Origin: Rhododendron vialii
Taxonomy: Eukaryota > Streptophyta > Magnoliopsida > Ericales > Ericaceae
Direction: 5' to 3'
Length of the DNA stretch: 64,000 nucleotides
NCBI RefSeq assembly: GCF_030253575.1
Contig: NC_080560.1
Span: 34,337,501 to 34,401,500, forward strand
This document shows positions 1 to 64,000 of this stretch, one piece after another (position 1 is the stretch's first letter; every line of letters begins with the position of its first letter). The position numbers and the translations under genes are program-made. The notes below the pieces were generated by a model. The model did no database searches and had not been told where the DNA came from. It saw nothing but the letters and a program-made list of their open reading frames with translations.

Positions 1-840
1 TACCTTGATCCAAAACTAGTCGGGGCCGAATAAGCTAGTTGGAAGTTTTCTACGGGCGGTGAAACTCGCAAATCTGGACCAAACTTTGGATGGCAGTAAC
101 TCGGTCAATATTTGGCCGAATATGATCGTTCTTGGGTCGAAATCGAAGCTCTCGAAGTGCTCTACAACTTTCTTGAAGGAAGTTGATCCTAGAAACTACT
201 TTATGTAGGAGAAAAATGGTGATAAAGGAAGAGACAGTATGCTGTCTGGAAATGGAAATCCGAGATTTTTACTGAACTTCGGATGCCAATATCTTTGTCA
301 TTTCTTCACCGATTAGGGTGGTTCTTGGGTCTAACTTGAAGGTCTCGAAGTGCTCTACAACTTTTCCGAAGGAAGTTAGCTCTAAAAACTAACCTAAAAG
401 GGAGAAAACTGAGGATTTTCAAAGGGCAGCAGGCTGCCTGGAAAAACAGAAATGGTTTCTAGAGAGAAGTGAGAGCAAGAAGTGAAGGTGTGAGTTGAAA
501 CTTGAGGTGAGCTTGCTATTTATAGGCAAAAGTCTTGGCTCTCTCTCCCTCCATATGGATTTGTTCCATTGAGTGGTCATTTCAAGTCTTAAATCAAATC
601 CTAACCTTCCTTCACTTGTCATTTCCATCCTAGGCCAAATCTTAGGCCATCATGAAGGGTTTTTGACTTGTCAAGTCTATGGGGAGGTTGCTTGCAAGAA
701 AGAATAAAATCATTGGCTAACTTTGTACTTTGGAAGACTAGAATGGGTTGGCATGTAGTAAATAGGCTTAGGGCTATTAAGGTTGCTTGTGTAAGTGTCC
801 AAAACACAATCACACACTCCACCTCCCTCTCCCATTCGGC

Positions 841-882
<42 letters not shown>

Positions 883-1471
883 TCTATATTCATCTAAGAA
901 AATCTAGGAAAGTAAGTCTAGGATTATTAGGTTTAAGACTAGAACATAGGTGTGCATGCATGACAAAGCTAGCCTTACTTCCTTTGGAAGCAAAATGATG
1001 GGATTCTTTGTATGACTTGTCTTGTCATGCTTATTGGCAAGTCAAAAGTCAATTAACCAAGGGACAAAAATTTCCCTAACAATTATGGACCAAAGGGTAA
1101 AGGAATATTGGTAATAATTAGGGTTTGAAATGACTTGTTATGGGAGTAAAAATGATTACTCCTATGGTCTAATGGTCCTATAGGGTTTGGAGGGGTTCAT
1201 AAGGCTCAAAGATGGTCTAAAAGGTCCAATTAGGGTTAGGGTAATATAACTAGGTGAATCGGTGGTCCGGTTCCTCCAACTAATCGGTTGGAAACTAACT
1301 CTATTTGCCAAGTAGGATTTCTAGTCAAGAAAAATATTTTTAAGGACTTAAATCTAATTATGACGGATTATTAAAAATTAAAACGGACTTTTGAAAGTAT
1401 TACCAAGTAAATTAAAATAAAATTCAAATATTTAACGAAATTTTTATTTACTGAAAATCAGGGTTGTTACA
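1..1471. mobile_element. 3' part of an LTR, truncated by window edge
   Basis: The segment ends in GGGTTGTTACA at 1461-1471. This is the same kind of terminus as the complete solo LTR at 37859-39726, which ends GGGTCGTTACA. Phrases such as 'ctcgaagtgctctacaac' occur twice (about 152 and 342), as is common in long gypsy-type LTRs. No tRNA primer-binding site follows 1471, so it is probably a 3' or solo LTR. No coding domain is visible. Assignment to Ty3/gypsy is inference from the terminus only. Confidence 0.5.
845..878. repeat. (CT)n microsatellite
   Basis: An uninterrupted CT dinucleotide run inside the LTR-like segment. Confidence 0.95.
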
Positions 1472-2089
1472 GGTCAGCTTGTTCCAGTCTGTTTAAAATG
1501 CTCACAGAGGTGCTTTTTCTCAATCTATATTGTTTAAATAAATCATCCATATCATTTACTCATATCAAATGCAACTTGTTATAGTTTTAATCCCCTTTAA
1601 TTGTTCCCCTGCCCTGACTAGCTAAAAATGATCAATGAGAGAAAAATGAAAATATTTTACAAAATGCCCGAATAGAGACCGACCTTCGAATTGGGCGAGA
1701 GGGGTGCCATAAAATCATTCCCCTCTCGTAACATGGCTCCCAAACCTCAGATGTCGAAGGTGACGACGGTCCAATCTACAAGCCTTTTTCAAATCAAACA
1801 ACGTAGCAAACGTTTTTCAAGTTCGGTTCCTTGGGTGTTTTCTGCAAAACCCGAGTGGCGACTCTAAATTGTTAGCGTTTCGCCGCGCTTTCCAAAAGGG
1901 CGCACCCGATTTTAAATGCAAAATTTAAAATTTTGGGGCGTGTGCCCACACAAGGATACATAATAGGATGCGTATCGTTCTTCGAAGGAGACGATACAAA
2001 TCGTAGGATACATATCGTGTATCTCGTAGATTTTTAACAACTATGACTGAGACACGAACGATTTCCTAATCCTTCGTGTTTCAATTTTT
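1472..2089. other. Intergenic, retroelement-like debris
   Basis: No gene is seen. Around 1845-1915 the phrase 'cccgagtggcgactcta' followed by 'gcgcacccgatttt' resembles the leader/LTR junction of plant gypsy elements. I infer a retrotransposon fragment but see no domains or paired termini. Confidence 0.35.
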
Positions 2090-2640
2090 AAAAATCACAA
2101 CGTCAAATCGCCCGCGGTGGAGCTCTATTCTTTGTCGCAAGATTCGTGGCGAGAGATCAGGATTTTCGGCCTCCCTTTCTCTATTAAGGCCGGTCCATGC
2201 CAAGCCATCGTGGTTGGCAAACCCTATTGGATTGGCCATTCCCTGATGAACGGGAGTGTTGTTTGGTTTAACGTACAGGAAGAAACCTTTGGGCACGTCT
2301 TATTTCCTGAACCAATTTGAAACCCTCGTCTGTTGAACTTTAACAATCGGTTGGCCGTGGTCGGTAAGGTGTCCGTTAGGAAGGTTACGCCGCCATTTGG
2401 CTTTTCAATGTGTGGCTTTTGTCCGATGAGCATATTTTTGAACGTAAGATAGTGAATGGTATTCGACTGGTTGTCGACCTGCTTAGATGCTCCATGCATG
2501 GCGGCCTAGTAATGGAAATGGTAGGCGGGCTAATCGGCTTCTTCGGTCCCCATAAAACGGCATCCTTCTCGATAGAAGGCGCGCTTCCCAGCACATTCGG
2601 GGTGTTCCAATACTCTCCGAGCCTCTTTCCAATCCCTAGC
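2090..2640 (+). pseudogene. F-box-associated (FBA) domain relic
   Basis: Reading + strand from 2090 gives KNHNVKSPAVELYSLSQDSW, the typical FBA opening 'VEVYSLstgSWR'. It continues through a GPCQAIVVGKPYWIG segment to about 2317, where an in-frame TGA interrupts it. After a frame change near 2405 the domain resumes with NVWLLSDEHIFERK and then an LVMEMVGGLIGFF beta-strand stretch, as in plant F-box proteins that act as SCF ubiquitin-ligase substrate adaptors. No F-box motif lies upstream, so only the substrate-binding half remains. The stop, the frameshift and the missing N-terminus make it a pseudogene fragment. Homology is by motif recognition only. Confidence 0.6.
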
Positions 2641-3091
2641 CAACCGGCCGGGTTGGAAGGGATTGGGATAAGCGACAGGTATATTTGTCAACATATTTGG
2701 CGTGTTAATGTAATTTGGTTATTTAATGACCTTTTTTTGGGTGATTTCTTTAGCGATCTGCCAATGCACAAGTTGGTGTTTCATGATGATGTGCTGCCTG
2801 ATGGAAACAAATTATTCTACTTTGCTCGTGGGAAGGTTGTTAAGATTACAACATTTCCATTATTGTTTTCATGCAGAAGTTATGTTTGTGTTGTTTTGAG
2901 AAACATAGGTAGCTTCTTCGTATAGCAATGAACATGGGGATGATATATATGAGAAATGTGTTTTCTTGTTGATCTTATTTGTATGAGGGCATGTTTGTGA
3001 AAGCTTTTGCAATACAACTTCTGATTTTTGCATAACGGAAGTTGTGTCGGTGTGTTTACCACAGCTTCTTATTTCTCCAGAAAATCGTTAG

Positions 3092-4011
3092 GAGCTCTTC
3101 TTCACTGGTAAGCAACTCCAGGATGACCACAAGCTGGTTGACTATGGTATTCGGACGAACTCCACTCTCCACCTTTACCTCCAAGCTATAGACAGGATAA
3201 AGCTTCTTGTCTACATACCATCAAATAAGAAAACACTTGAACTTGAAGCAAAGACTCATGATACTGTGGAGAACGTTAAATTTTTGATTCAGACAAAAGA
3301 AGGCATCCTATCAGAAAAATTCACTCTTTTATACGGTGGAGAGCTGCTGGATAATAACTGAACTTTGGCCTCTTTTGGTATCCAGTCAGAATCAATGCTT
3401 TATTTGGTTCTCAACCAAAGAGATTTGGTGTCAGTTTCTGTGAAAATGCAAAGCGGAGAGATCTTGAAACTTAAGTTAAGGTCTGGCATACTATTCAGGA
3501 CCTCAAGGCAATAGTTCAGAGTATGGTCGGTTATTGGGCTGACGCGGAGGATCTAACTTTTGCAGGCAAGCTACTTGAGGATTCCAAGACTTTAGCTTGT
3601 TATAACATCAAGGAGAACTCCCTTCTGGAGATGTTCCCTTTGAACTTTAAGATTTTCTTGAAGGGCTTGAGTGGCAAAACTCTAGTTCTTAAAGTGTGCA
3701 AAGAGGACAGGGTCTTGGATGTGAAGAAAAAGATTTCTGATGAGAAAGGCTTTCCAGTTAGAGACATTTGTCTTGTGTTGGCTGGAAAACTACTGGAGGA
3801 CGATCGAGATTTGGGTTCCTACCATGTTAAAAAAGATTCCATTCTCTGTGAGTCTTTGGAAATGTTTGTACTTTGTACTTTTCTGGTGGGCCGTAGGCAA
3901 GGTGCTAATTTGGCTATATGTAGTAGAGTCGGCTCTGGTTTTTTGGCCAGTTTCCGGGCTCACTGCCTCCACCATTTATACCAAACTCGACTACCATTAG
4001 GCTGGGTGTGA
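3092..4011 (+). pseudogene. Tandem ubiquitin-like domain gene, copy 1 (decayed)
   Basis: The reading shows the C-terminal half of one ubiquitin-like (UBL) module (ELFFTGKQLQDDHKLVDYGI) followed by three more modules of about 75 residues. These start near 3184 (DRIKLLVYIPSNKK), near 3421 (VSVSVKMQSGEILK) and near 3640 (FKIFLKGLSGKTLVLKV). Each keeps the ubiquitin pattern of K-x-x-I..KEG..FAGKLLED..L..YNI..S.L. None ends in Gly-Gly, so processing into free modifiers is not expected. An AGA-to-TGA stop interrupts module 2 at 3359-3361, and a frameshift near 3478 breaks module 3. The first half of module 1 is missing. A near twin lies at 23203-24090. I infer a multi-UBL protein of unknown function that is now a pseudogene. 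Confidence 0.7.
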
Positions 4012-4194
4012 ATCATGGGTTGGTGGTTGGATTTAATGTTTTGATCTTTTCTTTTCTCGTTCCCTTGCTCTCCATGGCTCCGCCAATATTCTTGATCCAA
4101 ATACAGCCTTGGTACTTGAATGCTATGATAAGAGACGATAATCAGAAAATTTGGTGACTGAAGTAATAATCGATGGACTCTCCTTTTACAGCAT

Positions 4195-4285
4195 GGTTTG
4201 CTCGTTTGCGTGGTTGATTTTGTTACCAAGAAGGGGACAGCGATGGTAGCTTGGAAGAGCTTCAAGCATGCTTCAGTAGTTCAGG
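4195..4285 (+). other. Possible downstream exon of UBL copy 1
   Basis: An open stretch is bounded by an acceptor (tttacag) and a donor (CAG|gtttgg) and ends KSFKHASVVQ. The equivalent position in copy 2 (24523-24603) is also open with matching splice sites and ends LDKHASLFQ. The shared position suggests one exon of the ancestral gene. The encoded domain is not recognised. Confidence 0.35.
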
Positions 4286-4330
4286 TTTGGCAAAACTATC
4301 AGCTGAATATTTCACCAAAATCAGCATTTC

Positions 4331-5444
4331 TATATAGTTTCCGACCATCTGTTTCGTAGTTGTATGGGATTAGTTTCAAAGCAGCTCCAACATGATCTTG
4401 CATTTTCTTTCCTTTGTTTTCTAGACATCAGTAATAGAAAATATTCATACTAACAATTTGACAAGTCCCTTAATGAGAACTTAGCTGATTGACAAATCTC
4501 CCCAGGATATTGCTCTATTTATCCTTGTGGCGAGGATTCAGAAATTGTAAGGTCACGCTTGTTTGAAAGGAAGAGGTAAAAGGAAAAAATTATACTTTAG
4601 ACACAGGCAAAGGGTTGGCATATCATCATCGGACATTGCATGGGCTTATGTAAACAATGAGATTGTTGTACCAAGTGTCGTTAGGAGTGGGATAATGGAT
4701 GAAAAAAGATTTGGAGGGTTATTTACGAATGATATGGAGAGACGGATAATCTAGCTGGTTTTATTCCTCCGGAGGGTGGTGCTATGCCTATTAGTTATCC
4801 ACCACAGTCCTGTGGAATAAGCAGTTCATCCTGAGGATGGTGGTTGTGGTTATCAACTTATCCATTGTTTTGTTGGATAAGTAGTTTAGTTGGACTTATA
4901 AACCCCATGCTTTAACAAAATAGTGAATTGTGACGGATTTTGGGGAAAGGGAGAGACCATGGGATACAGTCAGTGACCCAGGGCCAACGGCATTATCGAA
5001 CTTATATTAGACACATATTTCAAATCTGGTGTTTATTGCTCTAGTGATACATGCTACTCTTAACACGGTTCAATACTTGTGTTCATTCCAATTGCTCTTG
5101 TAATAACTTGGCTGTTGAGGTCTTGAGTTTCCCTAGAGTTTGGATGCTTACATGGGTGCTAAGGAGGTTGTTGTGATTGTTATTTTCATCACCACTTTGC
5201 ACATATAATTCATGTACGGAGGAGGGCCTTTTCTTCATCTGAACCTTCTGTATAAGGAGAAAGATTTGGGTACATGTTCAGTTGACTATTGTGGTAGTTT
5301 TTGCAGGGAGGGAGATGGAGCACGATTTGTTTTGTTCAGTGGGCATACAAGTAACCCTACTTAGTTGTATAGTGCACTAATTATGTTGAACTAATGGACC
5401 TTGGTACTTGAGATGACACTCTGCATTTATATTGCAGTATGTGT
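4331..5444. other. Intergenic, nothing recognised
   Basis: Low-complexity AT-rich sequence. A 63-codon open frame at 4563-4754 has no recognisable motif and no supporting context. Confidence 0.5.
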
Positions 5445-5452
5445 AGTCCTAC

Positions 5453-5552
5453 CTATGGAGCACGGGTACCGATACGCGGTACGGGTACGGTACGGGTACG
5501 GGTACGGAAAACGGCAAAACCCCAAAAAAGTAGGGTACGGGTACGGCGGGGT

Positions 5553-5612
<60 letters not shown>

Positions 5613-6040
5613 TTTTCTATTTTTTATTGCATAAAATGAAATATAAACCCATTTTACCAACAAAAAGCAAAATCAGTACAAATATGCATATCTACTGCAT
5701 ATCTATTAGTATTCAGAATTTCAGATACATATATACATATACATTACACATGCATACATTTGTACATATATACAAAGAGAGAGACTATTCCGATCGATAA
5801 AAAAAATATATAGAGAGAGACGAAGAGAGATGGACAAAGAGAGATAGGGGTGTTTATAAATGACAAATAAATTACACAATAAGCCCACATTTTATAATTA
5901 TTTACAAAAAAATCCCAAAAATTTTGAAAAATTTTCATTTTGGGCTAAAACGTACACGTGCCGTACCCTTGCCGTACCAGTACCCGGTACGGGTACGGGT
6001 ACGAGTACGGCGACATTTTCGAAGTACCCGTACTTCATAG
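5453..6040. mobile_element. Non-autonomous hAT-like element, GTACGG-rich
   Basis: The 588-bp element is flanked by a perfect 8-bp duplication AGTCCTAC (5445-5452 and 6041-6048). The ends are inverted: the left begins CTATGGAGCACGGGTAC and the reverse complement of the right begins CTATGAAGTACGGGTAC. Both ends hold clusters of GGTACGGGTACG. The interior has a (TA)n run at about 5561-5606 and no coding capacity. An 8-bp duplication is the hAT hallmark; superfamily assignment is inferred from it. Confidence 0.8.
5561..5606. repeat. (TA)n microsatellite
   Basis: A TA dinucleotide run inside the hAT-like element. Confidence 0.95.
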
Positions 6041-6048
6041 AGTCCTAC

Positions 6049-6118
6049 TTATTTTGTATCTTTCTTCCAGATAAAAAGAAAGAAAAAGCAGACCAAATGC
6101 AAATATGCCTTGGACTGA

Positions 6119-6153
<35 letters not shown>

Positions 6154-7140
6154 TTGGATGGCAAAAACCTTTTTAGGCAGAATGGAAATGTGATTTCAGG
6201 TTTCTATGAATCGACATTAGGTCACCTAGAAATGAGAAAGTGATTTTTGCTTACTATCCGGAATCAGTCTTAGATTACTTGTTTGGAGGCCAATATAGAA
6301 ATTTGCTTTTAGTAACAGTACGAAGCTCTATTCAGGGGGTATAAACTATGAAGTGATTCAGAAGACGCCTTTTATAGTTTCATTACACAGATTTTCATTC
6401 TTAAATTAGTTTGGCTTTGAATCATGGGTTTATAGTGAAATTTATCGAAGGAAAAGAAAATTAACCTTATCATGTTTGTATTCCCCTTTTTCCTCAGAAT
6501 CACCCCGTAAATTTACGATCCACGCACAGCCGTAGATGTATGAATAAAAACAGCAAATTTACCACATTATGAAATCACATGCGCATCCGCACATATAGGT
6601 GGAAAAATTGTTGACAGAATTGAATTACGCAAAATCAAAAGAAGCCTTGGTTGCTCAAAAAAAAAACTGGGGAAACAATGCTTATTTCATTTTTCGGGCA
6701 AACAAGATTTGCTGATGCAACATGTAGCAATTAGAGGAGGTTTTTGGGTGGGTATTTGATTCCATTCTTGGCAATTTTCTTGGAAGCGGCATCACTAAGA
6801 TCAACGCCACACATATCAGCTTATCTAATGAGATACTATAACAAAACATCTGATAACTCTTCCCCCAAATGCTCCTTCTCTGATTCCACCCAATCTGGCA
6901 AGCCTTTATCCACCTCTACCTTCCATTGAAATGTCTCTCTCGAGATTACGAGTATTTAGATGTAGCCTGCAGAAAAAAAGACGAGAATATATAATCGATT
7001 TACTCTAGCTAAATCGTCTATTTTGTTGCAACTAATCCAATGAATCCAGAACCGTTAGTAGTTAACTAGCTAGTTATCAAGATAACTTGGCATTGTCATG
7101 GGTGCATACCGTGCCGGTAGAAACCAAGATATATATATAC
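6049..7140. other. Intergenic with (CT)n at 6118-6150
   Basis: AT-rich sequence with one CT microsatellite. No gene or paired terminal repeat is seen. Confidence 0.5.
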
Positions 7141-7503
7141 GGAGCGGTTCCGAAGACACTTAAAAAAACTCTTAAAAAACCCTCCCAAGTTTCCGATCGA
7201 ATTTTGATAATCCGAGCCGCTCAATGTAATCAGAACGTGATTTTAAGAGGGTCCGCGAGAAATCAGCAAAAAAAATGACCGAGAAGGGCTTCATCCGAAC
7301 AGTTTTTTATTGAACTTTATTGAACGGTTCAATAAAAAACTGCTCAAATCAAGCCCTTCCCAGTTAGTTTTTTTGCAAGTTTCTCGCGGGCACCCTTAAA
7401 ATCACGTTCTGAACACGTTGAGCGGCTTGGATCATCAAAATTTGATCGGGAACTATGAGATTAAGATTTGGAGGGTTTTTTTAAGTGTCCCCGGAACCGC
7501 CCC
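7141..7503. mobile_element. Fold-back (MITE-like) element
   Basis: The two halves are inverted copies for most of their length. The left begins GGAGCGGTTCCGAAGACACT and the reverse complement of the right begins GGGGCGGTTCCGGGGACACT. Central arms also pair ('agttttttattgaac' with 'gttcaataaaaaact'). It is flanked on both sides by TA runs, so the target duplication cannot be read. No coding capacity. Superfamily not assigned. Confidence 0.7.
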
Positions 7504-7519
7504 TATATATATATATACA

Positions 7520-7560
7520 CTAGCGAATGCCCGTACCTAAAGGCATGGCTCGAACGATTA
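7520..7560 (-). mobile_element. Helitron-like 3' terminus (minus strand)
   Basis: The reverse complement reads a short GCCTTTAGG hairpin remnant, then GGGCATTCG and CTAG at 7523-7520, followed by T. This is the terminus style of the complete mini-Helitron at 12010-12193. I could not find the matching 5' TC end, so only the terminus is reported. Confidence 0.35.
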
Positions 7561-7589
7561 ACAACAAATAAATTCAACTTTGCGGACGG

Positions 7590-8673
7590 AAAATTTTTAT
7601 AAATGGTCCCTCTAGTTTGCATGAATTTTCATTTTCGTCCCTCAAGTATCAATTGTGTTACTTTTAGTCCTATAATTTGCATTCTGTCTCAATTTCGTCC
7701 CTCTCGTTTACGGCGTTAATGAAACAAACGGAATTGGAGGACAAAATTGTCATTTCTCCTCACAGATGGACTAAATTGAGATTTCATGTAAACTAGAGGG
7801 ACTATTTCTATAATTTTGTTTTTTACTTTTGTTTTTGTTAATAAATTTAAAATACATCATATATAATATATTTCTCATCTCATTTTATATTGAATAATAA
7901 AAAATATGTTGAAATTTTGTAAAGTTTTTATTATATACATCACAAAAAATATGAGAAAACTTGAAAAACAACCCTTATGATAATTGTCTTAGTCTTGTAT
8001 TTTTTTTTCCAATTGAATTTTCACTATCGTTATTTTTTTGTCACATGATTAAAAAGAAAAAGTTGTTCAGTAGTATTTAGAAATCTTGTAATTGTGTTTA
8101 ATTAAGCAATGAAACACTATTAAATATTAAGAGATCAAATACATTAAAATATGGGTATAAGTGTATTTATTTTGGGACTTACTCATAAGATCACTCATAT
8201 AACAAATAAACACGGATTTTAAACATTTTTTTATTGGGTGAAAAAATAAGAAGATTATAAGAACATGATACAAAGACATTAGCTAAGGGGTTGATTTGTG
8301 CATTTTCTAATATTTTTGTAATGTGTAATGAAATATAAATTTTTCAATATAGTTTGATTACCCAATAAAAAATAATTCAGTTGTCAAATACATTACTTAT
8401 GGTCTTTTTTATTTTATTTGCAAAAAACGAAAGTAAAATGTAAAATTTTAAAAATAATCCCTCTGGTTTGCATAAAATTTCAATTTGGTCCCTCTGTGAG
8501 AGAAAATGACAATTTTACCCTTCAACTCCATTTGTTTCATGGACGGCGTCAGGGAGAATGACGAAATTGAGATGGAATGAAAACTACAGGGTTAAAATTG
8601 ATACAATTAATAGTAGAGGGACGAAAATGAGAACTCGTGCAAACTAGAGGGACCATTTTTAAAAATTTCCCCT
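7590..8673. mobile_element. Element with about 230-bp terminal inverted repeats
   Basis: Two inverted copies of a 230-bp unit lie at 7590-7817 and 8441-8673 around 620 bp of AT-rich DNA. Outer ends read 'aaatttttataaatggtccctc' and, in reverse complement, 'aaatttttaaaaatggtccctc'. Each unit is itself palindromic, starting GGTCCCTCTAGTTTGCA and ending with its near complement. Long TIRs of this kind are common in plant MULE derivatives. No 9-bp target duplication was found, so the class is open, and two separate palindromic MITEs are an alternative. Confidence 0.55.
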
Positions 8674-11600
8674 AAACAACAATTACCCAAGCATAGTTAT
8701 TGACCTATTTAACTTGAATCAACAAATAAAGAACAAACAATTCAATCCCAAACTTTCGCATGCACAAACTCAAATCCACAAAACTTTGATTAAACAAAAA
8801 ACATCCTACAAACACCAATGAAAAAAAAATCATACATAACGCCAAAAATGCATATTTTTTAGTAAATGGATAAAAAGAACACACACAAAAAGCTGGAATA
8901 TAAAAAAGAGAACACTAAGAGTCTCCCTAGAAAAGTCTGTCCACAAACACAACTAACGTCAAATGTAATATGGTCTTCCACAAACATAGCTCTCATTCCT
9001 ATTATCAATGAAAAAAGAAGCCAAATTAGATTACCCGAAACAACTATTAATAGGTAAAAAAGTGAATCAAACTATCAAAACAGAAGATCAAGATGGGTTC
9101 AAAATCGGTGACCTTCATGGTCTCATTGTTGTCTCAATGAAGTTCTGAAGTACATGTGATGACTCTCCATCATAAAGCTGCAGTAAACTAATCCGTAAAA
9201 AGAAAATCCAATAGAGAAAATTTGAGTTGGTAAATAGTTCTCAAATGCGAGTGTTTTAAAGACAATACAAATACAGCCAAAGTGGGCAAAAATATTAAAT
9301 TATTGATTCAAAATACCAAAAGTCATCTCAAAGATGGGTTCAAATTAGTTAGAAGGGTGCCGTAGTAACCTAACCTAAGGAAGAGCGGTTTGATATATGT
9401 CAAACTACATTTTTATTTTCGTATATTTTTTTTTCTAATATCTATAGGAGAGAAACTTAATCACAATTATTCAGGGCTCCGTGCAATTGCAACTGTCTAT
9501 TTCAATCCAAACATTTCAAAACACTTTTCGACGTGCAAGATTGGACCTCTGTAAACTTATTAAAGAAGTTATACTATATCTATAGGCATGAACATAAAGT
9601 ACACAGTGTGGAATTTAGCACAACACATCCATTATAGCATGGCATGTATCAGATATGCATTATTAAACCCATTATATAGTACTTCGGTCGCACATTATTT
9701 ATTCCGTTCACTTATAAGATTACTCTAGCTTAATGAGCTCTGCAAGGTTAAACTATTGATTGGTCCTTTAAATTCTTTTTTTCCCCCATAACTTCACTAA
9801 CTCTGCAAGGTTTTACGGCTGATTAATTTCAACATTTCGAGGATTTCGAGGACATTATTTGCAGTATTTGGAAAGCATGATTGAAAGATTTTTTGAAGGA
9901 TAAAAACATCTAAAATAAGAAAAATGAGAGAGCGCAAGCATTTGTCTTTTTTATAGCAAAACATTATTATTTACATGTGCTTATTTGGTATGTCTTGTTA
10001 TTTTTATGAACGAACCATAGCAAAATTAAGAGCTTCACTTTTTTCTGCAAGAGGTAAAGATGTTCAACCAACAATATAAAAGTAAATCTTACCATGCAGT
10101 GGCTAACGTCTGTCCATCCCGCAACAAATTAGTACCTCTGAACATGACCTTGCAGTACTTCTACGGGTCTCGATCATTTCCACTTGTTACTTCGCTCCAA
10201 CAAACAAATCCTTAAGCTTTGCACCCTTGTGGTTTTTGGCTAGCTACAATCATTCCTACAATAATATTGAAAGGTTGTTTTTCTTTTTAATCGACAAAAA
10301 AAAAATTTCATTAACTCATAATATTGAAAGGTTGTTAATACTATAAACTTAGATATGTTAACATAAGGGGTAAATAGCATCATAGATATTCTCCCTTCAT
10401 TTTCAACTCCCCTTCAAGTTCCACTATTAAAAAAAATTCTGTTACTTTCATGGATGTTTTTTTTTTTTTGCTGCTGTGGATGTCGATTTGGTTGATAATA
10501 GGAGAACTCAAAGAAAATAGACAAAGAGACTTATACATATATCTTCGTAGGTAAAATTTTCATGTTTTCTCCCCCGTCATAAGTTTCTACAAAGGTAGGA
10601 GTATGGTATCAATGTCGTAAAATTTAACAAAGTATCAAATAACAAACCTGATATTGATCCTTGGGAAGAGGTATATAAATAGTTGGTGCTTTTCCTTTGC
10701 CGAGAAAACCAAAAAAAAAAAAAAAAACATATCCTGATTATACATCAAATGAGAAAGGAGAAGAAGAAAATGGGTGGTATCCTCAATTGTGTAAGAATAT
10801 CATAGTTATAAGTATTTTGGCTGGGGGTGTGTTACGTTTATTTTAGGAGAGCTTGTGAGTACATATGGTAGGAAACTCTCCTTTCGGAAATCATTAAACC
10901 AATTAATAATAGATAAGTGGGGATGCATTCCAAACAAAAAAATAATAATGAGAATTTCAAAATTTTGAGTTTGAGATGGACAATATTTGAATGTTACCAA
11001 TTTGGGATGGCATTGATTCCAAACATTTTCCTTCAATTCATGGCAAATTTGAAAGTTTTCCAAATCTGGATTTATGGTCTAGATTTATGCAATTTTTCAA
11101 CCTAGGACTCATTCAGTTGTAGAATTTATGTGATAAATTTAGACCGTTGGTTAAATATAAGATTCAAAAACCGTTCCTCCTTATTATTTGTTGTAGAATT
11201 TAGGTGATTTCGACAGAGAAGAAGGAATTTAAGTGAAATCAAGAATCTTTAGCCTTTAGGCCGTATGGAAGGGTGAAACTAACTAAGAAAGTATAGAAGA
11301 AGAAGGAATGTTTTTGCTTACAAATCAATAAAAGGTAGGTTGCCTTATATATGTTGGTGTATACATTTACATATAAAAAGGCATACCCAAAAAAGGTATA
11401 TAAGGTAGGTTACTTTATTCTCAGCCGAAGATTTCTTTTAGATAATCAATAATCAATCTCAGCCAAAGATTTGTACAATTTTAGGTTGCTGTATAAAAGG
11501 TATATTTCATTATTCATTCTTTCCTTTCATCCTTCATTCTTTCCAAATTTATTTTTAGACCTACTGCTCAAAATATGTACATATCCAAGGATATACCAAA

Positions 11601-12009
11601 TATAGGAAATTCAAAAATGTATACCAATCCTAGGGTCCAAAATATAGGAGGAAATTTAGGGTCATATTATATAAATTTCCAAATTTTCGGCTTCCTGAGA
11701 AGGTATTATAGAAGGTATAAGATGGTATGATTGCACTAATTGATCTTACTGATTAAAAAAAAAAAAACGTTTGATCTTATTTGTACTATAAATGTCAACA
11801 TACTTTCCAAATATATTATTTCAATCCTCCTGTGATTTCGGGTAATTAAAAGAACCATAAATATTTGTACCATCCTTTCTATATATATCGTTAGCCCTTT
11901 TACCCATAGATCTCAGCCGTAGAAAAAATGTGTACCGATCGTAGGGTCAAAAATATAGGAGGAATTTTAGGGATTCAAAAACCTCCCTGTCATATTATAT
12001 ATATATATA
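8674..12009. other. Intergenic, AT-rich, no gene recognised
   Basis: About 3.3 kb without a convincing coding region. A direct repeat ('agggtccaaaatataggaggaa' type) occurs near 11633 and 11943. A poly-A tract lies near 10707. Confidence 0.5.
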
Positions 12010-12193
12010 CTAGTGCTAGCCCGTGCCTACGGCACTACGAATCTCGGTTGAAAAGGGATGGCAGTTGTGTGATTTAGGTGGAAACCATGGGCACTTAACC
12101 GGGAAATGAGAGGATGCACTTCAACCTTTAGATTAAATAAATCTAAGCCGTTCCAACAACTTGTCCTCACACCCTTCTGTTTTATAATAGAGA
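12010..12193 (-). mobile_element. Miniature non-autonomous Helitron
   Basis: Read on the minus strand it begins TCTCTATTATAAAACAG at 12193 after an A. It ends with the hairpin GTGCC-gta-GGCAC, a spacer GGGCTAGCA and CTAG (12013-12010), followed by T. The 5' TC, the 3' hairpin plus CTRR and the A^T insertion site are the Helitron signature, and no target duplication is expected. At 184 bp it has no coding capacity and would depend on a RepHel helicase in trans. Confidence 0.75.
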
Positions 12194-12706
12194 TAGCTGG
12201 TACTTGATGGGCAATTAGGACAAGAACAACAAAATGTACCCATTGGATGTGGAAGATGCCAAAGTTCAATCTATAGTTGTACGAGAATATATTCGTGTGC
12301 TGGAAATTAAGGAAGTTTTCTATGGAAGAGTCTCTTGAGATTAAAACTTGAGCATTTGGGTATAATACTCCACCCATCTACCCGAAGATTTATTTTGTAT
12401 ATTGATTAAGATTAATACCTACTGGAGTGAAATCATGAAGCATGTGAAGTTTAGGTAAAGCTAGAGTTTTTGCTATAGGTGTCGAATACGGGTCGTGCCG
12501 TGCCGGTCCAGCTTGTTTAGTTTCGTGCCAAACATTCTTCGTGCTGTGGCTAACCACTGAGTTCAAGTTCATACCATAGCAAGAAGTAAGTTCCTAGGCC
12601 TGTGGTACTTTTCCCAGTCTCTAGCCTTGGCAAATTCCTCAAGTTTCCTAGAGAACTCCTTCAAACTGATGTCCATCACCTTCTCTTGCCCAACTTCTTC
12701 ACTCCT
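12194..12706. other. Intergenic flank of Harbinger insertion
   Basis: No gene seen. The segment ends at the TAA target site of the Harbinger element. Confidence 0.5.
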
Positions 12707-13290
12707 TAACGGGGTGTTTGGGAACCTACTTTTTGGCTTTTCATTTTCAGTTTTTTGGCTTTTTGGATTATGGCCAGAATGTATTTTGGGTATGAAGAGT
12801 GTTTGGGAAGATTTGTACAGAATGTATTTTGAAATTGTAGTAGTGTTTGGTAAATGATTGTTGAGAATGAATTATGGGTTGTATTTTTACCATATTGCCC
12901 TTTGTCTTCTTATAACAGGTCACTTCCGTTTTTTTGTTAAATTTTTTTTTTTACTTTATTATTGAATATTTTTTATGGGCTGTTTATTGAAGTCTGTTAT
13001 TTTAAAGTAATGTTTTGTGTTTGCTTCTTCTTCTTTTTTCCAGATCTGCTGTTTGCCTTTGGCCGTTATATTGTTGTGGTAAAATAATTGTTTTTGATAT
13101 GTAATTTTTTTCCTTTTTTTAATTTAAGGAAGACATTCGGTATTTTTATTTGGTATTTTAGATATAAAAAAATAAGACCAATGTTACAAGTAACACTTTA
13201 ATTTAACGACAAACACATAACATAAATATAAAGAACAATTAAACAAACACAAACACTTTATTAATATTACAAGTCCGAAGCCAAAAAAAC

Positions 13291-13312
13291 ACACACACAC
13301 ACACACACACAC
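13291..13312. repeat. (CA)n microsatellite
   Basis: A short CA run just downstream of the transposase 3' end. Confidence 0.9.
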
Positions 13313-13410
13313 AAACCACGCCTACAAGCAGAATGAAAAAAAAAGCACAGCAAAAAAACCAAACACACAGGTTCAACAATATTACACAACCTCCAAAGTG
13401 TCGAGGTAAC

Positions 13411-14899
13411 CTAACGTATATTGTTTTCCATAATGAAATCTCGCATAGATGCCCTTACAGTGTCCATGTTACGATCATCATGTTGGACCCTACTTCCATG
13501 GTTGCAGTTAGGTGCTGTAGTTTCTACTCCTCGATCTGAAGGCAAGAAATTTGGTCGCCTATCATAGAAACCAAAAGGAATGTCGGGAAAGTTGTTCCTT
13601 CTTATAAAATTATGAATCGCCATCGTTGCGGACACAAGAGCTACTTGTGTTGTCATTGTGAAGCCAACAGGCATGTCACAAATCAGAGGCCAATGAGCTT
13701 TCCAAATGCCATATGTCCTTTCAATGGTGCATGGAAGAGAGGAGTGTATTTTGTTAAACCTTTCAAAGTTGGTCCTTGGTGCACCTCCGTCACGCCATTC
13801 AGGAGGGTGACATCTACAACCTTTGTATGGTGCTAGATAACCACGAGTGTTTGGGTACCCGGCATCTACCAAATAAAATTGATCTATAGTGATTGTGAAA
13901 TACGTTAGTTGTAAAAATTTTAGTACAATTACGGTGTAATATAAGTAAAGGAGAAATCACAGGACTAACCTCCTTGTGGTGTTGGAAACTTTAACGTAGG
14001 ATTCCTTATACAATCATAAAAAATTCTTGTGTCGTGCGCACTTCCTTCCCATCCCGATAACACGAACGTGAAGCACATATCAAAGTCACATGCGGCCATA
14101 ATGTTTTGTGTTGGATATCCTTTACAACCAATCCATTTCTGTATGGGGTCGTCCGTAGGTGGGTGGGCTTTTATGTGAGTGCCATCAATAGCCCCAATGC
14201 ACTCCTACATATAGAAAATTGAATGGTTAAAAGCCCCAAGGCTACGAATTGGCTGGATACTCATAAAACGAATAAATCAATTACAAAAAATACCTTGAAA
14301 TGTGGATAATATCTTGGATTGTTAGCTATTTTGCTATGCACTCCTTGTTGAGGCCATGGTCTAACCCAATCGATAGCCATGGCATTGAGGGCGTTTAGCA
14401 CATTATGGAACTGCCTTGATATAGTCTCCCCTGAATGTTGAAAATGTTCTTGGGCATTTCTATTATTAGCTCGTTGGCCCATTATCCAGAGAAAGATAGT
14501 TACTTGCTCAGCAACTAAGATTCGCTCGGATACTTGCAACCCATAATTATGCTCAAGTTGGTAAACAAGTGAAAAGAAATTCATCTTACTCATACGAAAT
14601 GATTGATACATACGCTTTGGGTTTCCCTCTTCCAGCTCGGTGACCCAAGCTCAACCAGTTAAGGCGGAGGTGCGGCACGGTCCCTTGCACATGTACGTAT
14701 CATGGTGGATGTTACATATCCCAATAGCAGCTCATCTTATTCTTGCATTTGCCCGACTAGGCGTAGGATGACTCGACCCTTCCCCGGTATCGTTCGGATC
14801 TCCATCGTATGGATCTCCGCCATATGGATCGTCATTGTTCCAATTTTCTTCATCGTAAAGATCATGATCGTAATCATCCGGATTTGCATAATTTGCCAT
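13411..14899 (-). pseudogene. PIF/Harbinger DDE transposase with two in-frame stops
   Basis: Three exons read cleanly with GT-AG introns: 14899-14294, 14204-13970 and 13883-13411, 437 codons plus stop. Motifs fit the DDE_Tnp_4 family: CRTSALTG near the N-terminus, WVTELEEGNPKRMYQSFRM, IGAIDGTHIKAH (first Asp, codon 209), GSAHDTRIFYD (second Asp, 260), YLVDAGYPNTRGYLAPYKG, and IERTYGIWKAHW (Glu, 335). All three catalytic acidic residues are kept and exon phases match. Two TGA codons lie in frame at codons 56 (14734-14732) and 83 (14653-14651). Arg is the usual residue at the second, so CGA-to-TGA deamination at CpG is likely. A start after the stops would lose the N-terminal DNA-binding part. 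It would excise the element together with the Myb-like partner. Confidence 0.88.
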
Positions 14900-14936
14900 A
14901 CAGATTTGTAGGGGTAAACATGCACAGTGGTAGAAT

Positions 14937-16400
14937 ATGGGCTATTTTATTGCAAATGGAGCTTTGTTTCATGTTTTAAAAAACACAGCCAAGTGTATGG
15001 GTATTTATACACATTCTTGGTTATTGTTTTGTAAAGCAAACCCCCCTAGCCAAGTTGCCGACAGATTTTCAAAAGTATTGGCACTATTCAAATTTTTTTG
15101 GGAAGTTAAAATCACTATTCATATTTGGAGCTATTTCATGCATTATTGGACTTTTTCCATAAATGTAACTTGTCCTTCATGCATTATTGTCCTCCCCCAT
15201 TTGCCAAACACCAAATATACAGCCAAAGTGTCAAGAAAGCTGGGAATTCAGAATCTGCAAGGACTCGTGAAGTGCATTATTGGCCTCTTGAAAGCAAGAA
15301 AGCTTTGAATTATTGTGCTCCCTCTGATTGCTGAAAAAACCCAATCATGTATGAACACATCCCATAGATGCAGATTCGGGCAGGGAACTACCCATAAACC
15401 TTACTCTCTAAAGAATGAAAAAACAAGGAACCTCATGTTTAAACAACCAAATGCACTATACAGTAGTGGATAAACAGAATTTCACATCGAAGAATATATT
15501 TACCAATATATGTATCAGAGTGTAATCAAAGGGAGAACAATTTTATTTGGTTGACAAAATGAAAGGGGTCACTAAAACAATAAATGGGGGCGCATTTCAT
15601 CCAATGACCCTGCTTTAACCAATTTTTTCTGTTTATGAAGTGGTGCAACAAATTAGACTTGTGGACTTTAGCTGGGAAAAAAATAGCTGACTTCATTATT
15701 TTAGTGAGATACCCACCCAGTTATATAACCAAATTACACAGAAACAATTCTCATTGATTTCAACAACATAATATTTGCAGAGTCTACACATACATATTTA
15801 TATGAGTTAGTCATTCATATGACACAACACAGAAAAGCAAAATTTGGTAAATGAAAAAAGAATCAACACAGGCAATGACAATACAAGTTCTAAGAAACTG
15901 CCTAAACAGACAAAAAAGCCATTGTTTTTGTTCATATGGCATAGCAAACTTCGAATCAATTCGACTTCCAGTCCAGCAACTTATCTGAGCCACAAATCAT
16001 TCAACTTCTGTCAAGCTTGCTTAAACACCCTTAAACTCATGGCAACATTTTTTCTATTATGCGTGGACCAATAAAAATTAACCTTTTAACTCCAAAAACA
16101 AGCATCAATAACTCCAAATACTACCATTAACTCCAAATACTATCATTAGTCAGTACTCCACCAGACACCAGGAACCATCAGTCTCAAAGTACTACAATCA
16201 GTAACACCAACAAAATTATTCACTACTGAAACAGAAACTTCACCACCAAATTAAAGTGCAGAAAAACTGGAAAAGGTGTTGCAAACTCAGTCATACAAGT
16301 CTAGTTAAAGTCTCATCGAAAACCACACAAATTTAAAACATGAAAGTCTAGTAAACACCACTTGAAAGAGGGCAAGACATGAACTGAGGTCGCCAGCCAT
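14937..16400. other. Harbinger internal non-coding segment
   Basis: No coding region is seen between the 5' end of the transposase and the 3' end of the Myb-like ORF. Open frames here lack motifs. Confidence 0.5.
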
Positions 16401-16404
16401 AAAC

Positions 16405-17502
16405 TTACCGATTGTTGAACCAATTGCCACCACCCATTTTCTGCAACTCAGCTGCTTCCACCCTTTGCAATTCTTGGGTGATGAAGTAGTACCTCCTAAT
16501 TTCGTCCGGGCAAGTCATGAAAAGCGTTCGGGCCCTCGCATCTCTGAAAAGGTTATGGACTTTTGCCCACAACGTTGGATCTGTGTCAAACTCAGGGAGT
16601 AGCAATAGCTTATCACTGCATTCTTTTATCGTTGGAATGTCAGAGGCAGCACGGTGGACGGAGGAGGGAGAACTTGCACTATTAGTTGAGTCACAGATTT
16701 GTTGCATGCAAGCTTCAAGTCTTGAGCCCATGGTACCCTTTTTGCCTTTGCCTTTCTTCGTGGCCAATCCATCAGCACGCCTCTTCTTGGAGACATCTTC
16801 CAGTGGGTGCACCAATTCTTGAACCTCAGCATCATTATCCAACAATGCATCAATGTCATCCATCTCCAAATTTATAGTACACTCTTCCGGGGTAGCTGGA
16901 ATTGAGCCTGAACTAGGTGTGTGCATATGCTCACCAGTAGCTGTGTTGCTACCAAAAAGGATGCGCATTTCCTCCTCAAGTGGCAAAGGCTTTTCCTTGA
17001 ACTTGATGCACTCGGGATGGCGCTGCAAATAAACATATCATTTAGGGAAATGATTTAAAAATAACCTATGTATTTTGGCGAAAGAAAAACAAATTCAGAA
17101 GGCACAATACAGTGCTTGAAAGAAATTGGGAGGAAGGAATACCATCAGCTTGAGATCCCACCACTCCTCTGATGCTGTAATAGCACCTGTGTCTGGATCC
17201 CTACCTAGTTCGGTTTCACCTAAAACCAAGTGTTGCCATAGCTGCCACTTCTTTTTCAAAACACCCCATTGATTCTTCAGTTGGCTTCTAGTATAATCCT
17301 TTCCCCTTCGTTCATTAAATTTCTTCAGAACATTGGCCCACCCAATCTTGGTAAGTTGGGTTCCTTCTTTGTACCCAGCACCTCCCAACTCTTCCACACA
17401 TGCTTGGATGAAGCACTCTTTGGACTGTGCATGCCAAATTGCTTTAGTAGCTGCAGTTGCCATTTTTTCCCTTCTTGAAGATGTTGTTTGAGTGGAAGAC
17501 AT
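16405..17502 (-). CDS. Myb/SANT-like partner protein of the Harbinger element
   Basis: Two exons, 17502-17143 and 17022-16405, give an uninterrupted 325-residue protein. The start is the first ATG on this frame; a longer frame upstream begins without ATG. Residues about 15-115 form a Myb/SANT-like domain: IWHAQSKECFIQACVEELG, then WANVLKKFNERRGKDYTRSQ, QLKNQWGVLKKKWQLW and EEWWDLKLM. After the intron come HPECIKF, an acidic segment, a basic KKGKGKKG stretch that could be a nuclear signal, and a C-terminal ARTLFMTCPDEIRRYYFITQ helix. PIF/Harbinger elements encode such a protein to help the transposase enter the nucleus and bind the ends. The stop at 16405-16407 overlaps a good GTAAGT donor, so a further exon is possible. 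Confidence 0.85.
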
Positions 17503-17991
17503 GTCTACAGTAGTGGAAAAACACAATTATACGTTCTGAATAAAAGGAAAGCACAACTGTCCACGAATCAAAACGTCCAACCAAATGATTCCTTCAATGA
17601 CCACTAATGACAAAAGAAAGTTCTATTGGAAGCAACCTATGCGAATATTACATATCTATACACGTGTATTACTTCTATCTTCTACTATTTCATCATAGTA
17701 TTGTTGGTAGACAACTTTCATATACTATCATCGCAAATAATTGCCTTAACACGATTCCAGGTAAGGAAAATGGTACTCAGGTTCAACACATAGGTCATAA
17801 GTACGACTAAACAACCCAACATTTATACTCCGAATTAAATTAAAACTACAATAAGTTTCTGCTACATCTTGCCAATTCTCAATACAACATAATAATGACA
17901 AAAAGTTGGGAAATTACAAAATAACATGGGCATCAGTACTTGGCTAACACATAGCCATACTAGAATCTGAATTTAACGACATCTCCCATCT

Positions 17992-18426
17992 TCATTTCAA
18001 CACGATGACCCCCATCGTGATAATGAGGCATATGGCCAAAAACTTTGTCAACATCTTTGAATACTCAAATTGTTGTCGAATGATCATAACCTCTTTCTCA
18101 AGTGCTACAACATCATCAATGACCTTGGTAGCACAGACATTGGAAGCACAGACATTGATATATTCAGTCGATCCCCAACCGCCAATTTGACTACTGCTTG
18201 TCCATTCCACAGGGAGGCACCAGTCAAAGAACCCACACCGAGCTGCCCTCTCCTTACGACATATAAAATACAATTCTCCTTTCGACTTCTCATTCTTTTC
18301 AACAACCTTAATTTCAGCCATTGTCCCACAATAACAATTTCTTGGCTTATACAGAAGTTTGGGGGTGTTGGTAACCCCTTTCTTGGTCTCACTCTCCGCT
18401 CGATAATAACTACTGCTCGATGACAT
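17992..18426 (-). CDS. zf-GRF and C-terminal transmembrane protein inside the Harbinger element
   Basis: An intact 144-codon single exon. Residues 31-69 form a GRF-type zinc finger: CYC at 31-33, GELYFIC with Cys56, then Cys64 in CGFFDW. A short helix (VIDDVVALEKEVMIIRQQFE, about 102-121) could be a coiled coil. Residues 125-143 (MLTKFLAICLIITMGVIVLK) are a hydrophobic tail-anchor-like segment. GRF fingers bind nucleic acid in other proteins, and small plant proteins of this zf-GRF plus transmembrane design are common but uncharacterised. It lies between the Myb-like ORF and the element end on the same strand, so it is either a third transposon gene or captured host cargo. Confidence 0.75.
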   Translation of the reverse strand: MSSSSSYYRAESETKKGVTNTPKLLYKPRNCYCGTMAEIKVVEKNEKSKGELYFICRKERAARCGFFDWCLPVEWTSSSQIGGWGSTEYINVCASNVCATKVIDDVVALEKEVMIIRQQFEYSKMLTKFLAICLIITMGVIVLK

Positions 18427-19629
18427 TTGCCTTTAACAAACAGGTATATTACTACAGATTAGTACAAAATAATTACTATAGATTTTCTTTTTTAAGAACT
18501 GAACGCAGGGTAGAATTTTTTCAACAAAATCTACAAACATTAACCAGTATCGTAAACCCTAAATGTTGATGAAGAACTAAAACAGTAGGATATTCTTCTT
18601 CCCCTGAAGAAGAAACTGGGGATGCTTTGGTAACTAAAACTGTAATTTACTTTGCTGCTGAGACTGGAACTCAAATATAAAATTTGCTGCTCCAACAGTT
18701 GGAATCAAATTCCAACTGCAGGCATTGAGAGTGGGTTTGGAAGGATTCGTCGTAGTGGACATAACCCAACCTCAAAGATCATTCCTATTTGTATTTTTTT
18801 TCTTTTTCGGCCTGTTTGATTGGGGGTTTAAGATTAGGTGGGTCGTGGTCGAGGGATTGGTAGTCCGAGGGCTAAATGCAGTGTAGGATCCTGTGTTTGT
18901 GGAGGGATTATATTACTAGGACAAAGAACAGGAGAGAGAGAGGACCCATGGTGTGAGTGTGACACATCTCCTACTTTACTCCCTATATGTGTCACCATCC
19001 CCTTCTCGCCTCTGCTTCTTTGGTGTCCCAATCGCCATTAAAGAGCACACAGAGGAAAAAAATACTCTGTAGTAAGTCGGAAAAATAAAACCCTTGTCAA
19101 ATCTCTCTCTCACTTGCTCTAATCTTACAAATCTATAACAACCTACACACAGAAACCCTAACCTCAAGCCGAAGAACAATCCTAAGCCGAAGAACAAGAA
19201 GAATACCTGAAGATTGGGTACAGAAAGTTGATGAGAGGTGGTGTAGATCTGCTCCGGCAACACACTGTGTACGATGACGACTGTGCTTCTCGTTTCTCCT
19301 CTCTGATCTTCTCTCTCTGGTCTCTCTCCCCCTTCTCTCTCTTCTCTAGGTGTCAGTTGTGTGGTGAGCAGATGAGAAGGGAGTGGATAAGGAGGGAGGG
19401 GCAAATCTGGTAAAATGAGGGAGTATTATGGGTATATTGGTAATAGAAACCCAAAATCCGAAAATGAGAATCCAAAAAACTCCTCAAACCCAAATTTTGG
19501 TTTTTGGCTCCTAAACCCAAAATCCGAAAACCTATTCTCCTAAAATCCATTCTCAACTTCAGTTGCCAAACACTCAAAATCTGAAAATGAGAATCCAAAA
19601 ATTTACTTGCCAAACACCCCCTAAGAATC

Positions 19630-19674
<45 letters not shown>
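19630..19674. repeat. (GA)n microsatellite at Harbinger 3' flank
   Basis: A GA run that starts just outside the element. Confidence 0.95.
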
Positions 19675-19676
<2 letters not shown>

Positions 19677-19762
19677 GAACCTTGAGCTGCTGTGAAGTCG
19701 ATGTAAGGAGAAATTGAGAGACGAACCTTGAGCTGCTGTGAAGTCGATGTAAGGAGAAATTG
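19675..19762. repeat. Two tandem copies of a 45-bp unit
   Basis: The unit 'acgaaccttgagctgctgtg...gaaatt' occurs twice head to tail beside the GA run. Confidence 0.85.
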
Positions 19763-20219
19763 GCACAAAATTTTGTGAAATTGTTTATACCCATTTTTGG
19801 CCAAAAATCAGAAAATGAATTTATGGGTTTAAAGGTGGCCTTGAAGGTCAATCTCTGGCCTTGAAAGGCCTTACAATTAGTGGCCCACGAAATTGGGCCA
19901 GTTTGGAAGCCATTGACTGAATGAAATTTTGCAAAGGCTTGGGTCAAATTGATGTCTAAAATTTCGTTATCACAAGCCCAAGCCCAAGCTTGGCCATACA
20001 CTTGAATTGACCCACTAAACCTGAGCATTTTATCCAGGCCTAGCCCAGTTCTTAGAAGTAATAAGGCCTACAAATAGGTCCAAACAGTTAAAGCTTGGGT
20101 TTTCTCACCAGGCTTGGGCTCAGAAGGCTTACAATGGACGAAGGCCCATGATTCACATTGAGTTCGGGTCCAAATAACATATGGGCCTACTTCTTAAAGA
20201 AAACGTCACCTATGGCCTT

Positions 20220-20785
20220 CAGTTGGCAGGGAAAAGGCTTCAAGCTGCTCACAAGCAGCTCAAAGGCCTAGAATGTTCTTGTTGGGCAAATCTAGGCAAG
20301 CTGCTTACAAGCAGCTCAAAGTCTGAGTCTATACTCTCCTTCAGCACGAAGCAAGGCTTAGGACACATGGCAGCCATGCATGAAGACATCCTAAGCAGCT
20401 CACAAGCAGCTTAGGCCTGCACAAACAGCTCAAAGGCCTAGAAGGTTCTATTTAACATCACACAAGCTGCTCATAAGCAGCTCAACCAGGCCTGCGTTTT
20501 GGCCTTGGTGGGCCCAAATATCTCTTTTTTATAAACATCTATGCTCACAAGCAGCTCAAAGGCCTCAAGCTGCTCACAAGCAGCTCAAAGGCTTAGAATG
20601 TTCTTGTTTGACAGACCTGGGTAAGCTGTTCACTAGCAGCTCAAGGTCTGAGTGGACCCCACCTTTCAACATGAAGCAAGGCCAAGAATAGGTGGTGTAC
20701 ATGCAGCCCTTGGAGCTGTTGGAGAATGGCTCATGCAGACCTAAGCAAACTGCAAACAAGCAGCTCACTCAGGTCTGGTTAATCC
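20220..20785. repeat. About 330-bp tandem repeat with AGCTGCT/AGCAGCT palindromes
   Basis: The phrase AAGCTGCTCACAAGCAGCTC recurs near 20237 and 20569 with collinear flanks ('gaatgttcttgtt', 'caaggtctgag', 'caacatgaagcaaggc'), giving a period of about 332 bp. Shorter AGCAGCTCA motifs occur throughout 20230-21175. The surrounding 19770-21430 is GGCC-rich and has no convincing ORF. It may be a retroelement interior or a minisatellite. Confidence 0.6.
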
Positions 20786-21434
20786 TTTGTTTCTCGATTC
20801 TTCTTTCATAAGGAATCAAGTTTAGAGGAATTGAGGGCCCACAAGAGATAGAAGACCAATAAAATGGTAGGAAGGCCTGGAGAAGTATTGGTCTTCAGCA
20901 GTGGTGGGCCCAGAAGGAGTCCATTCAAGTAATAGCTTGAGTATTGAAGCAGCTCAAATGGCCTGGATGCTGCAGGAGCTGAAATTCTTTTTACCATTTT
21001 ACAAAGTTTTATACAAGGAAGAAGGATTTCTTAAGCCTTTGCCGTTTTCTTGGAGTAAAAGGAATGTTTTGGTCAGGGAGCAGCCCCTCATTGGAGCATT
21101 TCGAAGTTGCTCAAGCCTAAGCCTCTGTTAGAAGGCCACATGGCAGCCATGCATTGAAGCATTTGAAGCAGCTGAAGGCCTGAAGCCCCTATAAATTACA
21201 TATTTGAAGGCCTTGGCAAAGGTGCACGACCATCAAGCCCACGGCTTATCTAAATTACATTTCAATTATCTTTCAACTATTTTTATCTTTGGGTCCACGA
21301 CCAAACAAGCCCAAGGCTTATTCAAATTACATGTCAATTATCTTTACATTCCAGCAAACGTCTTTACTTTTCTGTCCAATCTAGCCCAGCCTAGATTTTA
21401 TTTTCTTATAGCCAGACTTTGTTAAACCGTTAAT

Positions 21435-21700
21435 GAAGTCCCTTTAATTCTGTTTTAGGTCTTGTTCTACTTTTTCTTTCCATTTTCTAACAACGATTAT
21501 GAAATTTTTAAGTCCTTTTCATTAAGGCAAACCACGAACCACATATGGCCTCACCCCTTAGGTCGTACACAATCGTCTTACAGAAGTCAGATTGAGGCAT
21601 CCAAGCCTTGATACGAATTTGGACCGCAATCCAGTCCTGGCACGCCCGCAACTCCTAGCCGATTTGGTTTTACACTTTTTGTGGAGAAACAGAAATACGG
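21435..21700. other. Possible retroelement LTR fragment
   Basis: The phrase 'atccagtcctggcacgcccg' at about 21629-21648 resembles LTR sequence of plant gypsy elements. No paired termini are seen. Confidence 0.25.
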
Positions 21701-21778
21701 TTGTGTTTCCCCAACCCCAACACCAGTAAATAGGCGTGGTTACGGAACACACGTTTTGTTCTTACTTACTAAACACGT

Positions 21779-22370
21779 GATCACTATGCACGATTCTTTC
21801 GTATTTTACTCTTGGACGCACAGAATTACAGTTGGTTGCAACAAATTACACTTGGCTACTTGGAATTGCATATGGCTACGGAATATTAAAAGCGTGATCA
21901 CCGAAAATGATTCTTTCGTAAATAGCAAGGCTCTTGGCCACGAAAAATTACAGTTGGTTGCTTTGAAATTGCATATGGCCACGAAATAGTGAAATCATGA
22001 TCACTGTACATGATTTTTTCGTGTTTTACATGGCTTTTGCCGCGAGAAATTACATTTGGCCGCGTCAAATTACAGTTGAACGCTAGAAATTGCATCTGGC
22101 CGCGCAATAGTAAAATCGTGATCACTGTACACGATTTTTTCGTGTTTTACATGGCTTTTGCCGAGAGGAATTACAATTGGCCGCATTAAATTACAGTTGG
22201 CCGCTTATAATTGCATTTAGCCGCCAAATACTGAAATCGCGATCACTGTACACGATTTTTCGTGTTTACATGGCTTCCGCCGTGAGGAATTACAGTTGGC
22301 CGCATTAAATTACAATTGGCCGCTTATAATTGCATTTGGCCGCGAAAGTGATTTACATGACTCCTCGCCG
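21779..22370. repeat. Tandem array of about 118-bp units
   Basis: Units begin GATCACtgtacacgattctttcgtg at about 21779, 21896, 21998, 22119 and 22240. Each carries three or four sub-repeats of the type AATTACAGTTGGCCGC. The middle units are the most alike; the outer ones are more diverged. No gene is seen. It looks like a degenerate minisatellite. Confidence 0.85.
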
Positions 22371-22605
22371 CAAGGAATTACGATTGGCCACAAGTAATTA
22401 CACATTTCCGCTTGAAATTACAGATGGCCACAATTTCATTTGGGTACCTTGGAAAGTTGCTTCATTACTGGAATGCTGACCGCTTCGATGACTAGCGGTA
22501 TCCCAACAACGAGACCCCATTCGACTGAGACTGCTGCTATTTCTTGCTTATTTCTATGATCTGATCAACGGGCTAGGGTTTCCAAACATCGCCATGGATT
22601 CAAAT

Positions 22606-24600
22606 GAACACGAGGTCATATCCTTACTTTTCATGTTTTTTTGTGTGTGTCTGTTTTTATCGATATTTCTCATTATTTTTCTTGCATTTGGTAGATGAGA
22701 AAGCGTGCTGAAGAACAGAAAATTTTCATTAGTTTGGTTTATCTTGATAACTAGATCTCTGGACCACCTCGACTAAATCCGGATTCTTGAAGTTAGGGAC
22801 CGGGCAAACGGTGGCCTCACGGTACAGAATGTTTGGCCACCGTGAAATTCAAACATGTGATCACAAACACTTATTGCTTTTCCCATTCCCAGTTGGAATA
22901 CAACTTCTGATTCTCGCTTGAGGAAGTTGTGTCAATGTGTTTACCACAACTTCTTCTTTTGGGCCAAAACATTTTGATGCTAAAAGATTAAGCTTTTACC
23001 AATATAACAGTTTTGGCAATCAATATCGCCCTAGGTGGTGCTTATTCCGAGAGTAATTATTCAATAGTCCAGGAGTACAGACACGCAGTACTCTGGACAA
23101 GTTTACAAGTGGTCTGGAGTATTACGTGGCGGCACCCCGGACTATTGTATAATTTCACTTATTCTGAGCACTTGCCGGTCCTTCTTGTGTTTCGTTACAG
23201 ATGAACGTATACGTGAAGGTCATCAAAACAGTTGCCTTAAAAGGTATCACAGACAACTAAAAAACTGAAGGCATTGTTTCATAAGAAGGAAGGCACTCCG
23301 GGAAATGTTCAGGAGCTGTTTTTCGCTGTGAGCGGCTCAAGGATGACCACAAGCTGGTTGACTATGGTATTTGGACGAACTCCACTCTCCATCTTTTTCT
23401 CCAAACTATAGACAGGATAAAGCTTCTTGTCTACATACCATCAAATGCAAAACAATCTGAAGTTGAAGCGAAGTCTTGTGAAACTGTTGAGAACATTAAA
23501 CTCTTGATTCAGACAAAAGAGGGCATCCTATCAGATCAATTCACTCTTTTCTACAGTGGAAAGCTGCTGGAAGAAAACAGAACTTTGGCCTCTCTCAATA
23601 TCCAGTCAGAATCGATCCTTTATTTGGTTTTCAACCCAAGAGATGTGATGTCAGTTTCTGTGAAAATGCCGACGGAGAGATCCTGAAACCGGAAGTCAAG
23701 GTCTTGCACACAATTCGTGATGTCAAGGCAGTAATTCGGAGTTTCGTTTGTTTTGTGGACATAGACGAGCAGAATTTAACTTATACAGGAAAGCTACTTG
23801 AGAACTCAAAGACTTTAGCTTATTATGACATTAAGGAGAACTCCCTCTTAGAGATGTTGCCTTTTACCTATCAGATATTTTTGATGGACTTGGATGGAAA
23901 AACACACTTTCTTAGAGTGTGCAAAGAGGACAGGGTCAGGGATGTGAAGTCTAAGATTTTACACTGGTTTAGTGTGCCCGTTCACTGCTATAATCTTGCA
24001 TATGCTTGAAAAATACTCAAGGATGACGAAGATTTGGCTACATACCATATTGTGAAACATTCCCATCTCCATGTAGTTTTTCGAGTTAGCGTACCAAAGT
24101 TTTTCCCTCTAGGGCACCGAGCCTTTGCACTATCGGGGCCTTTGGAAACTTTGTGCTTTTTGGTTGTCCCTAGGCTAGATGCTGACTTGCCTATATGTTC
24201 TGACTGCTCTGTTTCATTTGTAGTTTTTTTGGCTCCACTGCCTTACCATTCACATGAAACTTCACTATCCTTAGGCTGCATTTAGCTCATGGAAGTTTAG
24301 AAGGATTTGTCAAGGGAAGGGACCGTGGTAGGGAAAACTTATCTTTTGTTACTTAAGTATCTTATTAGCTTTTCCTTTTCCTTCCTCTACAAATCCCTCC
24401 TCAAATCCACGATCCAAACACAGCATTTGCGATTTAATGCCATGATATGAAGAAACTAATGAAACAAACCGGGTCAATGGAATAGGGATACGTGATCTCT
24501 CTTTGGTTGATTGCCTTTGCAGGGTCATATTTCTCTTCCTGATTTTGTTATCAAGAACTGCAAAGTGAGAGTCGATTTGGACAAGCATGCTTCATTATTT
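22606..24600 (+). pseudogene. Tandem ubiquitin-like domain gene, copy 2 (decayed)
   Basis: A possible first exon (ATGGATTCAAATGAACACGAG then gt) starts near 22593. After an acceptor (gttacag) UBL module 1 starts at 23203 (MNVYVKVIKTVALKG) and is damaged by TAA/TAA and a frameshift near 23325. Module 2 (IDRIKLLVYIPSNAKQSEVE to SILYLVFN) is open. Module 3 has a one-base frameshift near 23668. Module 4 (YQIFLMDLDGKTHFLRV) ends with an in-frame TGA at 24006 where Gly is expected. Module order, flanks and a downstream exon (24523-24603) match copy 1 at 3092-4285. None of the modules ends in Gly-Gly. Lesions differ from those of copy 1, so duplication preceded decay. Confidence 0.7.
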
Positions 24601-24603
24601 CAG

Positions 24604-25784
24604 GTTTGTTTAAGTTACAGCTGAAGGTTTCTAATTGTTTTGCACATAGATGTTCTTCCTTGTTATCGCCATTATGTGACCATTTGTTTCTAACTGCAAT
24701 CGGGTTTGGACATATTTTAGGTAGGTACGTACTTTTATGGTGATAGATAAGAAGTTATCCAACACGATCTCGTGTTTTTTTCCGATTATTCTTGGACTGT
24801 TATAATAGTTTGGAATATTACTAACAATCCAAACAAGCCTTGTAATGAATACTTCTCCTATTGACAAACTTCCGTAGAGACTAGAGGGCAAGTTAGCTAC
24901 TTTGAAAATCGAGAAATTTCTGGCTTCCAAAGCTCGTTGAGTCCGCTAAGAGCAGACTTGAGTCACACCAAGTGGTGTACATCTCAAAACAATACAATTC
25001 TGAAGGCTCAATTATACTGTTGAAAGTATATCAGAAAGTTTTTCAATTGGAAGTCTATGCTAGAAGAAGAGCATGTTGAGCTTGTAACGTTTTTTTTCTA
25101 CATTCCGAACCACATTCACAGGGTCACCATTAAACAGCTAGCTCATGAGAAAAACAAAAAGAATGAGAATGGGATTCCTGTGCTCTTGATCCCACCGGAG
25201 CTTCTGTCGCTAGAGAGAAGGAAGCCACAGTTCTCGCAGGCAAACTTCCCATTTGCAAACAGCTACGAGGCCACCTTGCTTGCTTACGTCTTGTGAAAGG
25301 GGTCCAAGCTCCAAATCATCATATTCCATTCAGTCCGGATTAGATTAGGAGGAACTCTAACATCACACAATGACTTTGATACATGGGTGTCCAGATTATA
25401 TTACAAGCACCTTGATTCTGAAATCTTGAAGTCAACGACTAAACGGATCTCGAGGGACCTCGACCCAACATAACTTTTTGGATGTCATTTTTTTGGGGAG
25501 ACTAATGTAACGACTGTCTCAAATTAAACAATTGTGAAAACATATGAATTTTTGAAAAGTCGGTGCAAATTTCTCAGCATCTTTTTTTTTTTTTGTGTGT
25601 GTGTGTGTGAATGTGAGATCTTTCATTAGCTAACAAAAAGATTTTAGTATGACCGTTATGGGGTTACCCATTTTCCACTCACAAATTAAAAGCATTTAAA
25701 ATGCCCATATTAACTCATATAAGAACCATTTCTTTAGGAGTTGCATAGGAGAATCTCAACAGATTAATTCTATTCACATCTTCA

Positions 25785-25867
<83 letters not shown>

Positions 25868-26245
25868 CACACACTTATTAATCTAGATTAATAGCAATAT
25901 AGCATCATCACATGATTTGATTATTCAGATTTGTTGGTCACGAAAAATTTCAATCCAAAGGCAACCCATTTGATAAAAACTTGTCCTGCATGGTTTATCA
26001 TTGTTTAGATCACTGATTTTTCTCAATTGGTTCATTACTGTTGAATTTCTACAATCCAATAAGAGAAATAATATTTCCCTTCGGTCTTGGCGTATCGGCC
26101 GTAGCCGGATGCCGCAGTTCAAGATACTGCTTTATCGTTTAAAATCCTACGATATGCAAATTTTAGAGTGCATTTATAAAGTCGGATAGATACGGAAACT
26201 TGTGAAATGCTTTTTGGATTAACCTTTTGATATTGATATGGGCAG
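24604..26245. other. Intergenic, (CT)n at 25788-25862
   Basis: No recognised gene. A 79-codon frame at 25057-25296 has no motif I know. A long CT microsatellite of about 37 units lies at 25788-25862. Confidence 0.5.
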
Positions 26246-28793
26246 GCATTTCGGCTGAGGAAATTATTCGTTGGAGATGCTGGGAAAAAGAAAAGAGAAG
26301 CTGAATTTGGGAAAAGGCCTTATTGGATGGTGCCAGTGAGCCATGGGTATCATGTTGTCGAGGATCGGTCATTCACAGGTGAGTCGAATGGTGAGTCCAA
26401 CTCGGTCCCCGTCTCTGTTGTGGCACAGAGAGAGCAAATTGGAGAACTTGAAGTGTGGTTTTTTGGAGTTTTCAATGCAAGAATGGGAGACTGTGTTGCA
26501 AAGAGCATGCAGTCACATCTGTTTGATAAAAAGCCCAAAGAGGTAAGAAGAAAAAGGCTTCCCTTTAAATATTTTTACTAGGGCTAGTATACGAGCCAAA
26601 CAGGCCGAGCAGTGAGGAATTAACGAGTTTTAAAAGATTTAGTAAAGCTCAACTCGTTTGTTATCTAAATAGCTTTAATGAAGTCGGCCACGAGCCAATT
26701 TTGACTAGCTTGTTCATGAAAGCTTAAAGGGTTTAAAAAAACATTCAAGTTTGAGTTGTTCATATAACAAACCGATGTTAATGGAATGGACTTTGAACAA
26801 GCTGAACGCGAGCTCAAACTGTAAGTGAGGCTTATTACATGAATCTCTGAGGTTTATAAGTAGATTTAGGGTGACGACGCCGACGAGCCGCCTGGCCTAA
26901 TAGTTGAGCCACCTCTGAATAATTAAGGTACATCAACATTTGGAGTCCGAGAAGGATTGGGGCCTTGTAGTGAACAAAGTCACTACAGGATTGTAGTAAG
27001 CATCTCAGTAGTTTATCTAAACAATTAATGGTCCGGATCTTAACCAAACTCTTTCAGGAACAGTTTTTTTAATCCGGACTATTGCAAACACTTTTGGACG
27101 GCTGGAATTGATCACTTCAACCTCAACCCTGTAGTAACTTTGCTAGCTACAGTGTCCCCGGATCTGTCCAGGACATAGTTGAATAAACTACTGTTTGTAT
27201 GGTTTTCCAGTCTCACTTGAAGAGGAAGAGCAAAGAGGCAATGAGAAAGGCATATGTGGGTGCAAGAGGGAAGATGAAAGAGAAAGCAGAGGAGAAGGGG
27301 AAGGGGAAGGAGAAAGGGAAAGTGGGTGGTGGTGGTTCAGCATCTGCCATTGTCATCAATGGAGAGAAGGTTGTGATGGCTAACATGGGTGGATACAGAG
27401 CTGTTGTGTGCAGAGATGGTGAGGCTCATCAGATCAATAGGACAAGGCAAAATCAAGGGACCCCCAGAAGACATTGGTCTAGAAAACTCATTCCAGGTAG
27501 TTTTTACTTCATCAATCATATCAGTTTGCACTTTCTTTTAGTAAGTTCCAATGATGTCCCTTCATTGTATTGATCACTTTATAACGAGATAAGACATATT
27601 AGGAAAAGAATCTAGGAACACACCTTATGCACACCAGTCTAGACTCATCTATGTTCGGAACTGTTGGATATATGTGAACCCACACGCATCAAACAGCGTC
27701 GAACATAGTTGTGTTTAAAGGTCGTGTACGTGCCATTGCACTATTCGAAACTAGGGAATGAGAGAACAACATGCCTGCTTTGTTCCATATACAAGGCCCA
27801 TTTAAGACCCAAGAAAGTGTTCTAAATCGTTCATTCTGGTGGACTTGTTGAGTAGGTAATGCCCACAAACCGCAGTAAATCACATTGATTCGGTATCAAT
27901 AGCCACATGAATAAGAAAATGGTGTTCGCTCATTGAGGTACCGATGTTTAATCAACTTGATTTTGTGCATACACAGACAACTGAACGAGATAATAAGATA
28001 ACAGTGATCAATTTAAAATGCATCTCCTATAAAGAGCGCAGCGGGTCTAGCAGGCCCCAGGTACTAATGAAAGATGTGCGTTGTAATACTAATGAAAGGT
28101 GACAAAGTTCCTTGAAAGAACATTTCACATTTGTAGGCAGCCTTGCCCTGCTTAGTTTTCTTTTCTTTTCTTTATTTATTTATTTTTTCCTTTTTCGGTT
28201 GGTAAAAGACTGATTTCCATTGCTTCTAATTGAAAACAAGTTCAAATGTATCAAGATCTCAATGTTTCGATGGGCCAACTATTTCAGGTGTAATACGGAT
28301 GCCCAAAGCGCGTATACTCGTGCGCGAATCCGGTGCTGAAGTGGGGACTGATAAGGCAAACCCTAAATGCTCAGCAGAAATTGTGGTTGGAGATGAAAGA
28401 ATAGACTCCAATACTGAGTTTGTCATCTTGGCTAGTACTGGCATCTGGGAGGTATACATTCCATTTTTCTTGACCGTTTTCTTTCTATATCACACTAAGA
28501 TGCACGCACTTGTCTGGGATAGGGGATACTGAAACATTCGTGGACACTCCCTACATGTGTTGGACACATCTCAGATATGCATCTTATTTATAAAACTGAC
28601 AAGTTGAGGACACGTTAAGGCGGTCTCATAAGAAGACCAAATTAACGAGAAAATTGAGAGGGGATCGATCAAAATGATCGCGATGCTGTATGTTTAGTTC
28701 CCGTGTCATAATATGCACATAGAGGATCCGCCAGAGAGGCTTTAACTAGAATGAGCAAAAGCAATATTTCCTGTTTGGTCATTCGCTTTGAGT
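26246..28793 (+). pseudogene. PP2C-like protein pseudogene
   Basis: Three exons with good splice sites are in phase: 26246-26542, 27211-27496 and 28288-28451. They encode AFRLRKLFVGDAGKKKREAE, WMVPVSHGYHVVEDRSFTGE, ELEVWFFGVFNARMGD, SASAIVINGEKVVMANMGGY then RAVVCRDG, and EFVILASTGIWE. This matches the plant 'putative PP2C-like protein 44' group, a divergent PP2C lineage: FGVFDxR is kept as FGVFNAR, with Asn for Asp, and GxxxxGDSRA is MANMGGYRA, so metal ligands are missing. The last exon survives only as HIEDP then, after a frame change and an apparent deletion of about 25 bp, REALTRMSKSNISCLVIRFE and a stop (28710-28793). No first exon with an ATG was found. The broken last exon makes it a pseudogene. 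Confidence 0.7.
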
Positions 28794-29810
28794 GATTACA
28801 CAGTTGTGTTATCTTTCTTAGGTGCTAGAGATACCCCTTCCTTTTGAGAATTTGGATATTTGGGAATTTCTTGAATAAATAATTATTTCAACAGGGTCTT
28901 TTCCCATGCACCAAAACAAAGGTAAGTGAGGATGTTTTTCTGGAAAGAAAACTTACCTCATGGACCCAGATGACATACTCAGTTTGAATGACAATAATGA
29001 GAATGTGATGTCATATTTCCTTGATTCCTACGTTCGAACTGCCTAGAATGAGAATCTAATTCCCAACGACATATTCAACCACAAAAACACATTCCCAAAC
29101 TAAGAGTTTGATCCCTCCCATACCCCATGAAAATTATCCTAGATTTCTAGCTCAATCAATAAAAAAGGAAATGTTTAAGAGTAATTTTCAAAATAATTGA
29201 TTCATAGATGAGACTACTAAATTAACAAAAACATCGAAATAGAATTACTTTAGGTATGGAATTACTAGGGATCAATTAGATTCATAGTAATCAAACTCGT
29301 ATTCCTACCAAAAGATCATGGGCAATTAAACATAGCGTAACTGTATTAAAAAAAAAAAAAAAACTGTTTAGCTTATCATCCTTGATCTATCTTTTAACAA
29401 ACACATTAAATAGTTTTGCTTGTTTTTTCCTTCATTCTTTTACTACACTTTCCATCGTATTTTTTCCCCGACACAAAAGAGGGAAGCAAAGTTTCTCATT
29501 AATACAAAACTGAAGTACTCGTCACAGCAACCAATCTTTAACAATATAAACATTTCCCTAAACTTGAGATGAACAATCTCTTTCTTGTTTTATGAGTTTA
29601 AAAGATATCATAACAGCAAGAATCGACGATGAGGAAGAACTTCTCGAAAATCTCCAGAACGAACTTCAGCTTATGCCCGTGGATGTAATCCTTTGTCTAA
29701 CAATCATGCAACTTAAGAATATAGCTGACTTGCTGATTTTCTTTCCTAGAGTAAGGCCTTCATATATTGGATTCGTTCGGATTTGTTCTTACTCACATAG
29801 TATAAGTCGT
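28794..29810. other. Intergenic, nothing recognised
   Basis: AT-rich with a poly-A tract near 29345. A short acidic open frame at 29592-29690 (ARIDDEEELLENLQNELQ) has no support as a gene. Confidence 0.45.
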
Positions 29811-35147
<5,337 letters not shown>

Positions 35148-37270
35148 ATTTTGATCCCCAATCGAAATCACCTCTTTCTAAATAACCTAATATTGCAATA
35201 TCTCCCTTCTTTTCAACCTCAATACTATGCCAAAACCAAACCCAAAAAAATCTAAACTTTTCCCCAATCACGTGACTCAAAATTTGATCCCGATTGAGAT
35301 TGCAAAAACGTTCCTCAAACAAGAAAAAAAAAACCTTAATACTTCAACACCTCTTCTCTTCAATCCAATCCAAAACCACACAAAATCCCCAATCAAGATC
35401 ACGTTCGTTGACAAAAACCCCAATAGTCCAATCTATCTTTCCCTTCAAACCTCAATACAATCCACAATCCAAAGCCACGCTACACCAGTTTAATTATTTA
35501 ACTTATAAAAGTCTTTGTGGTGTACAGTAATTGTATTCTTGCTATTGTATGTATGCATCCGGCTTTGGACTGCATGGAACTGTTTGTGACCATAAAAGTA
35601 GTACTTTTTTTTAATGGATTAGATCTTTAATAGATTTTTATTGCTAAGAAAAGTATCTTATTGCTAGGATTTTTTTTACGAATCTGAATTATCTCAGTCG
35701 AACGAAAGGGCTGAGATATGTTTGACTGCTGAGAAGTTGGATGCTATTGGTATCATTCTTGTAAGAGTGTGCTAATGGTATCTCATTTACGGTTTAGTAT
35801 TAGGTTTTGTAATAAGTATTAATTCTTTCTAAAAAATTACAACCTAATAGTAACAAAATATTTGAACAACTCAGATTATACAATATGTGGTAACATATTT
35901 GGGAATATACATTTCGTAATGAGTACTATTAGTTCTGGTTGTTTGATCACCTTAAAAAGAAAACGACTAGGCCAAATATCGAATCTCACGACGATAATTA
36001 GAATCATTCAACAAAAAAAAGTATGACCAATTAGTACTACTTAATAGTGAGTGTCGGCCGACGACCGAAGAATAACTCTTAAAACAAGAGTTGTTTTGCC
36101 TAAACAATTCATGGGGAGACCATTTCAAGTTTCAATCATCCCACAAATGGAGACTATACCAATTCATGATTGAAAAATAAACCGAGCCTGGCACATTTGG
36201 AACGTTGCTTTCGTGAGCTTACCAAAATGGATAGTTGGTGACCCAAATGACCCCTACAAAACATTGCCAAGCAGAGGCTGTTACCCAATTCAAACAATCT
36301 TGTTTTCTAAAGTTATGGCAAGGCACCTCGTGTAACCCAGCCTAAAATTGATTAATCATTTAATCTGTGCTTATTTTTCTTAATTTCTTTGGAACTTTTA
36401 AGCCTTTGAACTGTGGCTGGCACCTGTGGCTAGATGTCGGGTGTGTGTCACGTGCTATTACATGATGCTGAGAGTTGAAACTACAACAAAACATGGGCCA
36501 ACTTGTCCAGTACTAATGATCAAATTGTCCAACCATCTTTAGCTACATAATCAATTCTATATCCAGCACAAATCCTCCGTATGCAGACATCTCATAACAA
36601 AAAATTTCACCGTACGTGAGCCTGATCACGACTCACCAGTGTATGTAAATGTGAACATAGTTTGGCGCAAAGTTTTTCCCAACCGTATCCAAACCTGTAA
36701 CTTTTTTTCATGCAATGTATTTTTTCTATAAATTGAAGATCAAAGTATACAGCATACTTGAAGACTAAAAGAGGATGGAAAAATAATGCAAGGAGGGGAG
36801 AGAACCCTTTCACTAAAAAACTCTCCAAAAACTATTTTTTGAAAACCAAAACCACTCATTGTTTGACACAACACCAAATTCGGGGGATATTATTCAGGAA
36901 ATTGAAAAATGCTTTGCGAATAATGAGATCTTTTCAAACTAATCCCGTGTCAAACAAGTTTTGAAACCGCTGACCACACAAGTTTTCTATGATTTTCGCT
37001 AAATGAAAACCTAAAAGAAAAACTGAACCAAAAGGAGTTCCTTGACCAAAAAAGAAAGAAACAAACAATTAATTCTTAGCCTAGAAAAATTCTCTGCATA
37101 ACATCTTCAAGCAAACACAAACAGGTCAAGTGGATCTCAATTCTCGAGTTAAACATTACAAACATAGAAGTGAGGGGAAAAAAATGACATCCCAAAGTGT
37201 CGTGAACAAAGCACCCCCCGGCCTGTAAACACGGAATTTGTAAGGTTTTTACACCATTTGAAGACATCTC
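35148..37270. other. Intergenic, nothing recognised
   Basis: Sequence between the CK1 pseudogene start and the SF3B5 3' end. 35150-35500 is probably the old 5' leader of the CK1 gene. No ORF with a motif is seen. Confidence 0.45.
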
Positions 37271-40200
37271 CTAATCGTCTTCTCTTTCAGGGGGAGGACC
37301 GCATGGCAAAAGCATTTTCTGCACAGATTATAAGAACAATCACAGAAAACATTAGATGCTTTACAAAATCAAGACTACTATCATCCTGCATAAACACCTA
37401 ATAAACACCATATTCTCGTGCTTCGTAAACTAAAAAAAAACAATCATCTTATATCAGTCAAAAAATAGAAGTTTTACGACATTCCATGCAATTGACATGT
37501 AAACTTCTTCTCTGTGATACACATACAAGGAGTCTTATGGATGATAAGTACATTTTCTATCCCAATATGTTCAACTTCTGTAGAGATGAACATGTAAATC
37601 ATCATACAGTGCACTTCATGAACAGAAACATTGTGTTTGAACATTGCAGAGGCTTGCAAAAAATGACTCTTGAAGATGATGAATTTTAGCATGTCGCTCA
37701 ATGTCTATCATCAGAAATTGTACTGGCCTCACGAAGGTAGAGGTTAATGGTATATTTATAGGTTTGCGAGAGAATTCAGTAAACGTGCATTTTTAAGTTA
37801 AGGACTACATTGCACCTTCATTTAAAAGTTCCATCTTCTACTGAGTCATAAGCTATACTGTAACACCCTAGACTCCTAATTATCTTAATTAGTTTAAATG
37901 GTATTTTATGAGCGTATTAGTGTTGGAGTTAATCTAATTAAGTTGGAGTATTTTGGTATTGTAATTAATTACATATGTTAATAAGGGTGGATTTATATGA
38001 CAAGGCAGGGCTTAATAGGTGGGGATGTGGGAAAATCTTTAGTTGTTAGTATGGACTCAATCACATAGGATAATTTTTCCCAAGAGTTTCTACGTTATTC
38101 GTGTTCCCACCGCTTCCTTGTATATTGACGCACAGAGAGCGAGAAAGAGAGAGAAACAGAGAGAACTTGGGAAAGGGAAGAACGCAGGAAATTGGAGGAA
38201 GAAGAAAGAATCAAGGAAAATTAGGGAAACATCAAGCTTCGATTGTTTTGGAAGTCTACACGTGGTAAATTTATGTTTCTTTATTCTTGATTCCATGTTT
38301 TTGTTATTTGATCTCAAAATTTAATAGTTAGGAATCATAGAAACTCTTATTTTGAGGTTTAGAGATAGTTCTTGATACTCTCTCTCATGATATTCTTCAA
38401 AACCTAGGTTTGATTTCTCCTGAATGTTCCAAAATCCAATTGAACCGGTAAGTTTTGACTGGTATTCTTGCCTTGGAGATTAATTTGTGAAATTTAAGGT
38501 GGATTTTAAGAGCTTTAGGTGAGTTCTTCGCTGGAAACGAGTTCTATGGTTGATTTTGCTGGAAAATCGCTGAACCAAGACAGATTACAGTCCCAACTTT
38601 GGATGAGCATATCTTTGTCGTTCGGACTCCAATTTAGGCAAATTTTATATCGAAATTGATGCCCCGAAAGTCTACTTTTCAATGGTGGTAGTCCCAACAT
38701 CTAATTCTGATCCTATAAGATTTTATAGCCAAAATACTACAGGCTGGTTATAGGACTCCATACCATTTTGGGGTTTAGTTAGGTTTTGACTTCTCCACTC
38801 GATTGGACTTTAAGTTTGAGCTACTACTGGGGATGATCTAATGAGAGTATTTAGAAATTTAAATGTATTTCATTGAATCTTAATTATAATTGTCTTGTAT
38901 GTTTATGTAGGGGACTTGTGTGAAAGCTCGGATCGAGGTGAGTGATTTAATACCTAAATTACATGATTTGAACTTGTTTCCCTTAACGAGCTTACTTGAA
39001 CAAGTTATATAAATTGTGTACTCCATGGAATAGCAATGGAAGGTGGACCTATTTGTGAAATATTTGCTAATCTATTTAATTGGCATTCCCAACGTCCGGT
39101 CTTGCTAGGGGACGGTTTAATGGCTAGCAAGGGTGTTTGAGGTTGGTGTGTGTTTTGGGATAATGCGTAGACGTTTGGCTTATCCACTACCGGGGACGCC
39201 CGGTAGCTTTTGAATTTTGAATAGCGGAATGTGCATTACATTCGGCTTATGGTTCAAGTTCTTTGTTTTGAAATATACTATCAAATTATTTTGCATTGTC
39301 CATGGAGAGCATGTAAATTATGTATTAGTCACTCATACGAGCGTTAGCTTATGTGTTTTCTCCACCTTTCAGGAATTGACGAGTTGGATGGCGTGACACT
39401 TGTTTTGTGGAGTCAGGTCTTATGGTTATTTTATAGATAGGAGATGTGTTTAGATTACCTGTTAAATTCTGTAACCATTGTAAGTAGCTTGCTAAACCTC
39501 ATAATTAAGCACAGCTCTGAGATGTGTTTTGGGTATATCCTTAGCCTTTGTAAGTATAAGTTGTCGTTTTATTAGATTGCACAGAATATGCTTCCGCTAG
39601 TTACGCACTCTTGTTCCTTCTGATTATATAATTTTGAGAAGTTGAATCTATGATTTGGCCTTGGTGAGGGTTTCACCGGCGCTTTGTTATGACTAAGACC
39701 TTCAGGATCGAGTCAGGGTCGTTACATATACAGACAAACATTATTATGCACTTCATGAATACCAGAAACAAAGTTCATACTCTCGAAGTCAAAACTAAGA
39801 AGTTGGTCATGAGTAGACTTGGAGCAAGATGTCTTCGGAGATTAAAGTTCCATAATCCATCCATCTCTACGTCAATACTCTTAAATGGCTTCATACACAA
39901 TAAAGAATACCCAAACTATCTAATTCCAACATTTCCAATTAAGAGAACTCAACTAAGCCGCAGTTTCAAAACTCCACTGCCAAAATAAGCAATTGATGGG
40001 CACCCACGTTGCACACAACTGCGATAATTGATATTTGCTGAACACATTGCAATTGTGGTCATAAATTCACGTGTAGCATCACGAGAACATGGAGTAAAGT
40101 AATGTCTGATTGTACCTAATTCTAACAGTGTAAGGTACCATACTACAATAGCTAGGAGCACGTGGAATGTCCCGTTCCCATTCCACCTACCAAAGCTATC

Positions 40201-41154
40201 CACACTCTGGATAACAAAGGTCAGCAGGAGAACTGGGCAAGTTGGATACCACACAAGTCAGCAGAGACAGAATAGGAAAAGAGACGGACGGCTGATAGGC
40301 AGCAACAAGAAGTTAGCATTTCTTATTTTTCTAGACAAAATCCACTGCCCAACTTCTACAAATGTCAAACCCTGTCAGATGACTCATTGGTGAGATATGA
40401 AGCTTTTTGAAATCAATTCCTTGGTTTTTACTTCTCTCCCCTCAGTTGCCAACAAATGAAAAAATGCTATATAGTATATACTGTACCCAATATTCGCAAT
40501 AGCGCCTCTTCTCTAACTACCTGTTCCCAGTAACTATTATTAGAAACAAGCAACTAAATGATAGACTATCATAACGTTCTCTTTGCACAACAATCATAAT
40601 TAATCAGCAATCCACCCGCAGGACCTCCAAATCAAACTTGACATGGAGTGGGATATTGCTTGCAGTGGAATTTGAAAGGCAAACACAACACATGACGCCA
40701 GTTTCAAAGCAGATATGAGTGCGCACCAATTTCAAAGCACTTTCACGAGGAACAACTAAGCAAATTAGCCTCATTGATAACTCATTGTTATTCAAAACAG
40801 AGAACTATAATAACGACAAGTGTGTAACATGTTCTGAACCTGCATAAAATTGTAGCGTTCTCTTCCAATAGATTCATTTTCTGCAACGGCAAAATAGGCT
40901 AGCATAGGATAGTGTCCAACATATGAAGCATAGCTGTCCCGCTGGATGTTCACAGCCCATTCACTGGACAAAAACACACCAAAATATAAGAACAATAAGC
41001 TATAACAATTAAAAACAAATTGAAAATCTTGCCACAACTTCGAAAGGATTTGAAGATATTACAATCTATGCAAGTCTGCATGCCCAGTTCCAACATATTT
41101 AGTTTGTAGATGCTCAAGCTGGGAATTGATATTAAACCTGTCACTGGCCTGCAT
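37271..41154 (-). CDS. SF3B5: Splicing factor 3B subunit 5 (SF3b10)
   Basis: Three exons, 41154-41063, 40963-40840 and 37318-37271, join in phase into 87 uninterrupted codons. The protein starts MQASDRFNINSQLEHLQTKY, continues FEWAVNIQRDSYASYVGHYP and AYFAVAENESIGRERYNFMQ, and ends KMLLPCGPPPEREDD. This is the highly conserved SF3b10/SF3B5 family at its usual length of about 86 residues. The protein is a small core subunit of the SF3b complex of U2 snRNP in the nucleus, packed against SF3B1. Intron 1 is about 100 bp. Intron 2 is 3,521 bp and carries a solo LTR (37859-39726). A hAT-like element begins 86 bp upstream of the ATG, so it lies in or next to the 5' leader and promoter. The reading frame and splice sites are intact, so it is probably functional. 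Confidence 0.93.
37859..39726. mobile_element. Solo LTR inside SF3B5 intron 2
   Basis: The 1,868-bp segment begins TGTAACACCCTAGAC, ends GGGTCGTTACA and is flanked by a perfect 5-bp duplication TATAC (37854-37858 and 39727-39731). TG...CA ends, the 5-bp duplication and no internal coding region define a solo LTR left by LTR-LTR recombination. Length and TGTAAC/GTTACA ends suggest Ty3/gypsy (inference). Confidence 0.88.
40205..40765. repeat. Segmental duplication, copy in SF3B5 intron 2
   Basis: This segment of intron 2 is repeated at 44149-44838 in the same orientation. Shared stretches include 'aggagaactgggcaagttgg', 'ggcagcaacaagaagttagc', 'gaaacaagcaactaaa' and 'cacatgacgccagt'. A 55-codon open frame is seen in both copies, but substitutions change amino acids freely, so I do not call it coding. 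Confidence 0.8.
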
Positions 41155-41239
41155 GTATAGACATCAACCACAGTTACAATAGTAAAAGAACTCCAAAGCT
41201 GCTATAAAACCAAAAGAAACTCTCAGTGCAGATATTAGT

Positions 41240-41728
41240 GACGGATGGCATTCGGTACATTCGGGGCGGATATTGGGGTTTCCGTCCCCGATCCCCGAAA
41301 CCGATATACCGATAACCGAACGGGGAGGGAAAAAGGAAACCATAACCAAACCATTCGGTTTTCAGGTAATCCCCGAACCGAATGGGTAACCGAACCAGAT
41401 AAAAAAAGAGAAAAAAAAAAAAAAAAAAACTCAACATTCAGTCATTTTCGAACATAGATCTCAGAGAACCAGAGACGAACACACAACAGAAGTCAAAGTT
41501 TCGGTAAAAATAAAAATCTTTTTGGTGGTTTTGAGAGAAGTCACCACCGTCCCCGGAACAAAACCCAAGTTCTAAGGATTGTTTAACAAATCTCCTAATT
41601 TGTAGTTCCTATTATTTTAACCTGGGATTAGTGATTTACCATTGGTGCGTTGAATTCAAGGCCTCGAGCTGTTTGCCTCGGCGACGGAGGGTGTCGGTGG
41701 GTTTGATGTTTACGATTTGGGGATATTT

Positions 41729-41779
<51 letters not shown>

Positions 41780-41933
41780 GTGGAGAGGGAGGGGGGGAGG
41801 GGGGGGGGGGGGAAGGTGGAGAGAGAGGATCCGGATAGGGGATCGAGTATGGAAGGTGGTCGGAGGTGGACGGCGGTGAAGCAAGTGGGGGGAGGACCTG
41901 GCGTTGGTGAAGAGAGGATACGGAGGTAATCAA

Positions 41934-41974
<41 letters not shown>

Positions 41975-42280
41975 GCCGCGCTCGGCGTCTGCTGTAACCT
42001 GATGTGGGGAAACGAGGAAAACCCTAACATAAAAGTGCATATATATATATATATATAGGGGTATTTTTGTAAATAGATAATTTCGGTTCAGTTCGGTAAC
42101 AGTTCGGTTCGGGTAACATTTCGGTTACCAGCTGAACCATAACCGAACCGAACCCGTTTCGGTTATCTCCCACCGTCCACCATATCCGCACCAACAGGAA
42201 ATATTTCGATTATGGTTCGGGAAAAAAAAACGGTTACGGTTCGGATACCCATTCGATTCGGTCGAGATTGTCATCCCTTT
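41240..42280. mobile_element. hAT-like non-autonomous element rich in CCGAACCG
   Basis: The left end GACGGATGGCATTCGG and the reverse complement of the right end (GGGATGACAATCTCGACCGAA) are similar and inverted. Both subterminal zones hold arrays of CCGAACCG/CGGTTCGG. The interior has (GA)n at 41731-41776 and 41937-41971, a G-run, and (TA)n at 42036-42057. Flanking octamers atattagt/ttactagt match only 6 of 8, so the boundary is approximate and the hAT assignment is by resemblance. Confidence 0.6.
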
Positions 42281-43777
42281 TTACTAGTCCGAAACTAATA
42301 AAAAAGAGAACCACGTATCCATAAAACCTGCTTTGGCTTTCCTTTTTCTTTCTTTCCTTTTTTTTGGTTTACAATTTTCATTTATGATTGCAAGTCCAAT
42401 AATTAAGAACTACATGAATTCTGTTGTTGTTGTTGATGATTGCAAATACATATCCATTAACTACTTTGAACCCTATGGAGACAACCACTCTTCCACTTGT
42501 TCACTGTTTTAACTTGAACTCTGTGGAGACAAACCACTCTTCCATTTGTTAATTAATTTACTTGATCTCTGGGGAGACAACAACCCTTTTGTCAAGCTAA
42601 AAGAACTCGCACGCAAAACAACATCTAAGTATCTAACGCAAAAGTCAAAACCCAAATATTACCTACACAACTGTTGTGTTGGTTGTGTGCGTAATTTTGA
42701 CCGTCTAGATGTATTTGAACGGTCTAAATTTTAAAAAAACTTTTCCAAAGAAAGTTATGGGGAAGAGTTTGAGTAAATGCGGGTCATTTATTATGACAAT
42801 GGACGGCTAGAAATTAATTGTGTGTTTTGTTTTACACAACCGTTATGTGTATCTCAACCGGACCAATTACCCAAAAAAATCCAATTAAGAAAACAGAACC
42901 AGAACAGAAAATTACCTTCGCTAACAGGAAATGCTACTCCCCTACCGAGTCACTTTCCGAAACATGATAAAACTACGTTCCAAATGGCAATAATATCTAA
43001 AACCTCTGGAAATCGCTAAATTGGTTCATGAGAAAGTATCCAAAAAATGGTAATCATGCTCCTAGAAACGTGTTTCGCACGGATAACGCGAAACTAAAGT
43101 TGATTCATTAGTGTTTATCAATTGATGCGTAGAAAGGTATACATTCTACTTGGAAGTTTATAAATGCAACTGCGAATTTACTGTATATAGCGTTTATTAA
43201 ATGAAACATTCAAATTTTATAATAATTTGCTACATATAACTTCAAAAATATCCATGATCTTCCCAAATTACCCTTCCCTGCCCCAAACCTAATTTTCTCC
43301 CAAAAAATTGAACCTCAACCACAACCCCCCCCCCCCCCCCCCCCCCGACCCTTCTCTCTCTCCCATTGTCAATTTCTTCATCTTCTTTTCCCTTATTCTT
43401 CTCTTCTTCAGACTACCACCGCCACGCCACCAGCATGAGTACCGTCCACCATCACGCCACCAACACAAGCAGCGTCCACCACCACCACCCTATTGAACAT
43501 GTTTCTTCTCATGTGTTAGTGCTAGAAGAGTTTGGAAATTAGTGAAGCAATTTAGGCTGTGCAATGGAAATGGAAGTTTGGAAGATGTAGCTATGGATGT
43601 TGTAGTTTCAGAGTTGAAATCACAGCAAAAGTTAACTCATCACTCCTTCATTTTTAACCTGGTTCTGGCCCGACATTGTCAGATTTTAAAACTTGAAATT
43701 ATGCCAAAATTTCAAACTCTAGAGTTTGAAAATTGACGACAATATCATAATTTTTTAGAAAATATCATATTCTGAAC
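42281..43777. other. Intergenic with poly-C and CT-rich tracts
   Basis: No gene recognised. A run of about 22 C residues lies at 43325-43346. Open frames here are compositionally biased. Confidence 0.5.
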
Positions 43778-43994
43778 CTGTCCCGACATTATCAAATTTT
43801 AGAGCTTGATGTATCTTTAATAATTTGGGACTGGATTTTTATGTACGATATATGATATATTTTTCGAATTCTACAATTTGATATTCACTATAAATTTTGG
43901 ATTCTAGAATATGATATTTTTTAAAAATTTCGGATTCTAGAGTTTGAAATTTTTGAATATAGTCAAGCTCTAGAATTTGATAATGTCGGGACAG
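43778..43994. mobile_element. 217-bp hairpin MITE-like element
   Basis: The left end CTGTCCCGACATTATCAAAT and the reverse complement of the right end CTGTCCCGACATTATCAAAT match over about 32 bp with one mismatch. A related partial copy ('cccgacattgtcagattttaaa') lies at about 43670. No target duplication was resolved. Confidence 0.65.
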
Positions 43995-44148
43995 AGAAAC
44001 AGAAATTGGAAGAGCTTTGCTTTTACTGCGGTTTTGGCTCCAAAGCTACAACATATGTGTCTACCTTTCCTTCTCAACTACCATATTGGTTGCAAATGAA
44101 TATAATCCCCGAAGACCAAGTTCAAAATGCATATTGCTTTCATTAAAG

Positions 44149-44838
44149 GTTAGCAGGAGAACTGGGCAAGTTGGATACCACACAAATCATCATAGACAGA
44201 ATAGGAAAAAAGACGGACAACTAATAGGCAGCAACAAGAAGTTAGCATTTCTTATTTTTCTAGACATGTAAGAGTGTTCGGACAAATAAGCCAAAGTGGC
44301 TTATTTTTTGTCCTTATTCAAATTTTTTTCGTATCACTTGGCTTATTGTCATTTTTTTTTGGGGATTATTGCATTCTCACGACAAGAGGAATCTAAAAAG
44401 TAAAAAATTTTGACCGAAATCCAATTTTTTTTGAATAAAGACGAAAAAAAAAATTTGAATTATCGTGAGGATGCAATAATCTCCAAAAAAAAAATGAGAT
44501 ATGAAGCTTTTTGACTCAGTTGCCAACAAATGACAAAATGCTATCTACTGTACCCAATATTTGCGGTAGCTCCTCTTCTCTAACTACCAGTTCCCAGTAA
44601 TTACTACTATTAGAAACAAGCAACTAAAGGATAGACTACCATAATGTTCTCTTTACACCACAATCATAATTAATCAGCAATCCACCTGCAGGACCTCCAC
44701 ATCAAACTTGACATGGAGTGGGATATTGCTTACAGTGGAATTTGAAAGGCAAACACAACACATGACGCCAGTCTCAAAGCAGATATGAGTGCACACCAAT
44801 TTCAAAGCACTTTCACGAGGAACAACTAAGCAAATTAT
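44149..44838. repeat. Segmental duplication, second copy
   Basis: Matches 40205-40765. It carries an extra block (about 44272-44495) with its own inverted repeat ('ggattattgcattctcacga' against 'tcgtgaggatgcaataatct'), absent from the intron copy, which suggests a later MITE-type insertion. Confidence 0.75.
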
Positions 44839-45534
44839 AAACCAAAGAAATTTACATATTTTTGTAGGTATTTGAAAAAAATTATGAAATTTCAACCGTA
44901 ATTAAATGCATAAGAACACTTCTCATTTTTAGCACGTTAAGTTATGATTAATAATATTTTCACTAAACTAAATGGATTAAAACTTATATTTTCATGAATT
45001 TTTAGGTAGGTCATTCTTCTCACATACATCAACTAAAATACCGTTTAGTGAAAACAACTTGATTATTATCGTTAGCCTGTAGCAAAAAAAAAAAATACAG
45101 CGGAAACGCACCCTAAATTACCATGCGATAAGAATACCGCGTGTCGTTAAATGATATGACGGTAGAAATACTCAAGATTAATTATTCAAGTTAACACACA
45201 ATTGTTCCATAAAAACTCAAACATCTGGATTTAATCTCAGAAAAATCAACGTAACAAAAGTTCTTTCATAGTTCGGCCCCCTCCGATTTCGATTTCTGAC
45301 TCTGCCATAGTTGCAGCTCAACACAATGAAATAAATCCGTACGTTATATATGTAATTGAAATTGCTAGAACGGAGAAAAGCAGTATTTTTAGTTTTAGTT
45401 TAGTTTTTTTTTTTTTTTTATAGCCTCGTTTGCCTTTGAAGCATTCTGTCTCGAACTGCCAAACCTCTCTTGTGTTGCCATCCTTGTCAATTGGACTATT
45501 ATACCCCCAAAGCCACCTCCTCCAATTTATGTTT

Positions 45535-45660
45535 GGGAAAATGACGGCTAAGGACGTTTTTGATAATTAATACCCGTCAAGGACATTTTCAGCATTAACA
45601 TCTCAGCATGTCCTTGGTGGGTATTAATTATCCAAACACGTCCTGGGCCGTCATTTTCCC
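45535..45660. mobile_element. 126-bp MULE-type MITE
   Basis: The ends GGGAAAATGACGGC... and ...GCCGTCATTTTCCC form an inverted repeat of about 50 bp per arm, so the element is almost all TIR. It is flanked by a perfect 9-bp duplication TTTATGTTT (45526-45534 and 45661-45669), the size expected for Mutator-like elements. Confidence 0.85.
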
Positions 45661-45681
45661 TTTATGTTTTCCTTTTGTGGG

Positions 45682-47060
45682 CAGGGCCGGCCCAACCCCA
45701 AGGCCCAAGAGGCCTGGGCCTTGGGCATCTTAAAAATGTCCAATTCCATTTTTGGGGCACTCCAATTTTTTTAGTGTTTGGGTTTGACTAGGACTCCTTT
45801 TAGCCCAATATCATTAAAAAAAATGCCCATCCAACATGCAAATAAAGGCCCAAAAACTCAAATGACCCAAAAACTCGATGGCATTTTTGTAAATCAAAAA
45901 ACTACTTGGTCCATTTAAAAAAAAAAAACCAAAGCCACACTCATCAACATTTAGTGAAAATTCAAAAAAATTGGGGATTTTGAAATTTGAGGGCCCATGC
46001 ACCAATTTTACTTCCAAAATCTTCATCCTCTTCCTTCCCTCTCCCCTCTTGTCTCTCTCTCTCTCTCTCCAAAATATTTCTCTCCCCATCGAATGGTCTG
46101 CTTCCCATCTTCATCACCACCACCGACACCCAATCCCGCCACCATCAAACGCCCACCCCCATTTCAACGAATATGTCATTTCCGCCGTTCTCCCGCCCTC
46201 CCACCGCCGCGGCCTATCTCTCGCCAATCCTTGCCCTCAGTGCACCCATTTTCTTACCAGTGCTTCTCTCTCTCTCTCTCTCTGGTGCTTTTCCAGGGAT
46301 TGTTGAGCAGAGTGACAAAAGTCGAGGTTGGGTCCTCATTCCTCAATATGTTTAGCTTTGGTGAAGATGGCAGCGATTGGGGTTCCTCTGTTTTGCATTT
46401 TTTTTTTATCATAACTTTTGTATTTCAGATCAGAGAAATCTACGTACATATATTGGTGTATTAGTTTGTGTATCCACAGATATTGTTCCCATAGTTTTTC
46501 TGATGTTACCGTAGTTTAATTGTTTCAGTTTTGGGGATTTGCGTTGTGTTGGAATTGGGGAAAATATCCTTCTTGTTTTTTTAGGATTAAATTTTTTTTA
46601 TGTTTGACTCAAATTGCATTGCCTCTAAAGAATCAAAGGAAAAAACAGAGCTTTGCAAACCCTGAACTTTTGTTCAAGACTTGAAGGATGATATGAATCT
46701 GTAGAAATTACTTGATACATTCAACAACTGGACTTAATTCATAAACACCAATGTCAACAAAGATTCTCATTTTTCTCTGGGACTTCTAATTTGCAAGGTA
46801 TGTTTAGCTATTTGCCAGCTATCCAAACAAAGCGTAAATCTGGTGTTGAACGAAAGCAAAATTGACATGGTTTCGTCAACGGATTCACAAAGAAAAAATA
46901 TGGCTGGGATCACCGTGGAAGAGAATGTTTGAGTTCTTCTCTGCCTCTTAGCTCAGGAACAGAGCATTCTCATTCAGAAGTCTTACAGTGGGATCCGAGT
47001 ATTAGGGGCACACTTTTTTTAATTTCGCCTTGGGCATTCAAAATCTTTGGGCCGGCCCTG
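45682..47060. mobile_element. Non-autonomous hAT element (CAGGGCCGGCCC ends)
   Basis: The 1,379-bp element starts CAGGGCCGGCCCAA, ends TTGGGCCGGCCCTG and is flanked by a perfect 8-bp duplication TTTGTGGG (45674-45681 and 47061-47068). CAGGG ends plus 8-bp duplications are classic hAT. It holds CT-rich low-complexity DNA and no intact transposase. It sits 12 bp right of the MULE-type MITE's right target repeat; which inserted first cannot be told. Confidence 0.9.
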
Positions 47061-47867
47061 TTTGTGGGTAAGCCCTGTATTGGCAGAAGAACCCTAGTTG
47101 TTGGAGAAGCTTTTCTTATGGACTTCTAATACTCCATAAGATAGTACAAAGAATCTAAAAAGCCAGGACCAAAAGCTTGTATAGAAACCGTTCGAACCGA
47201 ACCAAAGTAAACTGGATATATACCAGTACCAAGTTACAAGTAAATGGCAATTTACTAATGCTTCGGATATAGACATCCGGCCGGGCACAAAATCGAACAC
47301 AAATGTCTCCAGAACAGTTCTCTGTCTGTCGGTCTTATATTTTGTATTTGTGAAATTCACGTGCATCGAAAAACTCTGGGCACATCTGTATCCCTAGCAT
47401 TGCTCGAAACAATTCACTCTAGGGTGGTGACATAACATTATTAGTGACCCCGAATTCATACAATTACTGGATGCATGGAGTGGTGATGCCGCCACTACTA
47501 CAATAAACCATAAAGATCACAGTCATTGGCCGTGATTGTAAGTTTTTCATCACGCTCTTGCTACCGTTATGGATCTGGGTGTAATTGTAAGTCACTCTCT
47601 TTTATCATGGTTATAAAACCGTGATTGAAAAAGAGAAACAATCACGGCCAAAAGGCGTGATCGTTTCTCTTTTATCGGGGTTATTAACCGTGATTGTTTC
47701 TCTTGGGAGTGATCGTTTCTCTTTTCTGGTTGTGCTTGTATGTCACTTTTGATCACGGTCTATAACCGTGATTGAAAGTTCAAAATGATCGCACCATAAA
47801 CTGAGATGGAAAAACATTGCGCGTGATTTTTTTTATATATCTACTAGACCATCTTTTCTTTTCATTG

Positions 47868-47936
47868 CCAAGTTTCAAACCCACGCACTCTTAGTTATTT
47901 TCCAAGCCCTTACCACTAAGCTAGCCAAGAATTTCT
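47868..47936 (-). other. tRNA-like (SINE-type) A/B-box segment
   Basis: On the minus strand TAGCTTAGTGGTAAGGG resembles an A box and GTGGGTTTGAAACTTGG a B box at about the right spacing. There is no acceptor-stem pairing for a real tRNA, so a SINE remnant inside the CACTA element is the likelier reading. Confidence 0.35.
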
Positions 47937-48829
47937 GTTACATTAAAAAAATAAAAATATTTATGCTTACTTAATTCCTAAAGTGAGAAAATTTTTTCTT
48001 TCCTAAAAATTTGCTGAATTTTTTGAAATACAATTAACATGATATTAAAATATATAAAAATACATATATAAACATTGTTCAAAAATTTTTAAAAATATGA
48101 CAACAGATTTTTTGCCAATCAAAATTAGTTGTTGGTCACCAAAAAATTTTCTTGGGGCGAAAAATTTAATTTTAGCTAGTAAATTTAGTAGACAATAGTG
48201 TTTTTTTGTTGTAATGTGCGCTTTGTATTTTTATGAAAATTATCACAAACTGCAGATTGTAACATTATAGACAAACTTTAGATTTTTTTTTTATAAACTA
48301 ACCATTTCACATGGATTTTGTGTTTATATTGAATTTTAATTTCAATGGTGGCTTATCAATTGGATTTTAATCCTTTTCAGACAATACTAAGCCATAATAA
48401 TATAATTTCTTTTTTACCAAATGTGTCAAACGTATACTTGAAAGACATCCAAAATAACTAAATTTCACTATTACAATAAACCATAAAGATTACAGCTCGC
48501 CCACGTGAAAATCGGGCACTAGTGGAACAGTTCACCCATCGTCGAAGAAGCAACTGGGCACTGGTGGAACCCAGTTGTGGGATTTGCCTTCTCTCTCTTT
48601 CGAGATCGTTTTTGGGCGTGAAGATGAAGATGAAACGTAAATTTTTTTGGGATAAGTGTAATTAGGGCTTATCTTCTTACCTTTTGTAAAAAAAGAAAAA
48701 AAAATTTTCAAAGTTCTTAAATGACATCGTTTTTCTCACATAACTTTTCAAAGTCTGCCTAAATGAGTACCAGCCCTCCTACGTGAAAATTCAGGCTGCG
48801 CGCCTAAATGGGTAGGCTTTTTATCTCAC

Positions 48830-49150
48830 CGCAAGAGTGAGATCATTTATCTCACTTTTTTTCGCGATAAAGTTTTTTATCACGCTACAAGGGTGAGGTT
48901 TTTTCTCTTTTATCTCGCCACAAGAGCGAGATCTTTTATCTCATTCTTTTCCGCCCAAAAATCTTTTATCACACCAGAAGGGCAAGGTCTTTTCTCTTTT
49001 TTGTCACGCCACAAGGGCGAGATCTTTTATCTTTTATCTCGCCACAAGAGCGAGATCTTTTATCTCATTTTTTTCCGCCCTAAAATCTTTTATTACGCCG
49101 CAAGGGTGAGGTTGTTTTTCTTTTATCTCGCCGCAAGAGCGAAGTCTTTT
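48830..49150. repeat. Tandem repeats 'tttatctcgccacaagagcgagatc'
   Basis: Three to four imperfect units of about 95 bp lie inside the CACTA element. Each contains short inverted motifs (CTCGCC...GGCGAG type). Confidence 0.75.
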
Positions 49151-49317
49151 ATTTCGCGCTAAAACCCACTTTTTATCTTAGCATTGGACTTAAACTGAGA
49201 TAAAAAATTTTAAGCACCACCTTTTATCATGCTTTCACTAAAAACCATGATCTTTGTGAATCTTCTTAATCTGACGCACATCTATTATTGTAGTAGTGCG
49301 CGTCCTTGAAATTAAAA

Positions 49318-49668
49318 TTTTTGCACCCTCAGGTTGGCCCCATTTCCGGGCTATTCTCGAGCACGCGAAGATGATTGGAATCCTTCACGTTTTAGGCCGT
49401 GTCAAGAACAGTCATACAAAAAAATCATATCGTTCGATTATTGGTAGATAGGAGTATAATTTCGGGGTCCATTTATCTTGAAAAAAAATTCACTTTGACT
49501 CACTGAACCCGAACCCATTTATTCCATTTGTTTGAAAATAAATGGACCTTAAAATTATATATGTATATCGATACCCAATCAAAATAAGTTGACACCATCT
49601 AATAAAAAGTGAACGGCTCCGATCATCTTTGCGTGCTCGAGAAGAGCCCTGAAATAGTGCCAAGTGTG
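49318..49668. mobile_element. Fold-back element beside the CACTA element
   Basis: Arms of about 75 bp are inverted: 'tctcgagcacgcgaagatga' on the left pairs with 'tcatctttgcgtgctcgaga' on the right. The interior is AT-rich. It starts about 20 bp after the CACTA element. Superfamily unresolved. Confidence 0.55.
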
Positions 49669-49669
49669 C

Positions 49670-51371
49670 AGTCCCCCAAGAAACTTGAGGAAAGGCAGTC
49701 CAATATTAATCTCCCTTCTTAGTGATCCACTTCTCAACGCCAAACAGGACATACAATTGTCATAACTTTGTACATGCAATACTTAAAGCAGTTTGGTACC
49801 CTAGTCATGGAAAAAAATTAGACAGACCAGCAATTTTAGCACTTCAAATATTTACCAAGGAGAAAGCAAGTGGTTGGCTGCCTCAATGGTGAGGCCTTAT
49901 GCATTTGGGCAAGGTTCGATTTTTGTAAGCCCCATTCCCCTCCCCCAAGTCCCTTAGGATAGCATAGATTAGGTTTACCAAATGGCAAAAAAAAAATTGC
50001 CAAGGAAAACCTTATTTTACTAAATGGCCATGGCTATCTCTAGCAAGAACTATGTGAATGGGAAATGGAATAAGCTGTTATTTAGCATCTGAGTTTGAGA
50101 AGAAAAGAAGATGAAGATGAAGATGAACAAGATGTAGAAAAATTGATATAAAAATCAAACTTCTAAATTCATCTTTTCTGGACTATTTTTTTTTTCTCAG
50201 CGAAAGTCAGTATTGTTAGTTGTAGTTAGTGTCTTTTCGAATACTATTTTTAGTAACAATGAATCGCAGTATTATGGAGCACACAAAACACGAACTTCAT
50301 GAATACGTTATTGCCTTATTTGTGATTGAACAATAACCTAAATTTAATACCTAGGCTATAACCCTTCCATGACTAATGAGATATCTTGTAGCAAGCAAGA
50401 TCGAATCGATCATTTCGTAATCGATTGGTGATCTATGTTCTATATCCGCTTTTTTGTAAGAACATCAAACACGAGTTTATAATTTCTAGTCTACTCAGAA
50501 GGGGAAGGGGCACCCGCTAGGCAACTGATAAAGAGGCAACCCCGAAGGGAGTGTATACTCATATTAGACAATGAGGCACTACCCCCAACTTCACAATGAG
50601 TCAATTTTTTCCTTTCCCAAGTCAAAATGAATCCAAGCTACATTGTGAATAACAACTTCCAATCACATAGGAGCAAGACAACAGCTCTTTTTGGATCAGA
50701 AAGTTGTGAAGCAATTTACCTAATAGCTCTGTTTTAATTTGGTTTCCGTTTGTTCTCTTGTTACCTCTTCTTTTATCTTGTCCTTCCGGTCGATAAATTC
50801 ATGCACAAATTCATGATCCAAACACCATATCATTTGCAAAAGTCCTAATCTGATGGAGTTCATTCAATGCAAAGTGTTCTTTTCATGCATAGCATTACGA
50901 GTGTGTCCATTCAAGAAATTTTTCCAAAAACCACGAAGATAAACAACCCTAGCTCAAAATCTTAAGAAAAAAACATCATCAATATCTTCAAACAAATAAA
51001 GAAGGAAAGTCTTGAGATTCTGCAAACAGCAACTATACACCTTTTCTCTTTGCTTATAATTTATATATCACTCTTGTGCTCTCAAACGTATACAGATTCA
51101 ACGCAAAAAAGGCGAAAAAAAGGAATAACAAGAGAAAAAAAAGAAGGGGGAAGAATTGACACCACACTTACTTGAATGATCACCAATGTCTATTGTGGCC
51201 CCTAGCCCTCAGATTTTGAGCTCCCTCTGTTCATGCTATCATTTACCCAATTCTCAAACTTGACCATTTTCCCCACATTTTCTAGTCACTTGTCTCACAA
51301 CCATGTCAATATTCCATTCAAGGGCATGCCAATGGATAGGGCTAAGTAGAGTTATTGGGCTTGGGCCTTGC
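49670..51371. other. Intergenic, possible SINE remnant near 49875-49990
   Basis: TGGCTGCCTCAATGG and GGTTCGATTTT (49881-49915) look like A and B boxes of a tRNA-derived SINE. Otherwise no gene is seen. 51100-51370 is probably the 3' flank of the C2 gene. Confidence 0.4.
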
Positions 51372-52877
51372 TCAAACGAAGGACCGGCCCGCACTAGCCG
51401 ACGGGCTTTGAAACCGGCCGCTGAGGCTTCTCCTCCCGTCCGGAGGCTTCCCACAAATGCATTGGCACTCATACCCATATATGTTTCCAAAGCACGAAAA
51501 GAGGCCCATGCCTCCGTCGTCGCTATGCCTCCGCACGTGCTGACTAGTCGATCGGTAACTGCTGCTGCCAAACCCGCTCCGATCATAGAGAGGCGGCAAC
51601 TCCGTCCGCCAACGCTCAAGCTTCGACCGGAGCCCTTCCACGCTCTCGTCTAAGCTCCACCCGTCCAACACCGAGCTCTGGTTGTCGTCTATCGGGTGCC
51701 TCTCCCTTGCCGCCATCACCGCCGCCACTTCCGACGGCGACGGGCCCACCTCCGAATCGGACCAAAAAGAATGGGCCTTCGCGGGCACCGGGCCTCCGTA
51801 AATGTACTTTCCATTCACTATGGAGGACCCTTTTGGGCCCCCATACTCAAACCCATTGAATTTCGAAATGGGTTTTCCAATTACTGTTATGGTTGGGACC
51901 TCTTTACTTGGGATCTTTTCATCACCCTGCTTATTGCTGATTTTGGGCTCAACTGGTTTGGGTTTTTCAATGGGAATTGTTTTCTTTTCTTTGGGTGGAT
52001 CAGGATTTGGGTTTTCAGTTTTGGCATTTGCCTTGTTCGAGTCTCTGCTAATAATTGAACCAATAACTGAGCTAGCCTTTCCTTTCTTGCTTCTCTCTTT
52101 TGGTTTTTCCCTTAGTTCTGCACCACTAATTACAGAGCTTGCCTTGCCTTTCTTGCTCTTTCCCTTTGATGATGGGTTAATGGTGGAATCTGAAAGCAGT
52201 GAACTAGCCTTTCCCTTGATCGCGAGAATGGACCCATTCGCAGTCGAAATGTCGTCAAAGGTAACGCGCTCGCTCCGTTCGCTTTTAGATCGACGCAAAA
52301 TCGGCTTCACGTTTGTGATGCTACTGCCGATCTGGGCGGTGGTGCCCTGGTGACCGTGATTGTTCAGGTGATCGTCGTCCATCAAGTCCCGGTAGCCAAC
52401 GGCTGATGCGCTGAGCTGGGTGTACAGAGGCATGCTCCGCATCGAGCTATCAAGGACCGCCACGCCAATGTTCAGTATCCCCTGGGGACGACCTGATGGG
52501 CGGCGGACCTGAAGCGCGACAAAGCGCATCCCGAAATGATGGTGGTTGGCGAGATGGGGACGGGTTGGAGGGGGGACAAGATTCCCCACGAGAACGCGCA
52601 CCGTGCCCACCAGGGTGTCACGGAGCCAGTGTACGGCGTAGATCTCAATCATGACCGCGGACGTGTCCGTGCGGAGGAACTCCTCGTCGACCCGGAACAC
52701 GAACTTGTCGTTCCACGTGGGGCTGTGGCGGCCTTGGGAATCCACGCTCGTGGAGAGCTTGCGCTTGGGGTGCACCCATGCGGTCGCGTATGTCCGCATG
52801 TTTCGTGACACGGGCTCCAATTCTTGGGCTGATATGATGTTTATTTCTAAGAGCTGGAACGGCTTTAAATGAGCCAT
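51372..52877 (-). CDS. C2-domain protein with lysine-rich repeats
   Basis: An intact single exon of 501 codons. I chose the ATG at 52877 (MAHLKPFQLLEINIISAQEL) because the C2 fold begins there; the 69 codons upstream are His/Pro/Ser-rich leader. Residues 4-125 form a C2 domain of the plant SRC2-like/CaLB type (WNDKFVFRVDEEFL, MIEIYAVHWLRDTLVG). The loop that normally holds Asp ligands reads VSRNMRTYATAW, so calcium binding may be weak or absent. Residues 221-272 hold three copies of KGKASS followed by (V/L)(I/L). The C-terminus has a cluster LFSCFGNIYGYECQCICGKP (459-478). Such proteins usually act at membranes, but the partner is unknown. A TATATTTA motif near 53100 and a TTGACC W-box-like site near 53113 lie upstream. 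Confidence 0.88.
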   Translation of the reverse strand: MAHLKPFQLLEINIISAQELEPVSRNMRTYATAWVHPKRKLSTSVDSQGRHSPTWNDKFVFRVDEEFLRTDTSAVMIEIYAVHWLRDTLVGTVRVLVGNLVPPPTRPHLANHHHFGMRFVALQVRRPSGRPQGILNIGVAVLDSSMRSMPLYTQLSASAVGYRDLMDDDHLNNHGHQGTTAQIGSSITNVKPILRRSKSERSERVTFDDISTANGSILAIKGKASSLLSDSTINPSSKGKSKKGKASSVISGAELREKPKERSKKGKASSVIGSIISRDSNKANAKTENPNPDPPKEKKTIPIEKPKPVEPKISNKQGDEKIPSKEVPTITVIGKPISKFNGFEYGGPKGSSIVNGKYIYGGPVPAKAHSFWSDSEVGPSPSEVAAVMAARERHPIDDNQSSVLDGWSLDESVEGLRSKLERWRTELPPLYDRSGFGSSSYRSTSQHVRRHSDDGGMGLFSCFGNIYGYECQCICGKPPDGRRSLSGRFQSPSASAGRSFV

Positions 52878-53096
52878 TGGTAATGTTTGGTGGTGGTGGT
52901 GTCGACAACGGCAACAGCAACGGCCTAGCGGCGGGAGCAGTGGTGGTGATTGGGGAGTATTCCGCCCGCCGCCCGAAGATAGGACGACGAGGGAAGGGCT
53001 GGCATCAACGTGAGGAAGATGCAGAGAGAAATGGGGAGGAAGAGAGAGTCCTCTCCATAGGAAAACATTGACCAGCGAATACAAAGGAGGAGACAG

Positions 53097-53106
53097 TTAA
53101 ATATAT
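53097..53106 (-). promoter_or_regulatory. Candidate TATA box of the C2 gene
   Basis: The minus strand reads GATATATTTAAC about 220 bp before the ATG, leaving a plausible 5' leader. Identification is by motif and spacing only. Confidence 0.4.
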
Positions 53107-53143
53107 CACTTTGACCGGTGTTTGATGCATGGATTGGAGTCAT

Positions 53144-54500
53144 CTCTCTAAGCCTAATTTTGGGGGTTTGGTAATTTTGTTATTTCGCAAAATTTCAGGT
53201 TACAAACTTGTAATAATCTACTTAAACCCATCCTTAGATAAGGACGTACACAAAGTAACTAGTTTTTCTATAATTAAATAAATAAACACACACACACACA
53301 CACACCCTTCGGTTGCATTTTGTGATTGGGTTTTCTCATAGCACTAACACTAAAAAGTTGCAACTCTGGTGAGCCTGGCCTAACTTTTCAAGGGTCTTTT
53401 CAAGGGTTTTTTAGCACGGTCTTTGGTTTCTTACTCTTAATCTTCTACAACATTCAAGTCAAATTTTTACACCATGTTTTCCGTCTCGATGAGGGGATTT
53501 GAAAAGGTATAAAAACATGAACCAAAGTTGAATAATATCATATAAGGCGACAAAAATGACCCAAAAAGCCAAAAATAAAAATAAAAATGGTCTCTTCCGT
53601 TGTCTTATTATGATTTCTTTTCAACTTGAACTATACTTTTAAAATTTCTATCAAGACGAAAAATATGGTTTAAATTTTTTTTAGTCAAATCTTATAAAGA
53701 TTAACAAAAACCAATAAAAATAAAGATTAACAAAAACCCAAAAAAAAAAAAACCCATGCCAAAAGGCCCCTAAGAAGTTAGCCAAACTTATACTCCTTAA
53801 CATCTAAAATTGTGCTAATAGGTGTGAGACTTTTTATGACAACTTATGAAGGTCCATAATTTCCATACTCTGCATACTTGGTTTTCTCTATGTTTTTTAC
53901 CTAGACCCTATGTGGATTGTTCCAAAGTTTATTTGTGGTTCAGCTTAAACGAGTTAGTGAAAAGTTTTACTACCTGGCTATATTCGTATCGCTTACCGAT
54001 AGGTTCACTCTAAAGGTAGACCTTCCCTGTTATGAGAAAAACAACTCGACAACAAAAGGGCTAAACTTTCATTTATCTAGTAGACTAGTACTAATCGTAA
54101 AAGAAGTCATAATGCTCCTAATGTTGGAATTATAATCCATCTCCAGTTTATTTGTCACTTTTTTCCTTTGAGCATACACACAAACAACCACACGAAATGG
54201 ACGATAAATCTGCTAGTTAGGCACCAAAAAAAAAAAAAACGAGGATAAGTAGGCCAAACAAGAAGAAGTTCATTTTACCAACTAAAGCAGAGCTCAAAAT
54301 TGCAAAATCGTTACCTTTTGAATTAGGCCATGCACAAAGAGAAAAAAACATGGAACTCAAAGGCATTCCCCAAAATTTTGATATGCAAATCTTTCCTGCA
54401 TATACTATTTGAAATGCCTCCTAGAAATATACTTGATGCAAAACCCTCTTCTTTTTTTCTTCCTTTTTTACTGTGCTTGATAGGAAGTCTTTCACTCTGA
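53144..54500. other. Intergenic with (CA)n near 53287-53306
   Basis: Sequence between the C2 gene promoter and the 3' end of the G3BP-like gene. No gene is recognised. Confidence 0.5.
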
Positions 54501-57500
54501 TTAGTTTTGTCCACTTACAGACACTTGGCGCATAGTTGGTCTATAGAGACCATTTCCTCTTGGTCTGTTGAAGTCCCGGTGGTCACCTCCGTCGTGGCTA
54601 TTTCCCCTGCCAAAACTCCGATTACCAAAACGTCCCCTTGGAGCCTCCATTGTGTAGCCACCCCTCCCTCTACCCCGTCCTGTTCAAAACAACTCGATTG
54701 TAACAAAAATTACATCAAAAAGGAAGCAAAAGATGTTTGATGTTAGAGCAACAGATCATTGAGTCTGAAACTATTTTTAGTCCAATAATATTTATTGCAG
54801 ATCATGCACACACACGAAGAAAAGCCATGTCTCCCCATCAAATGTCACGTTTCTTTGTGTTCCAAGGGGGGAAGAACTACACCCAATTTAGATCATAAAG
54901 GGTCTGCAAGGGATTGGGAGACCTAACCTTTGGCATTACGTGCACAAAGCGGCTACCTTAACGTTTGAACCTATTCACCTTATGTTCATCTTGGAACCAC
55001 CAAACCATTGCCCCTGTGCAAATATCAGCTTTAAAGAATGGCCAAACGAGGGGGGGTGGGAAATGCCCCATAGGCCACAATGCTGTCAGCTGGGTTGAAT
55101 TGGCAAGGTAGGGGTGGAGACCTAGACCATGGCTTCACTTTCATGGAGTTGCTGCCCTCAGAAAGTGAAATTTAGTACCTCTAAAGAAAACAATGTTTAC
55201 TCAACTAAACAAATATGAAACGGTTCGACTGTGGAATATCAAACAATTGATATGCTCACAAGCTGAATTATACAACTTGCTAGACTATATTAATATGTAA
55301 TTGTGTTCAATAACCAACTTTCCCCATGATGTACAGTTAAAATGTTTCTCACTTACTAGAACAATGCATTCAGAAAAATGCTTCAATGATACTAAATTTT
55401 AGAGCAGAACGTTCTAAAGCCTATATCTAATACACAAATAGGTTTTGAAGTTATCAAGACAGCACAGAGAGTTCAAGTGGGACAAGCCAACATACAGTCA
55501 AGCGGCAATAGGTATGTGTGAGGTAACATATGTTTAGGACTGTTATCATAGGATGTAACGATGAAATGGAAATGTACTACCTCACATTGTCAGAAAAACC
55601 TTAGTCTGTTCAAATTTTAGGAGGATTCAAGTACTTACTTCCTCCTCGAAATGCATAAGCACTGTTCGCTCTCCGCTCTTCAATGAATACTTGTTGTCCA
55701 GCTATCTGAAGTGTAGAAGCCTGCAGGAAGAATCAGAGAAATCCAAGGGCCAGCTTTATGCTAGAATGCAGGAAAGGTAACATTTGCCATACAAGACCAA
55801 GCACCGTCCACACCAGTAATAATTATCATCGCACAATACAAATAAAACCACAAAGGAAAAAGGACAGAGAGAAGGTAAATAAAATGCTGAACTTGAGTAG
55901 CCAGTGCAGAAAGGAGACTTTGAAAAAGAATTCCAATAATGGTTTGAACTTGAAAATTTTGGATGCTTGCCAGAAGCCTTAAATTACCAAATTAGAAATT
56001 AAAGCTCAAAAACAGACCGATGCCAATTGATAGAACATAAAGTAAAGCAAAACATTCATTTAAATCTAGAAAAACATATAGTAGCCATAATCCTATAGAT
56101 GGATAAGAAAAAGGTTGGCACAAGGAAGATTTGAGCAACTAGTTAAAAAGCAGAATAGATAAAGAGCTTTGAATGATGATATAATCTTATTGTGAATAAA
56201 CTCAAGAACCATATCATATAAGACAATAAGTATACTGATATACATTCAGACCTTGATTGCATTTTGAACGCCAGTAATGTCTTCAAATTCGACAAACGCA
56301 TAGCAAACACCAATTTCCTGCACATCAATAAGGCACAGGTCACGTGTTAGTTTTCTTCTTAGTCAAAACTGCAATGATACTACATGAGGGAAGCTAAAAG
56401 AATCAACCTTCCGGTTTCTAATGGCCACAGCATCAGGTTTGAGTTTACCAAACTTCTTGAATTCCTCCTCAATTTCGGAAGCAGACACTATGAGTGGCAA
56501 GTTTCTCACATAAACTGACTTTATTTCATCTGAGAACATTCAGATATTTGGAAAAAGTCAGGAAACGGCATCCAACAAGGTGCATGTACTTATGATGAAT
56601 ACGTTTGTAAGATGAAAAGGAAATGACAAAAACTCATGACATGATTTGCTCAATTTAATATTGTTATCAACAAGGATCCCGCATAAGAGGACCCTCCAAT
56701 ACAGCTGCCACAGCAACACACTCTAACTATAGATTACATGCCAGGAAACATTGACCTTCATCTCCCACAGCTGAAAACTCCTCTGGAGTCTCCGCCCATG
56801 AACTTTCTATGGCAGTTGATGATGCAACAGACTGCTGAGTAGGTGCTTCTGGTGTATGATTCCACTCTGAAGCAGGAAACATGGACTTGTTCACAGAGGG
56901 CTGAGATATTGCTGGATGTACTTTAGCAACCTGCAACTTTCAATGACAATCAAGCAGAGAGTCCGTCGCTAGGTTAGACTAGTAGCTATATGCAATGCAC
57001 TCATGGACCACAACAGTAAGTAAAATGTATACAGGAAAAAAACCAGAAACAGATGCCCCTTTATGTGAGTTCACTAATCAATAATGGCCAAAAAAAATTA
57101 CAAATTTACACAAACACGAAGGGAGAGGGTCAAACACACACCCTTTGTGAGTGTGTGTGTGTGTGTGTGAGTAGATTTATGGTGTGCGAGGGACCCTCCC
57201 CCTTTTTGAGAGTGTAAATTTGTGTGTGGTTGGATCAAAATTTCAACACTAGAAGTCGCTCTAGAGGGGGCGATGGGGGGGAGAGGAAGATTATCCTCTC
57301 CTTTTGTTCTCAACATCATCACACTACTCTTGAAGCCACATGCTATAAATTATCCTTTATGTATCGAAAGCAGGAACTAAGTAATACATACAATAGAAGC
57401 ATAAGTATGCTTTCGGGGCTCCTCAATAAGTTCCTCAACTGGAGCAGACAGGTGATCTGATACAGGGTTGATTGAATTTTGAAAAGAACCATTAGACTCA

Positions 57501-60473
57501 GGAAAATTGTCTTCAAGAATACATTCAGCCTCAGGGCTATGCTGCAGTCGTTGCTCTGAGAACCTGTAACCATAATCGAGACCATTTTCTATGATATCAG
57601 CAGGATCCACAAACTCCCTTGACTGGATTTCTCTGCCCAGCATGTAGTTGGATACTGGCATGTAGTTGGATACTGCAAAAGCCATAATTTTTTCGCCAGA
57701 GTTCTAAAAAGGAACCAACATACTTCCAGTATGCATATGAAAAACAAAACGAACTACATCTAGAGCTGCAAAATTGAAATCCAATGAAGAAGCCAGCCAT
57801 CTTGTCGACGAATTACACAGAATAACATTGGTGCCAATTGCCATTTGTTTCCATTTTTCCCAGCTAATTTGGCTCAAAATTTGGAAGGCAGCTGTACTTC
57901 AGAAAGGTACTTCAATCGATTCATGTTTTAAGATTTTAAGGCTCAAAAAGTCAAACTTTAAAAATGTGAGTTTTGAATACTTTTTGGCTAACTATTTCAA
58001 AGCCATATACACTGTTAGGTGGTAACAAACAAGGCCAAAGAAAGTTTGTACCATTATATTTGTTCCATAACCAGTTATTTAGCTCACTCCTTTTTACCCT
58101 AGTATGATTGAATTGCATCTCTCCCTTTTTATGGTTATGTGAACCTCTATCCTAAATCGCTTATCCCCCACAAAAAGGTTTAAACAACCACCAATTGGTA
58201 GTTAACCAGTCCATTTGTTTGACTATCAAAATTTTTGCAATGAAGTGAGAGATTTGCGGAATATTTCTTAGAAAGTGATACATAAATAGTTTCTTGCCCT
58301 GTTTAGAATAAAGAAAGTGAAGCCACTCCCAGTAACAAAGATCCCGGGTCAGGTAATTTGCAATCTTCAAACCACATCTTCGATTGTAATACCTTGTTCC
58401 CGTATGGTAGTTGAAGGATTTAGTTTGGAACCAAGATTGCTCTGCATTAAGTATGGTACTGGATGGTGGCGAATTTGTTCCTCTTCAACGAAGTGAAAGA
58501 TATCATTGAGAATGAAGTAGCCTTTTTCTTGAGGTGCAAGGAAAAAAGTTTGCACAAATTTCCTCCTGCTACTGAAGTCCTTTATATGCACAGAACCCGA
58601 AACCATGACAAGAACACCCCGATTCCATGATTCAAGGGAATGTGCTGTCTTTACTTCTATTCCCACGTAATTTAGAGACATAGCAAGTGTATGAATTTCC
58701 TGCCACAAAACAAGTGAAAGAAAAGGAAATAAGTTAATCCAAATGGCTATTATTTAGAAAACAAGGATACTAGCTGAAAATACAGTAGAACTGTACAATA
58801 CCACAGAGAGGCATTTACGAAGCAAGACAAAACAACGAAATTAACAAGGACAATTATGCAATTAAGAAAAATAGGTAGGAGCTATAGTAAGTATTGTGCC
58901 AACTACAAGTTACATAACTTTCTTAGTCACAGAGACTACAAAACATTGATTAGACGCAAGATTTTAAATCATTACCGCACAACACATGTCTTACTCGCAA
59001 CACAACACTGTAGATTAGCATGAAGATCAAGTGCACCTTGTTGAAGCAAACTAGGACATGTCTCGCTATATGGTTGCCACTTCATAACTAATAGCCAAAT
59101 TTTCTATTCATTACAATTAGGTCCTTCCTCCTGCCTATACCTTACACGAAATGAGTGTGCAATGCAATTATTAAGGTAGCACGAGGAATTCTAACCAGTG
59201 GCATAAAGGTGGATCAGAAGATGGCAATCGGCTATGTTGGGAACTATCACTCCAAAATCTAATCACCATGATATATATGCACAGATCTCAACAACTTAAG
59301 AACTAGAGCAAGTGAAGGGCAAGATAACATTGACCTCACATACTAGGAAAGCCAAAACCAAGAACATTTCTAATGACAATAATTCATTTCAACAAAAGGT
59401 GCTTGCAGTTTTGGAGCATATCACAACAGGAAACTAGACAGTTCTTTTACTCTGGTTAATTGGAAAGTCCCAGAATTGGAAAAAATTGTAGTAAAACAAC
59501 AATGATCGTAAAATGAAAGCAAAAGGTCAACAGGTCTTTGCATTGATAAAAACAATGGCTGTGAAAATGTAGATTCTCTCAACCTGGCCATTGCATCTCC
59601 TCAATCTGGCTAAAAGAGAGATAGAGAGAACAAAGAGAAGAAAATGGCATGAACACAAAATGCAAAGCAAATCTTTTGTTCAGCAAGAGCGCTTAATAAT
59701 GTACAACATCGAAACGTTTTATTTGAAGATGCCAGAAGTCCCATTATGCACAAAATGGATAAAATACAACTCTATCATAGTTTTAAATGTGCAAAAGTGA
59801 CAAGCACATTGACTGCACAAAAAATTATTAACATCAAGATGTCGGATTGAGGTGCGAATTTAGAGTTATTTATTTGCCATCTCCAATAGAGTTGACTTAA
59901 AATAAACAATATCCCTACAGAATCTAAAAAACTGAAAAATGATATCAAAGTAAATGTATAAAAAAGAAATAACCATCTCCAAATTTATTTTCCAGCAAAA
60001 CCAACAATATAAAATCAAAAATTAGGTCAGGTTAGTCGGCCTATAACTTTTTTTGAAGGTCCTGAGATTAACATCCTTCAACCTAACTTTTTGGGAAGAA
60101 TAAGAATAAAATATGTCAGGTGGGGACCTTTTAAGTGTTAAGGAACAAGGAAGAGGCAATGTGGTTGTCATTGGGATTAACAGTAAACCCAAACAGATTG
60201 TGTTCAACTTCTTCTCTGGTGGTTGTAGATACTTAACCTACCCAGCAAGGAGAGGTACTGTGTGTTGAAATATGGTAAGCTTGATTTACACATGAGAAAC
60301 ATGTTCAAGGATTAGGATCAGGCTAAGAGATTTTGTCAAAGATTGATTGGATAAGAATTGGTCTTGAAAGTCCAATTTGGTAGGCGCGCGGGTGATTTCA
60401 TGAAATTTGTCTTTTGTTTGATTAGAGCTTGTATCCTATATATATGTGTACAAGTCGTAGTGTAAAAGTGTGG

Positions 60474-60535
<62 letters not shown>

Positions 60536-60927
60536 GAGAAAGAGGGAGCCCCTGCGGGGTACTCCCCCCCACCGCTAGTGGGAGGGAAATTGACGAGAGA
60601 GAATGAGTGAGATGAGTAATTGTGTTTGTGTTTTCTGTTCAAGATTAATAAAAGAGTAGTGTTTTGATTGTGTGTGATTGATACCTAGTCGTTTCCGCTT
60701 TCCAACACTGTGCAATGTGTCTGAGAGAAAGGAGGGAGAGAAAGGAGGAATATACACGAACAAAGGATCGTCATCATCTAGGATGGAGTAATTTAAAAAG
60801 AGTTAAGTGTTGCTATAGCACAAACTGAAAGAACTAGGATTCTAGATATCTGGCGGGAACATTCAAAACCATCTCATAGCCAATATCCATCAGCCCAGCA
60901 TTCATCCTCCATTTATCCCAAAACAAG

Positions 60928-60985
<58 letters not shown>

Positions 60986-63610
60986 TCCTAGGAGAAGGAA
61001 CTGTTGTCAGTAGCCAATCCCTTCGGGATGGCAATTTTCTGACTTTGTAGCCTATTTCTAACTTTATAAAGCCACTTAGATTGAGAAACCAGTTCATTGT
61101 ACAGAATGATAATTTACTAATTTTAGCAGGCCCACGATATAGTTTATTGTAGTACTCGTTACAATGTGTAGTATTACCAATGCATGTGATCTTAATCCAT
61201 CGGAAGAAACATAAAGGATAAAAATTAGGACGTAAAATCATCTTCCTCCCCCTCGTTGAACACCTTTCTCCCCCCACCACTCTAAATAACAATATCTTGT
61301 TAAATATCCAATCCCCCATAGCCCCTTTCTCCCCCCACCACTCTAAATAACAATATCTTGTTAAATATCCAATCCCCCATGGCCCCAACCCCTTCCCCTC
61401 GTCAAATTAGCTTTGCTCCCCTCCAATTTTAAATAAAACTGGCCAACTTAATTGAAGGGAGAGACACCCACATATTCATATACAAGAAAGGGAGTAGTGG
61501 AGTATAAATTGGATGTTCCAAGTTCTAACTCGATTCAACATAGTTATAGTCAGCTATAGTCACATATGATTAAATACCGGTAGTGTCACAGACTCACAGT
61601 CACTAGGCCTGATAGTAGTCAGAGCCTCGTGCACTGGTTAGCACTTTGTGCCACGGGAAACTCCATTTTTCTCACCCTCCTAATCTACTCAATCACACAA
61701 AGACATCCAAATTCCGCTTCCAATCAATTCTGGTGTTTTGACTAACAGAAACCGAGAGGCTGCAAACTTGCATTTAAACACTTAACATGAAAACCGGCCA
61801 TTCCCATATCTACATGTCTACGCCTTTTCTGAAAATTATGGTTCTCATTTTAGGCATGCCCACAGCTACTAGGGTTCCCATTATACGAAATGGCATGGCC
61901 TCCGGGATGTAGAAGGCAAGATCCTTATTTTGCAGTAACCAAAGGACACTTATCCTTATCTTCAATGACAAAGTTACCTTGTTTCCTTGATATTGCAATG
62001 CAAAGAAAATGCACACTTGCACTGGTCCATGTCAGCTATATGAGCTTTCTTATATGCTCAATATTTTTAATGGAAAATACACAAGAACAAAGTCACAAAA
62101 CACCCAGAGATTTCCGAACTCCACAAATTTTGTGAGGACTCAGAACAGTAAGTGTGAACATTGTACAAGAATCACATATGTCCTAGAACGGTCCAAGTTC
62201 CAACACCAAAATGAGAAACAAAAGATGATAATTAATTTGACAAGGAAAAAAAACCCGTTCCCAAAGTAGAAATCACATTATTTGACTGTCTGACAACTGC
62301 CAGCAAGTCTATTTCAAACACTTAAAAATCATACTAACACTCTAACAAAAAAACATAACACACAATCACAGTAATAAAACCGAATTTAAAAAACACATAC
62401 CAGCATTGCCGTGGCTGTCTCTCTTGCATCACCGTCGATACGAATCATAGTGCTGGCATCGCTGTAGAACTGATGAATAAACTCAGGTTGGTGTTGAAGT
62501 ACCTGGTAATACTGCCCAACAAAGTACGTGCCAACCTGAAACCACCCATAACTGAGATTTTTAGAGAAAGTAGACTGAGAAAATACTGACATATAAGGAA
62601 ACCAAATTAAGTCTTGTGTGCCAATAAACTAAAGTTGGCTACATGAATCTTGTTTTGCCATTCTATCGGTTCAAAGACTTAACGTTTAACAAGTAGATGT
62701 CATGTTTTACAACATCACCTCATATTAGTTTAAGTGTTTCCCTCCCCAAATCAATTTAGGTGTTCCCCTTGGCCTTTACTAGTAATCTTATCACCTTTTT
62801 TTGGTTGTATCTCACCAGAGTCACCAGACCACCCTAGTCTATGACCACTGAACCTATCTTACATTGGCCCCAATCAACTCACAACTATTTTCATATTTAA
62901 TCCTACCTCTCCTGGTCTTACACACATCTACCTTGACACTTACATATAGAACTACATACAAACAAGAACCTACACACCTCTGGGGTCCGTTGGATTAGAA
63001 AGAAAATTACATTGGAAAGTGAAATGAGAGAAAGTCAAGTGAAAGAAAAGAGAGTCTAAAGGAAATTTATGTTTTTGATAAAAATGAAAAGTTCTGTTAA
63101 AATTCTGCAAGAAAATACTTATAAACTTACCCTTAACATACAACTTCACAATGAAATAATCAAAAAATTATGGGCATAATGGGAAGTGTCATAGGAGGTG
63201 ACAACTTTCTCAAGAACATTTTATTTCTTGTGTTTTTAACAAGAAAGTGAAAGCTATGTAACCATTCTTAAATGGGTAGCACAAGAAAATTCACTTTCTA
63301 GCACTTTCATGCCAATCAAACACGAGCAAAGTGAGCCCTAAAGATTAATCCGGTTGATTGGTGGGTTTGCTCCCCACACAATTGACGACGGTTCGATTCT
63401 TTGGGTCAAGCAGCAAGAAAGGAATTTCTTGTCAATCTCCTAGTCCCAGTATGGATGGCCTGGATGGCCTAGCTTTGAACGGACTGGAAGGGATAAGTCG
63501 AGGTGCACGAAAGCTGGCCCAGACACCCTGACCGCCAAACCAAGAAACAAAAAGACACAAGCAAAGTTTCTTTTTTCCTTCTCGTTCTTGCATTTTCACT
63601 CTACCCAAAT

Positions 63611-63669
<59 letters not shown>

Positions 63670-63717
63670 CTGAGCAGCAGTGACGGGCAAGTGGAAGTTG
63701 TGAAACGGAGTGGCCAT
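54501..63717 (-). CDS. G3BP-like protein (NTF2 domain + RRM + RGG)
   Basis: Nine exons join in phase: 63717-63670, 62535-62401, 58699-58393, 57672-57392, 56930-56756, 56529-56408, 56317-56252, 55720-55639 and 54679-54501, giving 464 residues. Residues about 10-130 are the NTF2-like domain (VGTYFVGQYYQVLQHQPEFI, IKDFSSRRKFVQTFFLAPQE, YFILNDIFHFVEEEQ). A Glu/Pro/Ser-rich linker follows. Residues about 319-395 are an RRM with RNP2 VYVRNLP and RNP1 CYAFVEFE. The tail is RGRGRGGYTMEAPRGRFG, an RGG-type RNA-binding end. Plant relatives are cytosolic stress-granule RNA-binding proteins that act in abiotic stress and immunity. Length matches the family (about 460). Exon 4 has two acceptors 18 bp apart, so 464 and 458 residues are both possible. 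Introns 1 and 2 are long (1.1 and 3.7 kb). Confidence 0.93.
54840..55150. other. Insertion-like block in G3BP-like intron 8
   Basis: A block of different composition ('gggattgggagacctaacct', 'ggtggagacctagaccatgg') lies between exons 8 and 9. It may be an old mobile-element fragment. No termini were resolved. Confidence 0.25.
57636..57672 (-). repeat. 18-bp tandem duplication spanning the exon 4 acceptor
   Basis: The minus strand reads TATCCAACTACATGCCAG and then TATCCAACTACATGC again. Each copy follows an AG, giving two acceptors exactly 18 bp apart in the G3BP-like gene. Confidence 0.85.
60479..60532. repeat. (GA)n microsatellite, intron 2
   Basis: A GA run in intron 2 of the G3BP-like gene. 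Confidence 0.95.
60928..60987. repeat. (GA)n microsatellite, intron 2
   Basis: A second GA run in the same intron, with one interruption. Confidence 0.95.
61265..61386. repeat. Two tandem copies of a 61-bp unit
   Basis: The unit starting 'tttctccccccaccactcta' and ending 'ccaatcccccat' plus a few bases occurs twice in a row, nearly identical, in intron 2. Confidence 0.95.
62982..63339. mobile_element. Possible Tourist-like MITE in intron 1
   Basis: The left end GGGTCCGTTGGATTAGAAAG and the reverse complement of the right end GGGCTCACTTTGCTCGTGTTTG are loosely inverted and resemble PIF/Harbinger MITE ends. The match is weak and no TAA duplication is clear. Confidence 0.3.
63612..63666. repeat. 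(CA)n-(GA)n microsatellite abutting the exon 1 donor
   Basis: A CA run followed by a GA run reaches to within a few bases of the 5' splice site of intron 1 of the G3BP-like gene. Confidence 0.95.
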
Positions 63718-64000
63718 GACCAGTGCTCTCGAGAGGGGAAAAAACCCACTAAAACCCTAAAGCTTCAACCCGACCATAGATCTGAAAAATCAAGTGGCGG
63801 AAATTGAAAAGACTAACATCAACAAGGGCATAAATAATCATCCAGAAAGAGAAACAGAAACGTAATTTCGAGAATACAAAAAAAGAAAAGCGAGATTCTG
63901 AGTGTGAGTAGGAAATGCAGGGGTAGAGAGAGAGAGAGAGAGAGACCTGAAATGGGAAGAATGGGAGAGGAAAGGGCACTTATGCATGTGTTGTGTCGTA

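Follow-up and report, generated by a model that had tools for sequence, protein, structure and literature searches.

Organization of the element and its genes

The window, a 64,000-nucleotide stretch of Rhododendron vialii contig NC_080560.1 (forward-strand positions 34,337,501 to 34,401,500), contains a PIF/Harbinger element of 6912 bp (12710..19621), recognized by its terminal inverted repeats (TIRs), target-site duplication, coding domains and further copies. It has three genes, all on the minus strand and in the order GRF–Myb–transposase. The element is flanked by directly readable TAA duplications (12707..12709 and 19622..19624), and its ends are CGGGGTGTTTGG starting at 12710 and CCAAACACCCCC terminating at 19621. 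An inverted-repeat search places the left TIR at 12710..12755 (plus strand; 45 matched nucleotides and a mismatched outermost base) and the right TIR at 19576..19621 (minus strand). The paired segments (12711–12755 and 19576–19620) are 45 nt long and 82% complementary, the outermost bases of the two ends being C and G. The TIRs are of the GGG..GTTTGG type that is characteristic of PIF/Harbinger elements, and identical or near-identical ends are present on seven further copies. The exact 11-mer GGGGTGTTTGG occurs within the window solely at the two element ends. Allowing one mismatch gives three matches versus 0.96 expected, a number reached in 6 of 100 shuffles, so the 11-mer does not suffice by itself; the decisive evidence is the 45-nt repeat together with the duplication and the further copies. 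Both termini and the TAA duplication are therefore readable, as originally predicted, and the assignment to PIF/Harbinger stands, but the description 'near-complete' does not: TIRs, duplication and genes are all present and the element is complete. Internal to the left TIR is a subterminal array of 2.5 copies of a 43 bp unit (12775..12883, plus strand), to which the element's proteins might bind, and direct repeats are located near the right end (19447..19601, plus strand).

The Myb/SANT-like gene, the second ORF expected of a PIF/Harbinger element, has two exons. Exon 1 (17143..17502; end assigned by reading) lies in an ORF matching Myb_DNA-bind_3 (E 1.4e-18), and exon 2 (16405..17022; start assigned by reading) is open and has no Pfam match. 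The transposase gene has three exons. Exon 1 (14294..14899; limits assigned by reading) has no Pfam match and contains two in-frame TGA stops. Exon 2 (13970..14204), with the motif GAIDGTH, and exon 3 (13411..13883), with VDAGYPN and ERTYG, both match DDE_Tnp_4 (E 4.6e-9 and 1.5e-5 respectively); the DDE residues can be read from the translation, with a D–E spacing of 47 residues in exon 3, consistent with a PIF/Harbinger transposase. The Pfam matches bear out the predicted transposase and Myb-like pair. The prediction of three ORFs is correct for the single-exon GRF gene and the two-exon Myb gene but not for the transposase, which is broken; because of the two stops in exon 1, the window copy is defective.

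The third gene (17992..18426) is an open 144-codon reading frame and, as predicted, encodes a GRF protein with a hydrophobic tail on the same strand as the other two. The product contains a GRF zinc ribbon (PF06839; residues 30–70; 40.6 bits against a cut-off of 25.9, E 2.8e-10), a helix and a C-terminal hydrophobic segment (residues 125–143). Four zinc-binding cysteines are read as NCYC..FIC..RCGFF. The motif NxGRxF(Y) is reported to be preferred ahead of the third cysteine in GRF zinc ribbons (PMC9369019); the corresponding residues are KGELYF in the family A proteins and RGELYY or LGELYY in family B, and NPGRRYF and NPGKWYY in two diverged Harbinger lineages (L031 and L034 respectively). 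Because the name-giving GRxF reads GELYF or GELYY in families A and B, nucleic-acid binding by these proteins may be altered or lost. The tail has a hydropathy of 2.46 over 19 residues (125–143 of 144). A single-sequence structure model (mean pLDDT 48), of low quality outside the region of the C-terminal helix, has a helix at residues 96–143 that is confident from about residue 121 onward only. By this C-terminal hydrophobic helix the product is a predicted tail-anchored membrane protein.

Copies in the Rhododendron vialii genome and linkage of GRF to the transposase

Searching the window's own genome for GRF identified at least 51 GRF matches, one of them the window itself (150 of 206 candidates scored). 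Of the 51 scored sites, 33 are in Harbinger or MULE loci, two are in one apparent host gene and 16 are unassigned. Twenty regions around other GRF matches were examined; a further match lies inside one of these (L013), and locus L036 was added. Eleven of the 20 loci contain GRF, Myb1, Myb2, TP1, TP2 and TP3 in order on one strand, three more contain GRF and Myb, and the other six are MULE or host loci. GRF is broken in three of 14 family loci (L009, L021 and L024).

Eight copies including that in the window could be delimited; they are 6768–8180 bp long, all have GRF inside, and their 400 bp flanks have no mutual similarity (E <= 1e-5). The family thus consists of dispersed copies at unrelated sites carrying all three genes. 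Seven of the eight have equal 3 bp duplications (TAA, TTA, TTA, TAT, TAT, TTT and CTG), and L026 as delimited has unequal flanks (GTA/TAA). The duplication length is that of the superfamily; the typical TWA is found in part of the family only, and the occurrence of TTT, TAT and CTG in several copies is unlike PIF/Harbinger two-gene elements. All but one of these eight copies were located by way of GRF matches, so they give no measure of the frequency of copies that lack GRF.

When transposase loci are taken as the starting point, GRF is situated on the same strand 1.5–16 kb upstream at 17 of 26 loci with at least 60% transposase identity to the window and at six of eight loci with 50–59%. At lower identities the numbers are one of seven (45–49%) and two of 106 (<45%), or three of 113 below 50%. 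At the same distance downstream GRF was found at none of the 147 transposase loci. Two GRF queries were used in all, one of them split and derived from one of the eight loci at 50–59%, with sites accepted up to E = 1 from the split query; the counts cover GRF genes within reach of both, and more diverged ones would escape. The three linked GRF below 50% have E values of 0.0003 (L034, which was read), 0.006 and 0.48. A restriction of GRF to the window's lineage, suggested by an initial count of zero of 113 below 50%, was rejected when the added split query found an intron-split GRF.

Nine of the close transposase loci (at least 60% identity) have no listed GRF, and five of these were read. L029 contains a frameshifted GRF, GRF is missing together with other genes at L030 and L032, and L033 has two head-to-head copies with Myb and transposase and no recognisable GRF. 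To the question whether the zf-GRF ORF is always present the answer is no: all eight delimited copies have it, but those of L033 do not. That other copies would consistently lack it is contradicted by the 17 close loci together with the frameshifted L029. As to insertion scars around the GRF ORF, none of the 25 longest of 56 inverted-repeat pairs brackets it.

GRF genes in diverged Harbinger lineages and in MULEs

In the diverged lineages L031 and L034 a GRF gene with a tail is located upstream of Myb and has an intron at the same place in both, where the apparent host GRF gene has splice sites; in L034 the gene's two parts do not join in frame at the obvious splice sites. Position, strand and domain plan of GRF are kept across lineages in which transposase exon 3 is only 44–72% identical to that of the window. 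By these sequence comparisons, no fewer than four Harbinger lineages have the GRF gene, and it is no oddity of the window copy.

Between families A and B the dN/dS of GRF is 0.50 (0.40 for the first 75 codons and 0.65 for the C-terminal half; Fisher p 0.007 for selection on GRF, from rounded mean counts). Other pieces of the element give 0.11–0.25, making GRF the fastest-evolving gene, and values for GRF within the few family B copies are 0.76–0.95. These are pairwise Nei-Gojobori estimates from non-independent pairs, at loci picked by their GRF score, a choice biased towards intact ORFs of this gene.

GRF domains are also found in FAR1-type MULEs, where they are convergent to the transposase in eight of 15 close loci, against 0 of 60 in the control; the other seven have no convergent GRF among the matches listed. 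The linkage comes from a family query (61 of 1187 candidates scored), a genome-wide MULE-domain search, with 150 of 1102 scored, having covered too little for linkage to be counted. The evidence for MULEs consists of the transposase, the convergent GRF, one locus at which GRF is enclosed by 97%-identical terminal repeats, and a tail read in four loci (L014, L018, L027 and L036). A GRF-domain tree of 12 short sequences does not decide between a single origin of the Harbinger and MULE genes and separate ones. Because tailed GRF genes are also convergent to the transposase in these MULEs, the tailed GRF is read as an accessory gene type common to the two superfamilies that was exchanged between them or repeatedly acquired. 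The mudrA and mudrB genes of MuDR are convergent, and the arrangement of GRF and transposase in the MULEs resembles them. Both mudrB and the VANC and VANB genes of Hiun are, like GRF, accessory ORFs adjoining a transposase, a likeness of layout.

Relationship to known elements and possible role of GRF

PIF, Pong, MtPH of Medicago and PePIF1 of Phalaenopsis likewise have GGG..GTTTGG-type TIRs, a 3 bp duplication, an intron-containing DDE transposase and a Myb/SANT ORF1. In the accounts given in these sources they have two ORFs, whereas the window element has a third, tailed GRF ahead of Myb (PMC2213677, PMC6327408, PMC4482050). Grapevine Pifvine-3 elements are 5.8–6.7 kb long and often have an extended 5′ part, with as much as 3.5 kb that belongs to neither ORF1 nor the transposase and that the authors interpret as captured host DNA (PMC2528002). 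This region corresponds to the location of GRF in the window element, and the term 'GRF' does not occur in the text of that paper. No description of GRF as a standing Harbinger gene was found in the papers searched, a scope that excluded Repbase reports and most subscription papers; searches of viral contigs, prokaryote genome contigs and plasmids found no relatives.

Accessory genes shared by distantly related transposons have precedents. ULP protease genes are reported in plant MULE and CACTA elements, including KI-MULE (PMC2528002), and are similarly one accessory domain in two superfamilies, although they encode a protease whereas GRF is a zinc ribbon with a tail. Fungal TET/JBP genes are carried by many DNA transposon lineages including Harbinger, and SET by oomycete HarbingerS (PMC12730594); these too are additional genes of Harbinger and other superfamilies, but encode DNA- or histone-modifying enzymes of fungi and oomycetes, whereas GRF has no recognised enzyme domain. 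VANC of Arabidopsis Hiun, a VANDAL MULE, is an anti-silencing factor (PMC6446971, PMC12730594), and a VANC-like anti-silencing activity might be hypothesized for GRF.

Very probably, the window element belongs to a lineage of cut-and-paste PIF/Harbinger DNA transposons that have three genes of their own, and GRF is a standing gene of this lineage, though some copies are without it. That GRF is a chance neighbour, a nested insertion or a host gene trapped between two TIRs at this locus has only the unusual gene layout of the window element in its favour; it is rejected as vanishingly improbable given the presence of GRF in the seven other delimited copies, which occupy unrelated sites, the upstream linkage (17 of 26 close loci, against 0 of 147 downstream) and the lack of bracketing repeats among those listed. 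It is also unlikely, to a much lesser degree, that GRF is a passenger, a host gene taken up by transduplication that does nothing for the element, as in Pack-MULEs. Such capture is described at the same place in the PIF 5′ region of Pifvine-3 (PMC2528002), a MuDR-type Pack-MULE is reported to have captured a GRF-domain gene (PMC3503983), and the intron of two Harbinger lineages is placed as in the apparent host gene. However, GRF is a whole ORF with a tail and no fragment, its position, strand and domain plan are constant across lineages with 44–72% identity in transposase exon 3, and its dN/dS between families is below 1.

If GRF were instead needed for transposition, for instance as a scaffold joining Myb and transposase or in handling single-stranded ends, the constant gene order in four lineages would be expected, and the GRF zinc fingers of NEIL3 are known to bind single-stranded DNA (PMC9266487). 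This too has a low probability, since mobilisation in the superfamily is stated to require two element proteins, ORF1 and the transposase (PMC2836001), the L033 copies do without GRF, MULEs also have GRF genes, and a membrane tail is ill-suited to a soluble nuclear transpososome.

For the three-gene transposon, known Harbingers suggest that the Myb protein would bind the element ends and recruit the transposase, which would excise and reinsert the element; because its own transposase is broken, the window copy would be mobile only with transposase supplied by another copy. The GRF protein may be an accessory that is dispensable for the cutting chemistry, because most other scored Harbinger transposase loci have no nearby GRF detectable by the two queries. 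In this reading the hydrophobic tail would serve to fix the protein in the nuclear envelope or the ER, and the zinc ribbon would bind either nucleic acid or a host factor. A membrane-tethered role at the host interface is suggested tentatively; there GRF could shield element RNA or DNA from silencing or repair, or position it at the nuclear periphery. With similar reserve, tailed small GRF proteins could be a class of plant transposon accessories, present in PIF/Harbinger elements and MULEs by exchange or repeated acquisition, that counters silencing or repair by the host from a position at the ER or nuclear envelope.

Elements and host defence meet in the accessory genes of DNA transposons. 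That GRF occurs in diverged Harbinger lineages as well as in MULEs of one genome suggests that unrelated elements share a need, as has been discussed for VANC, ULP and TET, and makes the tailed GRF a defined, testable candidate. Many of the GRF genes annotated in plants may be mobile and, if the proposed class is real, transposons would be the source of many plant genes annotated simply as GRF zinc-finger genes, whether these are still transposon-borne or only descended from transposon genes.

The Harbinger element of the window and its third gene

The PIF/Harbinger element is 6912 bp long (12710–19621), with readable ends, flanking TAA target-site duplications (12707–12709 and 19622–19624), and all genes on the minus strand. 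Repeat searches in the window reveal terminal inverted repeats of 45 nt (82%) and subterminal repeats inside both ends. The transposase gene reads as three exons with GT-AG junctions and contains the catalytic residues GAIDGTH, VDAGYPN, and ERTYG (spacing of the last two, 47 residues); the Pfam domain DDE_Tnp_4 is matched by exon 2 (E 4.6e-9) and exon 3 (E 1.5e-5). The Myb/SANT gene has two exons, both open, and two in-frame TGA stops interrupt transposase exon 1. The Harbinger identity is thus real, with terminal repeats, TAA duplication, DDE transposase, and Myb/SANT gene all found. The original prediction described a near-complete element with three ORFs; the third ORF is indeed open, but the element is complete, and it is the transposase that is interrupted. 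It is a slightly decayed, defective copy of a mobile three-gene Harbinger family.

The third gene (18426–17992, minus strand) is a single 144-aa ORF encoding a GRF zinc ribbon (PF06839, 40.6 bits), then a helical stretch, then a hydrophobic segment at the C terminus (the tail; residues 125–143, mean hydropathy 2.46), in agreement with the domain, tail, and strand predicted for it. Confidence of a single-sequence structure model is limited to the vicinity of the C terminus. Among solved structures, the GRF fingers of NEIL3, reported to bind single-stranded DNA (PMC9266487), are nearest to the ribbon (E 3.5e-9). All four cysteines are kept in the window protein, but the motif before the third, for which GRF fingers prefer NxGRxF (PMC9369019), is GELYF or GELYY both in the window's own family (A) and in a sister family (B). 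Because this replaces the name-giving GRxF, the binding partner of these proteins may differ.

Several other repeats are present in the window. A (GA)22 run with a perfect 46-bp tandem duplication (19632–19762) adjoins the element's right end, outside it. Two ubiquitin-domain genes flank the element ~20 kb apart (3108–4011 and 23285–24009) and have DNA in common (300 nt at 86% and 196 nt at 81%). An inverted repeat (7588–7885 and 8374–8671; 298 nt, 78% complementary, spacing 488 nt) and an adjoining palindrome with 128-nt arms (7188–7454) are perhaps another small terminal-repeat element, and direct repeats ~4 kb apart (40216–40767 and 44145–44837; 93–95%) are perhaps the ends of another. Tandem arrays have 121-bp units (21945–22347) and 89/124-bp units (48819–49152).

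The GRF gene among Harbinger copies

The genome containing the window (532.6 Mb, 13 contigs) has at least 51 PF06839 matches (150 of 206 candidates scored). We fetched 10 kb around 20 matches other than the window's and compared the pieces by tblastn. Eleven loci match all six pieces (GRF, two Myb exons, and three transposase exons), collinear and on a single strand, with some of the pieces broken or partial; three have GRF with Myb only, and six belong elsewhere. Ten of the 14 Harbinger loci are of family A (GRF 86–95% identical to that of the window over the longest piece) and four of family B (40–45%; transposase exon 3 61–72% in the three loci having it). Of the 14, 11 have GRF open over its full length and three have it broken; some copies are free of stops in all six pieces.

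Eight copies, including the window's, can be delimited end to end (6768–8180 bp). The window's copy has 90.5–95.2% DNA identity to the other five A copies and 62–63% to the two B copies. Equal 3-bp duplications flank seven (TAA, TTA, TTA, TAT, TAT, TTT, and CTG), while the ends of the eighth, L026, as delimited are GTA and TAA; with CTG, TTT, TAT, and TAT at L010, L012, L020, and L024, respectively, this lineage is not strict for TWA target sites. The 400-bp flanks of the eight share no similarity at E 1e-5; the GRF gene therefore arrived with every one of these separate insertions. As GRF matches led to seven of the eight copies, the set shows that GRF moves with the element and does not give a rate of absence.

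Linkage was also counted from the transposase, for which exon 3 as query gave at least 150 matches (150 of 252 candidates scored) at 147 loci after merging, set against 74 GRF sites supplied by the family search together with a second query, the GRF first exon of the diverged Harbinger L031 (33 matches at E ≤ 1). A same-strand GRF lies 1.5–16 kb upstream at 17 of 26 close loci (exon 3 identity at least 60%), 6 of 8 at 50–59%, 1 of 7 at 45–49%, and 2 of 106 below 45%; none of the 147 has one at the same distances downstream, which served as control. The distance in the 17 is 3.7–5.3 kb except for two at 12.5 and 15.4 kb. Five of the nine close loci without a listed GRF were read: GRF is present but frameshifted in L029, and is missing together with other genes in L030 and L032. 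The remaining two, a true exception, are head-to-head B-like copies in L033 (G000:C13:19826200-19836100), possibly a compound or inverted pair; Myb and transposase are present in each, but GRF cannot be recognised. The third ORF genuinely belongs to the gene set of its Harbinger lineage.

Diverged Harbingers, an apparent host gene, and MULEs

A first linkage count pointed to GRF being confined to lineages A and B. L031 (exon 3 at 56% identity) rules this out: its GRF gene, upstream of Myb, was missed because an intron splits the zinc ribbon. Joined at the splice sites the gene encodes 127 aa with a ribbon (NPGRRYFKC), a middle that by eye resembles a coiled coil, and a hydrophobic tail at the C terminus (hydropathy maximum 2.28); NPGR is also kept by the L014-type GRF gene of MULEs, a second transposon superfamily. 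At the more diverged L034 (44%), a first exon with GRF and an intron precede an open frame with a tail (hydropathy 3.23), which is followed by Myb and then transposase. The L034 acceptor (TAG|CCTTGC) is identical to that of L031, and the intron of both falls after the third residue past the CP of the third cysteine. The two L034 parts are in different frames at these sites, perhaps through decay of this copy or another splicing pattern. In L037 an L031-type GRF precedes a Myb gene that is itself split by ~3 kb of other sequence, and in the 6 kb upstream at L035 (42%) the A, B, and L031 queries match neither Myb nor GRF.

L013 (G000:C7:8704163-8714125), apparently a host gene, carries a pair of GRF domains together with what by eye looks like a CCHC knuckle. 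Potential donor sites occur at the L031/L034 intron position in both domains, and an acceptor for one; this match hints, short of proof, that the Harbinger GRF gene derives from a host GRF gene, with L013 a possible source.

GRF-tail ORFs also accompany MULEs. They are convergent with a FAR1+MULE+SWIM transposase in L018, with a FAR1 piece in L014, and in L036 with a stretch 84–90% DNA-identical to the L018 element; terminal repeats enclose both genes in L018 (~390 bp, 97% identity) and L014 (~210 bp, 80%). Decayed GRF domains are convergent with other MULE pieces in L028 and L023, and in L027 an open GRF-tail ORF precedes same-strand MULE pieces. The L018 transposase gave at least 64 matches at 60 loci, with a convergent GRF within 8 kb at 8 of 15 loci with at least 80% identity and 2 of 45 below; the divergent control arrangement occurs at none of the 60. 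The 51 scored PF06839 sites comprise 18 in Harbingers (17 by coordinates, L025 by reading), 12 in the L018-type family (10 by coordinates, L014 and L036 by reading), three in other MULEs by reading, two in one apparent host gene, and 16 unassigned. A GRF-domain tree neither supports nor contradicts a shared origin of the Harbinger and MULE genes.

Selection and possible roles

Between families A and B, pairwise dN/dS of GRF is 0.50 (44 pairs; 0.40 for the first 75 codons and 0.65 for the rest), or 0.53 from full-length alignment of open ORFs (32 pairs); a Fisher test on rounded mean counts gives p 0.007. Within family B the values are 0.76–0.95, on six pairs only, and carry little weight. The Myb exons (0.25 and 0.25) and transposase exons (0.25, 0.11, and 0.20) have lower A–B values. 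GRF is thus constrained, yet the fastest-evolving of the three genes. Such a rate is as expected of a host-interface protein, or of a weakly needed one.

Harbingers with two ORFs are described in PMC4482050, PMC2213677, and PMC6327408, whereas the window element has three genes. Two proteins, ORF1 and TPase, are reported as needed for mobilisation in the superfamily (PMC2836001), and GRF is improbable as a required third transposition protein. Captured sequence has been described: the 5′ region of grapevine Pifvine-3, as long as 3.5 kb, has been interpreted as host-derived (PMC2528002), and a MuDR-type Pack-MULE carries a captured GRF-domain gene (PMC3503983). That GRF is such a passenger is nonetheless unlikely, set beside its apparent constraint. 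Accessory genes have precedents in the ULP domains common to MULE and CACTA (PMC2528002), the TET and SET genes of fungal and oomycete Harbingers, and VANC (both covered in PMC12730594). The GRF protein would be an accessory, tail-anchored and placed at the host interface, and a counter-defence or tethering role common to superfamilies is a tentative possibility. The literature searched yielded no description of GRF as a standing Harbinger gene, and earlier notice in Repbase reports is possible. The wider finding, of specialist interest, is that a single genome has tailed GRF genes in elements of two transposon superfamilies.
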